The notes under the pieces were generated by a model. It saw only the letters and a list, made by a program, of their open reading frames with translations. It did not search any database and was not told where the DNA came from. From a bacterium (GTDB lineage: Bacteria; Armatimonadota; JACIXR01), in contig JACIXR010000004.1 of NCBI GenBank assembly GCA_014360495.1, forward strand, positions 1-64,000: 64,000 nucleotides of DNA. The letters run 5' to 3'. The position numbers and the translations under genes are program-made. Position 1 is the first letter of the stretch. Every line of letters begins with the position of its first letter. Shown here one piece after another: positions 1-64,000 of this stretch.

Positions 1-220
1 TTTCATTCATTCTCTATGATTAAATACGAGATTGCCACGCCTTCTGCAAAGCAGAAGGCTCGCAATGATAAAGGGGCTCTTACCCCGCTACGGAAGGAAT
101 TGTCGCTAAAACCTATACCCATAGAGGCGAGGAGCGAAGCGACGAAGCAACGAAGCAATCCCTTTTTGACACCACAAATGAGAGATTGCCACGCCGCCTT
201 ATGTGGGCTTGCCATGACAG
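1..220 (+). repeat. Dispersed intergenic repeat, copy 1 (5' side cut by window edge)
   Basis: The stretch carries the flank GAGATTGCCACG, a small perfect hairpin (stem 39-47 with 51-59), then CTCGCAATGA, followed by a block that includes ACGGAAGGAATTGTCGC and a GCGAAGC/ACGAAGC-rich tail near 126-161. A second flank-hairpin-flank unit lies at 182-219 with a different centre. About 160 bases are nearly identical to 51713-51865, and an inverted relative lies at 55990-56345. Open frames across it on both strands look spurious because they translate the repeat. It carries no transposase, so it is a non-autonomous or REP-like element; its origin is unknown. Confidence 0.85.
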
Positions 221-316
221 ATTGGTGGAGATTGGCACCCCTTAGGTTGGTTCTAAATTAGTTAATCGTTACTGAAGCATTTAATGAAAAGAGAAATAAA
301 CGACCTAAAAATATAC

Positions 317-345
317 TTGCGTGGTTTAATAAAATGTTTTAATAT
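317..345 (+). promoter_or_regulatory. Putative sigma70-type promoter of the pseudopilin gene
   Basis: TTGCGT (317-322), a 17-base spacer and TAATAT (340-345). The expected start of transcription near 352 leaves a leader of about 29 bases that contains the strong AAGGAGGTG ribosome binding site just before the ATG at 381. Confidence 0.55.
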
Positions 346-380
346 TTAGTTGCTAAATCCAAAAGGAAGGAGGTGAAAAA

Positions 381-1154
381 ATGAAAAGAAGAGGATTTAC
401 ACTCATTGAGCTGTTAGTCGTCATAGCTATCATCGCCATTCTTGCGGCGATTCTCTTTCCAGTTTTCAGTCGTGCTCGTGAGCAGGCGAGGAAATCCGCT
501 TGTCTATCCAACACGAAGCAGATAGGTCTAGCTCTCTCAATGTACGCTCAGGACTGGGACGAGACGCTCCCTACTTGGCACTGGCCCTGTTGGGGACACG
601 ACGACGGAGGACTTGCCTGGTGGGAGCAATTGGCTCCTTATACGAAAAATTGGCAGGTCTTTGAGTGTCCCAGCTCTAACTCACCGGAGAGAACATGGGT
701 TAGCGTCTGCTATCCTGAAAGATGGGGAAGACCGCAAAACTCCCATCCCTTGGACTATGGCTACAACGAAAGAATAATGAACCCGCTCAATTGGTGTGGA
801 CGAGGAGACGCTTCCACAGCTAAGCTCGCCACAATGGCTGCTCCCTCTGAGACGGTGGTAATTGCAGATGGAAGGCATGCCGTCCTCGGTGCCGCTTGGG
901 ATTCAAACACCGGCATTCACATTTGGCTCGCCTTTGCAAACGGCGGCAACTGGGACCCCTCCATCATCCAATGTTGTCCAGCACAGATATTGGACCTCCA
1001 AAAGTGTATAGAAAGATATAGCCGACATACAGGCGGCTCAAATATAGTCTTTGCTGATGGGCACGCTAAATGGTACGCAGCTCAGCAGTTGAAGGCGCGG
1101 TGGATGGGCGGAACTGTAAGATTCTGCCCGCCCGATATCTTTGGCACACGTTGA
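381..1154 (+). CDS. Type IV prepilin-like protein with H-X9-DG C-terminal motif
   Basis: A 257-residue secreted pseudopilin. Residues 1-30 form a classic prepilin leader and helix: basic MKRRG, then FTLIE with the glutamate at +5, then a hydrophobic run; cleavage and methylation would be after G5. The rest is a soluble, Trp- and Cys-rich domain of the DUF1559 type, ending with H216-X9-D226-G227, the signature that names the H-X9-DG family. Such proteins are multiplied in Planctomycetes and Armatimonadota and are thought to be surface or pseudopilus subunits; their exact role is not known. The start is fixed by a strong AAGGAGGTG site. No pilus assembly genes are adjacent, so it stands alone with its own promoter and a following hairpin. 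Confidence 0.93.
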
Positions 1155-1167
1155 GAGAACAATCTCT

Positions 1168-1197
1168 GGGTAGGGAGGCAAGAAAACCTCCCTACCC
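1168..1197 (+). terminator. Strong hairpin after the pseudopilin gene
   Basis: An 11-bp perfect stem (GGGTAGGGAGG, 1168-1178, with 1187-1197) around an 8-base loop, 13 bases past the stop codon. There is no U-tract, so it could be a weak intrinsic terminator or a 3'-end stabiliser. A similar GC-rich hairpin follows elp3. Confidence 0.6.
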
Positions 1198-1231
1198 ACC
1201 CCAAAATTAGAAGCACCTCCTTTCAAATTAA

Positions 1232-1259
1232 TTGACATTAAATACAAAGAATTTATATT
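1232..1259 (+). promoter_or_regulatory. Putative promoter of the GH20-like/LamG gene pair
   Basis: TTGACA (1232-1237), a 16-base spacer and TATATT (1254-1259); TATTCT at 1256-1261 with an 18-base spacer is an alternative. Transcription would start near 1266, and a TTGGAGGTG ribosome binding site precedes the ATG at 1291. Confidence 0.6.
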
Positions 1260-1290
1260 CTAAGCAAAATGTATATTTGGAGGTGCCGAA

Positions 1291-2952
1291 ATGAGGTTAT
1301 GGATTTTTGTCATTACTGTAATCGCTATTTTGAACTTTGCGAATTGTGAGGGGATAAGGGACCGCTTTATCTGGATTTTCGGATTTGACTTCCAGAAGGA
1401 GGAGGAAATCCAAAAAATCAAGGAAATCCTCAAAGAGGCGAAGGAGAGCGGATATAATGGGATGGTCTTTTCCGCTGGGTTAGATTATCTATGCAAGCAG
1501 AACGAAATCTATTTTAAGCATCTCAGGGAAATCAAGGATTATTGCGACAAATTGAATTTTGAAATTGTGCCCGCTGTCTTCTCCATAGGCTATGGGGGTG
1601 GGCTCCTCGCTCACAACAGAAATCTCGCAGAGGGACTTCCCGTAAAAGATGCACTCTTCATAGTCAAGGGGAACAAAGCCTCGTTTGTTTCAGATTCAGA
1701 TGTGAAAATCCTCAACGGAGGTTTTGAAGAGTTCAGCGGTAATAACTTCAAGAACTTCAATTTCCACGACCAGCCGGGGGAAGTAAGTTTCGTTGATAGT
1801 CAGGTGAAGAGAAGCGGAAATGCCTCCATTAGATTTGAAAACTTCACTGCTAATCCCTACGGACACGGGAGAATAATGCAGGAGATTTCAGTTAAGCCTT
1901 ATAGATGCTATCGGATGAGCATATGGGTTAAGACTGAGAATCTTCAACCCTCAGGCTGTTTCAATCTGCTTGTTTTAGCGGACGATAGGGATTTAGCCCC
2001 AAGGACTTTCAATATCCCCTCAACAGCTGATTGGACGAAAGTAACGATGGTCTTCAATAGCCAAAAACACGATAAAGTGAGGGTATATGCAGGCGTTTGG
2101 GGAGCAAAGAAGGGGAAATTCTGGCTTGATGATTGGACGATTGAGGAAATCGGACCCCTGAATGTCTTGAGGCGTCCCGGTACTCCCGTCACAGTAAAAG
2201 ACGAGGAAACGGGGCAGGTCTATGAAGAAGGAAGGGATTACGAGCCCCTCGTAGACCCCAACTTCACCTTCTGGAATTGGGATAGACCGGCGCCAACCCT
2301 AAAAATAACCCCAAATAGTCGTATAAAGGATGGGCAGAAATTAAGGGTGAGTTGGTATCATCCTATGGTGATTTATGAGTGGCAAGTTACAGTTTGTATG
2401 GCGGAGCCGGAAGTTTATGAGATTTTTGAACACGAAGCGAAATTGCTCTGGGATAATTTACATTACAAAAAGGTCCTTTTGAGCCACGACGAGATTAGGA
2501 TGGGCGGGACTTGCAAAGCCTGTGAGGGAAAGGATATGGCGAAGCTTTTAGGGGAAAGCGTCACCAAGACGGTAAAAATCCTGAGAAAATACAATCCGAA
2601 GGCGGAAATTTACATCTGGTCGGATATGTTCGACCCAAATCATAACGCGAGGAATAATTATTATCTCGTGGAAGGAGATTTCAGCGGTTCGTGGAAATAC
2701 ATTCCTAAGGATTTAATCATTGCAGTTTGGGGTGGTGAGCCGAGGGAGAAAAGCTTGGAGTTCTTCGCTCAACAGGGATTTAGAACCTTGGTCGCTTGCT
2801 ATTACGATGCTCCAAATGTAAACGATGTTAAAGGATGGTATGACCTTACAAAGAAATATAAAAATGTAATAGGTTTTATGTATACGACTTGGGAGAGAAA
2901 ATATGAACTAATAAAAGATTTCGCCGAGGTCGTATGGAGAGGAGGTAAATGA
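1291..2952 (+). CDS. Secreted TIM-barrel glycosidase-like protein with inserted carbohydrate-binding domain
   Basis: 553 residues with an N-terminal hydrophobic signal (about residues 1-19). Residues ~22-125 and ~360-550 look like the two halves of a TIM barrel (WIFGFDF, VVPAVF-like strand, then SHDEIRMGG near residue 400 and IYIWSDMFDP). The region in between, ~145-285, reads as a beta-sandwich of the CBM4/9 type (NGGFEEF opening, GNASIRFEN, WVKTEN, FWLDDWTIEE). The His-Asp-Glu motif recalls the catalytic Asp-Glu pair of GH20 hexosaminidases, but I cannot fix a family or substrate. A GGAGGTG site precedes the ATG. The next gene starts one base after the stop, so the two are co-expressed. Confidence 0.7.
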   Translation: MRLWIFVITVIAILNFANCEGIRDRFIWIFGFDFQKEEEIQKIKEILKEAKESGYNGMVFSAGLDYLCKQNEIYFKHLREIKDYCDKLNFEIVPAVFSIGYGGGLLAHNRNLAEGLPVKDALFIVKGNKASFVSDSDVKILNGGFEEFSGNNFKNFNFHDQPGEVSFVDSQVKRSGNASIRFENFTANPYGHGRIMQEISVKPYRCYRMSIWVKTENLQPSGCFNLLVLADDRDLAPRTFNIPSTADWTKVTMVFNSQKHDKVRVYAGVWGAKKGKFWLDDWTIEEIGPLNVLRRPGTPVTVKDEETGQVYEEGRDYEPLVDPNFTFWNWDRPAPTLKITPNSRIKDGQKLRVSWYHPMVIYEWQVTVCMAEPEVYEIFEHEAKLLWDNLHYKKVLLSHDEIRMGGTCKACEGKDMAKLLGESVTKTVKILRKYNPKAEIYIWSDMFDPNHNARNNYYLVEGDFSGSWKYIPKDLIIAVWGGEPREKSLEFFAQQGFRTLVACYYDAPNVNDVKGWYDLTKKYKNVIGFMYTTWERKYELIKDFAEVVWRGGK

Positions 2953-2953
2953 A

Positions 2954-5449
2954 GTGAAGACTTTTTGCTTAATAGGCATTATAGCCTTTTTCCTTTCCCT
3001 AAATAGCCTTTGCGACAATGGTTTAATCGGCTTTTGGAGCTTTGAAGAAGGGGAAGGCAACTTTGTAATGGATAGCTCCGAGAACGGGATAAGAGGAGTG
3101 ATAAGGGGAGCGAAGTGGACTAAAGGATTATGGGGCAATGCTTTGGAGTTTGACGGTAAGGGTGGAGTTCTCATAAACTCTTCTCTCCTTGATGGGATGA
3201 GCGAGCTGACGGTTGCCTTTTGGCTATATATAAAGGAAGACCGCCTTACCTCGCCTTTAGCGAAAAAGGATTGTATCTATCGCTTCATATTCTCTCCCGA
3301 GGGAGACCATTTCGTAGTCGCCACCGATAATAATCCCTGGTATAGCTATGGGACAGTTCTGCCGTTTAAAAATGCTCCCCGAGGCAAGTGGTTTTTCCTT
3401 GCGGGAACATACTCCAATGGAACTCTTAGGGTTTATATAAACGGAGAGCTCGTAGCGAGCCAAGCAGGGCTCTCAGGAAATATCAAGAAGAGCGAGGGGC
3501 CTCTAACATTGGGATTAGCCGATGGTCCAAATATAAAAAATTTCGTTGGTAAAATTGACGAATTGAGGATATATAATAGAGCGTTGAGCGATGAGGAGAT
3601 AAGGACTCTTTATAATTCGTATTTTGAGGAGAAATATATAGTCCATATTTCTCAGGAGGGAAAATATATGGAATGGAATGGAGTTGAAATGGAAAAGATG
3701 TTTGAAAAAGAGGGAGTTTTGAGCTTTGAAATTAAAGGGGAGGAATCAGCTATAGTGAATAATTCCCTGAGGGTGCCAGTGGAGGGGAAGGATTTTCTCG
3801 TCCTTAATATGTCCATTTCCAAGGGGAAAGAAGGCAGGGTATTTTTCAAAACAACGGAAGGTTCAAGGATGGTTAGCTTTCCCTTGAAATCGGATGGCAA
3901 ATTCCACACATATTGCGTTAAGCTTTCAGATTTCAAGGAATGGAAAGGCGAGCTCTTAGCGCTTTGTATTTTCCCTTCTGATGATAAATCAGAAGGGAAG
4001 CTTAGGAATTGTCAATTAAAAGACGCTCAATCAACTCCCCCTCAAATAGAGATACAATACTTTTTCTCGGATTTAGGCGTGAACAGGGCAAGGCGTCCAG
4101 TGAAAATCCTCGCGTTTCTAATAAATAAAGGTGGTAAAGGAAAGATTCAGGCGAGGTTAATCCCATGCAAGGGAGTGAAGGTTTTAGGCGAGGATAGGCA
4201 GGAAGTGGAGATTGAGCCGGGAGAGAGAAAGAGATTATCTTGGGAGGTTGAGGCGGAAAAACCTTTAGAGGGGGAATTGAAGCTCATCGTTTCCGTTCCC
4301 AACGGAGACGAGGAAACCGCCTCTTATAAAATCTCTTTCACGCCTCCTGTTGAGATTCGCGAAGCCTCCTACATACCTGAGCCTCAGCCCGTTAAGACAG
4401 ATGTCCTTATCGGCGCCTGGAACTGCCCTCTCTGGGAGAATGCCGAGCTTTGGAAGACCGTCTTACGCGACCTCTGGAGGGTTCCCGTTTTGGGTTTTTA
4501 CGATGAGCTCAATCCTGAGGTCAAGGATTGGGAGATAAAATGGGCAGTTGAACACGGAATTCAATTTTTCATCTTCTGCTGGTATAGAAGGAATCAAGGG
4601 AAGGCACCCATTCAAACAATTTATGAGAGACCAATAACTGAGGCATTATATAGGGCGAAATTCCTCCCCTTCATTAAGTTCGTAATAATGTGGGAAAACC
4701 AAGCGAGGGGGGTTGCCGGTGTCTCCGATGAAAACGACCTTCTCAACAATCTCCTCCCCTATTGGATTGAAACCTTCTTCAAGCACCCAAGCTATTTGAA
4801 GATTGATAATAAGCCTCTTCTCGTCATTTATCGTCCTGAATTTCTCATTGACGATTTGGGAGGTGTGGAGAATGTGAGGAGGGCTCTGGATAAGATGAGG
4901 GAGAAGTGCAAAGAGGCGGGATTTGATGGGTTGATAATAATAGGAGAATATAGAGGATTGGACCCCAATCATCTCAAATTGATGCGTGATATGGGTTTGG
5001 ATTATACAAGCGCCTATGTATGGCCTGTGGCGGGGAATCCTACCCCCGATGTGGCGATTCAAAAACAGATTGAATATTGGACCAAGACGAGGGATATGGG
5101 AATCATACCACAGATTGTGACAGTCTCAATGGGATGGACAGGATGGCAGGACGAGGGGAGCATTTGGAAATTGCCACCCGAAGATTTCAAGAGGCTTTGC
5201 TTAAAGGCAAAGGAATTCATAAAGACACTACCATCCTCTCAATTGGGGAGCAGGATAATACTGATTGACAATTGGAACGAATTCGGTGAAGGGCATTATG
5301 TGATGCCACATAGGCAATATGGTTTTGGCTATCTTGATGCCATAAGGGAGGTTTTCAGCAACGCTCCCAAAGAACATGTAGACCTCATTCCCCAGGATTT
5401 GGGCTTAGGTCCTTACGAACATCCTCAATTCAGGGATGTTGAAAAGTGA
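2954..5449 (+). CDS. Secreted LamG-like + GH99-like (WbsX-type) protein
   Basis: 831 residues starting at GTG, with the GGAGG site inside the end of the previous gene. A signal peptide covers residues 1-20. Residues ~22-215 are a LamG/concanavalin-type jellyroll (GLIGFWSFEEGEG, then IDELRIYNRALSDEEI, the usual end of this fold). A beta-rich linker follows. Residues ~480-820 match the GH99-like barrel seen in WbsX-type proteins: FFIFCWYRR, HPSYLKIDNKPLLVIYRP, and WNEFGEGHYVMP close to the C terminus. Members act on, or are linked to, complex glycans; the acidic residues of the Asn-Glu-Phe-Gly-Glu motif are likely in the active site. Substrate unknown. It is the second gene of a two-gene unit. 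Confidence 0.8.
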   Translation: MKTFCLIGIIAFFLSLNSLCDNGLIGFWSFEEGEGNFVMDSSENGIRGVIRGAKWTKGLWGNALEFDGKGGVLINSSLLDGMSELTVAFWLYIKEDRLTSPLAKKDCIYRFIFSPEGDHFVVATDNNPWYSYGTVLPFKNAPRGKWFFLAGTYSNGTLRVYINGELVASQAGLSGNIKKSEGPLTLGLADGPNIKNFVGKIDELRIYNRALSDEEIRTLYNSYFEEKYIVHISQEGKYMEWNGVEMEKMFEKEGVLSFEIKGEESAIVNNSLRVPVEGKDFLVLNMSISKGKEGRVFFKTTEGSRMVSFPLKSDGKFHTYCVKLSDFKEWKGELLALCIFPSDDKSEGKLRNCQLKDAQSTPPQIEIQYFFSDLGVNRARRPVKILAFLINKGGKGKIQARLIPCKGVKVLGEDRQEVEIEPGERKRLSWEVEAEKPLEGELKLIVSVPNGDEETASYKISFTPPVEIREASYIPEPQPVKTDVLIGAWNCPLWENAELWKTVLRDLWRVPVLGFYDELNPEVKDWEIKWAVEHGIQFFIFCWYRRNQGKAPIQTIYERPITEALYRAKFLPFIKFVIMWENQARGVAGVSDENDLLNNLLPYWIETFFKHPSYLKIDNKPLLVIYRPEFLIDDLGGVENVRRALDKMREKCKEAGFDGLIIIGEYRGLDPNHLKLMRDMGLDYTSAYVWPVAGNPTPDVAIQKQIEYWTKTRDMGIIPQIVTVSMGWTGWQDEGSIWKLPPEDFKRLCLKAKEFIKTLPSSQLGSRIILIDNWNEFGEGHYVMPHRQYGFGYLDAIREVFSNAPKEHVDLIPQDLGLGPYEHPQFRDVEK

Positions 5450-5457
5450 AAAATTCA

Positions 5458-5486
5458 TTGACAAAGCATATCAATTGGTCATTATT
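5458..5486 (+). promoter_or_regulatory. Putative promoter of the ADP-ribosylglycohydrolase-family gene
   Basis: TTGACA (5458-5463), 17-base spacer, ATTATT (5481-5486). The predicted start of transcription near 5493 gives a leader of about 27 bases that holds GAAAGGAGG before the ATG at 5520. Confidence 0.6.
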
Positions 5487-5519
5487 TATAAAACATTTTA
5501 ATTGAAAGGAGGTTTTTGT

Positions 5520-6941
5520 ATGAAGATTAAGCTTTCTCGTTCCGAGTATTACGACAAGGTTCTTGCCTGCTGGTTAGGCAAGAACATTGGAGGCACATTG
5601 GGAACGCCTTATGAAGGGCAGAAATTCGTACACTGTCTCTCCTACTTTGACCCTGTTCCCGATAAGCCGCTTCCCAATGACGACCTTGACTTCCAGCTCG
5701 TCTGGCTGAAGATGCTTGAGGACAAAGGAGTTAAGGTCGAGTTTTCCCATTTCGTTGAGCACTGGTTGAAATACCTATCAAACCATTGGTATGCCGAGTA
5801 TTCTTTCTGCCTTTACAATCTGCAGAGGGGGTTGCGCCCTCCTATCTCGGGAACATTTCAGAATTATTTCGTTGATGAGATGGGTTCCCCCATCCGCTCG
5901 GAGATTTGGGCTTGCGTAGCTCCTGGCGACCCCCAGCTTGCCGCCTCTATGGCTTGGATGGACTCCTGTTTGGACCACGCCGGAGGGGAAGGACAATATG
6001 GGGAGATGTTCTGGGCTGCGGTTGAAAGCGCTGCCTTCGTGATCAAGGACCCCGAAACGCTTATTGACATCGGTTTATCCATGATTCCCACTTCCTCAAA
6101 CATCTATCGCGTTATCAAGGAAGCGGTTTGGTGTTATAAGAGCGGAATGAAGTGGGATGCAGCGAGGGAGCATATCGTTACGCTCTTCGGTCATCATCAG
6201 CCCTGCAATGCTATTCCCAATCACGGCTTCATAATCCTCGGTTGGCTCTATGGTAAGGACTATGGGGATAAGCTATGTAAGGCGGTCAACTGCGGTTATG
6301 ATACCGACTGCACAGGCGCTACCTTGGGTTCTCTCTTGGGCATCCTCTATGGAACGGCGGGTATTCCCGAGGAATGGCTCAAGCCAGTAGGAAAAGAGAT
6401 AATACTCGTTCCCCTAACGGGTCAGTTCAATCACCCCAAGACGGTTGAGGAGCTGGCGGAACGAACGGTAAAGGTGGGTGAGAAGTTCTTGAAGGAGAAC
6501 TCACAGGTCTCTGAGATTGGAGATGCGAACGAAACTCCTCCCAACCTCCTTTCCATCCTCTTCCGCAACGAGAAGCCGATGAAGCTCCTTTGCTTTGATG
6601 TCCATTCTGCTGTGGAGAAGGTCGGCGATTTGGATGTCGTTCTCCATTATAACGGTGAACCGATAGTAAGGGATGGTGTGGAGAAGATATTGGAGGTATC
6701 TATATTGAAGGATGGAGCTCCGCAGAAGAAGGATATAGAGGTGATGGTGCCGGAAGGTTGGAAGATGACGACCCCCGAGTGGAAGATAGACCGTTGGCAG
6801 TTCAGCGTATTGGCAGAAGATGCGGATGATAGAAACGAGATAAAGGTTAAGATAGAAGGTGGCGAGGTCAGCTACACTATTTTATCGGCGAAGAGCATAA
6901 AGATGATACCGGCAGCGCAATCTGCTCCAAAGGAAGGTTAA
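5520..6941 (+). CDS. ADP-ribosylglycohydrolase-family protein
   Basis: 473 residues. The N-terminal ~320 residues show the ADP-ribosylglycohydrolase fold: CWLGKNIGGTLG at the start, the metal-binding NDDLDFQ near residue 60, and the second metal motif NCGYDTDCTGAT near residue 260. Family members remove ADP-ribose from proteins or cleave related N-glycosidic bonds with a dinuclear Mg centre. The C-terminal ~130 residues are a beta-rich extra domain of unknown role. I chose the ATG at 5520, not the upstream TTG at 5502, because AAAGGAGG lies between them. No signal peptide is seen, so the protein is probably cytoplasmic. It lies among glycan-degrading genes; homologues in such clusters may act on nucleosides or sugars instead of ADP-ribose. 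Confidence 0.85.
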   Translation: MKIKLSRSEYYDKVLACWLGKNIGGTLGTPYEGQKFVHCLSYFDPVPDKPLPNDDLDFQLVWLKMLEDKGVKVEFSHFVEHWLKYLSNHWYAEYSFCLYNLQRGLRPPISGTFQNYFVDEMGSPIRSEIWACVAPGDPQLAASMAWMDSCLDHAGGEGQYGEMFWAAVESAAFVIKDPETLIDIGLSMIPTSSNIYRVIKEAVWCYKSGMKWDAAREHIVTLFGHHQPCNAIPNHGFIILGWLYGKDYGDKLCKAVNCGYDTDCTGATLGSLLGILYGTAGIPEEWLKPVGKEIILVPLTGQFNHPKTVEELAERTVKVGEKFLKENSQVSEIGDANETPPNLLSILFRNEKPMKLLCFDVHSAVEKVGDLDVVLHYNGEPIVRDGVEKILEVSILKDGAPQKKDIEVMVPEGWKMTTPEWKIDRWQFSVLAEDADDRNEIKVKIEGGEVSYTILSAKSIKMIPAAQSAPKEG

Positions 6942-6952
6942 AGAAAAAGTAT

Positions 6953-6984
6953 GGGCGGGAAGCGAAGCTTCCCGCCCTTTTTTT
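6953..6984. terminator. Intrinsic terminator between convergent genes
   Basis: A perfect 11-bp stem (GGGCGGGAAGC, 6953-6963, with 6967-6977), a GAA loop and a run of T to 6984. The opposite strand also has an A/T-rich tract (6941-6949), so it can serve both converging genes. Confidence 0.9.
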
Positions 6985-9296
6985 CACCTCTTAGATATCA
7001 GTCTCAACCACTCAATTTCTAAATTTTTGCCCTCACCCACAGCGAATATGATTACCTTGAAATTTCTTCGCCCTCTCCATCCCGTGGATTTCTGAATATC
7101 GCAAGCAAATACTCCCGTCCTTGCTGTATCCGATACCAAACATATATCCCTCATATCATCAATGGGACGAACCTTTAAAGCCCAGAGCCCATCGCAAAAG
7201 TTGATTTTTATCAGGAGAATGGGATATTCATCCAAGTCAACGCTGACCTCTCGCTCAACAGCGGAGTAGGGCATGCCCTTAGGGCATTCTATAATCGCTC
7301 CCTTTGGGGATTTGTAAATCTTGGCTCCACCTCCTGGCCATTTCTCCCAGAAGCCTAAATCTTTGAATGAATCCTCAAAACCCATCTCCTCTAACTTTAA
7401 AAGCTCTATTTCCACCTCTTTCTCAAGCCCGCTTACCCTATCTTTTACCGCAAGCGTTCCGCTCTTCTCTGCCTTCTCACTTGGTTCAATCTTTATTTTA
7501 ATCGTGTTCGTTTCCCCACTTCTCAATGTCAACCTAATCTCTTTTGGGTAAACTTGATAATTTAGCGGTGCTTGTAGGACTAAATTAAAGTGTTTAGCCA
7601 CTTTGAAGGGATTGCGCAGAGTTAAATTTATAGATGCAGGTTCCTTCGGTTTTATATATATTCTATCCTCGTCAGCATCTATCTGCCCCGCCAATCTCGC
7701 TGCGCACATCATCTCGTCAAGCCTCACAGCTTTGTATTTATCTCCCAGCTCATCCATTATAGCCTTGTAATAAAGGGGACAATTCTCGCTTACTCCACCA
7801 TAGACCTCTATGAAGAAGGGAGGTTTGTGTCTTTCCGCAACCCTTCTTATTCTATCCGCTATCTCCTTTGGGGGTTCAGTGCCGGAGATGTAGAATATGG
7901 AGGCGTCCGGTTCAATGAGAGGTGTGCCATTTTCCAAATAATTGATTTTCGCTTCACCTCTTGGGTTCCTCAGCATTCCCAGCAAATCTGCTATTTTGGC
8001 GTATCTTGAATAAAGCTTAAGCGACTCAGATGTGCTCCAGGCATCTATGACTTCCTCATCAGCTAATTTGAGATAATGAGAGGTATGCTTGGCGAAGGAA
8101 TCCAAATCGGGAAGCTTATCAATATAGACATAACCTGCGCCAGAGACACCAGCGAAGAAGTAATCGTTGGGAGTTGCGGTTGAGTAGTAGGCTTCCATCA
8201 TTGCGGGGAACTCCGCTACCAAGATGGGGTTTACACCCCAGTTTATCGCCACTTCTCCTCTATGGGGATTTAACCAGCCACCCGCTTGCCAACCCGCGAC
8301 TATCTTAGGTGTATCTCCTTCGTTCGTTACGAAAGCGATATAATATTTCTTCTCTAGCTTCGTGTTGGAAAGGGTGAATTTATAAGATTGCAGGAATTTG
8401 AAACCCTTGCTCAAAGGAGCTTTGCTGTGGAAGCTAAGGTTTGGAGCCCCACAGCACATAACATAATTGTTATGAGATGAGACTCGGACGGCGAAATCGC
8501 CTTCAGGCTCAGCCCAACCCCAAACTCCCGCAGGTTTATCCAGCTTATCCATTATCTCACCAAATAGCTTCGCGTCTTCAGGGTAGCCAGGTATTGGCGT
8601 GCCGTAAATTGAGGATGGCTTATCGGCAGGCGAGAGATTGAACACGAACATCCTTTTTGAGACGGCGAAATCCAAGCCGATTATTATCCCCGGGTCTCCA
8701 CCGAGGTTTATATCGTCGTGGGAATGCCCTGCGCTATATACCATCTTTCTGTTGCAAAGGGGAAGCAGGTTCGCTATCGCCCATTCCCACCATTCCTTGT
8801 TGCTCCTTTTGGGTTCCAATAGATTCCTTCTTATGGGGAATTCTTTGAGGAAGGGTTCTTTTTCCAACATAGAAGGGGAGACGGGGATGAGGTCCTCTAA
8901 GCCGGCGTAAGTGCAAGCGATGTAGCGAGTGGCATCTATATTCGGGTCGTAAACTGCGAGCCCCTTGATATCGTTTTTGAATAAATTCAATAATTCCTTC
9001 AAGGATTCAATTTTCCGAAAATTAAAACCTTTCTTCTTTGCGTAATACTCCATCCACTTTTCATCTGAGGGACGCCATTGCCAGAAAAGCTCTTTAGTAT
9101 CGTAGAAGAGGCGAGGTCCCTTTTTATTTACAATTCCTTGAAGTGAGAATAGAAGCAATTGATGGTCGTAATCCACATTCTTGATTTCAAACATATAGGC
9201 TGATTGTTGTGCTTGGGAAAGGGCAAATAAAAAATTTAAGAAAAACCAAACGGACAAAAACCTCAAGGTTCCCTCATGGGCGACTGCTCTTTTCAT
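6984..9296 (-). CDS. Secreted GxGYxYP-family protein (putative glycoside hydrolase)
   Basis: 770 residues with a hydrophobic signal near residues 12-30. The N-terminal part matches the GxGYxYP N domain (LLFSLQGIVNKKGPRLFYD). The central part carries the naming motif in the form GVSGAGYVYIDKLPDL around residue 380. This family is typically found in secreted proteins of glycan-using bacteria and is suspected to be a glycosidase, but its activity is not established. The C-terminal ~250 residues are beta-sandwich-like: an NPF/LTL repeat of the NPCBM-associated type, then a CBM-like end. It starts 6 bases after the mgtC-like gene and is probably co-transcribed with it. Confidence 0.8.
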   Translation of the reverse strand: MKRAVAHEGTLRFLSVWFFLNFLFALSQAQQSAYMFEIKNVDYDHQLLLFSLQGIVNKKGPRLFYDTKELFWQWRPSDEKWMEYYAKKKGFNFRKIESLKELLNLFKNDIKGLAVYDPNIDATRYIACTYAGLEDLIPVSPSMLEKEPFLKEFPIRRNLLEPKRSNKEWWEWAIANLLPLCNRKMVYSAGHSHDDINLGGDPGIIIGLDFAVSKRMFVFNLSPADKPSSIYGTPIPGYPEDAKLFGEIMDKLDKPAGVWGWAEPEGDFAVRVSSHNNYVMCCGAPNLSFHSKAPLSKGFKFLQSYKFTLSNTKLEKKYYIAFVTNEGDTPKIVAGWQAGGWLNPHRGEVAINWGVNPILVAEFPAMMEAYYSTATPNDYFFAGVSGAGYVYIDKLPDLDSFAKHTSHYLKLADEEVIDAWSTSESLKLYSRYAKIADLLGMLRNPRGEAKINYLENGTPLIEPDASIFYISGTEPPKEIADRIRRVAERHKPPFFIEVYGGVSENCPLYYKAIMDELGDKYKAVRLDEMMCAARLAGQIDADEDRIYIKPKEPASINLTLRNPFKVAKHFNLVLQAPLNYQVYPKEIRLTLRSGETNTIKIKIEPSEKAEKSGTLAVKDRVSGLEKEVEIELLKLEEMGFEDSFKDLGFWEKWPGGGAKIYKSPKGAIIECPKGMPYSAVEREVSVDLDEYPILLIKINFCDGLWALKVRPIDDMRDICLVSDTARTGVFACDIQKSTGWRGRRNFKVIIFAVGEGKNLEIEWLRLISKR

Positions 9297-9302
9297 AATT
9301 CC

Positions 9303-9959
9303 TCACTCTCTTGACAATTTGACTGTTCCAACGCCTTCCAATTCCTTAATTTTTTGTATGACCTCGTCTATTCCCTCAATGGAGGGGATATCAACCCTCA
9401 ACTCTATAGTTGCTATCTCCACTTCTATTTTCAGCTCTATATCCCTGATATCTATTCCATAATTTCCCAAAATTGTTCCTATCTCTCCAAGGAGTCCGGG
9501 ACGATTTTTCCCTTCAATCGTTATTATTCTCTCCCGTTCTCTATGAAAGCCTCTCTCCACTCTTTTCAAGAGAACGAGGATTATGTAGGCGAAGAATGTG
9601 GCGATAATCGCTCCCCAGTAAAAGCCAACGCCTACCGCTATTCCCACTCCTGCAATCATCCAGATGCTTGCTGCGGTCGTCAATCCTCTTACTTCTGTGG
9701 GAGTTGACCTGATTATCGTGCCTGCTCCGATGAATCCGATACCTGTGACTATGCCTGAAGCCAATCTCATTGGGTCTGTGCCAACTATTGAGACGGAGAC
9801 GATGGTCAAAAGAGTTGAGCCGAGGCAGACGAGCATATGGGTTCTAAGCCCAGCGGGTCTCTGCGCTATCTCTCTCTGCCAGCCCACGATGGCGGAGAGA
9901 AAAAGGGAAACGAACAATCTTAAAGCGACTTCATAAATAGGAAGTGGTAGGAGATTCAT
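9303..9959 (-). CDS. MgtC/SapB-family membrane protein
   Basis: 218 residues. The N-terminal ~130 residues hold four or five membrane helices with the family's conserved features: VGWQREIAQRPAGLRTHMLV near the start, then GFIGAGTII and RGLTTAASIWMIAGVGIAVG. The C-terminal ~75 residues form a soluble ACT-like domain (ITIEGKNRPGLLGEIGTIL). MgtC proteins are linked to Mg2+ homeostasis and control of ATP synthase in enteric bacteria; the role here is open. There is no ribosome binding site, and a promoter ends 6 bases before the ATG, so the mRNA looks leaderless. Confidence 0.92.
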   Translation of the reverse strand: MNLLPLPIYEVALRLFVSLFLSAIVGWQREIAQRPAGLRTHMLVCLGSTLLTIVSVSIVGTDPMRLASGIVTGIGFIGAGTIIRSTPTEVRGLTTAASIWMIAGVGIAVGVGFYWGAIIATFFAYIILVLLKRVERGFHRERERIITIEGKNRPGLLGEIGTILGNYGIDIRDIELKIEVEIATIELRVDIPSIEGIDEVIQKIKELEGVGTVKLSRE

Positions 9960-9965
9960 ATTTTT

Positions 9966-9994
9966 ATTCTACAATTTTTGGAAGTAATTATCAA
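9966..9994 (-). promoter_or_regulatory. Leaderless-type promoter of the mgtC-family gene
   Basis: On the minus strand: TTGATA (9989-9994), 17-base spacer, TAGAAT (9966-9971), then 6 bases to the ATG. Transcription would start at or next to the start codon. Confidence 0.6.
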
Positions 9995-10026
9995 CAACCT
10001 CTAATCCATCTGCTTGTTCAACTGTT

Positions 10027-10060
10027 GAGATTTCCACGGGCTCCCATAGGGAGCCATCAA
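10027..10060 (+). repeat. Degenerate copy of the flank-hairpin repeat
   Basis: GAGATTTCCACG followed by the palindrome GGCTCCCATAGGGAGCC; the right flank has decayed. It matches the unit at 56011-56050, which has nearly the same centre. The rest of 9995-10206 holds no gene I can support. Confidence 0.6.
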
Positions 10061-10206
10061 ATTGAGAGTAAGTAGCACGCCTCAAGTGAGCTCACAATGA
10101 TAGAAATATTTAGGTGGCTATCAAGTCTGCTTTCTGAAAACTTTCTACGAAACAAAATTTGCGACTTTATTGCCTTAATTAAAATTTGTTTATATTACGA
10201 AGTTAA

Positions 10207-11592
10207 TCAGCCACTGAACTTTAATAGACTCCTCCAAAAGGCGATATGATGCCGTTTCCAATCTTTTTTATCTTTCAGCAACAGATTCTTTATCTCCTCT
10301 ATATCTTTTGCTTCTATGGAGGAGCGGAATAGCGATTTCTCCCTTTGCGAGAGGTTGAGGGGAAAGGTTTCCAGAAGTTTTTTGCCTGTGTTAAGCCAAG
10401 ATATTTGCGAACATATTCGGATGTTGAATATTTAAAAGTGGTCAGAAATTCGCTATCCGTTATTTCCCGGAAATGTTCAAGCATCAAATTGAAGTAATTG
10501 CGCAAAAGCGATAAATCCTCTTGGGAAAGCTTTGGCGTAAAAAAGATTTGAATTGGATGTGTGCGGTATTTTTCCTTAGTGACAACTATCCCATCCACTC
10601 GGAAGATTTCTCGCACATCGTAGATCCCACCCTTCCTTGCCAACTTCCTGTGTCAAGCGTCCTCAAGAAAAGCGGATTGCGTTTAAGCTTTTCATAAAGC
10701 TCCTTGTTCACACCATATATGCCAAATTTGTAAAAGCCTTTTGAGAAGCTATTTGCATCTAACAATTTAACTTTATACTCTCCCTTGTTTCTCTCAACTT
10801 CCTCAATAGTCAGATAAAACTTCACCTTTAGTCTCTCGTTAGCACGATATTGAACGACGAATTCCTCAAATTCTCCACGGGCACGAGAGGATGCAGACAT
10901 TTGTGCCTGTGAACTCAAATATTTTCCTTTCAAAGATATAAGCTTTGTTTATTTTGTAAAAGGGCAGGAAATCCTGCCTGATTTTGTTGGAGACTGAGAA
11001 GCCGAAGAGGAAATTCGTGGAGATGATATAAATCATTTTCTTTATGCAATTGCACAAATCATTCATCAACGCAATTTGGTATAGGTCTTGATAGCCTTCA
11101 TTTGGACCTGTAAAGTATCGCAGATTCCTTTCCGAGCTCTTCACGATATAGCCGATATATAGATAAGGTGGATTGGTTATGTGATAGGGAGGATATCTCA
11201 GATTTTTAAAATCGGGATAATTTAGCAAGGTATCTCTAACCTGAATATTTTTTCTCGCAATCTCTTGAGGAATTCCATATTTAATCGCATTTGCCACTGC
11301 TTTTTCCACCATTTCGGGCTGAATGTCGTAAAGAAAAACATGTTCTCTGAAGAAATCCGCTCTCTTATCTTGGGGGACGAGCTCTAAAATGGGGAGAACC
11401 AAATTTCCCTCTCCTGCGAATAAGTCTACCCAACTGAAATCGTAGAGGCATCCCTTTATATCTGGAAAAATGAATTCACGGAATATATCAATAGAGGTTA
11501 AATGGGCTCCGTATTCCCTCCGCTTCTTTTCAGTTAATGGATAGGGGGGCGCCTAAATCACGAACATAACCGATAGTTTCATCCTGTTTCAT
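10207..11592 (-). pseudogene. Decayed N6-adenine DNA methyltransferase
   Basis: Stitching four frames gives one methylase-like protein of roughly 460 residues. From an ATG at 11592 it reads MKQDETIGYVRDLG, then shifts frame in a run of six C (near 11547) and continues EKKRREYGAHLTS, then WVDLFAGEGNLVLPIL (motif I) and HITNPPYLYIGY (motif IV, Asn-Pro-Pro-Tyr, typical of N6-adenine methylases). Further shifts fall near 10880, 10640 and 10370; the last frame ends HHIAFWRSLLKFSG with the stop at 10207. Neighbouring genes are intact, so the cluster of shifts points to a dead gene more than to poor sequence. No restriction endonuclease is next to it. It resembles type II methylases with a C-terminal target-recognition part; the recognition site is unknown. 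Confidence 0.82.
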
Positions 11593-11630
11593 ATTAAAAT
11601 TTTAAAGCGAAAGACGCTGTTAATCAATTT

Positions 11631-12776
11631 TTAAAGGAAGGGAGTGCAGGGTGTCGGAATAGGTAGATTTAGAAGAAGAGCGATAGTTCCTGCTAAATCC
11701 GCGAATGTCTTGCGCGTTCCCAAGGGATTGGATTCCCTCCCTTTCTGATAGAATAGGATTGGGACATACTCTCTGCTGTGGTCAGTGGAGGGAGTGGTTG
11801 GGTCGCAGCCGTGGTCGGCAGTGATAAAGAGGCTATCCTCGCCAATGGACTCCAAAAGGGTTGGGAGGAAGTTATCAAATTCCTTTAAAGCATTGGCGAA
11901 GCCAATGGGGTCGTTGCGGTGCCCATAGAGCATATCAAAATCAACGAGATTGGCGAGGAGTATGCCATCCCAATCCTGCTCCAAAGCTTCTATTATCTTA
12001 TCCATAGTATCCTTGTTTGAACCGGAAGGGAGATGGTTGGTAAATCCTTTCCCGGCGAATATATCGTAAACTTTCCCTATCGCGACGGTCATGTAGCCGG
12101 CTTTCTTAGCTAAGTCCAATATCGTTGGACGAGGTGGAGGAAGGGAGAAGTCTTTTCTCCTTTCCGTGCGATAAAATGAGCCGGGTTCGCCAAGGAAAGG
12201 ACGGGCTATAACTCTTCCAACCGCGTGTTTTCCTTTGAGGATACGTCTTGCGATTTTGCACATTTTATACAGCTCTTCAGGAGGGATTATCTCCTCATGG
12301 GCAGCTATTTGAAATACGCTATCGGCGGATGTGTAAACTATTGGGTGGCCGGTCCGCATATGCTCCTCTCCAAGCTTTTTGATTATCTCCGTTCCCGAGG
12401 CAGGGATATTCCCCAGTATATCTCTCTTAATCGCTTTTTTGAATGGTTCTATTATCTCCGCTGGAAAGCCGTTGGGGTAAGTGGGGAATGGTTTTCTCTT
12501 AATGACCCCCATAAGCTCCCAATGTCCAACGGTGGTGTCCTTAGCGGGAGAGCGCTCCGCCATCTTGCCATATGAGGCTAAGGGATTTTTCACAGGCGAA
12601 ATGCCTTTTATGGGAACGATATTGCCCAAACCAAGTTTCTCTAAATTGGGTAAATTCAACCCGCCTACATATTCCGCTGTGTTCTGAAGCGTTGCCGAGC
12701 CCTCGTCACCGAATAAGTGGGCATCGGGAAGTTCTCCCACGCCCACTCCGTCTAACACGACAACTGCTATCCTCAT
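11631..12776 (-). CDS. deoB: Phosphopentomutase
   Basis: 381 residues, the normal family length. It interconverts ribose-1-phosphate or deoxyribose-1-phosphate and the 5-phosphates in nucleoside salvage, using two Mn ions. Visible features are the N-terminal metal site [14 protein letters not shown], the phosphorylated threonine region [27 protein letters not shown], and the late metal site [23 protein letters not shown]. The protein is cytoplasmic. It is the last gene of an operon acyltransferase-xerD-deoB, one base after xerD. The C terminus is a little ragged but complete. Confidence 0.96.
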
Positions 12777-12777
12777 C

Positions 12778-13665
12778 TCAAGCCCTCGGATGGCTTTCCT
12801 TAAATACTTCTTTCAAGTGTTTTGTTGATATATGAGTGTAAATCTCAGTCGTAGTTATAGAGCTATGCCCCAGCATCTCTTGGATTGAGCGGAGGTCGGC
12901 GCCTCCTTCCAAGAGATGGGTTGCGAATGAATGGCGCAAGGTGTGAGGAGATATCTCTTTTTTAATTCCCGCCATTTTTGCGTATTTTTTCACTATCTTC
13001 CACATACTTACTCTTGACAGCTTCCCTCCTCCTTTCCTTAGAAAAAGCCAGCGGGTGTCCTTTTTAGCTAAAGCCAACCTCGCTCCAGAGATATATTCCT
13101 TGAGCCATTTCTTGGCGAGGCTTCCCAGGGGGACTATTCGTTCCTTTTGTCCTTTCCCTTTACATCGGAGAAATTCGCCTTCCAGGTCAACATCGTCAAT
13201 TCGTAGATTTGAGGCTTCAGATATTCTCAGACCACTGCTATAGAGAAGCTCAAGAAGCGCCTTATCTCTCAATCCGTAGACATTTGAGGTATCTGGTTGA
13301 GAGAGAAGGCGCTCAATTTCTTCTACGCTCAAGACCTTTGGCAAAGATTTTGAAGGCGTGGGTGTTTCTAATTTTTCGTATAATCCTCCCTCAATATAGC
13401 CTTCTCTTTGAAGGAATTTGAGCAAACCCTTGACCGCGGAAACTTTTCGCATCACGCTTCTAGGCTTAAATTTTTCCTTTAAAAAAGAAAGAAATGACAA
13501 AAGCAAATCCTCGTTTAAATTGTCAATTTCTTTTATTTCCCTGGATTGTAAATATTGAAGGAATTGCCTTAAGTCGTTTTTGTAAGAGTAAAGTGTATTA
13601 TCTGAAAGCCCTCTTTCCGTGCGGAGAAAGAGGATATATTGTTTTATCGCTTCCTCTGTCGTCAT
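12778..13665 (-). CDS. xerD: Tyrosine recombinase XerC/XerD
   Basis: 295 residues. The N-terminal SAM-like core-binding domain (about 1-90) is followed by the catalytic domain. All catalytic residues are present: R147 in [10 protein letters not shown]241 and R244 in HTLRHSF, H267 in LGHSS and the nucleophile Y276 in EIYTHI. It resolves chromosome dimers at dif, usually with a partner recombinase; only one such gene is in this window. The length and C-terminal HLKEVF fit XerD better than phage integrases. Its stop abuts deoB and its start abuts the stop of the acyltransferase gene, so the three genes form one unit. Confidence 0.93.
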
Positions 13666-13666
13666 A

Positions 13667-14524
13667 TCAAACCTTCCTCCATCTATGATGAAGCCAAAGC
13701 CATTGTTCAGGGTATTTTCTTACCCATCCTTCTATTATTTCGTTGAATTTTGCTGTATTTTTAATGACATTTTCCCGGAAATTGCCGTTTTTCATAAGGG
13801 AAATTGGTTTTCCGATATAAACTAAATGGCGCTTACCAATCCTAACATCAAAAGCGGGAAGGACGGGAGCACCGCTGCGGAGGGCTAAAATCGCTGCGCC
13901 CGGCGGTGTGGATACTGGGATGCCGAAGAAGGGAACATTTACCCCGCCTATAAGGATATTTTGGTCGCTTAAAACTGCCACGATGTTTCCTTTTTTAAGA
14001 CATGGAATAAGGGGAATAATCCCATTATCTACCGAAATTGTATTATAACCCTTGCAATTCCTGATTTGCCTTACTTTTTCCTCAAATTTGTCTTGGGGTC
14101 GAGCTGGAGAGATTATATTGAAACCCTCTAAAGCTAAGCGGGCACCTATCAATTCCCAGTTGCCGAGGTGGGCGGTTAGAAGTATCACCCCTTTTCCCAT
14201 GGATAAAGCTTCGGTTAGATTTTCCCTCCCTTGTAAAAGGCAGAATTCTTTCATATCTTTTGGGGAAAGGAAAGGGAGGGTAATGAATTCAACCAATGAC
14301 ATTCCCAAGTTCTTGAAGACCTCCAAGGCGAGACATCTTTTATCCTCTCCCAATATTACGGATAGATTCGCTCTCGCTAACGCCTTGCGGTGGATGGAAA
14401 ATAAATAAGTTAAAACGCCGAGGAATTTCCCTATATATAGACGAAAGGGTAGGGGTGTCAATCGGCAGACGAATTGAACCGATTTCAAAAAAGCGTAAGC
14501 TATCCATTCAAGAAAATCCTTCAC
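13667..14524 (-). CDS. LpxL/HtrB-like lysophospholipid acyltransferase
   Basis: About 285 residues of the LpxL_LpxP acyltransferase family. The catalytic HX4E motif is present as H119-LGNW-E124 in LTAHLGNWELIG, followed by the family block with ISPARP and, later, SDQNILIGGVNVPFFG. A hydrophobic N-terminal helix anchors it to the inner membrane. Family members add the late acyl chains of lipid A or acylate phosphatidylinositol mannosides, so the gene suggests a diderm envelope but does not prove lipid A. I chose the GTG at 14524 because a TTGACC -35 box at 14554-14559 puts the transcription start at this codon; an upstream TTG at 14551 would then be outside the mRNA. First gene of the xerD-deoB operon. 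Confidence 0.85.
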   Translation of the reverse strand: MKDFLEWIAYAFLKSVQFVCRLTPLPFRLYIGKFLGVLTYLFSIHRKALARANLSVILGEDKRCLALEVFKNLGMSLVEFITLPFLSPKDMKEFCLLQGRENLTEALSMGKGVILLTAHLGNWELIGARLALEGFNIISPARPQDKFEEKVRQIRNCKGYNTISVDNGIIPLIPCLKKGNIVAVLSDQNILIGGVNVPFFGIPVSTPPGAAILALRSGAPVLPAFDVRIGKRHLVYIGKPISLMKNGNFRENVIKNTAKFNEIIEGWVRKYPEQWLWLHHRWRKV

Positions 14525-14530
14525 ATAATT

Positions 14531-14559
14531 TATGTTAACAAAAAGCCCCAAAAGGTCAA
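14531..14559 (-). promoter_or_regulatory. Putative leaderless promoter of the acyltransferase operon
   Basis: On the minus strand: TTGACC (14554-14559), 17-base spacer, weak -10 AACATA (14531-14536), and 6 bases to the GTG at 14524. The -10 match is poor, so the call rests on the -35 box, the spacing and the missing ribosome binding site. Confidence 0.4.
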
Positions 14560-14660
14560 TAAATAATACTTTAGTTTAATAATGCCCCAAAATAGACATG
14601 GCAACTTTCCTTACTACCAAATTTAAAACATAAAAAGTTCAACAAAAAGCGGATGTATAT

Positions 14661-14688
14661 TTGACTTTTTTTATAGGAAATATATAAT
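14661..14688 (+). promoter_or_regulatory. Promoter of copA
   Basis: TTGACT (14661-14666), 16-base spacer, perfect TATAAT (14683-14688). Transcription would start near 14695, leaving a leader of about 8 bases with AAAGG in front of the ATG. No obvious CueR or CsoR operator was seen; the spacer is not the 19-20 bases used by MerR-type activators. Confidence 0.7.
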
Positions 14689-14702
14689 GATTTTTAAAGG
14701 CA

Positions 14703-16913
14703 ATGTTAAGATTGAGAAGAGAATCTCTCAAGGTTCAAGGTATGCATTGTGCCTCCTGCGTGAGGAAAATAGAGGCAGGAGTAAGAAAACTTCCTGGCGT
14801 TAAGAAAGTGGATGCAAATTTACTTAATAAGCAGGTTTATGTTGAATATTTGGAGGATAAACTCAGCTTATCTCAGATAAAGAGGGCAATTGAGGAAATA
14901 GGGTATAAAGTCGTAGAGAACAAAAGGGAAGCGGAGAGAGCAGAGGTTGCCAGGCTAAAGAGGATGTTCCTTTTAGCCCTTTCTTTTTCGTTTCCTCTCT
15001 TCTATGTTTCTATGGGAAGGCATATGGGCTTCCCTTTCCCTTCTTATCTTGAGAAATCTATTCCCACTTTACAATTTCTCTTTACAACGCCTATAATTCT
15101 CTGCGGCTATCGTTTCTATTCTCAAGGTATTGGAGCTGTTATTAAGACGAAGCAAGCAGATATGAACACCCTTGTTGCTTTAAGCACAGCTTCAGCTTAT
15201 ATTTACAGCCTTGTAATCACTATAGAGATTTGGCTTGGGCTTAAAGCCTCCCAAGGGGCGAGGCTTTATTTCGAGATAGCTGGTTTTCTTATCTTGTTCA
15301 TTCTCTTGGGAAGGCTATTGGAAGCCATAGCGAGGGGAAGGACGAGCGAAGCAATTGAGAAACTGTTAAATCTCCAAGCGAAATTCGCCCACCTGATAAA
15401 GAATGGAGAAGTGTTTGATGTCCCGGTGGAGAAGTTAAATATTGGCGATATTCTTCTTGTTAAACCAGGGGAGAAGATACCAACAGATGGTGTTATAATT
15501 GAGGGTTATTCTGATATTGACGAGTCGCTTCTAACGGGAGAAAGCATACCTGTGGAGAAAAAGGAAGGAGATACCGTGAAAGGTGGTACAGTAAACACTT
15601 TCGGCAGTTTCAAGATGAAAGTGACGGAAGTAGGAGAGGGGACTTTCCTTGCCCAGATGGCAAGATTGATGGAGGAAGCACGAACGAATAAGGCACCTCT
15701 ACAGGAATTGGCGGATAGAATATCTTCTTATTTCGTCCCTTCAGTGTTGTTAATTAGCCTCATAACTTTTCTTGCCTGGTATTACCTCGGAAAGGGTATA
15801 AGTTTTGCCTTTCTAAATTCTATCTCTGTCTTAATCATAGCCTGTCCCTGTGCTCTCGGCTTGGCAACTCCCATAGTAATAGCGGTTGCGATTGGCTTAG
15901 GAGCAAAGAGAGGAATCCTCTTCAAGAGTGGGAGGGCAGTTCAGTTGCTTTCGCAAATAGATGTTTTCGTCTTTGATAAAACTGGGACACTAACGGAAGG
16001 AAGACCTCAGGTGGCAGATATTATCTCTCTTGGCGAATTATCTGAAGAGGAAGTCCTCCTCTATGCCGCTATAGCGGAGAGAAGAAGTGAACATCCCCTG
16101 GCGGCAGCGATAAACTCTGAAGCACAAAAGAGAGGATTAGTTCCTCCTGAACCAGACGAGTTTAATTATACTCCGGGAAAAGGAGTGGTAGTTAAATATA
16201 AAGGAAGGGAGATAAGGGTAGGAGGGAGAGGGATTGTAGATGGGAACCCCGATGAGAAGCAAATAGCCGAGCGAAGGGAAAGATTTGAGGAAGAAGGTAA
16301 AACAATAGTTTATTTGGTTGTAGATGGGAAAATCAAGGGTGTGATAACCTTTGCGGATAGGGTTAAAGAAGGAGCGATTCTGCTTATCGGGACGTTAAGG
16401 AGGCTTGGAAAAAGGGTGATTATAATATCTGGTGATAGCGAGATAACAGCGAAAGCGGTAGGGAGGATGATTGGGGTACAGGAGGTGATAGCGGGCGTTT
16501 TGCCCAGTGAAAAAGGGAGAGTGATAAAGAAGTTGAAGGAGAAAGGAAAAGTTGCGATGGTAGGAGATGGTGTAAACGATGCTATTGCTTTGGCTGAAGC
16601 GGATTTGGGAATCGCTATGAGCTCGGGAAGCGACATCGCGATCGAGGCGGGAGAGATTGTTGTGTTAGGGGGAAATTTGGCAAGAATTTATGAGGCAATA
16701 AGAATTAGCTCGCTTTCGTTAAGAAAGATAAAACAGAATCTCTTTTGGGCTTTCTTCTATAACTCCATTGGGATAGGAATTGCCAGTGGGCTGTTGTATC
16801 CTTTTACTGGGATACATCTTAATCCTCTTATTGCGGGAATAGCGATGATTTTGAGCGACCTTGTTGTCGTTCCTAATTCCCTGTTTATGGGCAGGTTGTA
16901 TCGTCATATCTAG
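14703..16913 (+). CDS. copA: Copper-translocating P-type ATPase
   Basis: 736 residues, a P1B-type ATPase that exports monovalent copper across the inner membrane. It has one N-terminal heavy-metal domain (GMHCASC, residues 13-19), eight predicted membrane segments, the phosphatase motif LLTGES, the ion path [10 protein letters not shown] that defines the Cu+ subgroup, the phosphorylation site DKTGTLTEG (Asp near 425), the P1B-specific HP in [10 protein letters not shown], and the hinge [19 protein letters not shown]. The start ATG has only an AAAGG nearby; a TTG at 14712 is possible. It is transcribed alone, divergent from the acyltransferase operon. No copper chaperone or regulator gene is adjacent. 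Confidence 0.95.
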
Positions 16914-16954
16914 ACGGCTTTTTCCCCTCTGCTAATATCAAGGGTGATTCTACC

Positions 16955-16983
16955 TTTCCATCTTTTCTTCTGCGATTTATAAT
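16955..16983 (+). promoter_or_regulatory. Leaderless-type promoter of the glycosyltransferase gene
   Basis: TTTCCA (16955-16960), 17-base spacer, perfect TATAAT (16978-16983), and 9 bases to the ATG at 16993. Confidence 0.55.
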
Positions 16984-16992
16984 CTTAAAGGA

Positions 16993-17970
16993 ATGTTGGA
17001 GAAATTGAGAAGTTTGCGGGATTCTCTTGGATTGAAAGGCATAAAGATAGCGATGATTTGCGGCTCTTATCCATCCAGGGAAAAGCCTTACAGTGGATTC
17101 TTCCATAGCTTAGCAAGGGTTTATAAAGAGCTTTTCTTTCTTTTCGTTTTCGTGCCAGGGGAAAATAAGGAATATGAATATGATGGCGTGGTAGTGAAAA
17201 GGGAAGAGCCTATGGAGATTTATAGAGAAGTTATATCTACTAGTCCCGATATCTTATTAGTTATGCCGGCTTATCCTCCCTCCTTACTCAACCTTGCCTC
17301 TCTCATTAAAGAGCGTCTTCGCTCGCCAAGGATTACCTTTCCCATCGGCATTGCTGATGCTTTCTATACTCCATTTTATTATTACCAACTCTACGGGAAG
17401 CTTCCCAAAAACGCAATAATAATGGAGTTCGTGAGAATGCATCATTTAAGAAGATATATAAAAAGAAGCGATGAGCTCGGCGATTTCATTGTCCATCCCT
17501 CAAATTGGCAGAGGGTAGCTTGTGAAAGAAGCACCTGTTATAAGGCAAGAAATGTAAGGATAATTCCTTTTCCCGTTGATACGAGGATTTTCCGTTTCCA
17601 GCCTCGTAAAGGAAGGGTTGAGAAGCTAATTTGTGTCCGTCCACATAGCGTCAGGAAATATGCCGTTGACCTCGTGATAAAAGCTTCCAGAGGCAAATAC
17701 AAGACCGATATTTACGGAGAAGGACCGTTGCTGATGAAACATATGGCTTTAGCTCGGAGATTAGGGGCGAATGTTGAGTTTTTCCCCAAATTCTTTATCA
17801 CTCACCGAGATTTTGCCGAGGCTTGCTACCGCTATGATATGGGACTTATGTTCACTCGTGCTGATACACAGGGAGTTACCGTTTGCGAGATGCAGGCTAC
17901 AGGCTTGCCCGTGGTAACCTCCTCCGTTTGGGCGGTTCCAGAATTCGCCATTTTGGAACTATACTTCTAA
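16993..17970 (+). CDS. Glycosyltransferase (GT4-like), probably truncated at the C terminus
   Basis: 325 residues of a GT-B type glycosyltransferase. The N-terminal domain opens KIAMICGSYPSREKPYSGFF; the C-terminal nucleotide-sugar domain shows IDIYGEGPLL-like and GVTVCEMQATGLPVVTS motifs, with the conserved Glu. Normal members continue 40-60 residues past the VPEF block. Here a stop falls right after FAILELYF, but the same frame continues downstream for about 30 codons with a helix like the usual family end (PKIRDEIKKAWKSINYF). This suggests that a nonsense change or small deletion removed the last helices. Whether the enzyme still works is uncertain. Acceptor unknown; the next gene on the other strand is also a glycan-type gene. 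Confidence 0.75.
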   Translation: MLEKLRSLRDSLGLKGIKIAMICGSYPSREKPYSGFFHSLARVYKELFFLFVFVPGENKEYEYDGVVVKREEPMEIYREVISTSPDILLVMPAYPPSLLNLASLIKERLRSPRITFPIGIADAFYTPFYYYQLYGKLPKNAIIMEFVRMHHLRRYIKRSDELGDFIVHPSNWQRVACERSTCYKARNVRIIPFPVDTRIFRFQPRKGRVEKLICVRPHSVRKYAVDLVIKASRGKYKTDIYGEGPLLMKHMALARRLGANVEFFPKFFITHRDFAEACYRYDMGLMFTRADTQGVTVCEMQATGLPVVTSSVWAVPEFAILELYF

Positions 17971-18025
17971 CAATATCCAAAAATCAGGGATGAGATAAAA
18001 AAAGCTTGGAAGAGCATCAATTATT

Positions 18026-18967
18026 TCAAGGAGTTGCTCGTCTGCAAAAAAGCATTCGCTCCCTCTTCTTTATTTCCCTGCATTCATAGTCTGGATTATA
18101 TTGGAGGAGGGTTTTTCTTATCTCAATAGGGTCCTTGGGGCGATGATATATAGAGACAGCCATTTTGGGTTTGAAGTTAGCTATGGTTTGCTTAGCACCA
18201 TACAGAGCATCCAGTTCACCACCCTCTATATCCATCTTTATAAAATCCACCCTTTCCAAGTTAAGTTCCTCTATTATGGAGTCCAATGTTTTACCCTGAA
18301 CAACTTCAAAATTATTGGTTAAGGCTTCCCGAATCACTTTGTGTTCTATATTTTTGTAGAGGGAATGACTGGCAGGGCTTATAGATAGGAATAACTTAAG
18401 TTCGCAATTTTCCTTGTATAGAGCGTATCTCAAAGGGATGATTTCGCCAACTTTACCTCTATTCAATTCAGCTGTTCGCCTAAGAATCCTAAAATTAGCT
18501 TCCTCAGCCTCAATCGCGACAACTTTTCCTCTTAACCCAACCTTCCGGGCGAATATTAAACTTGCAACACCTATATTAGCTCCGCAATCAATAACGATAT
18601 CACCTTCTTCTATTTCCACAGGATATTCTTCATATTCACTAAGCAGATATATTTCTTGGAGAGCTTCAGAGAAAGTTCTTATATACCCTTTGGGGATTAG
18701 AAAAAGGAGTCCGTTCTTCTCGTATATCTTTCCTTCAGATGTTGAGCAGATAAGTTTAAGGTTGTGAGCAAGGCTTTCTATTCCGTTTTCCATAAATCTA
18801 CTTGGAATTGGGAACAAATAAAAAAATCTTGCCAAGAAATACAGCAACCTCTCTCTAAATGGGACTCCTTTACCTCTGCGATGGGCAATTATTGTATTTA
18901 AAGCCTTTTCAATCTCGCTTGCCCTTGCCAAGAACGCTTTTTGAATGAAGGAGATTGGGTTTTTCAT
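18026..18967 (-). CDS. FkbM-family methyltransferase, paralogue 1
   Basis: 313 residues. The SAM-binding motif VIDCGANIGVASLIFA sits at about 125-140, and the FkbM core DFIKMDIEGGELDALYGA near 250. Family members O-methylate sugars or other metabolites; they often sit in polysaccharide loci. The N-terminal ~110 residues are a less conserved helical part. It is 5 bases downstream of the PIG-L gene and seems to be the last gene of trm9-like/PIG-L/fkbM. A clear paralogue with the same architecture lies at 59059-59961, beside exopolysaccharide genes. Confidence 0.9.
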   Translation of the reverse strand: MKNPISFIQKAFLARASEIEKALNTIIAHRRGKGVPFRERLLYFLARFFYLFPIPSRFMENGIESLAHNLKLICSTSEGKIYEKNGLLFLIPKGYIRTFSEALQEIYLLSEYEEYPVEIEEGDIVIDCGANIGVASLIFARKVGLRGKVVAIEAEEANFRILRRTAELNRGKVGEIIPLRYALYKENCELKLFLSISPASHSLYKNIEHKVIREALTNNFEVVQGKTLDSIIEELNLERVDFIKMDIEGGELDALYGAKQTIANFKPKMAVSIYHRPKDPIEIRKTLLQYNPDYECREIKKRERMLFCRRATP

Positions 18968-18972
18968 TTAAT

Positions 18973-20400
18973 TTATTTAATGTTGTGAGCCCTTTTAAGA
19001 ACCTCTCTATGAACTATATGCTGGGGCTCCAAAATCGCTATGCGATAAGCGGTTTTATCTATTGTGATTGCCTTATTTTTAGCCATCGCTCCTATGAATA
19101 AGAAACGATTATTTCCGAGCGAATGAAGGGGAATCGCATACTCCAAACACTTCCCTGATACAGTCGGCTTGAATTCCTTTGTCAACATAAATCTCTTCTC
19201 GTTTGCTTCTTCTATTCCTCCATACATTGAAATGTAATATCTTACTTTTATGCTTATATTTTTTGCCGTTTTAAGCATCAAGTAAAGGTTATCAGAATCA
19301 CGACAAGCATAAATGTAGGTTATATCGGCTTCAGGTTCTAATATTTTCCATAAGATATCCTTCTGGGGGTCTATTATGAATGGAGGTATTCCCGTCCAAT
19401 CCTCCGCCTTTCCATCCACTTTAATCCTTCCATTATTTACTAAATGTATTGGCAGAGCGTTCTTCTCATCCGCGAAAAGCTCGTTTGAACGGGCAAATGC
19501 AAACATAAACTTCCTCATTCTCGGCACAAGTTGGGTCTTGTATGTATTTATTGCCTCATACTTTAGTCGCACGATATCCTGCGGAAGTGAAAAGCTCCTC
19601 CAATGAAATCCCAAGCCCAAAAGGGTGGAGGGTGGTTTTATCGTTTCCTCCATTTTCAAACCTCTGGGGTAGGGGAAACGACCCCTGTGGACCACGTAGG
19701 TGTAGGTTTGGGGTGAGAAGTTATGTTTTTCTCTTATCTCCAGGAGGGCTATATTTACGAAGGAATTAACTGCCCAGTGCGTTGGGTGGGCATCCTCCGC
19801 TGAGGGAATGAAGATATGAGTGGGTTTGTAATCAAGGATTATTTTCTCCAAATCCTCAAGAAGGGAGCGTCCGCAATAGGGTGCGTTTTTATGATAGATG
19901 TTATTGAAGGGAGAAAAACGGGTGTGGAGGAGTGTATGCGTGTAGAGCTGATTATACTCCCAGTATTTTTCCCAAAGAAGGCATAAATCTGTATCGGGAT
20001 AACCCAAGAAAATAACATCCTCTCTGGGCACACCGAGAAATTCCATTGCGGACAGAGTTTCCTTCTGTCTTTTCTCTCCGAATTTTATATAGTAGGAGGG
20101 TGGAAGTAAGACTTTCTTATAATGGATATGGGCAGCGTAGGAAAAGGACTCGCCGTTCGTCACGACTACCACTTTAACCGGAATACCTTTTCTCCTTGCA
20201 AGCGCGATGAGACCGCCACAAGCAAGCGTTTCATCGTCAGGATGGGGAGCGATGACCATTATCTTCTTCATCTCCGATAAAGGTGGCATTGGCAGGAGGG
20301 GGTAAAGCTGGTTTCCAATCCCAGAAGGATTGTGTCGGAATACGAGAAGAAAGAATAGGGGGAAAACGAAGAGGATTGTTCTCGCTATATGTCTAATCAT
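18973..20400 (-). CDS. PIG-L/LmbE-family deacetylase with C-terminal CBM9-like domain
   Basis: 475 residues. A hydrophobic N-terminal segment (8-22) suggests export or membrane anchoring. The PIG-L domain (about 45-270) has the zinc motif APHPDDETLACGG (His53, Asp56) and a later PSAEDAHPTHW with the third histidine. Such enzymes remove N-acetyl groups from GlcNAc-linked substrates. Residues ~325-470 (IKVDGKAEDWTGIPP, then ADITYIYACRDSDNLYLM) look like the CBM9-type domain found on secreted glycan enzymes. The fusion implies a glycan substrate outside the cytoplasm. It overlaps the upstream methyltransferase gene by 8 bases, so translation is probably coupled. Confidence 0.88.
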   Translation of the reverse strand: MIRHIARTILFVFPLFFLLVFRHNPSGIGNQLYPLLPMPPLSEMKKIMVIAPHPDDETLACGGLIALARRKGIPVKVVVVTNGESFSYAAHIHYKKVLLPPSYYIKFGEKRQKETLSAMEFLGVPREDVIFLGYPDTDLCLLWEKYWEYNQLYTHTLLHTRFSPFNNIYHKNAPYCGRSLLEDLEKIILDYKPTHIFIPSAEDAHPTHWAVNSFVNIALLEIREKHNFSPQTYTYVVHRGRFPYPRGLKMEETIKPPSTLLGLGFHWRSFSLPQDIVRLKYEAINTYKTQLVPRMRKFMFAFARSNELFADEKNALPIHLVNNGRIKVDGKAEDWTGIPPFIIDPQKDILWKILEPEADITYIYACRDSDNLYLMLKTAKNISIKVRYYISMYGGIEEANEKRFMLTKEFKPTVSGKCLEYAIPLHSLGNNRFLFIGAMAKNKAITIDKTAYRIAILEPQHIVHREVLKRAHNIK

Positions 20401-21034
20401 AGCAGGTTAATATAGCCAGGATATTTCTGTTCTCCTGAATTTTTTCTGCCATAAAGCCTGCTTTCTTCGCCAGTTCCTCTATCTCTTCCTTCCTAAAGGC
20501 ATGATAATAACGGGGGGCTTTCTCCTTTCCGAAAGGAATTATTATATCCCCGCTCTCGTCTATCTTTTCCCTATGTTTTTCCTCTTTCCAAAGATTCCAA
20601 ACTGTGAGCATAACCTTGCCTCTTTTATTCAGCAATTTCTTCGCTTTTTTAAGAAAATTTAAGCGAGTTCTTATCGTGGGAAAGTGATGGAGGACGGCTA
20701 TTGCGAAAATAAAATCGTAATCATTTCCTAATCGTTTATAGGGTAAAGTCAAGAAATCGCCCACTATAAATCTTCTTTCAGGATATTTTCTTCTTGCTTC
20801 TTCAATCAAACCCTTACACAAATCAACTCCTAAATATCGGATATTTCGAGGCAAAACGGATAGAAGACGCCCGTTTCCACAGCCTATATCCAGCACTTTT
20901 GCTCCCTCAAATACTTCCTTCCCCAACTCCTCCATTTCCTCCCAGGGCTTTGACCTCGTCTGGGAGAACTCTTTCGCGACGCTTTCATAAGTCTTTTTCA
21001 ATTGCTCTTTCACTTCTTTATAAGTCAGCTTCAT
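20393..21034 (-). CDS. Trm9/ALKBH8-like tRNA methyltransferase (class I SAM)
   Basis: 213 residues. The N terminus VAKEFSQTRSKPW (residues 19-31) is the hallmark of the Trm9 family, whose yeast member has FSQTRYKPW in the same place. Then come the SAM site VLDIGCGNG (47-55), GVDLCKGLIEEAR, FAIAVLHHFPT with the family's double His, DIIIPF and the late RYYHAFRKEEIEEL, which parallels Trm9's RYYH block. Trm9 methylates the carboxymethyl group on wobble uridine (cm5U to mcm5U), the step after Elp3. Here elp3 is the divergent neighbour, 91 bases away. Yeast Trm9 works with Trm112; no Trm112-like gene is seen in the window. Start: ATG without a clear ribosome binding site. Function is inferred, not proven; a generic small-molecule methylase remains possible. 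Confidence 0.78.
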   Translation of the reverse strand: MKLTYKEVKEQLKKTYESVAKEFSQTRSKPWEEMEELGKEVFEGAKVLDIGCGNGRLLSVLPRNIRYLGVDLCKGLIEEARRKYPERRFIVGDFLTLPYKRLGNDYDFIFAIAVLHHFPTIRTRLNFLKKAKKLLNKRGKVMLTVWNLWKEEKHREKIDESGDIIIPFGKEKAPRYYHAFRKEEIEELAKKAGFMAEKIQENRNILAILTCYD

Positions 21035-21091
21035 TTTTAAATTATTATTTACATTTTAACCTCGCTCGTCAAAGCGAATCCCTCTAATTTG

Positions 21092-21120
21092 TTGACAATT
21101 GTAATTTAAGTTAAAATATT
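21092..21120 (+). promoter_or_regulatory. Putative leaderless promoter of elp3
   Basis: TTGACA (21092-21097), 17-base spacer, AATATT (21115-21120), 5 bases before the GTG at 21126; TAAAAT at 21112-21117 is an alternative -10 with a short spacer. No ribosome binding site is present. Confidence 0.5.
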
Positions 21121-21125
21121 TTATT

Positions 21126-22685
21126 GTGAAGACCGAGATAAAAGAAAAATTTGAGGAGATATTTGAAGAGGTATTCGCCTCAGCCGATAATTTAGCTCTT
21201 TTCCATCAGCTTTTGAAGGATAAAATCGGCAAGCATAAGCTCCCATTTCCTTCAAAGGTTGACCTCCTCGCTGTTTATCGCAAGCTTGTTGAGGATGGGA
21301 GAATAGAGAGAAAGGAGTTTTTGGAAAGCTATCTCCTCAAGAAGGAGATGCGAACTTTATCTGGCGTCGCTCCCGTCGCTGTTTTCACCAAGCCATATCC
21401 TTGCCCAGGCACTTGCATATATTGCCCCTCGGAAAAGGGAATTCCTAAGAGCTACATTCACAATGAGCCGGCTGTCATGAGGGCAGAGGAGAACAGATAT
21501 GACCCTTATAAGCAGGTTTCAGCGAGATTGCGGCATTATAGGGAGATGGGGCATCCCACAAGCAAGGTAGATTTGATTGTTATGGGAGGCACATTCTCCT
21601 ATCTTCCAGGGAGATATCAAACTTGGTTCATAAAGCGATGTTTTGATGCCCTCAATGGGGTTGATGCAAGGAATTTAGTTGAAGCGCAAAGGATAAACGA
21701 GAAGGCGGAGAATAGATGCGTTGGATTAACCGTAGAAACTCGTCCGGATTTGATAAACAAGGAGGAATTAAAGAGATTCAGAAGGCTGGGTGTAACCAGG
21801 GTGGAGTTGGGGGTGCAGTCTCTTTACGACGATGTTTTGTTAAAAAATAAGAGAGGGCATACGACGAGTGAGGTTAGGGAAGCGACTAAGCTTCTGCGAG
21901 ATGCTGGTTTCAAGATAACCTATCATATGATGCTGAACCTTTTGGGAAGCGATAAGGAAAGGGATATAAGGCAATTTGAGATTCTCTTTAACGACCCCGC
22001 TTACCGTCCAGATTACCTCAAGATATACCCCTGTGTTTTAACGCCTTACGCTGAGCTTCGGGAATACTGGGAGAGGGGTGAGTGGATTCCCTATACTGAT
22101 GAGGAGCTCTTGGATACATTGGCGAAGATTAAAGCAATGATTCCCATATATGTTCGGATAATAAGGGTTATAAGGGATATCCCAGCCGACCAGATAATAG
22201 CGGGAAGCAAGATGTCAAATATGCGGCAGGTCTTACAGAAGAAGATTAAGTGTAAATGTATCAGATGTCGTCAGGCTACCTCAGCTCCAATGGATTGGAA
22301 TGATGTTCGGCTTTTTCGCTTGGACTACGAAGCTTCCGGGGGAAAGGAGATTTTCCTTTCCTTTGAATCAATTGATAGGGAGATTCTCTATGCCTTCCTG
22401 CGTTTGAGGAAGGTAGGGGAAGGTTTGGTGAGGGAGTGGACTGGTTCAGACGTGGTCATAAGGGAAGTCCATACATACGGACCCATGGTTCCCTTACATA
22501 AAAGGGATGTCTTGGCGGTTCAGCATTTCGGATTGGGTAGGCGGCTTTTGGAAGAGGCTGAAAGGATAGCGAAAGAGGAGTTAGGGGCGAGAAGGATAGC
22601 GGTAATAGCGGGAATTGGGGCAAGGGAATATTTTGAGAAGTTCGGCTACAAGCTCATCAAAACTTATATGGTGAAGGAATTATAA
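21126..22685 (+). CDS. elp3: Elp3-family tRNA uridine(34) acetyltransferase/radical SAM protein
   Basis: 519 residues with the full Elp3 layout. Residues ~75-330 are the radical SAM domain: RTLSGVAPVAVFTKPYPC, with Fe-S cysteines C93, C97 and C100, then LIVMGGTFSYLP and VGLTVETRPD. Residues ~370-519 are the GNAT acetyltransferase domain (VREVHTYG-type strand, FGLGRRLLEEAERIA, and a Tyr-rich end EYFEKFGYKLIKTYM). Elp3 puts a carboxymethyl precursor on C5 of wobble uridine in tRNA from acetyl-CoA. Some bacteria and all archaea use it alone, without the other Elongator subunits; none is found here. The start is a GTG with no ribosome binding site. The divergent neighbour is Trm9-like. Confidence 0.95.
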   Translation: MKTEIKEKFEEIFEEVFASADNLALFHQLLKDKIGKHKLPFPSKVDLLAVYRKLVEDGRIERKEFLESYLLKKEMRTLSGVAPVAVFTKPYPCPGTCIYCPSEKGIPKSYIHNEPAVMRAEENRYDPYKQVSARLRHYREMGHPTSKVDLIVMGGTFSYLPGRYQTWFIKRCFDALNGVDARNLVEAQRINEKAENRCVGLTVETRPDLINKEELKRFRRLGVTRVELGVQSLYDDVLLKNKRGHTTSEVREATKLLRDAGFKITYHMMLNLLGSDKERDIRQFEILFNDPAYRPDYLKIYPCVLTPYAELREYWERGEWIPYTDEELLDTLAKIKAMIPIYVRIIRVIRDIPADQIIAGSKMSNMRQVLQKKIKCKCIRCRQATSAPMDWNDVRLFRLDYEASGGKEIFLSFESIDREILYAFLRLRKVGEGLVREWTGSDVVIREVHTYGPMVPLHKRDVLAVQHFGLGRRLLEEAERIAKEELGARRIAVIAGIGAREYFEKFGYKLIKTYMVKEL

Positions 22686-22718
22686 ATTTGGGGGCAGGGC
22701 AAACCCTGCCCCCAAATT
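22685..22718. terminator. Hairpin terminator between elp3 and the convergent sugar-binding gene
   Basis: A perfect stem (GGGGGCAGGG core with AT-rich base, 22685-22699 with 22704-22718) around a CAAA loop. The AAATT/AATTT base gives T-rich sequence on both strands, so it can act for both convergent genes. Confidence 0.8.
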
Positions 22719-22724
22719 ATATTA

Positions 22725-23723
22725 TCACCACTTCACGGGTATTCCCAGTTCCTGCAAGCGAGAGCGATATTCGTCTATATTATCCTTCGTAACCACATCT
22801 ACTCCCGTGTCTACCTTTCCATCCTTGGGGAGAAGCATTAGCGCCTTTTCCTTGCCGATTTTAGCAATGTTGTAGAGAAGAACGACACTTAAATAGCCCA
22901 TCATATAGGGTCTCTGACCTATAGTTGCGGTGATAACGCCCTTCTTGATGTATTCCATATGTTCAGGTGTTGTATCAAAGCAGACGATTTTTACCTTGCC
23001 AGCTTTATTCGCCCTTTCCACAGCCAAAGCGGCAGCTGGACCATCAAATGCGTAGACGCCATAAAATCCCGCGAGGTCAGGATGGGCAGAAAGGGCTGCT
23101 TCAGCGCTGCTGATTGCCTTTGATTGGTCCTCGTAATCGCAAATCGTGTCTATCACCTTTATTCCCGGATATTTCGCAATTGCGTCCTTAAATCCTTTCA
23201 TCCTTTCAAGGGAATTGAGGGCAGTTAAAGAGCCCGTTAGGATAACGACCTTCCCTTTTCCATTCAGTGCCTTAGCCATCGTTTCTCCCGCTATTCTACC
23301 TGCTTCGTAGTTTCCCGTTCCAATATAGGCGAGCCTCCCTGACTTGGGAGCATCGGTATCAATAGCCACGCAGGGAATCCCCATATCAAGCGCCTTCTTA
23401 ACCGTGTCGCTTACGGCGTCTGGGTCAGACGCGGCGAACGATATGCCATCCACCTTCATAGAGATATAGCTTTCCAGCTGGGATATCTGCGCCCTTACAT
23501 CTTCCTTTGGAGGAACATAAAAATAGACATTCACGCCGAGGTCCCTTCCCGCTGCCTCGGCTCCCAGCTTCACTTCATCCCAGTAAGGATGTATTGACTT
23601 GCCGAGCACAGCGAACTGAAGAGCTTTGCCTGGTTTAACGCCGGTCTCCGTCTTTTTAACTCTCTCGCCACAACCTGCGAGAAGAAGCAGGATAAGCGGA
23701 ACAACGAGAAAAGCTTTTCTCAT
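22725..23723 (-). CDS. Sugar ABC transporter substrate-binding lipoprotein (RbsB-like)
   Basis: 332 residues. A lipoprotein signal ends in the lipobox LLAGC (Cys near 18). The mature part is a type 1 periplasmic binding fold: FAVLGKSIHPYWDEVKLGAEAAG, then ISFAASDPDAVSDTVKKA, GIPCVAIDTDAP, YIGTGNYEAGRIAGETM, and IGQRPYMMGYLSV. Such proteins bind pentoses, hexoses or autoinducer-type sugars and feed an ABC importer. No permease or ATPase gene lies nearby, so it is an orphan that must use a transporter encoded elsewhere. AAAGGAGG precedes the ATG. Confidence 0.9.
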   Translation of the reverse strand: MRKAFLVVPLILLLLAGCGERVKKTETGVKPGKALQFAVLGKSIHPYWDEVKLGAEAAGRDLGVNVYFYVPPKEDVRAQISQLESYISMKVDGISFAASDPDAVSDTVKKALDMGIPCVAIDTDAPKSGRLAYIGTGNYEAGRIAGETMAKALNGKGKVVILTGSLTALNSLERMKGFKDAIAKYPGIKVIDTICDYEDQSKAISSAEAALSAHPDLAGFYGVYAFDGPAAALAVERANKAGKVKIVCFDTTPEHMEYIKKGVITATIGQRPYMMGYLSVVLLYNIAKIGKEKALMLLPKDGKVDTGVDVVTKDNIDEYRSRLQELGIPVKW

Positions 23724-23777
23724 ATGCCTCTACCTCCTTTCTTATTTTATACAACTAATTTCAAGGGTTTGCAATCT

Positions 23778-26624
23778 CTATCTCAAGATAAACATCCTTA
23801 TCGCTTGCACCATCTCTCCTTCGGAATAAGCCACAACCCTAGCAATGTAAACTCCCGCTGGGACATCGCTGCCTTTTTCATCCTTTCCGTCCCAATAAAT
23901 GCTGTTTATTCCCGCCTGTCTCGTTGCTCTGATGATTCTTCTTCTCTCTCCCGTTGCTGTTTCAATTCTCAGCTCTATTTCAGCATCTTTTGAGAGCGTG
24001 AAGGCAAACTCCATCCCCTTTCTCGTTGGGTTTGCCACGAGGTCGGATATCAATAAAGGATTTTTCTTTTCCATTTTCAAAGAGAAAAGACGGGGAGTTC
24101 CGTCTCCTGTGAATACGTAATTGGAAGAATGGAGAAGGGAAATCTTCTTGCCAGTTGTTAGGTCTGTTAAAGTTAGGGAATAGCCTCTTGGGAAGCGAGA
24201 TAAATCCCGCCATAGGAGAATGCATTCTCCCTCTCCCCTTATTTGCAGAAGCCATTCCGAATGAGGAGAGAGTTGCTTTATATCCCAAGCCAGCGCAAGG
24301 TTGCGTGATTTATCAAGGAAGCAAGCTTTGGGTTTCTCTTGAATTCCGGGAGGGAATTCAAGGCTAAGGGAGGGTGTTGGATTATCAGCTTGTCCGAAAA
24401 GTAGGGAGTAGTTTTTGCCCCCGATGTTGATTTCTATTTTTGCCTGCCATCCGTTGAAAGATGTTGATGCAGGAGCTCTCGTAGCGATTTTGGGTTTGTT
24501 CGGTCCCGGTATAATTAATGTGCAGTCTTTATAACATCTTATCCAGTAAGCTTCCCACGGCTTAAGGGTGTCCTTCTCGGGGTCCAAAAATTCATATTCT
24601 CCTTTTTGGTCGTTGAAACGCCAAAGGGTTTTAGCTATATATCCCTTTTTACTCGCTGTATCCAAGCTTACAGGATTTGTTTCCTCTTGGATTCTCACCA
24701 ATATCTGGGAAAGGGGGCATTCACCTTCTGGGAAGGGATATCCAATCTGATTCCATCCAGATGAAATCCCAATGCTGAATTCTCCATCTAATGGTTGAGA
24801 ATAGCCCTCAAGTTGAATGTTCTTATCCTCAAACAAGCGGATGAAATAACCTTTCCCAAGGGTGAGAGCTATATTGGGATAAAACAACCATTTATTTGCC
24901 TCTTCCTTTGTTGGTTCCCAGTGGGCGAGGGCAAGTCTTTCCGGCGGAATGTCAAGGGCAACAGCGGGGTCGTGGGAGGTAGGGTCGAGGGGGACGCTTA
25001 TCATATGGATTCCCTTGGCTAAGTGGACGCTCGCGGTTTGTTTTTCCCTCGGGGGTTGAATAATTATCGCATAGGGACCGTAATAGCAGTTTATCTTTCT
25101 TTCAAGAATTTTGCCCTCTGGGGAAGTATATACAACATCTATTTGCTGAGGTCCTGCTAATAGAGATGGGAATGGGGCGCCGAAGGCGCCCTGAATTATG
25201 GGAACCTCTATGCCGTTTATCGTTAAAGTGCCGCCCAATCCCGTTAGCAAAGCTCCGTAAATGTTATTTGGTTCCGCCTTCGTTCCCACAAAGCCGTAGG
25301 GGAAGGGGATTGAAACGGTAATGCTTCCGATAGGAAACTCTATTGTAACCCTCTGCGGACCGCCTATATTGAAGAATGTGGGTGCGACATAACCGATGCC
25401 ATCCGATATCTGAACTGATTCATATTGAGGTTCAACCGGTAAATCTATGCTGAAATCGTAATTCCAGTATCTGGGATTTACAACCCCGTTCAAGGGTGTT
25501 TCATCGCTACCAGAAGAATAAAAATAAAAAAGCGCGATGTAAAGCCCATATCCCTCAGTGTCTGGGTTTGTTGGTAGTGAGGGTGTATTCCAAACATAGA
25601 GTTTAGGACCAGCTTGAGATATTACCTGCAATACATATTGTTGAGCATACCATTCGGAGAAATCAACACCCTCAACAGTGGGGACAATTTGTTCGCAAAT
25701 CGCCTTCAGTTTACCCAAATCTGAACTCGTCGTGGGGTCGGTTTGGACTCTTTGATAATAAAGAGCGTTGAATTCGGAGAAAAAGGTTTGTTTCTCTATG
25801 TAGACCTTTAGCCAAGCGGAGAGTGCTGCTGAGTGTCGCCAGAGGGTCATCAAGCCTGAGCATTCTGTCAGGCTTTTAGGCCAGAAACTTGGAGCGGAAA
25901 GGGAAGGTTGATTGAGAAGTTCATACCAAGGAAAAAGATAGAAACTGCAATAATATGAAAAAGATTCGCTGGGGAAGAGTTGAGAGAAAATCACCCTTGT
26001 TGCTGCCCAAGCGATTCCTTCTTCCCAGGCATCTACGCCGATTTGATAGGGACCGTGGAAGGCATGGAGCATAAGATGTAGGAGCCTGTAATAGGTCTCT
26101 ATTTCACCTGAGCGTCCCCATTCAATATGGATTGTCGCCGCTGAAGCATCATAGACTCCCGCTAAAATCACTTGATAATCGTTCAAATTTGTATCCTTAA
26201 GGACGGTTACCGTTCCTCCCCAAGCTGGCTCGCCATAGACTTGTTTAATAACGGGATATGCCCTTTGAACGAACGAGTTAAGCAGCTGTTCCTCATCTGA
26301 TGTCCATCCCTGAAATCGGAAAGTGAGTTCTCCTCTTGATCGAGGTGGTAGGATTATCTCCCCATTTTTACGCAGGTAGACTATGCGGTCGAAGGTTGGA
26401 GGTAGGCGGTTTTGAAAAGGCTCGCTTTTTCTAAGCAGTTCCCATACTCTTGCAATATCATAAAATGCGTTTCTTTCTCTATCCAATGCGGATTTTATAG
26501 CCTTTCCAATCGCTATCGGGTCTCTTGTATTATCAACATCAACAATTATGGTTCCGGGAGAAGGAGAGAAGGCATAAAGAGAGGAAAAGAAAAAAATCAA
26601 AAAAATTAAAGCGAACTTTCTCAT
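23778..26624 (-). CDS. Large secreted protein with FlgD-like C-terminal domain and zincin-like N-terminal region
   Basis: About 948 residues with a signal peptide. Around residues 185-215 it has LLHLMLHAFHG and, 12 residues on, EEGIAW: a His-X3-His followed by a Glu, spaced as in gluzincin peptidases, but with Leu where the catalytic Glu of HExxH is expected. The middle consists of several beta-sandwich-like segments. The last ~90 residues (FTLSKDAEIELRIE, WDGKDEKGSDVPAGVYIARV) match the FlgD Ig-like domain used as a C-terminal module in many secreted proteins. Catalytic activity is doubtful. I set the start at the ATG at 26624, since GGAGGAAAA precedes it and the longer frame starts inside this site. 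Directly downstream of the beta-rich surface protein gene. Confidence 0.72.
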   Translation of the reverse strand: MRKFALIFLIFFFSSLYAFSPSPGTIIVDVDNTRDPIAIGKAIKSALDRERNAFYDIARVWELLRKSEPFQNRLPPTFDRIVYLRKNGEIILPPRSRGELTFRFQGWTSDEEQLLNSFVQRAYPVIKQVYGEPAWGGTVTVLKDTNLNDYQVILAGVYDASAATIHIEWGRSGEIETYYRLLHLMLHAFHGPYQIGVDAWEEGIAWAATRVIFSQLFPSESFSYYCSFYLFPWYELLNQPSLSAPSFWPKSLTECSGLMTLWRHSAALSAWLKVYIEKQTFFSEFNALYYQRVQTDPTTSSDLGKLKAICEQIVPTVEGVDFSEWYAQQYVLQVISQAGPKLYVWNTPSLPTNPDTEGYGLYIALFYFYSSGSDETPLNGVVNPRYWNYDFSIDLPVEPQYESVQISDGIGYVAPTFFNIGGPQRVTIEFPIGSITVSIPFPYGFVGTKAEPNNIYGALLTGLGGTLTINGIEVPIIQGAFGAPFPSLLAGPQQIDVVYTSPEGKILERKINCYYGPYAIIIQPPREKQTASVHLAKGIHMISVPLDPTSHDPAVALDIPPERLALAHWEPTKEEANKWLFYPNIALTLGKGYFIRLFEDKNIQLEGYSQPLDGEFSIGISSGWNQIGYPFPEGECPLSQILVRIQEETNPVSLDTASKKGYIAKTLWRFNDQKGEYEFLDPEKDTLKPWEAYWIRCYKDCTLIIPGPNKPKIATRAPASTSFNGWQAKIEINIGGKNYSLLFGQADNPTPSLSLEFPPGIQEKPKACFLDKSRNLALAWDIKQLSPHSEWLLQIRGEGECILLWRDLSRFPRGYSLTLTDLTTGKKISLLHSSNYVFTGDGTPRLFSLKMEKKNPLLISDLVANPTRKGMEFAFTLSKDAEIELRIETATGERRRIIRATRQAGINSIYWDGKDEKGSDVPAGVYIARVVAYSEGEMVQAIRMFILR

Positions 26625-26635
26625 TTTTCCTCCTT

Positions 26636-29374
26636 TCAAAATCTGAGCGACAATACGCTATTTAGAAGCGTAGCGGAATAACCCTGAGAGGTGGAGCTCT
26701 CACCTCTATAATTTATCTTATTCAAGCTCAAACTCCAAGTAAGATATTGCTTGAGACGGAAGTCGATTCCGAGCCCGGCCTCAAAACGGGAGTAACCGTA
26801 GCTTCCCGAGGAATCCGTCTTTCTTAATTCAGCGAAGAGGGATTTGTCCTTCCCAATTGGATTTTGAAGTCGCAAACCCCAAACCTGCAGTTTGCTTGAA
26901 GAGACACTTGCTGAGGTTGTATCTGTGGTAGTATAGGAATTCCTCGTGTCCATAATCTGATAATCTAAATTTAAAGTGAAGTAAGGCAGGTTTTTGAAGG
27001 GCTGATAGGAAAGGGTAAGATATCCAAGCTTGCTTTCCATCCCACCACTGGCGCCTATGAAATCCATATTTTGAATCATATAAGTTCCATTCAAAGAAGC
27101 TCTTGGAGAAAGTAGATAGGTGAAGAATAGACTTTTACTACTTGATTTACTGTTGCTTGAATAACTTCCCTCGCTGAAGCTGTTTTCCAGGCTTAAGCCC
27201 AGACTCAATTTGGGCGAGGGAAGATATTGAATATCAAGGCTTCGTCTTTTCTGGTTCATCCCTCCGCTGAAACCTCCATAATAATAGCCAGGGGAAATGG
27301 GGCTGCTATAAGAGGAGGTTTGGCTTAAGTTCCCTGAGTTTGAATCATCTAAAGATAAAACGAACGATAATTTCTCACTTGGATTGTAAGAAAGTTGGAT
27401 AAGAGCTGTTGAAGAGTTTGATAAGGAGGATTTGTTTTTCCCTAAATCAGCGGAGAATTTCAACTTTTGCGTAGGGACATAAACTAAATTGAATCTTCCC
27501 ATTAGAAAATCACTGCTGTAATTCGTCTCATAACCTCCTCTGCTTTTCTGGCGGGAGAGGTTGAAAGACCAGGATATACCAGGCGTAAATAATCCGATTT
27601 GGGTCACACCTCTACCTCTATAATATCCTCCATAAGATGGATATCTACCATAGCCAGTATACCCTCCGCTATAGCTTGGATAAGTAGTTCCGTAGTAGGA
27701 TGTCCCATAACCGCTATAGCTGCTGCCGAAAGGGGAATAAGAGGAGTAGGTGCTTCCACTATAACTCCAATAATTGCTGCCAGTGTAGCTTGGGGAAGGA
27801 GAGGTAGAGGGCGGGGGGATTTGGCTTTCCCCTTGTTCTTCCTCTTCAGCAAAGGGAGGTGGTGAGGTAGTTTGAGTTGTTTCCTTAAATGTTTTTGAAA
27901 AAGATATGCGGATTTCATCCCTTACATTTTCATAATTGAAACCACCACCCTGGGAGGTAGAGTAGTGCGATACGACTATATCAGGAAGATGGGGAAGGGA
28001 TAGGGCAAGGTTGAAAGTGAGGTCCTTATAAGAGGAAAGCTGGGTGGAGCTGACTGGTGAGAAAGAGTACCCGTATGGACGCTTGCCGGAGGAAAAATTG
28101 AGCGATGCCCTTAATGTTCTCTGAAGATTTGTCCAATTCAAGGTAAATACCTGTCCCTTTTCCTGTCGGAAGAAGCCAACTGACTCCAAGGGGGCGAATT
28201 TATCCCCTATAGAACGGAGGTTATAAGAAAGGGCAAATTCTCCTGCTTTCCCCCGAAAGTTCTTGCTTGTGGTAAGTCCGAAGGCTGTCCCACTGTGCAC
28301 TCCATCCGTGCTCCTTGCCATCTGAATGACGAGTGGCAAGCCTCCCAAATTAATCTTCCCATCCAAGCCAATAACTTCCTTACTTCCTAATGTGGTCACA
28401 TCAGACCGATATTTATACCTCACCACTACAGATGCCCCCTGAGGAACTGGTGTGTTAAAGGTTAATATTCCGGATAGGTAATTTATTTGATAACTATCCT
28501 TGGGCTTGGTGACGCCATCCACAATGACGGTTTCTGAATTCTCCACAATGGGTCTGTAGCTAAGGTAAAAGGGTCCCGGAGTCCCCGTGCCGATGAAATA
28601 TTCTTCTCGGGAGTGTTCCTGAGGAGGGATATAGCGGAAATTTGGACGGGTGAGGTAAGTTATTCCCCATTTCCCTTCCTGCCCTAAGCGGAATCCATAT
28701 ATTGAGTTCTTCTGGCTGTAGAAATACTCATAGCTAACGGTTATTATTGAGCCCTCAGGAATTATGCGTGCCCCGAGGAAATTAAGCTCACCAATGTAAT
28801 AATCAATATCGTAATCAACACCTCTTCGCATAACAACATCGTCTACCTTCACTACCTCCGAGCCCTCAACTATTGGGCTGAAGCGGAGATAATATGGTCC
28901 CGGACTGTTATTCCCTCTGAAGGATTCGACCTTTGTGGAACCCCTTGCCTGTGAGGCGACAAGTGAGAAAGTAGTGTTATTTTTCAGGGCGATGTTGAGA
29001 AGAATGCCATCCAAGCTTTTGTTTAAAGTGGCGAACTCGTTTCCTATAAGGCTTGCAAGTATTGACCCAATTTTTATATTTACATCTTTGCCTTTGTATT
29101 CCAGCGTTATCTTGTTCCCCATAGGGGAAAAGCGGTCCCTGGAGAATTGAGCATCAATGAAGGCATTTTTGTATAGCTTTCCTCGGATATATAGGTTTGT
29201 ATAATCGTCAAAAGATGAATCGTTGCCGTAATTGTCGTAGCTGTAAAGAGAGGCATCACCACTAACCTTGTAACTGCGGAAATACATAGTATGATAACCG
29301 GAGATTACTAAATTTTCATCTCCGAGAATATAGACGCCCACAATCAGTAGCAATAAGAATATCCATCTTTTCAT
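26636..29374 (-). CDS. Putative outer-membrane beta-barrel-like surface protein with Tyr/Ser/Gly-rich segment
   Basis: 912 residues, signal peptide about 1-18. Two related modules lie at residues ~154-217 and ~262-323; each runs PGP-(Y/F)YL, PIVE-SE-V-VDDV/VDGV, DY-I-Y, G-L-F, P-G-I/V-V-Y-Y. From ~340 on, alternating polar/hydrophobic strands of 10-12 residues, many with aromatic ends, and a final strand ending LRF suggest a beta-barrel. Residues ~525-590 are low complexity, made almost only of Ser, Tyr, Gly, Pro and Thr; this would be a flexible surface loop. I do not recognise a named family. It is followed at once by the FlgD-tailed secreted protein; the two may form a surface pair. Confidence 0.65.
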   Translation of the reverse strand: MKRWIFLLLLIVGVYILGDENLVISGYHTMYFRSYKVSGDASLYSYDNYGNDSSFDDYTNLYIRGKLYKNAFIDAQFSRDRFSPMGNKITLEYKGKDVNIKIGSILASLIGNEFATLNKSLDGILLNIALKNNTTFSLVASQARGSTKVESFRGNNSPGPYYLRFSPIVEGSEVVKVDDVVMRRGVDYDIDYYIGELNFLGARIIPEGSIITVSYEYFYSQKNSIYGFRLGQEGKWGITYLTRPNFRYIPPQEHSREEYFIGTGTPGPFYLSYRPIVENSETVIVDGVTKPKDSYQINYLSGILTFNTPVPQGASVVVRYKYRSDVTTLGSKEVIGLDGKINLGGLPLVIQMARSTDGVHSGTAFGLTTSKNFRGKAGEFALSYNLRSIGDKFAPLESVGFFRQEKGQVFTLNWTNLQRTLRASLNFSSGKRPYGYSFSPVSSTQLSSYKDLTFNLALSLPHLPDIVVSHYSTSQGGGFNYENVRDEIRISFSKTFKETTQTTSPPPFAEEEEQGESQIPPPSTSPSPSYTGSNYWSYSGSTYSSYSPFGSSYSGYGTSYYGTTYPSYSGGYTGYGRYPSYGGYYRGRGVTQIGLFTPGISWSFNLSRQKSRGGYETNYSSDFLMGRFNLVYVPTQKLKFSADLGKNKSSLSNSSTALIQLSYNPSEKLSFVLSLDDSNSGNLSQTSSYSSPISPGYYYGGFSGGMNQKRRSLDIQYLPSPKLSLGLSLENSFSEGSYSSNSKSSSKSLFFTYLLSPRASLNGTYMIQNMDFIGASGGMESKLGYLTLSYQPFKNLPYFTLNLDYQIMDTRNSYTTTDTTSASVSSSKLQVWGLRLQNPIGKDKSLFAELRKTDSSGSYGYSRFEAGLGIDFRLKQYLTWSLSLNKINYRGESSTSQGYSATLLNSVLSLRF

Positions 29375-29452
29375 TTTTAATTCTATTTATTCTATTTTAA
29401 ATTTTAGCTCATAATCCATCAAGCCTTCAATTTATCCCGACAATCAATCCCC

Positions 29453-30454
29453 TTATCTTAGCCTTGCCAGCAGATTTATGCCTTCTTCCGCTCTCTTCCT
29501 CATAGTCAAGTATCCCTCTTTTAATCTTTCTACTTCCCATTTTCCAAAAAGATTGTGGAGATTATTTTTGTTGATATCTTCTAAACACAAGAAAGGTTGT
29601 CCTATTTCTTCAGCAAATGCTTGTACTTTCGGGTCATAGGAGATAGCTAGGAAAGGGGTACCAGCAATTGTGGATAGAATAGCGCAATGCAATCTCATCG
29701 CTATAGCCGCTTCCATCCCAGCCAATAACTCTAATGCTTCCCTCGGCGACTGGGGTTCAAGGAGATTTCCTCCGGTTTGTGATACGAGCGAGCGAGAAAT
29801 CTCCCTATCTTCGGGATTAAAAACGATTAAGGAAAGGGTGTATCCCTTCTTGCTCATTTCAATCAAAAATTTTTTGAGCTCTTCCGTGTTAAGTCCCCTC
29901 CAAGAACGAACCGATACCCCTATCTCCATTTTTCTCTCCCTCGGAGCTGGAGGGGTAAGAAGGAAAGAGGCATCGGCGGAAAGAAAAGCTTTTTCAATGC
30001 CTCTTTTTATTGCCCAATCGTAAGATTGCCTATCTCTTAAGGATACCGAGTCTGAGTGAAGAAGAGCTCTTTTAACGAGAAACTCGCTTATTTTTCGCTT
30101 AAGTGGACCTATTCCCATAGCGAATACCGCGACCTTCTTCCCTTTTTTCTTAGCAACTTCCAGGAGAAAAAGATAATATAAAAGGGAGCGGAAACTGGTA
30201 ACATCTTGAAAAATTCCTCCCCCTCCAAGAACGAAGATGTCGCAACTTGAAACTGCTTGGAAAACATCCCTGAGGGAAGACCTATTAAAGGATTGACAAA
30301 GAAACGCTTTGCTCGTTTTTTCCGGAGCGCCTGATAAGACCGATATTTTCAAATTCGGAATCTCCCTTTGAAGATAGGTCAATTCACCTTCGAGAATAGC
30401 CTCATCTCCTAAATTACCCATACCGAAATAACCAGCCAATAAAATTCTCTTCAT
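29453..30454 (-). CDS. csaB: Polysaccharide pyruvyl transferase, CsaB-like
   Basis: 333 residues. It opens ILLAGYFGMGNLGDEAILEG, the diagnostic CsaB start. The rest fits the GT-B-like pyruvyl transferase fold: FVLGGGGIFQDVTS, VAVFAMGIGPL, and near the end AAIAMRLHCAILSTIAGTPF. CsaB transfers pyruvate from phosphoenolpyruvate to cell-wall polysaccharide; in many bacteria the product anchors SLH-domain S-layer proteins. No SLH protein is in the window. The gene lies one base downstream of the M48 protease gene, so they share an mRNA. Confidence 0.9.
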   Translation of the reverse strand: MKRILLAGYFGMGNLGDEAILEGELTYLQREIPNLKISVLSGAPEKTSKAFLCQSFNRSSLRDVFQAVSSCDIFVLGGGGIFQDVTSFRSLLYYLFLLEVAKKKGKKVAVFAMGIGPLKRKISEFLVKRALLHSDSVSLRDRQSYDWAIKRGIEKAFLSADASFLLTPPAPRERKMEIGVSVRSWRGLNTEELKKFLIEMSKKGYTLSLIVFNPEDREISRSLVSQTGGNLLEPQSPREALELLAGMEAAIAMRLHCAILSTIAGTPFLAISYDPKVQAFAEEIGQPFLCLEDINKNNLHNLFGKWEVERLKEGYLTMRKRAEEGINLLARLR

Positions 30455-30455
30455 A

Positions 30456-31961
30456 TCAATTCCCCTTTACCAAGGAATTTAAAACGATATATATAGCCTC
30501 TACATCTGGCTTCTTCAATTTTAGAGAATGAAGCAGGTTTTTAAAAGAACCCTTATCACTCCAAAGGTATTCTATCTCGCTGGAAGGTTTATCGGTAGAT
30601 AGGGCTATGATTTTCATTAAACAAGCCTCCCCAAGGGGTTTATCTGGAAGCTCATCTAAGGAAATTCCCAGCCTATGGCTACACTTTCTTCTAAGCCATT
30701 CGTTATCAAGCAAATTTAGGCGTTGAACAAGGGTGTCAATCTCAATTGGCAGTATTGTATCCTTGCAATTTTTAAATTCTTCCTTAGCCTTACCTATGTC
30801 ATTTCCCGAGGAAAGCAGAAGGGATTGAAGGGAAATGAGAGCTATATCCTCAAAATGTTTCGTAAAAGCGATGCCGGAAAGAGTAGCGGAGGCAAGCAAA
30901 AGCTTCTCACCTCCGTTTATAGCCCTCTCAATTAGCATGTCCATTTTATCGCTTATCTCCTCCAAATCATAACTCCCTCGTACATTATTCAATAAGAGGA
31001 CCGCATCACTATAGATTTCTTTAAGTTCATCGTTTTGCAGAAGGGATTCTGCTACGATAGGAACGATTTCGTATTGGATAGGCGAAATTAAAAGAGTTGT
31101 TTGCCATTGTGTTATACGATTTAGAAGTGAATGTAGAGAGGTGATTTTGCGATGTATGGAAACGAGCTTCTCGCTTTCTACGACTGGTATTTCTCTATGT
31201 TCGGGGGGAAGAGGTGCCTTTTGCAGCTCCCTCGCTTCTTTTACCTCTCCTCTTTCCATCAGCGATTGATATATTCTATTCCATTCCTCATCTTTAATCT
31301 TCTCAAGCTGTTCTTCGCAAATCCTGATTCTATGAGAAGGAAAGGGATGGGTTTGAAGATATTCCATCCAGCCTGGTGATTTTTCATCACCCAATTTTTG
31401 GAGAAAATAAAGCAAACCCTTGGGGTTAAATCCGCTTCTTAGGGATATCCAAATCCCCTCTATATCCGCCCGTTTTTCCTGTTTTCTGCTGAAGCCGAGG
31501 TTGATGAGCCCAAGGATGGATTTAGCCAGAATTTCTTTCTTTTTGCTCAAATTTAGGGACGAAAGAAGAGCAAGGGAAAGAAGAACGAGGTTGGTCTGGT
31601 TTTGGGGATGTTTAAGCTTTATATGAGCTACTTCGTGGGCGAGAACCCCCGCGAGCTCGTCCTCGCTATCCACGGATTTTAAAAGTCCTTTCGTCAAGAA
31701 AACATTTTTTCCAAAAGTTGCGTAAGCGTTCACTCGGTCTGTGTTTAGGATGTAAAAATTCACCGAAACGCCTGCACCCTTTGAGAGTTTTTCTCCAATT
31801 CTTTTTATCCAATTTTGAAGGACGGGATTTTCCAAAAAGCCATATTGGAGGGCGAAGGCTTCCTTCGTCGCTTCTCCCAAAATATCATCTAAGCTGCCTT
31901 TGGAATAGCAAAACGATGAGAAGAGGAAAAGAATTAAAAGGGAAGTGGTTTTCCTTTGCAT
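30456..31961 (-). CDS. M48-family metalloprotease (BepA/YfgC-like)
   Basis: 501 residues with a signal sequence (about 1-20). The M48 domain shows [17 protein letters not shown] and the zinc site H109-E110-VA-H113 in [16 protein letters not shown], then the third-ligand region [16 protein letters not shown] and [11 protein letters not shown]. The C-terminal ~250 residues are helical and may act as a binding platform, in place of the TPR region of BepA. BepA-like proteases survey outer-membrane proteins in the periplasm; that role is inferred from the layout. No ribosome binding site: its promoter lies 7 bases before the ATG and shares its -35 region with queF. Confidence 0.88.
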
Positions 31962-31968
31962 TGCTTAA

Positions 31969-32020
31969 ATTTTAGATTGGTAGCGAAGATATTGGCAAGT
32001 TGTATATCTTTTGTTATTAT
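31969..32020. promoter_or_regulatory. Overlapping divergent promoters of the M48 protease gene and queF
   Basis: Plus strand (queF): TTGGCA 31992-31997, 17-base spacer, TATTAT 32015-32020, 10 bases to the ATG. Minus strand (M48): TTGCCA 31993-31998, 18-base spacer, TAAAAT 31969-31974, 7 bases to the ATG. Both -35 boxes are the same TTGGCAA read in two directions, so RNA polymerase can use only one side at a time. Confidence 0.65.
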
Positions 32021-32030
32021 CCTAAATAGA

Positions 32031-32408
32031 ATGGAAAAGAAGTACGGCGAGAAGGCGATAGAAGAAGCCCAACTTGAGGTTTGGGAGAATCCCTCTCCCG
32101 AGAAGGACTATAATATCAGCATAACCTTCCCCGAGTTCACCTGCCTTTGTCCCCGCAGTGGCTACCCCGATTTTGCCACTATCAGAATAAACTATGTGCC
32201 CGATAAATATATAATAGAACTTCGTTCTCTTAAGCTCTGGCTGAATAAATTCAGGAACCGCTATATCTCCCATGAGGCGGCAGCGAACGAGATTTACGAT
32301 TCCCTTTACGAAATCCTCAAACCTCGCTATTTGGAGGTCATCGCTGACTTCAACCCCAGAGGAAATGTTCACACCGTCATAACAATCCGCTCGGAAGGGA
32401 GGTCATAG
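32031..32408 (+). CDS. queF: NADPH-dependent preQ0 reductase QueF
   Basis: 125 residues, the short (type I, unimodular) form. It reduces preQ0 to preQ1 in queuosine synthesis. Key features: the substrate-binding cysteine C40 in [11 protein letters not shown], the catalytic aspartate D47 in YPDFATI, then [16 protein letters not shown] with the Glu-Ser/Arg-Ser-Leu-Lys NADPH motif, and the SHE near residue 85. The C terminus ends in a [10 protein letters not shown] strand. The start at 32031 is leaderless. No other queuosine gene lies nearby. It converges on the next gene with a 6-base overlap of the 3' ends. Confidence 0.95.
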
Positions 32409-35400
32409 CAAAAGGAATAGGAGAGTTTTATAGGCAGGGACATCCACTCTCCATTCCTTAACTTTCCCAATCTTTCTTTCCTCAAAGGCGTTCCAGACTT
32501 CTCTTTCCCTTGGCAGGCGTATGTTCTTCACTCCATCTTTAGCGGTATGAATTGCGAGGAAGCTTTCATTAGCATATAGCACATCGTCGCTATCTATATA
32601 GATATGAACACCAGCGCTCTTTAAAAGCTCTCGCAAGACGGATGAGGGGACGGGCGGAGTTTGAATATATACCGATGTCCAACTTTGAAATTTCTTAAGG
32701 GCGAAAGAAACTTTTCCATTCTGGGAAAATCCAAGAGCTTCTGCTAAGTCATCCTTCACCCATATTACGGGTGATGTTTGCTTTCCATTGCTCCAATTTC
32801 TACCATCTGGCGTCTTCACCTCTAAAACATCTGGTTCAAGCGATAAACCCATCCTCATTCCTGTTATAGCTTCCATATTTTCAACTGCTATATCTTTTTC
32901 GTTCAACAATCCCGGTGCATAGAGCCAGATGAAGAGTCCGCCCTTAGCCTTCAATCTATCAATTGCCTTTCTCGTTTTCTCGTCCATGTAGAATGTATTG
33001 AGGAATATGTAGCATTTATATTGAGGGATATCATCAATATCACTTATATCGTAGAGGTCAAAGGGAGCTCCCATCTTGAAGAGCTCTCGCCATTGTTCGT
33101 TTAATAAGAGGTCGGTTACGGTATCCTTTCCCGAGCGCCAATGGGCTGTATAATAGAAGCTGTTCAATCCCACAATCACAGCGACCTCGCTTATCCTTTT
33201 TCGTGGAAGGGAAAGGCTTTTATCCCCGATATTTTTCATCTTGGCTATCTCTTTCATTAGTTTGTCATCATCGAACCAGCAGGAGTTCATATCAAACCAC
33301 CATAGTCCACCATTTATCGTCAATGCCTGCACGAATTCCCTTCTCATTAAAGCAATTGACTCTTCCAGATTTTTCGCTTGTCTATGGACCGGAGCGGCAA
33401 GATACGTTCCATCGTCAGCCTCATCTAAAAAAATCTTCTTGTGCAGGGCTATTGAGCCAGGAAGAGCTCTAAATCCACCATCCTGTCCGAGTCCTCTTCC
33501 TACATATGTATGGGGAGAGCAAAGGAAATCTATATATGGGGAGGTCAAAATCCTTCGCAATTCAATATGACCTCCATCCTGGGGCCAGAGCATGTTTGAG
33601 GTATAGCCGAAGAAGACGCCCACCAAACTTTTTCCCTTTGATGTTTCTTTTACGATTTTAGCGAAATGAATAATTGCATCCACAAGAACCTTGTGATGGC
33701 ACATATAATAATCTATCACTTTCCTATTTTGAGACGGGTGATGGAACATACCGAAGGAGGTTTGAATCCTTTCCTCAAGGGTAGGGATTTGGGCGTTTTC
33801 AAAATCCACTTTCTCGTCGCCCCAAGCCCTTCTAAGTGCTTCAACATCGTTTTTATAATGTTCCCTGAGCCATTTCCTGAAAGCCCTTGTCATTGGCTCG
33901 CTTGTATCTGGGACATACTGAGCTCCCATATAATGCCATTCACCGTAGATTCCCGCTCCTATATGATAGCCGATGCATCTTTCCGCATAGGGGGATGATT
34001 GGATATGCTCAACGAATCTCTTCAGCGCTTCTCCTTCCTCCCTAAGCCATAGCTCGGAAGCGAAGGAAGGCCACTTAGTCCCTCCGAAAACATCGCCTTT
34101 ATCCCAGCCCGTGCCATCTGCGTATCTTTGAAGCTCCTCAGGATGAGCATTTATCCACCAATCCGGAGGTTCAAGCCAAAGGCGAGGGAAGAAATAGGCA
34201 TTAGGATTTACTCGTAAGAGGTTGAAAATTATTTTATCAAATTCGCTGAAATCATATTGCCCTTCTCCCTTCCAGCCTCTTCTGATGAAGTCTCCTAAAA
34301 CATAGTTTATCTCGTAGAGCTGAACGCCAGCCTTAGTGAACTGCTCGGCGTGTTTTTCATCTATGTAGGGAATTTGTGAATAGACCATAGGGAAAAATGG
34401 TTTCTCGTTTATGAAGAGAGCAGGTGAGCCATTGAGCTCCTTTATTTCCGCTTTGGGAAGCTCGCTCTTTTTTCCCGCTATCTCAATCTGCCCCATAACA
34501 TAATCCTCCTTTCCATTCAATCTTGCTTGATGCAATCCCATTATGATTTCATATGAGCCTGAAGGGGAATACTCGGGGATTTTAACTGAGGTGGAGACAA
34601 GGAATTCATCCCCGATTTTTAGATAGGGAATGGGCGGATTAGGAGGAATAGCTTTTCTTTCTATGAGAATGAAATCTCCCTTTCTGATCATGAGAAAGGC
34701 GAGATTATCTCCCTTTGGCTTGCTCAGGATTTTCCCCCTTAATTTCACATCTATTGAGGAACCCGCTTTTGACATTTGGGGGAAATCAAATTCTAACATT
34801 TCCCAATTTAAAGCGTCCTGCCCGAGATACTTGAAGGGGAGGGAATACCAAGGAGGTATGGGAGGCTTGCCTATGGCGACCGCATTTCGCCAGTGAGAAT
34901 CATTGAATTGGAGCTCGTTCCATCCTTCTTCATAGGTGGGGGAGAACTTCCAATTCTCTGAGGTTTGATATTTAGCGATGTAGGTAGACAAACCATTCAA
35001 ACAAACCTCATAATCCTTGTTTGGCTCGATATCAAACAAAACAAAAACTATCTCTCTTAGGGGAAAATCTAATCTATTGTTCTCGTCTTTTGACCATTCC
35101 GCCAATACATAATTGGGAACCTCAAATTCCACCCATTGCCATTCATCGCTCTCTTTGAGGGTTATAGGTTCTATTTTATACTCGGAGCCATCCTCTTCCA
35201 CCAATTTTATCCAGAATCTCGTCCATCCTCCTTTGCTTTTCACCCAGAGCCCGATTTTATCAAAAGGGTCATTTACTCTCGTCTTTAAATGAACATCAGT
35301 CCAGTTTAGCTTTTTTGTCTTAAATCTCCATTTAATCATTTGCCCCTTTTCTTTATCTTTTTCTTTTGTTAACTCGTAGTAAAGGAATTCATCGGGATTG

Positions 35401-35888
35401 ATTTCGTTTGAATAGTTTGATGTGTCGCCAAAACCCTCTAAGGGACAAGCGGGTTCGTAGTCCACTACTCTCAATCCATCGGAATAAATGGTTTCAATTG
35501 AGCCATCAGAGTAGTTTATCGTGCATTCTAATATAATGCCTGCTGGGTCAGCGGGGCTGTAATCCTCAATAGCTATAACATTTTTCCCTTTATGAAGGAA
35601 AGAGGTTATGTCAAAAAGATTTAAATTCCCCCAGCTAAAACCACCCGAGCCGACCTTTTTCCCATTTATAAAGAGAGTGAAGGTATCGTCCCCAGACATC
35701 TGAATAAAAGCGCTTTTGACATCTTTTTGGAGATAAAAGACCCTGCGGAAATACCCCCTTTCTCCAAAGGGCGAGCGATTAGTCCCCCATATCCAGTAAG
35801 CGGGAGAGGAATATTCACCTATAGGGGTGTTTCCCCACAAAGTGGTTAAAAAGAGAATAAATGGAAAGCCGAAAGTTAATTTCTTCAT
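32403..35888 (-). CDS. Giant secreted GH42-like glycoside hydrolase
   Basis: 1161 residues, signal peptide first. Residues ~30-160 resemble the beta-sandwich N domain of rhamnosidase/galactosidase-type enzymes ([32 protein letters not shown]). Residues ~190-330 may be another carbohydrate-binding domain. From ~490 a TIM barrel follows with GH42-type features: [35 protein letters not shown] with a likely acid/base Glu, [18 protein letters not shown], and [12 protein letters not shown] with a likely nucleophile Glu. The last ~250 residues include a glutamine-amidotransferase-like GH42 trimerisation domain ([20 protein letters not shown]). I set the start at the ATG at 35888, since GGAGGCG lies 8 bases before it. 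Substrate unknown, probably a beta-galactoside-like glycan. Confidence 0.8.
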
Positions 35889-36125
35889 CTTTATCGCCTC
35901 CAAATTTAATTTTAGGATATCTATTGTATAACTGGAAGTTTGTAAGAGAACAAGAAGAGAATGAATAGAGAGGAAAAGCTGAGAAGAAGCGGTTTTTACC
36001 CATTAGCGGTATAGATGTTGTTTCAAGATAAAATTTTCTCAGTCGAAGATTCTCCTTTGTAGTTTAAAGTTAAGCAATATTGGGAATTTCCTGAGGAGTC
36101 TTGAATGTTAGGGAATTATGCATTT

Positions 36126-36839
36126 TTAGACGCCAACATATTTTAGAAACCTTAATGCGTCCTCAAACATATTCGTGTTATTGAACATAACATAAACTGT
36201 TCGTTTCTCTTTTTGAACCATTTCCGCAAGCTTTTGAAGCTCCTCGTCGCTGTATTTATAGGTATAGCCTCCTATCCCGTGGAGGCGAAGATAAAGGATT
36301 TCTCCCCATACGCTTTCTCCCTTGAATGGGTCAACGCAATGCGATAGATTTAGCTCCTGGCACAAGCTTCTAATATCTTCCTTATTCCACTCGCCCCTTG
36401 GCTCCCAAACGAAGACGAAGTCATCCCTTGGGATTTCCCGAAAGAAAATCCTCAAATTTTCCTTATTTGCCTCGCTGGGCTTAAATGAAGCGGGGCATTG
36501 AAATACGATTATCCTCGCATTTAAAGCCCTCGCTATCTCGCTCGTTTGCTCAAAGGCCTTGAAGACTTCCTCTGTGGGACGGAAAAAGCCATATCTATCC
36601 TTTTTATCCTCCCCTATTTTCAACCCCGCTTTCTTGTAAGTGGGACTAGAGGGTGGATGTGTTATTAGTTGGGATGCTTTAAGCGTAAACTCAAAATCCG
36701 TTGGGGCTTTCTCCCTCCATTTTTGGGCTGTTTTTAAATCGGGGAGTTTGTAAAAGGTTTGCTGAAGCTCTATAACGGAGAGATTCTCAAAATATTCCTT
36801 CTGGCTCTTCGCCCATCCGCAACAGCCGACCTTAATCAT
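36126..36839 (-). CDS. DUF72 (YecE-like) protein
   Basis: 237 residues of the DUF72 TIM-barrel family. Typical features: IKVGCCGWAKSQKEYFENL at the start, ELQQTFYKLP, FEFTLKASQLITH, and late WEPRGEWN and YLRLHG. The family is widespread, its biochemical role unknown. Its ATG overlaps the stop of the upstream barrel-hydrolase gene (ATGA), so translation is coupled; it is the second gene of that unit. Confidence 0.9.
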   Translation of the reverse strand: MIKVGCCGWAKSQKEYFENLSVIELQQTFYKLPDLKTAQKWREKAPTDFEFTLKASQLITHPPSSPTYKKAGLKIGEDKKDRYGFFRPTEEVFKAFEQTSEIARALNARIIVFQCPASFKPSEANKENLRIFFREIPRDDFVFVWEPRGEWNKEDIRSLCQELNLSHCVDPFKGESVWGEILYLRLHGIGGYTYKYSDEELQKLAEMVQKEKRTVYVMFNNTNMFEDALRFLKYVGV

Positions 36840-39400
36840 TCAAGAATTTCCTCCTCCGAGGAAATCAGGAGTCCAAAGCGAGGCGGAAGATGAATAGAGA
36901 TTTCCTTACTAGTTATTTTTCGTCTCTCTTTAAATTCTGGCTCCCCAAAAGCATTCAAGAAAATGAAGGAGGAATTTCTGAGCTTCTTAACGAGATTTCC
37001 GTCTAGTAGCAACGAGCTGTTAATCTCCTCATCGCTGTTGTTATAAACCGCTATCAAAACATCCTTATCGTCTTCCCACCCGCTTGCAAAGACCCTCTTA
37101 TCCCTGCTGACTATCTTTCTTGAATCCGTGATTGGGAACATCCCCATCGCCTTAGCGCTGAAGGAGAGCATTTCCTTGGAGGGAGTCCACCATACATCTC
37201 CGCCGATACAGGCTCCCCAGCTCAAAACCTTCATATATCTTTGAGCTATGATTCCCTTAAGCGTGTTGAACCCCCATTTCATCCCCAACCCCTTACCCTT
37301 CACCTCAAAACGGGTGAATCCCTCTCCTCTTATTAAAGAGAAATCCTTGGAGGGATTTTGTAACCAATCTGGACGGCTTTGCCAGAAAGATATACAGCCT
37401 TCGTCAATATAAGAGGGTAAGCGATTTAAAGGGATTTCCTTTTCTTTCTCCGGTTGATTGGGTAAGGGCGAGAAAGCGATGAAGGCTATATCAAAATATG
37501 CTGATTCCTCTTTTGATTGAACCTGTATGGCTATTCCCTTTACCATTTCCACATTTTTTATTTTCCTCAAATCAACTGTTGCTGTATGCCACTCCCCGTC
37601 GGCTATTATCTCCCTCAAGCTTATTGCAGTTGCTTCCCTTCCTGGCACTCCCTCAGTGATGTGAATCGCGTAATCCCCTCCCGCTTCTATTCCCTTAGCT
37701 CTGTATTTTACAATCAGATATGGACGCTCTTTTTTATCAATATATTGAAGCATCCCCGTGTAATTTGTGGGATATTCATAACTTATGACTTGAGTGGGGA
37801 TGGCTTTTGCCGATTCGTAATCCAATTCCTCTTTGCCGGCTGGAGCCCCACCTTCTATGAGGATTCCATCTGCGAAAAGCTGAGATGGAAGCCCATAGGC
37901 TTCGTTCGTGATTATCCTCATCTGGGGATGTTTTTCCCTTAGCCAGTTCCAGACATCCGCCTGCAGTCTCACGACAGCGTGAGGATTGCTCGTTCTGGGA
38001 TTGGCGCGAGAATAAACATGGGCATTCCCATAAGCCCATCCCATATCAAAGGCTATTCCAGCGGGTTGATAAAACTCAATGCATTTCTTTAAATTCTCGT
38101 AATACCAGAGGCGAAAGGAATCGTTGCCGAAATCGGCAGGGAAGCAATGCACCTCCTCTACACCTACCAATTTCGCGTTATCGGGATTGAAACGATAGGA
38201 ATAGCCTGGCGGAGTTTGCCCCCTCTCGTTTACCGCGATCCAATCCTTATAGGGTAGCTTATCCTTATAAGTTCCCTCAGCTGTTAGGAATTGTCTGAAA
38301 TAGAGGAAAGGATGGATTTCTGCTTTAAGTAAGGCTTCTAAATCGCTTTTTAATAAATCAGCTTTAATCCGATGGTTCGTCTCCCCAACCCACTCTCCCT
38401 CAGTGGGGTAAGTTTCGTCCCAGCGATGCCAGGCGTAATACCATAGGTTGCCTATTTTCAATTCTTGCCATCCCTGGAGCTTGTATCTTCCCCAATCGTT
38501 TAGATTCCCCTCTCCGTCCGATACTTGTTCCCCTCCGGGAAAGCCAACGAGATTGCCTGTGGGTAGCGTTCGTCTCAATTTCTCCTTCAGGGATATTATA
38601 TTCCTTGCGTTTTTCAGAATTTCTCCCGTTAAGGGGTCGCTATCCCTCCAATTTTCAATATACCAGCGGAGGACATCGCGATAGCGAGGAAACTTATTTT
38701 TGGGGAAGCTTTTTATGAAAAGCTCCAATTTGAGTGTTTCGTTTTTCTTTAAGCTCCTGGGGCGGAAGCAGATGGCTGGGATGTGATTGGGAATGAGGTT
38801 AGGCGTCAAAAGGGCGAATTTCCCGATATCAAGGGAGCCCCAGAGGAGGAAATGGGTATTATTTTCTAAGATGCCAAAAGGGTAGAAGAACACCGCCGGC
38901 CATTCTTTGAGTTCAGTCCAATCGTTTTCCTCAGCGAGGAAGCGGATGTTTGCGGGAGAGGATGGAGGGAGGACGAGATAGGGGAGGCGAGGGTAGAATT
39001 GTCGCTCCCATTTTGAGGGGTCAAATATTGAGGAAAGGAGGAGTTCGTGGGGAGCGTCGCTCTCCTGTTTAGGCTTGATTTCGCAGGAGATTTCCAGCCC
39101 GGATTTAAAAATGGAGGGGATGATTTTAACATTAAAGAGAGAGTCCTCTGCTTGGAGTATTTTTCCTACGACTTGGAATTGTAGTTGATGCCATTCCCCG
39201 TCTTTTTCCCGCCAGCTGAATATTAGAGAGGAAGGGTTGACCTTGATATAATTCAGGAAATCTTGTAATTTGAGATTTTCACCTTTTTGAGTTAATAAAT
39301 CAATGAGGGTAAAGGGGAATGAAAGGGAAGGGATGAGAAAGAGGAGGGTTAGGATGATATTTATATTTTGCAAAAGAACCTTTTTCTTCAATTCAATCAC
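36836..39400 (-). CDS. Secreted barrel-type glycoside hydrolase-like protein (alpha-galactosidase-like)
   Basis: 854 residues starting at a GTG. The start was chosen because a promoter ends 8 bases before it and because it begins a good signal peptide (IELKKKVLLQ, then a hydrophobic run to about residue 31). Residues ~50-260 are a beta-rich domain. A barrel follows: IKADLLKSDLEALLKAEIHPFLYFRQF, GIAFDMGWAYGNAHVYS with a candidate catalytic Asp, RIITNEAYGLP with a candidate Glu, and FADGILIEGG. This order resembles GH36/GH97-type enzymes but I cannot name a family. A CBM-like insert lies near 590-660. It heads a two-gene unit with the DUF72 gene. Confidence 0.68.
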   Translation of the reverse strand: MIELKKKVLLQNINIILTLLFLIPSLSFPFTLIDLLTQKGENLKLQDFLNYIKVNPSSLIFSWREKDGEWHQLQFQVVGKILQAEDSLFNVKIIPSIFKSGLEISCEIKPKQESDAPHELLLSSIFDPSKWERQFYPRLPYLVLPPSSPANIRFLAEENDWTELKEWPAVFFYPFGILENNTHFLLWGSLDIGKFALLTPNLIPNHIPAICFRPRSLKKNETLKLELFIKSFPKNKFPRYRDVLRWYIENWRDSDPLTGEILKNARNIISLKEKLRRTLPTGNLVGFPGGEQVSDGEGNLNDWGRYKLQGWQELKIGNLWYYAWHRWDETYPTEGEWVGETNHRIKADLLKSDLEALLKAEIHPFLYFRQFLTAEGTYKDKLPYKDWIAVNERGQTPPGYSYRFNPDNAKLVGVEEVHCFPADFGNDSFRLWYYENLKKCIEFYQPAGIAFDMGWAYGNAHVYSRANPRTSNPHAVVRLQADVWNWLREKHPQMRIITNEAYGLPSQLFADGILIEGGAPAGKEELDYESAKAIPTQVISYEYPTNYTGMLQYIDKKERPYLIVKYRAKGIEAGGDYAIHITEGVPGREATAISLREIIADGEWHTATVDLRKIKNVEMVKGIAIQVQSKEESAYFDIAFIAFSPLPNQPEKEKEIPLNRLPSYIDEGCISFWQSRPDWLQNPSKDFSLIRGEGFTRFEVKGKGLGMKWGFNTLKGIIAQRYMKVLSWGACIGGDVWWTPSKEMLSFSAKAMGMFPITDSRKIVSRDKRVFASGWEDDKDVLIAVYNNSDEEINSSLLLDGNLVKKLRNSSFIFLNAFGEPEFKERRKITSKEISIHLPPRFGLLISSEEEILE

Positions 39401-39408
39401 CAATTTAA

Positions 39409-39437
39409 ATGATAAAAGATGAAAAGGGAATTGTAAA
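39409..39437 (-). promoter_or_regulatory. Leaderless promoter of the barrel-hydrolase/DUF72 unit
   Basis: On the minus strand: TTTACA (39432-39437), 17-base spacer, TATCAT (39409-39414), 8 bases to the GTG at 39400. It decides the start codon; an upstream in-frame start at 39445 would lie in the promoter. Confidence 0.6.
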
Positions 39438-39476
39438 TTTTTCAAAGACGAGTTCGTTAAAATCTAAACAGAATGT

Positions 39477-40313
39477 TCAGCTTATGACGAGGAGGAGTTT
39501 CAGGAGATAATAGGAAGCAGGAGCGGAGAAGAGGAGGCTATCAAATCTATCAAGAATTCCTCCGTGACCGGGCAGAATCGAGCTGAAATCCTTAATTCCC
39601 AGTTCCCTTTTGATCGCAGATTCAGCTAAATCGCCAAGGGGAGCAAATATCCCTATTACGAGAGAAAGGAGGAGGCTAACAAATATTCCCAATCCGCTCA
39701 AAATACCCAATATTGTCCCTCCTACGATAGCGGATATGAAGCCTAAAACGAATCCCTCAAGGGTTTTCGCCGGGCTGATATGTGGGAATATATGCTTTTT
39801 CCCCAAAAACTTTCCTCCAAAGTAAGAACCTATATCATTGAGCCAATTCGTAATGACAACGATAGCGCAGAGCCAAACTCCCGAGGGAGTTGAGGAACTG
39901 GGAGGATGAAGTGATGCTTGAGAGGAATACAAGAGGAGGAGATACGAGATAAGTCCGCTGATGTAAAGGATTGGGAGAAAGGTCAAGCTCAAATCTCGGA
40001 GAAGGTTTCTTCCCCTGCGGATTGCAAGCCCGATGAAAAAGGATAGGAGCAAAGTTAAGGCGAGGAGGTGAGGGATGAGAGACATTTTTTTAAAATAAAC
40101 GAGGATGAGAAAGAGGGTTGATGATATAAAAGCGATGAACTTAAATGGATAAAATCCTTTGTTCTGTAGAGATGAGAAAAGCTCGTTTAGTGCGAGAAGG
40201 GAGATAGTGAGAAGAAGGAGGAGGAAAAGAAGGCCATCTCCCCAGGGAAAAAGGAGGGCGAAAAGGAAAACAGCTGTGCCCCAAAGGGCAGTGATTACTC
40301 TGTTTCTAAACAA
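39477..40313 (-). CDS. cdsA: Phosphatidate cytidylyltransferase
   Basis: 278 residues, an integral membrane enzyme with seven or eight predicted helices that makes CDP-diacylglycerol for phospholipid synthesis. The family signature is at the C terminus: LPGHGGILDRFDSLLFSAPASYYLL, preceded by NDIGSYFGGKFLGKKHIFPHISPAKTLEG. These two blocks carry the acidic metal-binding residues. The start is a TTG preceded by AAGGAG. The usual partners (uppS, dxr) are not beside it, so the locus differs from the common frr-uppS-cdsA-dxr order. Confidence 0.94.
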   Translation of the reverse strand: MFRNRVITALWGTAVFLFALLFPWGDGLLFLLLLLTISLLALNELFSSLQNKGFYPFKFIAFISSTLFLILVYFKKMSLIPHLLALTLLLSFFIGLAIRRGRNLLRDLSLTFLPILYISGLISYLLLLYSSQASLHPPSSSTPSGVWLCAIVVITNWLNDIGSYFGGKFLGKKHIFPHISPAKTLEGFVLGFISAIVGGTILGILSGLGIFVSLLLSLVIGIFAPLGDLAESAIKRELGIKDFSSILPGHGGILDRFDSLLFSAPASYYLLKLLLVIS

Positions 40314-40522
40314 TTTTCCGCTCCTTGAGCATTCTTATAGCATTTTAAGTAATGATTAAAATTTTTTAAAGATTTTAATTAGGAAATATCACTTACGCCA
40401 TTATTTTTTTCGGAAGTCAGGATTCAATTGGAGATTTTAGCCTTGCTTCGTCCCAGCAAAAGTATATTAACGATTGAAAAAGTCAGCAAAAAACAAATCT
40501 ATTAGTAAATAACAACATTGAG

Positions 40523-40551
40523 TTGGCAATAAATGTTAAAATCTGTATAAT
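40523..40551 (+). promoter_or_regulatory. Promoter of rpsT
   Basis: TTGGCA (40523-40528), 17-base spacer, perfect TATAAT (40546-40551). The leader of about 20 bases includes TTGGAGGTG before the TTG start. Confidence 0.8.
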
Positions 40552-40577
40552 TAAATAACTTGGAGGTGAATTCTGCT

Positions 40578-40850
40578 TTGCCAAAGACGAAGTCAGCGCA
40601 GAAAGCCCAAAGAAGAGCTGAGAAAAGAAGAATGAGAAATAAAGCGATAAAATCCGCCGTGCGAACCTTTCTTAAAAAAGCTCTTTCCGCCCTTGCGGAA
40701 AAGGACAAGGAGAAGGCGCAACTGGCGGTGCGGGAAGCCTGCAGACGACTGGATAAAGCCGTCAGCAAGGGGGTTTTTCATAAAAATACCGCTTCCCGTT
40801 TGAAAAGCAAGTTGATGAAAAAATTGCAGGAGCTTCTTTCAGCTAATTGA
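40578..40850 (+). CDS. rpsT: 30S ribosomal protein S20
   Basis: 90 residues, highly basic. It starts (M)PKTKSAQKAQRRAEKRRMRN, the typical S20 N terminus that binds 16S rRNA, and continues with the three-helix bundle. The start is TTG at 40578, 9 bases after a perfect GGAGGTG; the longer frame from 40560 would include this site. A TTG start for rpsT is also known in Escherichia coli, where it takes part in autoregulation. It converges on holA and overlaps its 3' end by 12 bases. Confidence 0.96.
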   Translation: MPKTKSAQKAQRRAEKRRMRNKAIKSAVRTFLKKALSALAEKDKEKAQLAVREACRRLDKAVSKGVFHKNTASRLKSKLMKKLQELLSAN

Positions 40851-41909
40851 TTTCTCCTCTTTATATGGGGAAAGTCCTGCCACTTTGAATATAAAGTATT
40901 CAAGTTTCTCCTTTGGGTCGGCTCCTTGCTTTATCTCCATATCTATCCTATGTAAAAAGCGAAGGATGGAGTAGAGCGACCTTTTGCTGAACCTCATCGC
41001 TTGCTCCTCCAATCTTTTAATCAACCAATTTCTCTTCTCAATATAATTCACTATACCATTATTTCCCTGAAGAAGAAAATCCTTTACCTCGCTTGGTGCC
41101 CTTTCTATGGAAATCTTATTTAAAGGGATTCCTCTCTCCTGAAGAAGTTTTGTCTGAATAAGCAACCTTGTATGGGAAACAAGGGAATGAAGGATGACGA
41201 GTGGTGTCCAAATATCGCCTGTTTCGAGAAGGGAATATAAAAATCTCATAGCTTCCGGTGCGTTCTTATAGAAGACGGCGTCTACTAAATGATATGTCTT
41301 TATATCCTCCGTTCCCACAACGAGATTCTCCACATCTTCCCTTCTGATAATGTCTCCCTGAGCATAGGTGGAAAGCTTCTCTATCTCAATTAACAGTTGG
41401 CGAGTATCCAAGGGAAGCGACAACAAGAGATTAAGGGCATCTGGCGCTATCTTTATATTCCTTTTTCTCAGCTCTTTCTGAACCCATTCCCTTTTCTGCT
41501 GTTCCATCTCCCACTTTTTGCCTTTAAATCCCGTGGACTTCTCCACTACAAAATCTTTGAGCTTACGAAGCTTTTCGCGAAGTTTTGTGCTCAATTCTTC
41601 TTTTTTCTCAACGCTGAGGATGAGAATTGTGGAGCGAGGAATCGTTTCAAGGGATTCCGCTAACTTCTTTTGCTCCCCTTCGGAAAGAGCACCGAAATCT
41701 CTCACTACTATCAGCCTGAATTTCGCTCCAATCGGGGGTGTGTGAGCTCTCTGGAGAATTGAAGTGGAGGAAGTTTCTTTACCCTTTAATATATCAAGGT
41801 TGAATTCCTTGAATTCTCCTTCCGCATATTTCTTTATCAAAGCTTCGATCTCGCCCTCTTTTAAAACCTCTTCTCCGATTAAGATGTAGATGTTTTTATT
41901 ATCTGCCAT
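40839..41909 (-). CDS. holA: DNA polymerase III subunit delta
   Basis: 356 residues, the normal length. This clamp-loader subunit opens the sliding clamp. Features: NIYILIGEEVLKEGEIEALI at the start, FRLIVVRDFGALSEGE, LSLPLDTRQLLIEIEKLSTYA, and the C-terminal collar domain RFSKRSLYSILRFLHRIDMEIKQG. It follows the transglutaminase gene with a 31-base overlap and an AAGGTG site inside it. It is the last gene of the rubredoxin-moxR operon. holA beside rpsT is a common arrangement in bacteria, seen here in convergent form. Confidence 0.94.
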   Translation of the reverse strand: MADNKNIYILIGEEVLKEGEIEALIKKYAEGEFKEFNLDILKGKETSSTSILQRAHTPPIGAKFRLIVVRDFGALSEGEQKKLAESLETIPRSTILILSVEKKEELSTKLREKLRKLKDFVVEKSTGFKGKKWEMEQQKREWVQKELRKRNIKIAPDALNLLLSLPLDTRQLLIEIEKLSTYAQGDIIRREDVENLVVGTEDIKTYHLVDAVFYKNAPEAMRFLYSLLETGDIWTPLVILHSLVSHTRLLIQTKLLQERGIPLNKISIERAPSEVKDFLLQGNNGIVNYIEKRNWLIKRLEEQAMRFSKRSLYSILRFLHRIDMEIKQGADPKEKLEYFIFKVAGLSPYKEEKSIS

Positions 41910-43879
41910 CTTTTCACCTTCCTCAGCTCATTTATCTGATTTAAAGCGAGGTTAATTTTCTTCTCTTCAACGTCTCTACCATAGAAGGCTTCCTCACATA
42001 TATTTATTATTTCCCCAAGCATTTCTCGGAAAGAGGGGGATAGGTGAGGGGAGATTTCTCTAAACCATTCCCTTAAAGTGTGGGAGCTTCTGCGGGCTGG
42101 CAACCCCATCCTTTCAAGTTTTTTGCCCAAAGCGATTAGGGAGAGGGCGAGCTTCTCTTTAATATCTCCTTTTTTCTTTTTCCTTTTCTCCTCCAAAATG
42201 GTAGCCCGATAAAGCAGAAATAGGAGGTAGATTGAAGCTAAAAAAAGGAATAGAGGGAATATTTTCCTCTTATGGAGGGCGTAATAACGCTGGAGGGAAA
42301 GATATAAATAGTAGAGAGAGGAGCCACCCGCAGGAGTGGGGTCGAATGTCAACCATCCTTGTCCTTTGATATACGCTTCAACCCACATATGGGCGTCCTT
42401 TTGCCTCACTATCCAAACATCTCTTTTGGGGTCGTATTCTGACACCGAGTATCCAACAGCTACCCTTGCGGGAATGCCTACTTCTCTCAAAAGTATGCAC
42501 ATAGCGGAGGCGAAGAAATCGCAATCTCCCTTCTTGCTCTTGAACAAGAACCACTCAACGGCGTTCTCAATTGGAGAAGGTGAACCAGTTAGCCGATAGG
42601 AATAGTTCTTCTTGAGATACTCTTGAATCGCGATGGCTTTTTGATAATCATTTTTTAAACCCTTCGTTATGCTCTTAGCAAGTTCCCCAGTCTTTTGTGA
42701 GGGAGGCTTCTGAAGGTAAATGGAGGATGTGAAGGGCTCCTGCCAGGCCAAATCGGGCTGAGAAATGACCTCATAGTGGATTTTTTCCCTTGTGAAGAAA
42801 ACGGCGGAAAGGGAGTTATCAATGCCTTTCAAAATATAAAGGGGAGCTATATCGGGTTTGAACAGAATTTCGCAGGGATTAGGTGGCGTAAGGAGGTAGA
42901 GTCTTCTCCCAGTGAATGGAGGAGGTGTGAAAGGTCCAAAAAACCCGAAAATCGGAGGAGCAAGTGAAACAGGAACCTCTTTTAGGGAGAGCTCTTGTCT
43001 AACTTGGGAGAAGCGTGGTTTGATTTGTGAGATGGAGAAGACCCCGTTTTTTCCATTTAGTTGAGTGTAAGAGAAAAGATACTTAACCCAATATCTGCCC
43101 GTGAAATACTCATATGTTCCCTGTCTCAGCAGGGGAGTGGGCTCTCCCTTTAGCTCCAGAACGATTTCGTTTCCCCTTGGCAGGCCGCCTCCCAAAAGCA
43201 CCGCATTGGGTAGAAATGGAGGATTTTCGTATAAATTGCTCCTTTGAAAGCTTTTGAGACGAATATAAACTTGAGGAGTGGGTAGAGCGGAGCTGAGCTT
43301 TTGAAGGGGTATGAAAAGGTAGAAGGCAAGGAGAACGGATAGGAGGAAGAGGAAAAGCCCCATCGTAAATAGGGTGGAACGAAGGGAAAAAAATCTTTCT
43401 ATTTCATAGGAGTTGAAGATGAGAAGGAGGATTGAGAAAAGGAAGCAGAGGGAAGTATAGAGAAAAAGTTCTGGGTCAACTGTATAGGCGGAAATCAGAC
43501 CAAGGAATGCAACGGAGGGAACAATGGAGAAAAGGAGATAGCCTGGGGAGAAAAGGGTGTAGCTTCGGAGAACGACGAGCCAGAGGAGGAAGTTCCCGAT
43601 TATTAGCCCGAGCTCTCCTCCCGCCTCGGGAGGGAAGAGGAGAAGCCCTTTCCCCTTAAAGACATCTATAAATAGAAGAAGAAGGAGAGAGAATAGGAAA
43701 AAGGAAGAATATAGCCTTTTTTTCTTGTTTTCCCTGAGCAGGAAGCTAACGAGATGTCCATTTAGGATAAACAAAAGGGTGGGAATGCGGATGACATTGC
43801 TTTCCACAACGGAATAATAGGAAAACACACCGCTCAGCGTTACGCCGAGGGAGGTCAAATAGAGGAGTGTATCGCCCAA
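41879..43879 (-). CDS. TgpA-like transglutaminase-family membrane protein
   Basis: 666 residues. Six or more membrane helices in the first ~210 residues, then an extracytoplasmic transglutaminase-like domain with the Cys-His-Asp triad: GDCDFFASAMCILLREVGIPARVAVGYS (Cys), DAHMWVEAYIKGQGW (His), TFDPTPAGG (Asp). One more helix near 545 and a cytoplasmic tail follow. TgpA and its neighbours moxR and DUF58 form a conserved trio of unknown function, linked to envelope quality control. The start is uncertain: TTG at 43879, or TTG at 43858 that overlaps the upstream stop. Confidence 0.88.
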   Translation of the reverse strand: MGDTLLYLTSLGVTLSGVFSYYSVVESNVIRIPTLLFILNGHLVSFLLRENKKKRLYSSFFLFSLLLLLFIDVFKGKGLLLFPPEAGGELGLIIGNFLLWLVVLRSYTLFSPGYLLFSIVPSVAFLGLISAYTVDPELFLYTSLCFLFSILLLIFNSYEIERFFSLRSTLFTMGLFLFLLSVLLAFYLFIPLQKLSSALPTPQVYIRLKSFQRSNLYENPPFLPNAVLLGGGLPRGNEIVLELKGEPTPLLRQGTYEYFTGRYWVKYLFSYTQLNGKNGVFSISQIKPRFSQVRQELSLKEVPVSLAPPIFGFFGPFTPPPFTGRRLYLLTPPNPCEILFKPDIAPLYILKGIDNSLSAVFFTREKIHYEVISQPDLAWQEPFTSSIYLQKPPSQKTGELAKSITKGLKNDYQKAIAIQEYLKKNYSYRLTGSPSPIENAVEWFLFKSKKGDCDFFASAMCILLREVGIPARVAVGYSVSEYDPKRDVWIVRQKDAHMWVEAYIKGQGWLTFDPTPAGGSSLYYLYLSLQRYYALHKRKIFPLFLFLASIYLLFLLYRATILEEKRKKKKGDIKEKLALSLIALGKKLERMGLPARRSSHTLREWFREISPHLSPSFREMLGEIINICEEAFYGRDVEEKKINLALNQINELRKVKRWQIIKTSTS

Positions 43880-45048
43880 ATCTTTTCCAACCTCTCTTTC
43901 AAATTATCCTCCCTGCCGATGACCGCTACAGTGGCAAGCGCTTTAACTGATTCTAAAAAGGGAGCAGAAAACCATCCTGTCCTGCCGAAAGAAGAGGCGT
44001 CCATCAGGAGCAGAAGAGGAGGATTTCCCATCTCCCTTTGCCTTCTCAGAAAGGGTAAAAGTGAATCATCGGGAAGAGATGTCAAGAGAACAAGGGACGA
44101 TTCCTCGTCTAAATTCAATTCCTCAAGGAGAGCAGGGAGTTTAAGAGGGGATTTAGCTTCCAATCTCGCTAACAGTTCCAAGATGGGGGTAAAGGAAGTG
44201 TAGCGAGAGAGGTAAGGTTTTCCTTTATCGTCAGCATAAATTAGCGTAACATCACCGCCATTTTCAAGTGTCGCCCAAGCGAGGGAAGCGGCTACTTTTA
44301 TTGATAGCTCAAAAGTGTTGTCTTTAATATCTCCGAACACGCCTTGAGGTGAGCAGTCTATCACGATTGTCTGGGAACGAGAGCCAGCTTGGGCGTGCTG
44401 AACGACGAATAAACGTCCCCACTTAGCGGATAATCGCCAATTTATTTTTCGCGGGCTTTCACCAGCTTGCCATTCCCGAACGCTGGCAAACTCCACTCCT
44501 CCCCTAGATGGCTGACCGCCACCCATCCCTTCTTCTCCCCTCCCAGAAAAGACGAGCAGGGAAGTGAATTTCACATAGGAGGGATAAATAATCATCTCTC
44601 CCTCCACTTTTTGTTTCCTCCTAATTTGAAAAATTCCGAGGAAATCCGAGGCTGATAAAATCACTTCTTTTATTTTATAAACCCCCCTTTTCACGGCGAA
44701 GAACCGCTCTTCTCCCATTACCTCGGATAAAATCAAGGAAGCAGGTTCTATGCTCACTAATGGCGGCGGCAAGACAGCTCTTGATGTAAGCATTGGGGGG
44801 GCGAAGGTTCCTTTTTCTATTCTGTGGATTATCCTCCCTTCTTCTCCCTGTGTCAATCCCACTGGGAACTCCACATTGATTTTTATTTTGAAAAGGAAGA
44901 AGTAGCTAAAGAGAAGGGAGGAAAGGGGAAGGGACCAGAGAAAGGAAGCTATAAAGACTATATGGGGAAGTTTGATTATAAAGGCGAGGATTAGAATGTA
45001 AAAACCTATGAATAGAAGAGATAATTGCTTTACTTTAGGGCTCACCAA
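43855..45048 (-). CDS. DUF58-domain protein
   Basis: 397 residues. Two membrane helices in the first ~60 residues, then a beta-rich part, then the DUF58 core GGVEFASVREWQAGESPRKINWRLSAKWGRL near 195-225, and a vWA-like region QTIVIDCSPQGVFG. DUF58 proteins pair with MoxR ATPases. It begins 10 bases after moxR, with TTG or GTG as the start codon. Confidence 0.92.
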   Translation of the reverse strand: MVSPKVKQLSLLFIGFYILILAFIIKLPHIVFIASFLWSLPLSSLLFSYFFLFKIKINVEFPVGLTQGEEGRIIHRIEKGTFAPPMLTSRAVLPPPLVSIEPASLILSEVMGEERFFAVKRGVYKIKEVILSASDFLGIFQIRRKQKVEGEMIIYPSYVKFTSLLVFSGRGEEGMGGGQPSRGGVEFASVREWQAGESPRKINWRLSAKWGRLFVVQHAQAGSRSQTIVIDCSPQGVFGDIKDNTFELSIKVAASLAWATLENGGDVTLIYADDKGKPYLSRYTSFTPILELLARLEAKSPLKLPALLEELNLDEESSLVLLTSLPDDSLLPFLRRQREMGNPPLLLLMDASSFGRTGWFSAPFLESVKALATVAVIGREDNLKERLEKIWAIHSSI

Positions 45049-45058
45049 GAGGTAAGCA

Positions 45059-46003
45059 TCACCTTCGTATCAATGGGACTGGGACTTTCTCCACTATTTC
45101 TTTCACCAGCGAAGGAACATCAACTCGTCTTTCTGGCTTAAGAATGAGCCTGTGTCCAAGAATATGAGGGATAAGAAATTTCACATCGTCTGGTAGGACG
45201 AAATCCCTCCCTTCGGATAGGGCGAAAGCTTGCGCGCATCTCTGCAAATGGATTCCCACTCTCGGGCTCGCTCCAAGGGAAACCGCCGGATGTCTCCTCG
45301 TTTCCCAAACGAGGTCAACTATATAGCTTTGAATCTCGGGCGAAACATATATCTCCTTAACTTTTCCCTGTAGGGCAACTACTGTATCGGGGTCAACAAC
45401 CCTCTCCACCCTTTCAGCTAAATCGTCCACCTCCTTATGATTTCTCAATATTTCCTCCTCGCTCTCCTTCTCGGGATAGCCAAGCGAGAGACGCATCATA
45501 AACCTGTCTATTTGTGCCTCGGGAAGCGGATAAATGCCGTAGTGTTCAACTCGGTTCTCCGTGGCAATAACGATAAATGGCTCGGGCAGCTTATAGCTTA
45601 CGCCATCAGCCGTCACCTGATGTTCCTCCATACTTTCCAGAAGGCTTGCTTGTGTTCTCGGCGAAGCCCTGTTTATTTCATCAGCTAAAACTATATTTGC
45701 GAAGATGGGTCCAGGCTTGAAGATGAACTTGCTCTCCTTTGGGTCGTAAATGGAGCCACCAGTTATATCGGATGGCAAAAGGTCGGGGGTGAACTGAATT
45801 CTCTTGAATATCCCTCCTATTGCCTTAGCTAAAGCCTTTGCCAATGTCGTTTTACCTACTCCTGGTATATCATCAATTAAAAGATGCCCTTTCGCTAAGA
45901 GGCAGATAACGGAAAGCTTTATTACCTCATCCTTCCCTATGATTGCTTTTTTTACTTCTTCAATTAGTCTTGATACATTATCTCGTGCTTCTTCAATGTT
46001 CAC
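45059..46003 (-). CDS. MoxR-family AAA+ ATPase
   Basis: 314 residues. Features: AIIGKDEVIKLSVICLLAKGHLLIDDIPGVGKTTLAKALA (Walker A GVGKTT), ILADEINRASPRTQASLLE (Walker B), ATENRVEHYGIYPLPEAQIDRF (sensor 1), SPRVGIHLQRCAQA (sensor 2). MoxR proteins are thought to be chaperone-like and help assemble or activate partners such as DUF58/vWA proteins. I set the start at the GTG at 46003, which overlaps the stop of the rubredoxin-like gene (GTGA) and gives the standard N terminus NIEEARDNVSRL; the upstream ATG at 46078 would overlap that gene by 79 bases. Confidence 0.93.
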   Translation of the reverse strand: MNIEEARDNVSRLIEEVKKAIIGKDEVIKLSVICLLAKGHLLIDDIPGVGKTTLAKALAKAIGGIFKRIQFTPDLLPSDITGGSIYDPKESKFIFKPGPIFANIVLADEINRASPRTQASLLESMEEHQVTADGVSYKLPEPFIVIATENRVEHYGIYPLPEAQIDRFMMRLSLGYPEKESEEEILRNHKEVDDLAERVERVVDPDTVVALQGKVKEIYVSPEIQSYIVDLVWETRRHPAVSLGASPRVGIHLQRCAQAFALSEGRDFVLPDDVKFLIPHILGHRLILKPERRVDVPSLVKEIVEKVPVPLIRR

Positions 46004-46185
46004 GCTCTGGTCACCGTTTTCGGATAAGAGATTCCCACTCCCGTGTAAATCCATTTGTGAGAGCCGCAGACGGGACAATGCCAGTTCTCGGGAAGTTTTG
46101 CAAAGGATTGTGCTTCGGGGTAATACTCATATCGGCAGATTCTGCATTGCCATTTGCCTAAGAAGTAAAGCTTGTTCCTAGTCAT
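46000..46185 (-). CDS. Small rubredoxin-like protein
   Basis: 61 residues. WQCRICRYEYYPE and ENWHCPVCGSHKW form two CX2C pairs that bind one Fe in rubredoxins; the second, CPVCG, is the canonical knuckle, and the first has Arg-Ile between the cysteines. Electron carrier, partner unknown. The start at the ATG at 46185 follows AGAGAGGT; a longer frame begins at 46221. It heads an operon with moxR, an unusual partner for an electron carrier. Confidence 0.85.
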   Translation of the reverse strand: MTRNKLYFLGKWQCRICRYEYYPEAQSFAKLPENWHCPVCGSHKWIYTGVGISYPKTVTRA

Positions 46186-46292
46186 AAAAGGACCTCTCTT
46201 TTCTTCCTGCACAAAAATCACCTCTTCAGGGAAAAGTGTTTACTTTATACTGATTTTAAATGATGATAAAATGGTCGTCAATTCTAATTTGC

Positions 46293-46322
46293 TTACCAGG
46301 TTGAAAGCTAACATGTTAAAAT
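46293..46322 (+). promoter_or_regulatory. Leaderless-type promoter of the DUF5060/DUF4038 gene
   Basis: TTACCA (46293-46298), 18-base spacer, TAAAAT (46317-46322), 8 bases to the ATG at 46331; no ribosome binding site. Confidence 0.5.
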
Positions 46323-46330
46323 AAATTGAG

Positions 46331-47893
46331 ATGCTAATCAAGTCTAAAATTGCGATTTTGTTCGTTATGTGTTTGGTTTATAATGCGTCCACCTTCTGCT
46401 CGCAGGAGAGGAGGGTTGTTGGAAGGTGGGATTTGATTGAATTCTCCCTGAAGAACGAGAAAATCTACGATAACCCCTTTCGCGATGTTGCTCTTATAGG
46501 GGAATTTAGGAATTTGAAGAGCGGAAGAGAGCTCAAAATTTACGGATTTTACGACGGTGGCTACATATGGAGAATAAGGTTTATGCCAGACGAAGAAGGG
46601 GAGTGGAAATACAAGATATATTTCTCCGATGGGTCAACTAAGCCGATTGAAGGTGTTTTCCTCTGTAAACAATCAAATATAAGAGGACCTCTGAGAATTT
46701 ATCCTCCAAATAGCATATGGTTTTGCACTGCTGATGGAACTCCGTTTTTCTTGTTTGCCTATGATATGGAGGAAGCAGATGTCGTTGCGGAGATGGGTAA
46801 ATTGGAGGAGACTTTGGACTTCGTTCAGAAGTTCGGTTTCAATGCAATCGTCGCTCCCCATTGTGGGTTTAGTGGAATCCCCGGGGTAGGCTATCGTGCA
46901 CCCTGGGTCAATACTGGAGATGGGTTTGACTTTTCCCGCTATGACCTTCGCTTCTGGAGGAATATGGACAGAGTTTTGTTCAGCTTGAAGAAGAGGAATA
47001 TGTATCTTATCCCAGCGAACATATTCGGTGGAACGAATGGAGTTCCCAGAATGCCCAAAGAGGAATGGGAAAACTTCGTGAGATATTGGACTGCTCGCTG
47101 GTCGGGTTTCTTTAATGCCACATTTCAACCCGTAACGGAGTGGGAGGAAGGTTTTAGCCCCGTTGAGGTTTTAGAAATCCTTGAGCTCATAAGAAAATAT
47201 GACCCCTGGCATAGGCTTCTAAGCGTCCACTCATGGAACTATAGCAAGAAGGCTTTGGAGATATGCTCATCTCCTTTTTACGATTATTTCACCCTTCAGG
47301 ATAAGTTGAGGGACTGGAATTATGATAAATATAAAGGGTTGATGGAGGAGATTCGGAGTGTGGTGAGGAAGCCGATACTGGCGCAGGAGTGTATTTGGGA
47401 AGGGGATGGCTATCAGGGAGAAGCGGGATTGGATGTGGCAAATCTCAGGAAAGCCTGCTGGACTATCCTGCTTAGCGGTGCTCACCTCTCCTATGGCGAC
47501 CAGGTGACCCCTCCGCGCGAGATAGGTAGAAACGGAGCGTTTTTCGGCAATTGGGGAAAGCTAATGGAGCCAGCGGGGCTTCTTTATCCTTATTTGAAGT
47601 TTATGTATCAAGTTTTAACTTCAGTTCCTTGGTGGAAGATGGAACCATATCCTCAAATAGAGGGTAAAAATGTGGTTTGTTTGGCATCAATTGATAAAAC
47701 CGTTTTTCTTGTTTATCTACCAGAGGGAGGAAATTTTGCTTTGGATTCCCTTTCTGGAGGATTTGAGGTAAGGTATTTTGACCCTGTGAAATGTAGGGAA
47801 GAAAGGAAGGAAAAAATAAGTGCAAAGGAAAAGAAACTGGCTATTAGGGTGGAGGGGGAAAAGGTATTAATAATTAGAAGAAGAGAAAAATAA
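46331..47893 (+). CDS. Secreted DUF5060/DUF4038 glycoside hydrolase-like protein
   Basis: 520 residues, signal peptide (about 1-22). Residues ~25-125 match DUF5060 (VVGRWDLIEFSL, YDNPFRDVALIGEF, GFYDGGYIWRIRFMPDEEGEW). A DUF4038-type barrel follows: IWFCTADGTPFFLFAYDMEEA, FNAIVAPHCGFSG, WTARWSGFFNATFQPVTEWEEG, and ILAQECIWEGDGYQGEAG, with Glu residues in positions where acid/base and nucleophile are expected. Related proteins include GH140 apiosidases. Substrate not predictable. Transcribed alone; it faces the opine-dehydrogenase-like gene. Confidence 0.85.
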   Translation: MLIKSKIAILFVMCLVYNASTFCSQERRVVGRWDLIEFSLKNEKIYDNPFRDVALIGEFRNLKSGRELKIYGFYDGGYIWRIRFMPDEEGEWKYKIYFSDGSTKPIEGVFLCKQSNIRGPLRIYPPNSIWFCTADGTPFFLFAYDMEEADVVAEMGKLEETLDFVQKFGFNAIVAPHCGFSGIPGVGYRAPWVNTGDGFDFSRYDLRFWRNMDRVLFSLKKRNMYLIPANIFGGTNGVPRMPKEEWENFVRYWTARWSGFFNATFQPVTEWEEGFSPVEVLEILELIRKYDPWHRLLSVHSWNYSKKALEICSSPFYDYFTLQDKLRDWNYDKYKGLMEEIRSVVRKPILAQECIWEGDGYQGEAGLDVANLRKACWTILLSGAHLSYGDQVTPPREIGRNGAFFGNWGKLMEPAGLLYPYLKFMYQVLTSVPWWKMEPYPQIEGKNVVCLASIDKTVFLVYLPEGGNFALDSLSGGFEVRYFDPVKCREERKEKISAKEKKLAIRVEGEKVLIIRRREK

Positions 47894-47937
47894 TGGGAAA
47901 GCGCTGTGATGGCTTTTTGTGAAAAACCTTTTGGTTC

Positions 47938-49056
47938 CTAATCTTCTCCTTCCAGAGCGAGCCTTCTTATCTCCCGAACTGAGCGACCCGCCAAGCCGAG
48001 CTTTTCCACTGTCCTTCCTTCCTCCCAAAAATCTCTTTTGAGGACCACGCAGGCGAGTTTGATAATCGTCTCTATCGTATCAACGGGAATTCCCAACATC
48101 CTTCCCAAAGATGCGATAGGGACAAGGCTCATCGGAACATCCTCGGTTATATAGCGATGCTCGAGCGTGGGAGGGGCTTTAATCCCATAGTAGCCCCTGT
48201 TATTATGGATTGCTTCAAAGAGGGATGAACCAGCAGCGTCATATGCGATGTAAAGCCATTCCCGTGCCGTCATGGGTCTTATGCCCAAAGCTTCCATAAC
48301 CTTGCATCTTTCCTCGTCAATTCTCTCCAATATGCTTGCTATTGCCGGTGTTACCCCCTCTATATAAAACTCGAAATCTCCGTGGGTTGATTCTATGCGA
48401 GATGCGTTAAGAACGGTTATAGCGGGATGGAAGACCGCCCCTATATTGTTAAGACTTGTTAGGAAGACATTCGCCTCGGGAACGAATTGTGGAAACGCAA
48501 CCCTTAAAGCTTTTATGACCTCTATAGTTCTATAAGCGGGGATAGCTGCAACAGGGATGCTGTTTTTTATGCGGAAGATGCGCACTTGTGCTGGATTGAT
48601 GTTGCGGGAGGCGAAAATGAATGTTTGAGCCTCCGCTACTATCACATTTGCCTTTACTCCCCTCTCTCTCAAGATTTGATAAACCTCCAATGCTCCAAAT
48701 GTCCTTCCCGGGTTCAGAACGATTATTTGTCCATCTTTGAGGTGGGGAGCCATCTGCTCGGCGATGAAACGATGACCATTTGCAGGGACGACGACTAAAA
48801 GTATATCGCTTCCCTCCATCGCCTCTTCAGCATTTGTAGTGACGATAGGAATCTCTCCGAATCCACGCAAATCGGGATGCATCTCCGAGCCAACTAACTC
48901 TATACCACCCATCAATTTTATCGGCTGGATGCGTGGTTCGCTGCGATTATAGAGGCGGACCTGGAATCCCTTCAAAGCCAAGTAGCCCGCCATCGCTTGT
49001 CCCCCGTTCCCTGCACCGAAAACCGTGAATATGGGTCTTCCCAATTCGTCAGGCAT
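47938..49056 (-). CDS. NAD(P)-dependent opine/octopine dehydrogenase-family protein
   Basis: 372 residues. The N-terminal Rossmann fold starts IFTVFGAGNGGQAMAGYLA (GxGxxG-type) and continues DILLVVVPANGHRFIAEQMAP. The C-terminal helical octopine-dehydrogenase domain contains NNIGAVFHPAITVLNASRIE, with the conserved catalytic His, and NNRGYYGIKAPPTLEHRYI. Family members reductively join an amino acid and a keto acid, or act in the reverse direction. Substrates unknown. The gene overlaps the translin-family gene by 8 bases, so translation is coupled. Confidence 0.9.
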   Translation of the reverse strand: MPDELGRPIFTVFGAGNGGQAMAGYLALKGFQVRLYNRSEPRIQPIKLMGGIELVGSEMHPDLRGFGEIPIVTTNAEEAMEGSDILLVVVPANGHRFIAEQMAPHLKDGQIIVLNPGRTFGALEVYQILRERGVKANVIVAEAQTFIFASRNINPAQVRIFRIKNSIPVAAIPAYRTIEVIKALRVAFPQFVPEANVFLTSLNNIGAVFHPAITVLNASRIESTHGDFEFYIEGVTPAIASILERIDEERCKVMEALGIRPMTAREWLYIAYDAAGSSLFEAIHNNRGYYGIKAPPTLEHRYITEDVPMSLVPIASLGRMLGIPVDTIETIIKLACVVLKRDFWEEGRTVEKLGLAGRSVREIRRLALEGED

Positions 49057-49690
49057 TTTCTTCCTCTCCTTTCTCCTCGTTGAAATTCTCCTCTATTAAT
49101 GGTAGGGTTACCATGGCGAGCGTCAAATCTCCCCTTGAGCGTTCCAAAACTCCCCTTACCATATCAACTGTTCGGCGGAGGTTTCCCGTTATCGCATCGG
49201 GATAAATTAGAGAGGATAGAAAGTAATAGACTTCTTCCATCAGACTGAGGAGCCATTCACATTCCTCAAGTTCCCCTCTTCTAATACAATCAAGCAGCAT
49301 CCTCCTCACCTCACCCATTGCTTCTCCGATTCCGTTTAGATAAGCGGTATACAAAACCCCCAATTCTTTTTGCTTTTGAATGGGTTTCTTCTGTTTAATT
49401 GAGAAGATGACGCTTGCCTCCACTAGTTCCTTTTCTGCGTCGTGAACGAAGCCCGAGTAGCGAAGGTCGGGATGCCTCTCCAAGAGGGAGACAAGCTCCC
49501 TATGTCTTTCCAAAGCATCGTTTAAAAGCTTTTCTGCCTCGGATAGCTCTCCTTGATGAAGAGCCCTTATGGAGAAGGCGGAATTCCTCGTTATCTCACG
49601 GGAAAGCTTGAGAGCTTCCTCTCTCGCTTTGTCCTTTTCATCAAGGATTTCCTTCGCCTCCGCCAGCAAATTCCGAAAGTCATATTTCAT
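49049..49690 (-). CDS. Translin-family RNA-binding protein
   Basis: 213 residues, all helical. It fits the translin/TRAX fold: SREITRNSAFSIRALHQGE (31-49), FVHDAEKELVEASVIFSI (81-98), YLNGIGEAMGEVRRMLLD (117-134), LMEEVYYFLSSLIYPDA (150-166), and NLRRTVDMVRGVLERSRGDLT (170-190). These are the family's conserved blocks, with GEVRR and the late RGD. Eukaryotic translin forms octameric shells with TRAX and cleaves small RNAs (C3PO); archaeal homologues form similar shells. TRAX uses a Glu/Glu/Asp site; E123, E127 and D188 here lie in corresponding blocks, but equivalence is not established. A GGAGG site precedes the ATG. First gene of a pair with the opine-dehydrogenase-like gene. Confidence 0.85.
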   Translation of the reverse strand: MKYDFRNLLAEAKEILDEKDKAREEALKLSREITRNSAFSIRALHQGELSEAEKLLNDALERHRELVSLLERHPDLRYSGFVHDAEKELVEASVIFSIKQKKPIQKQKELGVLYTAYLNGIGEAMGEVRRMLLDCIRRGELEECEWLLSLMEEVYYFLSSLIYPDAITGNLRRTVDMVRGVLERSRGDLTLAMVTLPLIEENFNEEKGEEENA

Positions 49691-49764
49691 TTTTGGAGCC
49701 TCCTTTGTTTATATTTTACATTTATGGGGAGAGAAATTCTACCTTATATTTGAAGAAATTACTA

Positions 49765-51027
49765 TTACTGAAGCTTTATGGGGAGGATGGGAATCTTGAA
49801 GCTTTTTCCTCTTTTGAGGGGATTATCTTTAATCAAGGGAATGCTTGAAGCGGGGGCGATAGTGGTCCTCCCGAATCGTTGGGCGAGGTCATCAATCACC
49901 TCGTAAAGTTTTGAAATCTTCTCCGCCCTTAATTGGCTATCAAATATATTTGGTTGGTAGGCGTTTTTGGAAAGCAAATCTGAGAGAATTACTCCCGTTT
50001 GGCGATATAGGGCTTCGTCCTCATATAGCTCCTCAAATGGTTGCCTCAAAAGAGGGAGTATCTCCACTGGATAGGCGGAAGGGGAGGAGAGCTTTATCTC
50101 CATTCCAACGCAGGAGTAATCCTGTTTGCGAAGGAAGAAGATAACCTTCTTTGCCAGAAGTTCGTATTTCCTCGCCTTGAAGCAGGCTTTCTCTAAGTTC
50201 ATAGATAGATGGGCGAAGACCAAGTTCTTATCGGCGGTGGGCGGGAAGGTGAGGGCTTTGCTGATAGATTTGTAAGAATCTTTTGGTTCTGGATTGACGG
50301 GATAGACGCTTACTCCCCGCAGCTCTAGCCAGATTTCATAAAAGGGCTTTGAGAAGTATTTCTTTATGAAGTTTTCCGATTTGCGAGCGTAGTCAAGGGC
50401 TGTTCTTATTCCGAGCTTCTCGCAGAAGGAGGCTGTATTGGGTCCTATCCCCCACACCTCGGAGATGGGCAAATCCTTGAGATAAAGATGAATCTCCCTT
50501 CCAGGGATAACTGTCAAGCCATCTGGCTTTTTCTGTTTGGAGGCGATTTTAGCTAGAACCTTGGTCAAGCTTATCCCCACGGAAACGGTTATGCCGAGCT
50601 CTTTCTTGATTGTCTCTTTTATGCGGAGACCGATTTCCTCATAGGAAGAATGAAGTGGTCTTCTCAAGCCTGTCAGGTCCACAAAAGCTTCGTCTATTGA
50701 GTATTCCTCAACGATGGGGGAGAAGCGACGCAAAATCTCAAAGATTCTCAGTGAGAAGATGCTGTATTTTTCGTAATCGGATTTAAGGATAACCACTTGG
50801 GGAAATTTCCTTTCCACTTCCTTTATCAGCATTCCTCTTTGCACGCCGAGCGCCTTCGCTTCGTAGCTCGCAGCGGTCACTATTCCCCTGTCCTTTCCCA
50901 CGACTATCGGTTTCCCTTTCAGGGAAGGATTCGTTGCCTGTTCACAGGAGGCGAAGAAGGCGTCTGCGTCTAAATGGAGAATCGCCCTTGGAAAGCCTTC
51001 AATGGAAATGGGTTGCTCATTATTCAT
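49765..51027 (-). CDS. Y-family DNA polymerase, UmuC-like
   Basis: 420 residues, a length close to UmuC. Palm motifs: ILHLDADAFFASCEQA (first metal Asp), GIVTAASYEAKALGVQRGM, and EEYSIDEAFVDLTG (Ser-Ile-Asp-Glu, second metal site). Then the HhH region ISEVWGIGPNTASFCEKLGI and a little-finger domain (YKSISKALTFP). It copies damaged DNA. The ATG overlaps the stop of a UmuD-like gene (ATGA), so the pair resembles umuDC rather than a lone dinB. A clamp-binding motif near the C terminus was not clearly seen. Confidence 0.93.
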   Translation of the reverse strand: MNNEQPISIEGFPRAILHLDADAFFASCEQATNPSLKGKPIVVGKDRGIVTAASYEAKALGVQRGMLIKEVERKFPQVVILKSDYEKYSIFSLRIFEILRRFSPIVEEYSIDEAFVDLTGLRRPLHSSYEEIGLRIKETIKKELGITVSVGISLTKVLAKIASKQKKPDGLTVIPGREIHLYLKDLPISEVWGIGPNTASFCEKLGIRTALDYARKSENFIKKYFSKPFYEIWLELRGVSVYPVNPEPKDSYKSISKALTFPPTADKNLVFAHLSMNLEKACFKARKYELLAKKVIFFLRKQDYSCVGMEIKLSSPSAYPVEILPLLRQPFEELYEDEALYRQTGVILSDLLSKNAYQPNIFDSQLRAEKISKLYEVIDDLAQRFGRTTIAPASSIPLIKDNPLKRGKSFKIPILPIKLQ

Positions 51028-51464
51028 CTATATTTCCTCACCACTCCTATTACGACTCCGAAGATATTGAGACTTTCGGTTGGTTTGATTGGAGGATAGC
51101 GTGGGTTGGCTGGGACGAGGAGTATCTCTCCCCTTTGTTTGCGGAAATACTTCATCGTCCATTCGCCATCTACTTCTGCAATGACGATATCGCCGTTTTT
51201 GGGAGCAAGGCTCCTATCAACTAAGACGAAATCGCCGGGCAATATACCCGCCTCTATCATTGATTCGCCATAGACTTTAACGAGAAATGTGGAGGTAGGA
51301 TTTCTTATGAGCCATTCTTCTAGGGAGATGTTTTCAAAAAGTTCCTCCTCCGCTGGGGAGGGGAAACCAGCGGTTATATCTCCGACGAACTTTAACTCAA
51401 CCTTTTCCTCTTCCTGCTTTATTGATATGGGTTGAGCATCTGCTATTTCCTTCCTTGAAGGCAT
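51024..51464 (-). CDS. umuD: UmuD-like S24 self-cleaving protein
   Basis: 146 residues. It lacks the HTH domain of LexA. The self-cleavage site is Ala-Gly in ITAGFPSPAEEEL, the nucleophile Ser in YGESMIEAG, and the general-base Lys in EWTMKYF. The C-terminal FGVVIGVVRKYR matches UmuD closely. After RecA-aided cleavage, UmuD' joins UmuC to form the translesion polymerase. I set the start at the ATG at 51464 (AAAGGAG 8 bases before it); the longer frame starts at a TTG at 51491. No clear LexA box was found upstream, so SOS control is plausible but not shown. Confidence 0.92.
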   Translation of the reverse strand: MPSRKEIADAQPISIKQEEEKVELKFVGDITAGFPSPAEEELFENISLEEWLIRNPTSTFLVKVYGESMIEAGILPGDFVLVDRSLAPKNGDIVIAEVDGEWTMKYFRKQRGEILLVPANPRYPPIKPTESLNIFGVVIGVVRKYR

Positions 51465-51496
51465 AGCCTCAGCTCCTTTAGGGGGAATCAATATCT

Positions 51497-51526
51497 ATTT
51501 TGCTTTTGGGTTTGGGTTGTTGTCAA
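51497..51526 (-). promoter_or_regulatory. Putative promoter of umuDC
   Basis: On the minus strand: TTGACA (51521-51526), 18-base spacer, CAAAAT (51497-51502), then a leader of about 30 bases with AAAGGAG. It directly adjoins the outer end of the repeat at 51530. Confidence 0.45.
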
Positions 51527-51529
51527 TAC

Positions 51530-51870
51530 ATTTTTTGTCATTGCTGGCATGGGTAAAGATTTTTGAAAAATAAATAAATCGTTATGAAGGAAATGTTAAA
51601 AAATTTGAATTGATAGCATAAGGGGGGATTTATAATAACGAAAAACAAAATGTTTCATATAAAAATCTATATCCAAAGACGCGAGTCCGACAAAGGAGGA
51701 CCTGGCAATTGCATTCATTCTCTATGATTAAATACGAGATTGCCACGCCTTCTGCGAAGCAGAAGGCTCGCAATGACAATGGGGGTTCTTATCCCGCTAC
51801 GGAAGGAATTGTCGCTAAAACCTATACCCATAGATGCGAGCGATAGCGAAGCAATCTCTTTTTTGATTGT
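51530..51870 (+). repeat. Long dispersed repeat, copy 2 (left arm of an inverted pair)
   Basis: It starts TTTTTGTCATTGCTGGCATG at 51530, continues with ATAACGAAAA near 51636 and CATATAAAAATCTA near 51658, then the flank-hairpin unit at 51736-51777 (GAGATTGCCACG, hairpin, CTCGCAATGAC), and ends in GCGAAGCAATCTC. Read in reverse, 56345 down to about 55990 shows the same segments in the same order with divergence. The second half is nearly identical to 1-160. The 51465-51899 gap holds no gene. Confidence 0.85.
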
Positions 51871-51899
51871 TTCGGCTTCCTTATCTAAAGCCTACAAAC

Positions 51900-52958
51900 C
51901 TATGGTTGGAAGCGAAAGTAGGCGATATCTCCGTCCTTCATCACATAACTTTTCCCTTCAATCCTCACGATTCCCTTTTCTTTCGCAGTAGCCCAAGAAC
52001 CCACCTTGACAAGCTCATCAAAGGATATAACTTCTGCTTTAACGAACCCTTTCTGGATGTCTGAATGAATCTTCCCCGCCGCCTCCCAAGCCGTCGTCCC
52101 TTCCTTGATTGGCCAAGCTCTTAATTCCTTTCCCACACCCGTATAAAAAGTAATCAACCCCAACATGCGATAGCATTCCTTCAAAATCTTCACAAGCCCT
52201 GTTTCCTTGATGCCCATCATCTCAAGGTATTCCTTTCTTTCCTCGGGAGAGAAGGCGAGGATATCCGCTTCCAATTTGGCGCATATGGGTATGGCTTGAA
52301 ATCCATCAATCTCCGTCATCTCGCCCTTCACAATCTGTTCCTCATCCATATTGGCTACTATTAAGCAGGGCTTGGAGGTTAAGAGGAAAAGACCGGAAAT
52401 CACTTCTTTCGCCTTCTCATATGCGTTGAAGGTGATAGCCCAATTCCCTTTCCCTATATGCTCCTTGAGGAGTTCCAAGACTCTCAATTCCTCCCTTTCC
52501 TTCTCGCCTGGTTTCTTCCTTATCCTTTCTATCCTCCTCTCTATGGTTTCCAAATCGGCGTAAAGAAGCTCGGTATTTATTATCTCAAAATCCCTTTTGG
52601 GGTCTATCGTTCCCTCAATATGGGGGATTTGGGGGTCGGAGAAGAATCTTATTATGTGAACTATAGCGTCCACCTCTCTCAATTGGGCGAGAAACTGATT
52701 TCCCAATCCTTCACCCTCGTGTGCCCCCTTCACCAAGCCGGCTACATCAACGAACTCAATTGTTGCTGGCTTAACCACCTCCTGAGAGAATATTTTCGCC
52801 AGCACATCAAGACGCTCATCAGGGATTGGGACGATTGCCCTATTTGGGTCTATTGTTGTGAAAGGGTAGGGGGCAGCTTCAGCGGATGATTGAGTTAGGG
52901 CGTTGAAAAAGGTCGTTTTCCCCGCGTTCGGCAAACCCACTATCCCCACTCTTAACAT
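51900..52958 (-). CDS. ychF: Redox-regulated ATPase/GTPase YchF (OLA1 family)
   Basis: 352 residues. G1 GLPNAGKTTFFNALT, switch region YPFTTIDPNRAIVPIPDERLD, G3 DVAGLVKGAHEGEGLGNQFL, and the unusual G4 NMDEE that gives YchF ATP preference. A coiled-coil part (about 130-175) and the C-terminal TGS domain with TFYTGVGKELRAWPI and GDIAYFRF follow. It binds ribosomes and takes part in stress responses. It starts 7 bases after uvrA and is probably co-transcribed with it. Confidence 0.96.
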   Translation of the reverse strand: MLRVGIVGLPNAGKTTFFNALTQSSAEAAPYPFTTIDPNRAIVPIPDERLDVLAKIFSQEVVKPATIEFVDVAGLVKGAHEGEGLGNQFLAQLREVDAIVHIIRFFSDPQIPHIEGTIDPKRDFEIINTELLYADLETIERRIERIRKKPGEKEREELRVLELLKEHIGKGNWAITFNAYEKAKEVISGLFLLTSKPCLIVANMDEEQIVKGEMTEIDGFQAIPICAKLEADILAFSPEERKEYLEMMGIKETGLVKILKECYRMLGLITFYTGVGKELRAWPIKEGTTAWEAAGKIHSDIQKGFVKAEVISFDELVKVGSWATAKEKGIVRIEGKSYVMKDGDIAYFRFQP

Positions 52959-52965
52959 AATTCCC

Positions 52966-55818
52966 TCAACTCGTTGAGACCGCTACTTCCTCTTTGAGGA
53001 GGACTTTCTTAAGGAACTGTCCAGTATAGGAGATGGGGTTCTTGATTATCTCCTCAGGTGGACCTTCGGCGATTATATAGCCTCCCTGCTCACCACCCTC
53101 GGGACCGAGGTCAATTATCCAATCAGCCGTCTTTATCACTTCCAGGTTATGCTCTATGATTAGCACTGTATTCCCTCTATCAACCAAGCGATGGAGGATA
53201 TTAAGGAGTTTCTCCACATCGGCGAAGTGGAGTCCTGTGGTGGGTTCATCCAATATGTAGAGAGTTCTTCCCGTAGCCTTGCGAGATAACTCCGTTGCCA
53301 GCTTTACCCTCTGCGCTTCCCCGCCCGAGAGGGTAGTTGCTGGCTGACCCAACCTAATATAGCCGAGCCCCACATCGTAGAGTGTTTCCAGCTTCTTCCT
53401 GATGGGCTCTATGTTGCGGAAGAAGTGAAGGGCTTCCTCAACCGTCATATCCAAGACATCGGCAATCGTCTTTCCCTTGTATTTTATCTCCAAAGTTTCC
53501 CTATTGTACCTCTTCCCCTTGCACTCCTCGCACCTCACATAAACATCAGGAAGGAATTGCATTTCCACCTTTATATATCCGTCGCCCTTGCAAGCCTCAC
53601 ATCTTCCACCCTTGACATTGAAGGAGAAGCGTCCTGGCTTATATCCCCTCGCTTTCGCCTCCGGGAGTTGGGCGAATAGCTGGCGTATCAAGTCAAAGAC
53701 GCCAGTATAAGTGGCGGGATTGGAGCGGGGAGTTCTCCCTATGGGTGATTGGTCTATGTTAATCACCTTGTCTAATTCCTCCAATCCCTCAACTCCTTTA
53801 TATTCGCCCGTGGGAAGCCTCGTTCCATAGAGGTGATTGGAGACGACGGGGTAAACTATCTCCTCTAATAGAGTGCTTTTGCCCGAACCGGAAACGCCAG
53901 TTATGGCGACGAAAAGACCCAAAGGAATCTTCACATCTATGCCCTTCAAGTTGTATTTCTTCGCTCCCTTTATAATTAACCATTTCCCCTTGGGTTTTCT
54001 CCTCGTTTTGGGGACGGGAATCCTCCTCGCCCCTGAGAGATATTGTCCCGTTATTGAGCGGGGTTCCTTTATTACATCCTCCAGGGTGCCCGATACCACG
54101 ACATATCCGCCATGCTCTCCCGCCCCAGGTCCCAAATCTATAATCCAGTCAGCTGTTCTTATCGTTTCCTCGTCGTGCTCAACTACAATCACCGTGTTTC
54201 CAAGGTCCCTCAATTTGATGAGGGTATCAAGAAGGCGCCTATTATCTCTGGGATGAAGACCAATGGATGGCTCATCAAGGATATAAATCACCCCCATTAA
54301 TCCCGAGCCAATTTGGGTAGCAAGCCGAATCCTCTGCGCCTCCCCTCCCGCTAATGTGTTTGCCGGTCGCTCCAGGGTAAGATAGCCCAGTCCAACATCC
54401 TTGAGGAACCCTAAGCGAGCCAAAATTTCCTTTAAAATTGGCTGAGCTATTATCTTCTCCTTCTCGCTCAATTGCTCGGGAAGTGAGGCAAAGAACTTGT
54501 ATGCCTCATCAACGGAGAGAAGGGTGACCTCATATATATTCTTCCCCGCAACCTTTACAGCGAGGCTTTCCTTCTTCAACCTTTTACCCTCGCAATCCGG
54601 GCAGACATGGGTTGCCATAAATTGCGCCACTTCCTCCTTGACCCGCTCCGAGGTGCTATATCTCAGCTTCTCTTCAAGCATCTCCTTTATTCCCCTAAAA
54701 TGCGTCCAATACTCCCTCTCGTAGCCTCGCCAGTTAACATAGGAAATGAAGACCGGTCTATTCGTGCCATAAAATAACATCTCTCTTATTTCAGGAGGAA
54801 GCTTCTTTATCGGCTCGTGGAGGCTGAAGCCATATTCCTCCGCAAGGCTTCTTATGATGGCGGGATAATACTCGCTATAGAACTTCCTAAGGGGGATTAT
54901 CCCGCCCTCCGCTATGCTCTTATCGTAATCAAAGACCAGGTCGGGAGAGAAATCGGTGACATAGCCCAAGCCGTGGCAAGTGGGGCAGGCGCCATAGGGG
55001 GAGTTGAAGGAAAACTTTCTCGGCTCCAGTTCGCCCATACTGAATCCGCAAATCGGACAGGCGAATTCCTCTGAGAAATAGAGCTCTTCCCCGTCCATCA
55101 CGCTGACTATCACCTGTCCCTTGCCCATCTTCAAAGCCGTCTCAAGGGAATCGGTTAATCTTCCCTTTATCCCTTCCCTCAAGACTATCCTGTCAACAAT
55201 CACCTCAATGTGATGGATTTTGTATTTATCAAGTAGGGGGATTTCCTCCTCGGCGAGATTTAGCATCTGCCCATCTACCCTTACCCTTGTGAAGCCTTCC
55301 CTTTTTATCTCCTCAAGGAGGGATTTATATTCTCCCTTGCGTCCCTTAACGATGGGGGCAAGGACGAGAATCCTTGTTCCTTCTGGGAGGTTGAGGATTT
55401 GGTCTGTTATCTGCTGAACCGTTTGCCTTTCTATTTTGACTCCGCAATTCGGACAATAGGGGACGCCGATGCGGGCGAAGAGGAGGCGGAGGTAGTCATA
55501 TATCTCGGTGACGGTTCCGACCGTTGAGCGGGGATTACGCGGTGCGGATTTCTGGTCTATGGAGATCGCGGGGGATAAGCCATCAATGAAATCAACATCG
55601 GGCTTATCCATCTGCTCAAGGAACTGGCGGGCGTATGCTGATAGGCTCTCAACATATCTTCTTTGCCCTTCGGCGTAGATTGTATCAAAGGCTAGGGAGG
55701 ATTTCCCCGAACCAGATAAACCCGTAATAACGACTAACTTATCCCGGGGAATCTCCAGATTGATGTTCTTGAGATTATGTTGCCTTGCGCCTCTGATGAT
55801 AATCTTGTCCTGGGGCAT
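52966..55818 (-). CDS. uvrA: Excinuclease ABC subunit UvrA
   Basis: 950 residues, normal length. It recognises DNA damage for nucleotide excision repair. Two ABC ATPase modules: Walker [13 protein letters not shown] near 30 and [13 protein letters not shown] near 640; signatures [19 protein letters not shown] and [17 protein letters not shown]; Walker [15 protein letters not shown] and [14 protein letters not shown]. Zinc modules: CPNCG, CPICG with CPTCHG, CPDCEG, and the C-terminal [14 protein letters not shown] with CEECKGKRY. Start ATG without a strong ribosome binding site. The gene pair uvrA-ychF is bracketed by inverted repeats. Confidence 0.97.
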
Positions 55819-55835
55819 GGGTTCTCTTTAAATTG

Positions 55836-55863
55836 ATTTTAGCGAGGGGAAGATAAAAGTCAA
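55836..55863 (-). promoter_or_regulatory. Putative promoter of uvrA-ychF
   Basis: On the minus strand: TTGACT (55858-55863), 16-base spacer, TAAAAT (55836-55841), then 17 bases to the ATG. No LexA-type palindrome was seen over it. Confidence 0.55.
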
Positions 55864-55889
55864 GATAGTGGTAATCCATCGTAGAGGGA

Positions 55890-56345
55890 GAAGATATTCT
55901 CGTGGCTTTCAAGAAGGCGTTGTAGTAATGGAGTTTCGTTGTCATAGCGTGGGTTGAGTTTTTTGTCTTTGGGGGCGGTAGCGAAGCAATGACAGAAAGT
56001 TGGACAAGAAGAGATTGCCACGGGCTCCCTACGGGAGCCCTCGCAATGACAAAGGGGTGGATTGCCACGCCCGCTTCGGCGGGCTCGCATCTATAGGTAT
56101 ATGTTTTAGTGGCAATTCCTTCCATAGCGGGGTAAGAACCTCACTGTCATAGCGAGGAGCGAAGCAACGAAGCAATCTCGTATTTAGTAAAAAGAGACAT
56201 AATGAAATTGTCAAGCCCGCCTTTCACGGATTCGCACCCATGGGTATTAGATTTTTATATGAGCCATTTTTCCCCTTTTCGTTATTTTGAATCCACCCTT
56301 TTTTCAAAAATCTTTACCCATGCCAGCATTGACATTCTTTTTGTC
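55890..56345 (-). repeat. Long dispersed repeat, copy 3 (right arm of the inverted pair), with extra units
   Basis: Inverted relative to copy 2. It holds two flank-hairpin units with different centres: 56011-56050 (GGCTCCCTACGGGAGCC) and 56059-56090 (CCCGCTTCGGCGGG). Then come the complement of the GGAAGGAATTG block near 56112, the GCGAGGAGCGAAGC tail near 56154, CATATAAAAATCT in reverse near 56252, and TTTACCCATGCCAGCA near 56313. Frames across it look spurious. Confidence 0.82.
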
Positions 56346-56638
56346 ACTGCGAGGTGCTTGATTAGTTGGGCTTCTAAACAGCATAGAGATGATAGGACTG
56401 CGGAAGGGGTGAAGTATAACGGAAGAAAATAAATGTTATCGGCTCTTGGATAAAATTTGTACGGAAAATTAAAAGAAGAAATTTAGTGAATTAAGTATCG
56501 GCTCTCAATGGGCTAATGCAAAAAATCTTGCCAAATTACTCCTCTTTGCCCCGTAGCCCTGACTAACTGCCGTCAGAAGGCTCTCGCACTCATGAAAATA
56601 GAGTATCCCACAAGTTTCAAAAGGCGAAGACCCCCAAA
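56346..56638. other. Gene-free stretch before the tyrosine kinase 3' end
   Basis: No supported gene, promoter or stable terminator. A short piece near 56568-56590 (CAGAAGGCTCTCGCACTCATG) may be a decayed relic of the repeat unit; ATCGGCTCT occurs twice (near 56437 and 56487). Confidence 0.4.
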
Positions 56639-58765
56639 CTATTTCTTCTTTTTCTCCCTCCCATATCCATAACTGTAGTAATAGTAATAATAATAGTAGT
56701 AATAATAACCTCTTCGGGGAGTGAGGAAATTCAAAACCAATCCCAACAACCTACCACCCGCCTTCTCCAAACTCGCAATTGCCTGCCTGAGTATCCCTCT
56801 CCTTGTGGAGCCACTCTTAGCCAACATCAAAACCCCATCGCTTATCGCCGAGAGAACCAAAGCATCCGCCATCCCCATAATCGGAGGGGGATCCAGCACC
56901 ACCATATCATACTTCTCCCCACACTCGTTCAGCAAATCCCGCATTCTTTGGGAATCCAGCATCTCCACGGGATTAGGCGGAACGGGACCGCAGGGGAGAA
57001 CAAACAAGTTCTCTCCCACCTCCCTAACACAATCCTCAAGCTTTTCCTCCCCCACTAAAACACTTGTCAATCCCTTCTCCCTTTCCAAACCGAAGAGATG
57101 ATGAATCTCGGGATGGCGCATATCGCAGTCTATGAGGAGCGTCTTCACTCCTCCCGTGCTGAAAGCAAGGGCGAGGTTGCTCGCAACGACTGTTTTCCCT
57201 TCGCCCTTAATTGAGGATGTCACCAGCAGTGTTTTGATGGGTTTATCCAACTGGCTGAACTTTATATTAGACCTCAATGTGCGGAAAGCCTCAGCGGCGC
57301 TCGAGCGGGGCTGAGTGAGGACCGGTAGATTTCCATCCTTTACCTCAAACTGGGGAATCGCTCCCAAGACCGCAACCCCCAAGTCCCTCTCCGCATCAAA
57401 AGGAGCCTTAACGGTATCGTCAAGATATTCCGCTAATAAAGCGGCTGCCACGCCGAGAAAAATGGCGAGGACGAAGCCAGTGGAGATGAGGAGATTGCGG
57501 GGTGGGAAGGCGGGAGAGGTGGGAAGGGTAGCTGTCTCAGCGATATAAGCGTTTCCTCTCGTAGTCGTCTCCCTGACCCTCGCCTCCTGCAATCTCTGCA
57601 AGAGGTCGGTATAGAGAGTGGAGAGGGTTTGTCTTTCCCTTTGGAGGCGAGCGTAGGTGAGGCTCTTATCGGGGAGGGTTGATAGTTGGGTCTCAAGTGG
57701 CTGAAGGAAATCCTCCAAAGCTTTCTTCTTCGCCTCATTAGCAAATATCTCCAATTGAGCGGATATCCTCTCGCTTTGAAGTGGATTTAGGGTGAGGCTT
57801 TCCCCAACCTCCTCTCTTGCCCTCTGCTTCAATCTCTCCTCCAATTCCCTCTTCAAGTTATCAAGATTCTTCTTAGCCTCTAAGACCTGGGGATTGTTCT
57901 GAGTGTATTTCTCCTGTAGGTTCAAAAGCTTCAGCTCCGCCTCCGCAATTGCATCTCTTAACTTGGAAATATAGGGGGCATCAGCTAATGTTTTCCCCGA
58001 GACGACCCATTCCCCCTGCTGTTTGAGGATATTCTCCACTTTCTCAAGCCTTGCCTGCGCCATCTTGATTGAAATATCGCATCCCTCTATCTCCGCGCGG
58101 AGATTTCCCACTCTCTCAATAAGCGAGCTCGTTTCCTTATCAATATCCACGAAGCCCTCCTGCTTTTGGAAATCCCTTATCTTCGCCTCAATCTCGTTCA
58201 ATGTTTTCTCCATACCCTTTATACCCTTTTTCGGATTGCCGTAGATTTGCTCCTCAAGAAAAATCCTTGTCTCCCTGCTTTCCCTCTTAGCGATATTATC
58301 CACTTCCTCAACGAAGGCATTAGCGAGGGCGTTAGCCATAAGCATAGCGAGACGGGGGTTGGGGGAAGAAGCATCTATCTGGATGATATCCGTGTCCCTC
58401 AAAGCGTTCACCTTAATGGAGGAAGCCATTGCTTCAAGGCTTATATTATTTACCTCACCTGCGGAGGCTGAGTTTCGCCTCATATACTCAACTGCTTTCC
58501 GCAACACATCCCGGCTCGTCATAAGCTTAACAGCGGTGGAGATATCTGGTGCGAGGCTATAGGTGGGAAAGGGGATGGTGAGAATCTTTTCTGTCTCTCT
58601 GAGGATTCTCACTTTAGCGCTTGCCCTATAAATCTTGGGCTGAGTGATTGTATAGATGACGACGAGTCCGAGGACGACGCCGAAGGTGATGAGGGCAACA
58701 GGCATCCTATTAAAGAATATCGCGATGTAATCTCTGAACTCTCGCTGTTCTCTTTTCTCCTTCAT
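56639..58765 (-). CDS. Exopolysaccharide chain-length protein/BY-tyrosine kinase (Wzc-like) with poly-Tyr tail
   Basis: 708 residues. A Wzz domain (about 5-430) with a membrane helix at each end (VALITFGVVLGLVVIYTI near 20; a second near 425-445) brackets a long coiled coil. The cytoplasmic kinase domain shows Walker A SSIKGEGKTVVASNLALAFS, Walker A' LLIDCDMRHPEIHHLF and Walker B YDMVVLDPPPIM. The C terminus is a tyrosine cluster: eleven consecutive Tyr, then Ser-Tyr-Gly-Tyr-Gly and a basic end. In Wzc/CapAB this cluster is autophosphorylated and controls polymer length. Leaderless promoter. The downstream part of the window holds more exopolysaccharide-type genes. Confidence 0.93.
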   Translation of the reverse strand: MKEKREQREFRDYIAIFFNRMPVALITFGVVLGLVVIYTITQPKIYRASAKVRILRETEKILTIPFPTYSLAPDISTAVKLMTSRDVLRKAVEYMRRNSASAGEVNNISLEAMASSIKVNALRDTDIIQIDASSPNPRLAMLMANALANAFVEEVDNIAKRESRETRIFLEEQIYGNPKKGIKGMEKTLNEIEAKIRDFQKQEGFVDIDKETSSLIERVGNLRAEIEGCDISIKMAQARLEKVENILKQQGEWVVSGKTLADAPYISKLRDAIAEAELKLLNLQEKYTQNNPQVLEAKKNLDNLKRELEERLKQRAREEVGESLTLNPLQSERISAQLEIFANEAKKKALEDFLQPLETQLSTLPDKSLTYARLQRERQTLSTLYTDLLQRLQEARVRETTTRGNAYIAETATLPTSPAFPPRNLLISTGFVLAIFLGVAAALLAEYLDDTVKAPFDAERDLGVAVLGAIPQFEVKDGNLPVLTQPRSSAAEAFRTLRSNIKFSQLDKPIKTLLVTSSIKGEGKTVVASNLALAFSTGGVKTLLIDCDMRHPEIHHLFGLEREKGLTSVLVGEEKLEDCVREVGENLFVLPCGPVPPNPVEMLDSQRMRDLLNECGEKYDMVVLDPPPIMGMADALVLSAISDGVLMLAKSGSTRRGILRQAIASLEKAGGRLLGLVLNFLTPRRGYYYYYYYYYYYSYGYGREKKKK

Positions 58766-58774
58766 AACAATTTA

Positions 58775-58803
58775 AATATAGTAAAAGACCACAGTCTTTG
58801 CAA
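58775..58803 (-). promoter_or_regulatory. Leaderless promoter of the tyrosine kinase gene
   Basis: On the minus strand: TTGCAA (58798-58803), 17-base spacer, TATATT (58775-58780), 9 bases to the ATG at 58765; no ribosome binding site. Confidence 0.65.
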
Positions 58804-58929
58804 GAGGTTTTAAGCTTTTTGAATTTGCGATGGGGAAATGGGGTTCCATTTAAAATAAAGGAGTGTTTGGCACCACCTAATGGTGGTATTCTTCGCCCTT
58901 GTCATTGTGGAAGCGACATCATTTTTGTG

Positions 58930-58967
58930 ATTGCGAGCCTTAATGCCTTAGCATCAAGGCTCGCAAT
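58930..58967. repeat. Large perfect hairpin of the repeat family
   Basis: ATTGCGAGCCTT (58930-58941) pairs with AAGGCTCGCAAT (58956-58967); an inner ATGC/GCAT stem closes a CTTA loop. The arms equal the CTCGCAAT flank of the dispersed repeat, here on both sides. It lies between two divergent promoters (tyrosine kinase and fkbM). Confidence 0.75.
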
Positions 58968-59020
58968 CTACCTTTTTGTTAATGCGAGTTAGAGAGAACA
59001 TTTAAAAATAGAAATTTTTC

Positions 59021-59049
59021 TTGACTCTTCTTTCCAATGAGAATATGAT
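59021..59049 (+). promoter_or_regulatory. Leaderless promoter of fkbM paralogue 2
   Basis: TTGACT (59021-59026), 17-base spacer, TATGAT (59044-59049), 9 bases to the ATG at 59059; no ribosome binding site. Confidence 0.7.
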
Positions 59050-59058
59050 TAAGCTACT

Positions 59059-59961
59059 ATGAAGTTAATTGAAAAATTCAAAATATTATGCCGGGTGTTA
59101 TTTTTCACTTCTCCAAAAGAAGTGGCTCCTTCTTTTATGGATAAATTTCGTTTTCTTCTTTATGGTTTTTCTGTTCTTTTCCCTTTCCCACTTAGATACT
59201 TGTGGAGAGAAAATAAAGCCTTTTCTCGTGGGTTAAAGTTGATCCGCCGCGATTGTAACTGGGTTCTTTATGAAAGAAAAGGGGTTTACTATATAGTCCC
59301 AGACGACGGAGAATACATTTCTTATTTATTCTACCTCATAAGAGATATAAATTTACTCAACAAATATCAAGAGCCACCCGTAATAGTGGAAGAAGGTGAT
59401 ATAGTGATAGATTGTGGCGCAAATATAGGTGTCGCAAGCTTGCTATTTGCTAAGAAAGCCGGTAAAGGGGGAAAGGTAATAGCAATTGAGCCGGAGGAAA
59501 GAAACTATGAAATTTTGGAGAGGATGGCAAATGAAAACGAAGGGAGAATAGCCCCCATTCTCCCCCTAAAAGTTGCCGTTTATAAGCAAGATTGCTCAAT
59601 GCAGTTGCTTATTAAAAGTTCAGCGAGTCATTCTCTATCCCCTTATAAGCGGGAGGAAAAATTAAGCAAAGGTATCCAAGAGGTAACGGCATTAAAAATA
59701 GATACAATTATAGAAGAGACGGGATTAGAGAGGGTAGATTTCATTAAGATGGACATAGAGGGGGCGGAAGTTGATGCCCTATTGGGAGCGGAAAAGACAA
59801 TTTCCCAATTCAAGCCTAAATTAGCCATATGTTCATATCATCGTCCAACCGACCCAATTGAGATAAGGGAAATCCTTTTAAAATATAATCCCAACTATAA
59901 GTTCAAGGAAATTGAAAGAGGTGAGAAAGTTCTTTTCGCCTGGGATGATGAATCCCGCTAA
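59059..59961 (+). CDS. FkbM-family methyltransferase, paralogue 2
   Basis: 300 residues. VIDCGANIGVASLLFAKKAG binds SAM; RVDFIKMDIEGAEVDALLGA is the family core; the end YHRPTDPIEIREILLKYNP matches paralogue 1 at 18026-18967 closely. It presumably O-methylates a sugar of an exopolysaccharide made by the neighbouring genes. The N-terminal ~110 residues are less conserved between the two paralogues. About 260 bases follow before the next gene. Confidence 0.9.
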   Translation: MKLIEKFKILCRVLFFTSPKEVAPSFMDKFRFLLYGFSVLFPFPLRYLWRENKAFSRGLKLIRRDCNWVLYERKGVYYIVPDDGEYISYLFYLIRDINLLNKYQEPPVIVEEGDIVIDCGANIGVASLLFAKKAGKGGKVIAIEPEERNYEILERMANENEGRIAPILPLKVAVYKQDCSMQLLIKSSASHSLSPYKREEKLSKGIQEVTALKIDTIIEETGLERVDFIKMDIEGAEVDALLGAEKTISQFKPKLAICSYHRPTDPIEIREILLKYNPNYKFKEIERGEKVLFAWDDESR

Positions 59962-60154
59962 TAGGGCGAAGGGTTTGTAATAGTATTAAAGTTCGGTAGC
60001 GTTTCAAATATTGCGGATTAATAAGTTGCCTACTACTAACAATATAGTTGTAATTTTGGAGAAGAGGAAAGCCAACCAAACAATAAGTGGTGGAAATTTT
60101 TAAAGGAAGGTATATACAATGGAAGGTATAACAAAGGAAGGTCTATAAAAATGG

Positions 60155-60183
60155 TTGACTTATTTAGCAAGGGAGATTAAAAA
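60155..60183 (+). promoter_or_regulatory. Putative promoter of glycosyltransferase copy 1
   Basis: TTGACT (60155-60160), 17-base spacer, TAAAAA (60178-60183). It is conserved in unit 2. The gene has an AAAGGAAGGG site before the ATG. Confidence 0.5.
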
Positions 60184-60224
60184 ATAATTATTCAATGTAA
60201 ATCTATGAAAGGAAGGGAACATTG

Positions 60225-61517
60225 ATGTCTAAAATTTCAAGGGAAAATATAGCCAAAAGAAAGGAAGCAGCACCCTTGTTTGTGGTTACATACACTTATC
60301 CCCCCTGGGCAGGTCCGCAAGGGGTCGTAGCTTCAAAGCTTACTAAATACTTGTTAAAGTCAGGATGGACACCGATTGTTCTCACCAGCTTTCCCAAAAT
60401 AGAGAGGGGTCCGATAAATCCCTTGGAGATTCCGGAGGAGCTTGTTCACCGTGAGCCAAGTTGGGAGTGCTGGGAAGAGGAAAAGCCAATCCTAAAATTC
60501 ACGGGAAAAATTTTCAGCAAAATTCCGGGTGGTGTGTTATTATTTAGGGGCTTAATTTATCGCTATGATTGGCAGTGGAGGAAGAAAATAGTGAGAAAGG
60601 GAATGGAGTTGGCTGAAAGGTGCAAGCCTTCCATAATCCTCGCATCTTGCGGCCTTGCTCCAGAGGGTTTGCTTGCCGCAATGGAGCTTTCTCAAAAGCT
60701 TCATATCCCTTGGATAGCCCATATGCGAGACCCCTGGGCGAAAACCAGGGATGGGGGGAAACTTTTCTCCTTCCTACTTCAAAGATTTAAAGAAAAAATA
60801 GAGCGAAGGGTGTTATCTAATGCCTCGGCGATAATAACTGCTTCGGAAGAATTCGACTTCTGTGTTGACAGAAACAAAAAGCCAATATATGTTATCTACC
60901 ATGGCTATGACCCAGAGGCTTATCCCCAAAATGTATCGCTACTCCCACAATTTACCATAACCTATTGTGGAAGCCTCCTCGGCATGCCAATTGCCCCACT
61001 CTTCAGAGCAATTGCTAAACTTAAAGAAGAGAACTATACGAAACGATACCCACTAAAATTGAGGTTTTTCACTCTCGAGGAAGAGAGGAAACAGATAGAG
61101 GCAACAGCGAAAGGATTTTCCCTATCGGATATTGTGGAAGCTTTGCCTTTTGTCCCCCATAAGGAAGTAATGGAAAGAATGTGTGAATCCACATTGTTGT
61201 TAGCTCTTCGGAACCTTCCCAAATTCTACACTCACTTGGGGACCAAGTTTCCAGAATATATGGGAGCTAAAAGACCGATCTTGCTTCTCAGCACTCGTGA
61301 TTCCCTTTCCGCAAGGATGGTGAGCAGTTTGAGAGCCGGCTTTGTATGTGAGAATGAAGAGGATATTTACTTATTTTTGAAAAAAGCTTTGGCTGATTTT
61401 TATTTAAGGGGAGATATAGAGTGGGAACCAGATTGGGAGGGGATTGAGAGTTTTTCCTGGGAGAAACTAGCAAGAAAATTTGGCGAGATATTGGGGATGT
61501 ATGCAAGGAGGGAGTAA
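60225..61517 (+). CDS. GT4-like glycosyltransferase, tandem copy 1
   Basis: 430 residues of a GT-B type transferase. N-terminal domain: PLFVVTYTYPPWAGPQGVVA, then LTKYLLKSGWTPIVLT. Middle: LHIPWIAHMRDPWAKTRDGG. C-terminal donor-binding part: FTITYCGSLLGMP and KFPEYMGAKRPILLLS, with the Glu of the GT4 EX7E-like area near residue 345. The start is the ATG at 60225 (AAAGGAAGGG before it), not the TTG three bases upstream. It differs from copy 2 mainly in the N-terminal domain. The stop overlaps the next ATG (TAATG). Acceptor and sugar unknown; likely exopolysaccharide. Confidence 0.85.
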   Translation: MSKISRENIAKRKEAAPLFVVTYTYPPWAGPQGVVASKLTKYLLKSGWTPIVLTSFPKIERGPINPLEIPEELVHREPSWECWEEEKPILKFTGKIFSKIPGGVLLFRGLIYRYDWQWRKKIVRKGMELAERCKPSIILASCGLAPEGLLAAMELSQKLHIPWIAHMRDPWAKTRDGGKLFSFLLQRFKEKIERRVLSNASAIITASEEFDFCVDRNKKPIYVIYHGYDPEAYPQNVSLLPQFTITYCGSLLGMPIAPLFRAIAKLKEENYTKRYPLKLRFFTLEEERKQIEATAKGFSLSDIVEALPFVPHKEVMERMCESTLLLALRNLPKFYTHLGTKFPEYMGAKRPILLLSTRDSLSARMVSSLRAGFVCENEEDIYLFLKKALADFYLRGDIEWEPDWEGIESFSWEKLARKFGEILGMYARRE

Positions 61518-61720
61518 TGGATACGAGATTGCATCTCATAGCGAAGCTTTTCTACCCCCTCCTTGATTTAAGTAGCTTCCTATACCTCTACCTTTCCCTT
61601 AAAACACGGATAAAACCCCTCTGCTGGATTCTTGTGTATCACCATGTATCTGACGACCTAGGGCAAATGTTTACAAATGTAACACCTCGCTTGTTTGAAA
61701 AACAAATAAGGCAGGTATGA
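61517..61720 (+). pseudogene. 5' fragment of a polysaccharide deacetylase gene
   Basis: 67 codons that match the first ~66 residues of the complete gene at 63108 (LIAKLFYPLLD, CWILVYHHVSDDLGQMF, TPRLFEKQIR). Right after FEKQIR the sequence switches to the upstream region of unit 2. The catalytic part is absent, so this is a truncated relic made by the duplication. It may still be translated through the TAATG overlap. Confidence 0.9.
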
Positions 61721-61754
61721 TGGAATGTATACCAAAGGAGGGTGTATAAAAAGA

Positions 61755-61783
61755 TTGACTTATCCAGCGAGGGAGATTAAAAA
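61755..61783 (+). promoter_or_regulatory. Putative promoter of glycosyltransferase copy 2
   Basis: TTGACT (61755-61760), 17-base spacer, TAAAAA (61778-61783); the duplicated equivalent of 60155-60183. Confidence 0.5.
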
Positions 61784-61824
61784 ATAATTATTCAATGTAA
61801 ATCTATGAAAGGAAGGGAACATTG

Positions 61825-63108
61825 ATGTCTAAAATTTCAAGGGAAAATATAGCCAAAAGAAAGGAAGCAGCACCTTTGTTTGTCGTTACATACTATTATC
61901 CCCCCAGGCCAGGTCCGGGAGGACTCGCAACTTCAAAGCTTACCAAATACTTGTTAAAGTCAGGATGGACACCGATTGTTCTCACTACTCTTCCCCAATT
62001 AGGGAGGCCCCAGCTAGTTCCGTTGGAGATTCCAGAGGAGCTTGTTCACCGTGAGCCAAGTTGGGTGTGCTGGGAAGAGGAAAAGCCAATCCTAAAATTC
62101 ACGGGAAAAATTCTCAGCAAAATTCCGGGTGGGAGGTTATTATATAGGGGCTTAATTTATCGCTATGATTGGCTGTGGAGGAAGAAAATAGTGAGAAAGG
62201 GAATGGAGTTGGCTAAAAGGCATAAGCCATCCATAATCCTTGCCTATGCTGTCGAGGGTTTGCTTGCCGCAATGGAGCTTTCTCAAGAACTTCACATCCC
62301 ATGGATAGCCTATATGCTTGATCCCTGGGCGAAAACCAAGGATGGGGGGAAACTTTTCTCCTTCCTACTTCAAAGATTTAAAGAAAAAATAGAGCGGAGA
62401 GTGTTATCTAATGCCTCGGCGATAATAACTGTTTCGGAAGAATTAAACTTCTCCGTTGATAGAAACAAAACGCCAATATATGTTATCTACCATGGCTATG
62501 ACCCAGAGGCTTATCCCCAAAATGTATCGCTACTCCCACAATTTACTATCACCTACTGTGGAACCCTCCAGGGCATGTCAATCGTCCCACTCTTCAGAGC
62601 AATTGCTAAACTTAAAGAAGAGAACTATACGAAACGATACCCACTAAAATTGAGGTTTTTCACTCTCGAGGAAGAGAGGAAACAGATAGAGGCAACAGCG
62701 AAAAGATTTTCCCTATCGGATATTGTGGAAGCTTTGCCTTATGTCCCCCATAAGGAAGCATTGGAAAGGGAGTGTGAATCCACATTGTTGTTAGCTCTTC
62801 GGAACCTTCCCAAATTCTACACTTACTTGGGGACCAAGTTCCCAGAATATATGGGGGCTAAAAGACCAATCTTGCTTCTCAGCCCGCGTGATTCCCTTTC
62901 CGCAAGGATGGTGAGCAGTTTGAGAGCCGGCTTTGTATGTGAGAATGAAGAGGATATTTACTTATTTTTGAAAAAAGCTTTGGCTGATTTTTATTTAAGG
63001 GGAGATATAGAGTGGGAACCAGATTGGGAGGGGATGGAGAGTTTTTCCTGGGAGAAACAGGCGAGAAAAATCGGAGAGATATTGGGGATGTATGCAAGGA
63101 GGGAGTAA
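61825..63108 (+). CDS. GT4-like glycosyltransferase, tandem copy 2
   Basis: 427 residues, closely similar to copy 1 over most of the length. Changes cluster at the acceptor-side N-terminal domain (TYYYPPRPGPGGLATSK here), in the block after VLT (TLPQLGRPQLVPLEIP), and at AYAVEGLL, where three residues are missing compared with copy 1. The C-terminal half is almost the same. It therefore probably uses the same donor sugar but may have a different acceptor. The stop overlaps the start of the deacetylase (TAATG), so they are coupled. Confidence 0.85.
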   Translation: MSKISRENIAKRKEAAPLFVVTYYYPPRPGPGGLATSKLTKYLLKSGWTPIVLTTLPQLGRPQLVPLEIPEELVHREPSWVCWEEEKPILKFTGKILSKIPGGRLLYRGLIYRYDWLWRKKIVRKGMELAKRHKPSIILAYAVEGLLAAMELSQELHIPWIAYMLDPWAKTKDGGKLFSFLLQRFKEKIERRVLSNASAIITVSEELNFSVDRNKTPIYVIYHGYDPEAYPQNVSLLPQFTITYCGTLQGMSIVPLFRAIAKLKEENYTKRYPLKLRFFTLEEERKQIEATAKRFSLSDIVEALPYVPHKEALERECESTLLLALRNLPKFYTYLGTKFPEYMGAKRPILLLSPRDSLSARMVSSLRAGFVCENEEDIYLFLKKALADFYLRGDIEWEPDWEGMESFSWEKQARKIGEILGMYARRE

Positions 63109-63950
63109 TGAATACTAGATTGCATTGCATAGCGAAACTTTTCTATCCCCTCCTTGATTTCAGTGGCTTCTTAGACCTCTATCTTTTCCTAAGAGCAAGG
63201 ATAAAACCCATCTGCTGGATTCTTGTGTATCACCATATCTCTGACGACCTAGGGCAAATGTTTACAAATGTAACACCTCGCTTGTTTGAAAAACAAATAA
63301 GGTATCCTCTCGCCCGAAATTTTAAGGTGCTTTCTCTTGCCCAATTGATTGAATATATCCAGAGAAACAGCCAACTGCCTTCCAGGTCTGTTGTCATTAC
63401 CTTTGACGATGGGTATAAAAACAATTACATTTATGCCTATCCAATTTTAAGGAAATATAAACTTCCCGCCACGATTTTCCTAACTACAGGATTAATAAAC
63501 GGAAGCATCAAACCCACATCCCTTTCCGAAATTTATAGGGAAATATTTAGTAAATATCCTCAAGAAGGGCTTTCTCTCCAATGGGAGGAGATTAGGGAAA
63601 TGAGCGATAATGGAATAGAGTTCGGCGCTCATACGGTTTCCCATCCTCTCCTGACGAGGGTTTCCTTAGATAAAGCGAGAGAGGAGATAGAACTATCTAA
63701 AATGGAAATAGAAGAAAAATTAGGTAAGGAAGTCAAATATTTCTCCTATCCCTATGGGGATTATAACGAGGAAATAATAGAAATAGTGAAGGTGGTAGGA
63801 TTCCATTGTGCCCTTACTGTAGAGCCATTCCCTATTAAAAAGTGGACGAATTTATACAAATTGGGCAGGATAGCCATAGTCTCTAATTTTCATCACTTCA
63901 AGGCTCTCGCTTCTTGCTTCGTCTCAGATATAAAGAGGAAAAAGAAATGA
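63108..63950 (+). CDS. Polysaccharide deacetylase (NodB/CE4 family)
   Basis: 280 residues. CE4 motifs: VVITFDDGYKNNY (TFDD, catalytic and metal Asp), GIEFGAHTVSHPLLTR (HxxxH zinc ligands), and FSYPYGDYNEE. An N-terminal hydrophobic stretch may anchor it. It removes N-acetyl groups from a polysaccharide, as in many exopolysaccharide pathways, and follows a glycosyltransferase with overlapping codons. The start at 63108 is set by the TAATG overlap; the longer frame from 63012 lies inside the previous gene. Confidence 0.93.
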   Translation: MNTRLHCIAKLFYPLLDFSGFLDLYLFLRARIKPICWILVYHHISDDLGQMFTNVTPRLFEKQIRYPLARNFKVLSLAQLIEYIQRNSQLPSRSVVITFDDGYKNNYIYAYPILRKYKLPATIFLTTGLINGSIKPTSLSEIYREIFSKYPQEGLSLQWEEIREMSDNGIEFGAHTVSHPLLTRVSLDKAREEIELSKMEIEEKLGKEVKYFSYPYGDYNEEIIEIVKVVGFHCALTVEPFPIKKWTNLYKLGRIAIVSNFHHFKALASCFVSDIKRKKK

Positions 63951-64000
63951 ATCGTCTCATCCTCTTTTTTCTTCCCTTCGCCATTGCGCTATCGCCTGAA
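63947..64000 (+). CDS. Start of a secreted or membrane protein (cut by window end)
   Basis: The ATG overlaps the stop of the deacetylase gene (ATGA). The 18 visible codons, MNRLILFFLPFAIALSPE, look like a signal peptide. Function cannot be told. Confidence 0.6.
   Translation, partial: MNRLILFFLPFAIALSPE

What the first reader, a model, noticed from the sequence alone, without database searches (positions are those of the whole stretch)
20393..22685. Bacterial Elp3 divergently paired with a Trm9-like methyltransferase: candidate mcm5U34 tRNA pathway
The plus-strand gene has the full Elp3 layout (radical SAM cysteines C93/C97/C100 and a GNAT domain). The minus-strand gene, 91 bases away, carries the Trm9 signature FSQTRSKPW and a RYYH block. 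In eukaryotes Elp3 (within Elongator) makes cm5U and Trm9 methylates it to mcm5U. The two genes side by side, without other Elongator subunits and without a visible Trm112, suggest a minimal bacterial version. The functional link is inference.
Basis: partly seen in the sequence, partly recalled or inferred. Interest (0 to 1): 0.78.

Follow-up and report, generated by a model that had tools for sequence, protein, structure and literature searches.

The report
Bacterial Elp3–Trm9-like wobble-uridine gene pair
Two back-to-back bacterial genes look like a stripped-down version of the eukaryotic pathway that decorates the tRNA wobble uridine (Elp3 builds the side chain, a Trm9-like enzyme caps it), and the same back-to-back pair recurs in many bacteria that lack the usual bacterial enzymes for that job.

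Summary
Window 21126-22685(+) is a complete Elp3, and 20393-21034(-) is a methyltransferase whose best sequence and fold match among solved structures is eukaryotic Trm9. The pair is not a local curiosity. In its phylum only its own genus (3 genomes) of 81 has either gene, and all three have both, divergent. In surveys of other phyla, 40 of 47 Chloroflexota and 86 of 130 Patescibacteria Elp3 loci carry this methyltransferase, always upstream on the opposite strand (126/126). The Dehalococcoides Elp3 of known structure is one of these loci. MnmG is absent from all 48 Elp3-positive Chloroflexota but present in 101 of 203 Elp3-negative ones. The window's genus lacks both MnmE and MnmG. The best explanation is a two-enzyme bacterial cm5U/mcm5U34 pathway that replaces MnmEG. 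"No Trm112" needs qualifying: the genome has one short Trm112-like ORF elsewhere, but none was detected in the Patescibacteria/Peregrinibacteria-type genomes with the pair, so the enzyme probably does not need it there. A tree neither proves nor rejects a strict Trm9 clade. The chemistry is inferred; no nucleoside data exist. No paper found in the held library describes the bacterial pair, and a 2017 review states that no bacterial Trm9 relatives are known.

The parts
20393..21034 (-). Trm9-like class I SAM methyltransferase, 213 aa; R27 (Trm9 R29), H116/H117, W146, R175-Y-Y177-H (Trm9 R241, Y243), N204 (Trm9 N271)
21126..22685 (+). Elp3: radical SAM (C93-X3-C97-X2-C100), active-site E204/K299/Y301, C-terminal GNAT/KAT domain, linker cysteines C376/C378/C381; 519 aa, GTG start
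21035..21125 (.). 91-bp divergent intergenic region with a promoter-like site for each gene (Elp3: TTGACA at 21092, 17-nt spacer, AATATT ending 21120; methyltransferase: 21072 to 21044 on -)
   Evidence: 4 sites found in 20950-21200, 0.6 expected; consensus match only
18973..20400 (-). PIG-L family deacetylase downstream of the methyltransferase, overlapping its end by 8 bp (overlapping junction also in one congener); probably co-transcribed, not part of the pathway

Best explanation
A two-enzyme bacterial wobble-uridine pathway. Elp3, working without other Elongator subunits, adds a carboxymethyl group from acetyl-CoA to C5 of U34 (cm5U34) by radical SAM chemistry. The divergently transcribed Trm9-like methyltransferase then esterifies the carboxylate with SAM to give mcm5U34. 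The pair replaces MnmE/MnmG, was acquired by this genus as a unit, and in Patescibacteria at least runs without Trm112. Shown here: gene identity, active-site conservation, the conserved head-to-head pairing, co-inheritance, and absence of or exclusion with MnmEG. Inferred: the reactions, the tRNA set, and the product.
For: Elp3: TIGR01211 567 bits; E204, K299 and Y301, the counterparts of Methanocaldococcus E207/K302/Y304 that are needed for cm5U formation (PMC13315578), are invariant in 117/117 linked Elp3s, as are the three cysteines. Methyltransferase: Trm9 is the top PDB match by single sequence, by profile (134 bits against 89 for the next) and by fold (model pLDDT 94.8; Foldseek 5cm2_Z E 1.9e-14, TM normalised to target 0.84; next 1.4e-11, 0.70). 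Residues matching yeast Trm9 R29, H115, R241, Y243 and N271, whose mutation impairs tRNA binding and activity (PMC5372719), are all present; R27 is invariant in 117, H116 and H117 are each 115/117, R175 is 113/117. Pairing: 3/3 in the genus and 0/78 of either gene elsewhere in the sampled phylum; head-to-head in 126/177 Elp3 loci of two phyla and never in another orientation there, including the locus whose Elp3 is identical over 458 residues to Dehalococcoides Elp3 5l7j. Distance matrices of the two proteins correlate (r 0.86, 117 pairs; maximum of 999 permutations 0.05). MnmG in 0/48 Elp3+ against 101/203 Elp3- Chloroflexota (p 5e-13), and no MnmE or MnmG in the genus.
Against: No bacterial mcm5U has been measured. 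A specific Trm9 clade is not resolved. Trm9 Y243 and the K of TRxK are not conserved across the wider family. The Dehalococcoides methyltransferase on its own does not have Trm9 as its best PDB match (rank 7). 36 Patescibacteria and 7 Chloroflexota Elp3 loci lack the methyltransferase next to Elp3, and five more carry another gene there. Co-divergence partly reflects shared organismal descent.
Confidence: 0.75

Rival explanations
1. Elp3 makes cm5U34, but the methyltransferase acts on a different derivative or a different tRNA position (a C5 side chain other than cm5U, or another anticodon-loop site), so the end product is not mcm5U.
For: Most of the linked family departs from the strict Trm9 motifs: TRxKxW in 9 and RYYH-type in 33 of 117. 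The family is diverse (25-40% identity to the window protein outside the genus). Trm9 Y243 varies.
Against: The window protein keeps all five residues reported critical for tRNA/cm5U handling in Trm9, and R27, HH and R175 are near-invariant in the family. Trm9 is the closest solved structure by every comparison made with the window protein or the family profile.
Confidence: 0.15
2. Ordinary neighbour: a generic class I methyltransferase that happens to sit beside Elp3 and travels with it, with an unrelated substrate.
For: Generic Pfam models (Methyltransf_11, Methyltransf_25) match and no NCBIfam equivalog passes its cut-off. The tree cannot separate the family cleanly from generic methyltransferases.
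Against: 126/126 identical head-to-head placement across Chloroflexota and Patescibacteria, further cases in Myxococcota/Deltaproteobacteria and Peregrinibacteria, and Trm9 as top structural match.
Confidence: 0.06
3. A Trm112-dependent enzyme in this organism: the methyltransferase works as a heterodimer with the genome's short Trm112-like protein, as in eukaryotes and haloarchaea. This modifies the best explanation rather than replacing it.
For: PF03966 match in all three genomes of the genus and in archaeal and most Chloroflexota-type genomes with the methyltransferase.
Against: No PF03966 match in the Patescibacteria/Peregrinibacteria-type genomes with the pair. Short Trm112/YcaR-like matches are common in this phylum regardless of the methyltransferase (19 of 21 genomes), so their presence says little.
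Confidence: 0.35

Closest known systems
Eukaryotic Elongator (Elp3) + Trm9-Trm112 / ALKBH8 mcm5U34 pathway
   Same: Same two catalytic families, same expected chemistry; Trm9 (5cm2) is the closest solved structure to the methyltransferase.
   Different: Bacterial; the genes are adjacent and divergent; no Elp1/2/4-6 seen beside the pair (genome not searched for them); Trm112 apparently not needed in Patescibacteria, by inference; methyltransferase only 213 aa.
Archaeal Elp3 + Trm9-like genes (clustered in Sulfolobus solfataricus; H. volcanii)
   Same: Elp3 without Elongator partners plus a Trm9-like methyltransferase; mcm5U34 is reported for H. volcanii (PMC7663514), clustering for S. solfataricus (PMC2584109).
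   Different: In the archaeal loci found here Elp3 is not next to the methyltransferase. The bacterial pair has a fixed head-to-head arrangement. Bacterial Elp3s here have CX3CX2C, while the archaeal M. infernus Elp3 has CX4CX2C (alignment).
Bacterial MnmE/MnmG(+MnmC/MnmM) pathway for (c)mnm5U34
   Same: Same nucleotide, same role expected in decoding.
   Different: Unrelated enzymes; absent from the genus; MnmG not found together with Elp3 in Chloroflexota or Patescibacteria.
Dehalococcoides mccartyi Elp3 (PDB 5l7j)
   Same: Elp3 family; its gene has a member of the same methyltransferase family head-to-head at about 55 bp (L133; identity to 5l7j).
   Different: Short N-terminus; its methyltransferase is divergent (FR instead of TR) and Dehalococcoidia members lie on a different branch of the tree.

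Membership tests
Elp3 (TIGR01211) | Family profile above curated cut-off | tested here: met
   567.5 bits, cut-off 350
Elp3 (TIGR01211) | Radical SAM cysteines and catalytic E/K/Y of the rSAM site | tested here: met
   C93/C97/C100, E204, K299, Y301 present and invariant in 117 linked Elp3s (residues from PMC13315578)
Elp3 (TIGR01211) | C-terminal GNAT/KAT domain | tested here: met
   PF00583 21.2 bits, cut-off 20.7; alignment through the C-terminus to Elp3 structures 6iaz and 6ia8
Elp3 (TIGR01211) | Forms cm5U34 on tRNA | not testable with these tools
   biochemistry needed
Trm9/ALKBH8 methyltransferase | Closest relative among solved structures is Trm9 | tested here: met
Trm9/ALKBH8 methyltransferase | Residues equivalent to yeast R29, H115, R241, Y243, N271 | tested here: met
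   R27, H116/H117, R175, Y177, N204 by alignment to 5cm2; Y177 not conserved family-wide
Trm9/ALKBH8 methyltransferase | Falls in one clade with Trm9 against other class I methyltransferases | tested here: inconclusive
   Free tree unresolved; one clade of all Trm9-like rows not rejected (p-AU 0.44); genus + archaeal + Yarrowia + Dehalococcoidia clade not rejected (0.44)
Trm9/ALKBH8 methyltransferase | Works as heterodimer with Trm112 | tested here: inconclusive
   Trm112-like ORF in the genome; none detected in Patescibacteria-type genomes with the pair; interaction not testable
Trm9/ALKBH8 methyltransferase | Methylates cm5U34 to mcm5U34 | not testable with these tools
   biochemistry needed
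Elongator complex | Elp1, Elp2, Elp4-6 present | not tested
   None among the genes next to the pair by Pfam; genome not searched for them
MnmE/MnmG pathway | MnmG and MnmE present in the genome | tested here: not met
   Only matches far below cut-off (best 63 and 111 bits against 525 and 253, presumably TrmFO and Der/Era GTPases) in the genus

The most novel reading that the evidence does not exclude
Bacterial Elp3 is the first step of a modular, Trm112-independent wobble-uridine system that replaces MnmEG. The neighbouring gene sets the end product: a Trm9-like methyltransferase gives mcm5U, and in some Patescibacteria a standalone asparagine-synthetase-type ATP enzyme in the same position amidates cm5U to ncm5U, a step described as unknown in a paper read here.
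Probability: 0.25. Interest if true: 0.88.

Novelty: new variant of a known kind. Interest (0 to 1): 0.74.

Why it matters
mcm5U34 is treated as eukaryotic (and, more recently, archaeal) and MnmEG as the bacterial solution. A 2017 review states that no bacterial relatives of the Trm112-dependent methyltransferases could be detected (PMC5372719), and a 2020 review that direct evidence for cm5U-type nucleosides in Elp3-bearing bacteria is lacking (PMC7663514). A conserved Elp3/Trm9-like gene pair, including beside the Elp3 whose structure is already solved, gives the bacterial Elp3s a concrete second step, predicts which bacteria carry mcm5U, and offers a Trm112-free Trm9-type enzyme.

Tried and rejected
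Chance neighbour: rejected by 126/126 head-to-head placement. Local synteny alone as the explanation in the genus: it applies there (the periplasmic-binding-protein gene lies beside Elp3 in all three genomes, the PIG-L gene beside the methyltransferase in the window and one congener), which is why distant phyla were surveyed. Tree with generic outgroups: long branches, unresolved. In Anaerolineae with an 860-990 bp gap, the intervening gene reads as a PAPS-reductase-like protein where the correct frame was displayed and looks incidental. Elp3 loci without the methyltransferase share no single alternative neighbour apart from the five asparagine-synthetase-like cases. Searching with a phylum centre given as a locus id failed, and two paper look-ups were not held.
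Full report
Observation. Elp3 passes the NCBIfam ELP3 model by a wide margin (567.5 bits, cut-off 350) and aligns from residue 59 to its end with solved archaeal and bacterial Elp3 structures. The methyltransferase matches only generic class I methyltransferase models in Pfam, and no NCBIfam equivalog above cut-off. Against solved structures its best match is Yarrowia Trm9 (E 2.3e-16; next 5.2e-8).

Conservation in relatives. Among 81 genomes of the phylum, only the window's genus (3 genomes) has the methyltransferase (E up to 1e-12) or Elp3 (E up to 1e-30), and each of the three has both, adjacent and divergent. The surroundings are also syntenic in the genus, so this alone would be weak evidence. 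One scan of genome contigs with the aligned family returned 80 loci. In 20 of them Elp3 lies beside the methyltransferase, mostly divergent within 350 bp, in Patescibacteria, Peregrinibacteria, Magasanikbacteria, Anaerolineae, Myxococcota and Deltaproteobacteria; in L028 Elp3 lies on the other side.

Survey from the Elp3 side. Elp3 was found in 48 of 251 Chloroflexota genomes and 139 of 380 Patescibacteria genomes. DNA around 47 and 130 of these genes was read and scanned with a profile of the methyltransferase family. 40 of 47 and 86 of 130 have it, in every case upstream of Elp3 on the opposite strand. Gaps in the first 96 cases are 0-320 bp, except ten of 858-1159 bp with something in between. 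One Chloroflexota locus (L133) encodes an Elp3 identical over 458 residues to Dehalococcoides mccartyi Elp3, PDB 5l7j; its methyltransferase lies about 55 bp away. The two proteins' distance matrices correlate across 117 pairs (r 0.86; within Patescibacteria 0.74, within Chloroflexota 0.95; no permutation above 0.26). This shows co-inheritance but is partly organismal phylogeny.

Replacement of the bacterial pathway. In the window's genus MnmG and MnmE give only matches far below cut-off, which I read as TrmFO and Der/Era-type GTPases. Thirteen of 18 other genomes of the phylum have both. MnmG is absent from 32 of 33 genomes that carry a methyltransferase relative. In Chloroflexota 0 of 48 Elp3+ genomes have MnmG against 101 of 203 Elp3- genomes (Fisher p 5e-13); related genomes are not independent, so the p-value overstates the evidence. 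In Patescibacteria MnmG is rare and never with Elp3 (0/139 against 6/241, p 0.09). Many genomes have neither.

What the methyltransferase is. A profile of 31 family members ranks Trm9 first among solved structures with 134 bits, the next being 89. An AlphaFold2 model (mean pLDDT 94.8) has Trm9 as its best Foldseek match (E 1.9e-14, TM 0.84 on the target; next 1.4e-11, 0.70). In yeast Trm9, mutation of R29, H115, R241, Y243 and N271 impairs tRNA binding and catalysis (PMC5372719). By alignment the window protein has R27, H116/H117, R175, Y177 and N204. Over 117 Elp3-linked members R27 is invariant, each of the two histidines is 115/117, W146 is invariant and R175 is 113/117, whereas position 177 is Y in 53 and otherwise mostly V, C or A. 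The assignment of individual yeast residue numbers beyond the motif alignment rests on my own knowledge of the yeast sequence. In a maximum-likelihood tree Yarrowia Trm9 joins archaeal Trm9-like proteins, with Dehalococcoidia members as sisters (98/96 support). The window genus is an isolated branch, and the generic outgroup is scattered on long branches. A single clade for all Trm9-like rows is neither rejected nor shown (p 0.44). So 'works like Trm9' is well supported; 'member of the Trm9 clade in the strict sense' is not settled.

Trm112. The genome does have a Trm112-like ORF (CPVC...CLGC, about 56 aa from MNNYERL) at contig C1:212374-212481, conserved in the genus. PF03966 matches occur in 19 of 21 genomes of the phylum, 16 of them outside the genus and without a detected methyltransferase relative, so its presence is no evidence for a partner. 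In the Patescibacteria/Peregrinibacteria-type genomes with the pair no PF03966 match was found, while archaeal and most Chloroflexota-type genomes have one. Small-protein detection and incomplete genomes limit this negative.

Mechanism. Inferred sequence of events: Elp3 generates a 5'-deoxyadenosyl radical and couples acetyl-CoA-derived acetate to U34 C5 to give cm5U (demonstrated for archaeal Elp3, PMC13315578, whose critical E207/K302/Y304 correspond to E204/K299/Y301 here). The methyltransferase then methylates the carboxylate to mcm5U. Divergent promoter-like sites lie in the 91-bp gap. In all three genomes of the genus a TAAAATAT-like element ends a few bases before the GTG start of Elp3, which would fit a leaderless transcript.

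Literature. In archaea, Elp3 and Trm9-like genes and their clustering in Sulfolobus were noted in 2008 (PMC2584109), and mcm5U34 is reported in Haloferax (PMC7663514). For bacteria, a 2017 review says no genes similar to the Trm112-dependent methyltransferases could be detected (PMC5372719), a 2020 review says direct evidence of cm5U-type nucleosides in Elp3-bearing bacteria is lacking, and a 2026 paper says Elp3 likely performs the modification alone in bacteria (PMC13315578). Searches found no description of the bacterial pair. The library is incomplete, so novelty is stated with that reserve.

Side result. In five Patescibacteria loci without the methyltransferase, a standalone asparagine-synthetase-domain protein (PF00733) takes its place beside Elp3, divergent in four and same-strand upstream in one, and it was never found together with the methyltransferase. 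ATP-dependent amidation of cm5U would give ncm5U, whose formation is described as 'yet unknown' in a paper read here (PMC6367351); this is a hypothesis only.

Noticed in passing
L169:16-867(-), L171:690-1481(+), L179:3340-3780(+), L180:3201-4022(+), L211:2139-2933(-): Standalone asparagine-synthetase-C-domain-like proteins (about 265 aa, SGGxDSS-type motif) beside Elp3 in five Patescibacteria that lack the methyltransferase there; candidate cm5U-to-ncm5U amidating enzyme.
   Followed up: partly
(G006, G010, G012, G016, G020); Many genomes have neither MnmG nor Elp3 (5 of 21 in the window's phylum, 235 of 380 Patescibacteria, 102 of 251 Chloroflexota): their U34 modification route is unexplained.
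   Followed up: no
L146, L158, L160, L164: A PAPS-reductase-like gene, read on the Elp3 strand, lies between the methyltransferase and Elp3 in several Anaerolineae.
   Followed up: partly
window 21113-21128; L005:1329-1347; L006:2697-2713(-): TAAAATAT-like element ending a few bases before the Elp3 GTG start in all three genomes, without an obvious ribosome-binding site: possible leaderless mRNA.
   Followed up: no
L021 (Omnitrophota), L022: Methyltransferase relatives with RYYH motif but no Elp3 within the contig; the Omnitrophota genome has MnmG.
   Followed up: no
window 18973-20400(-) and 18026-18967(-): PIG-L deacetylase and FkbM methyltransferase genes follow the Trm9-like gene on the same strand with an 8-bp overlap and a 5-bp gap, as if one operon.
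   Followed up: no
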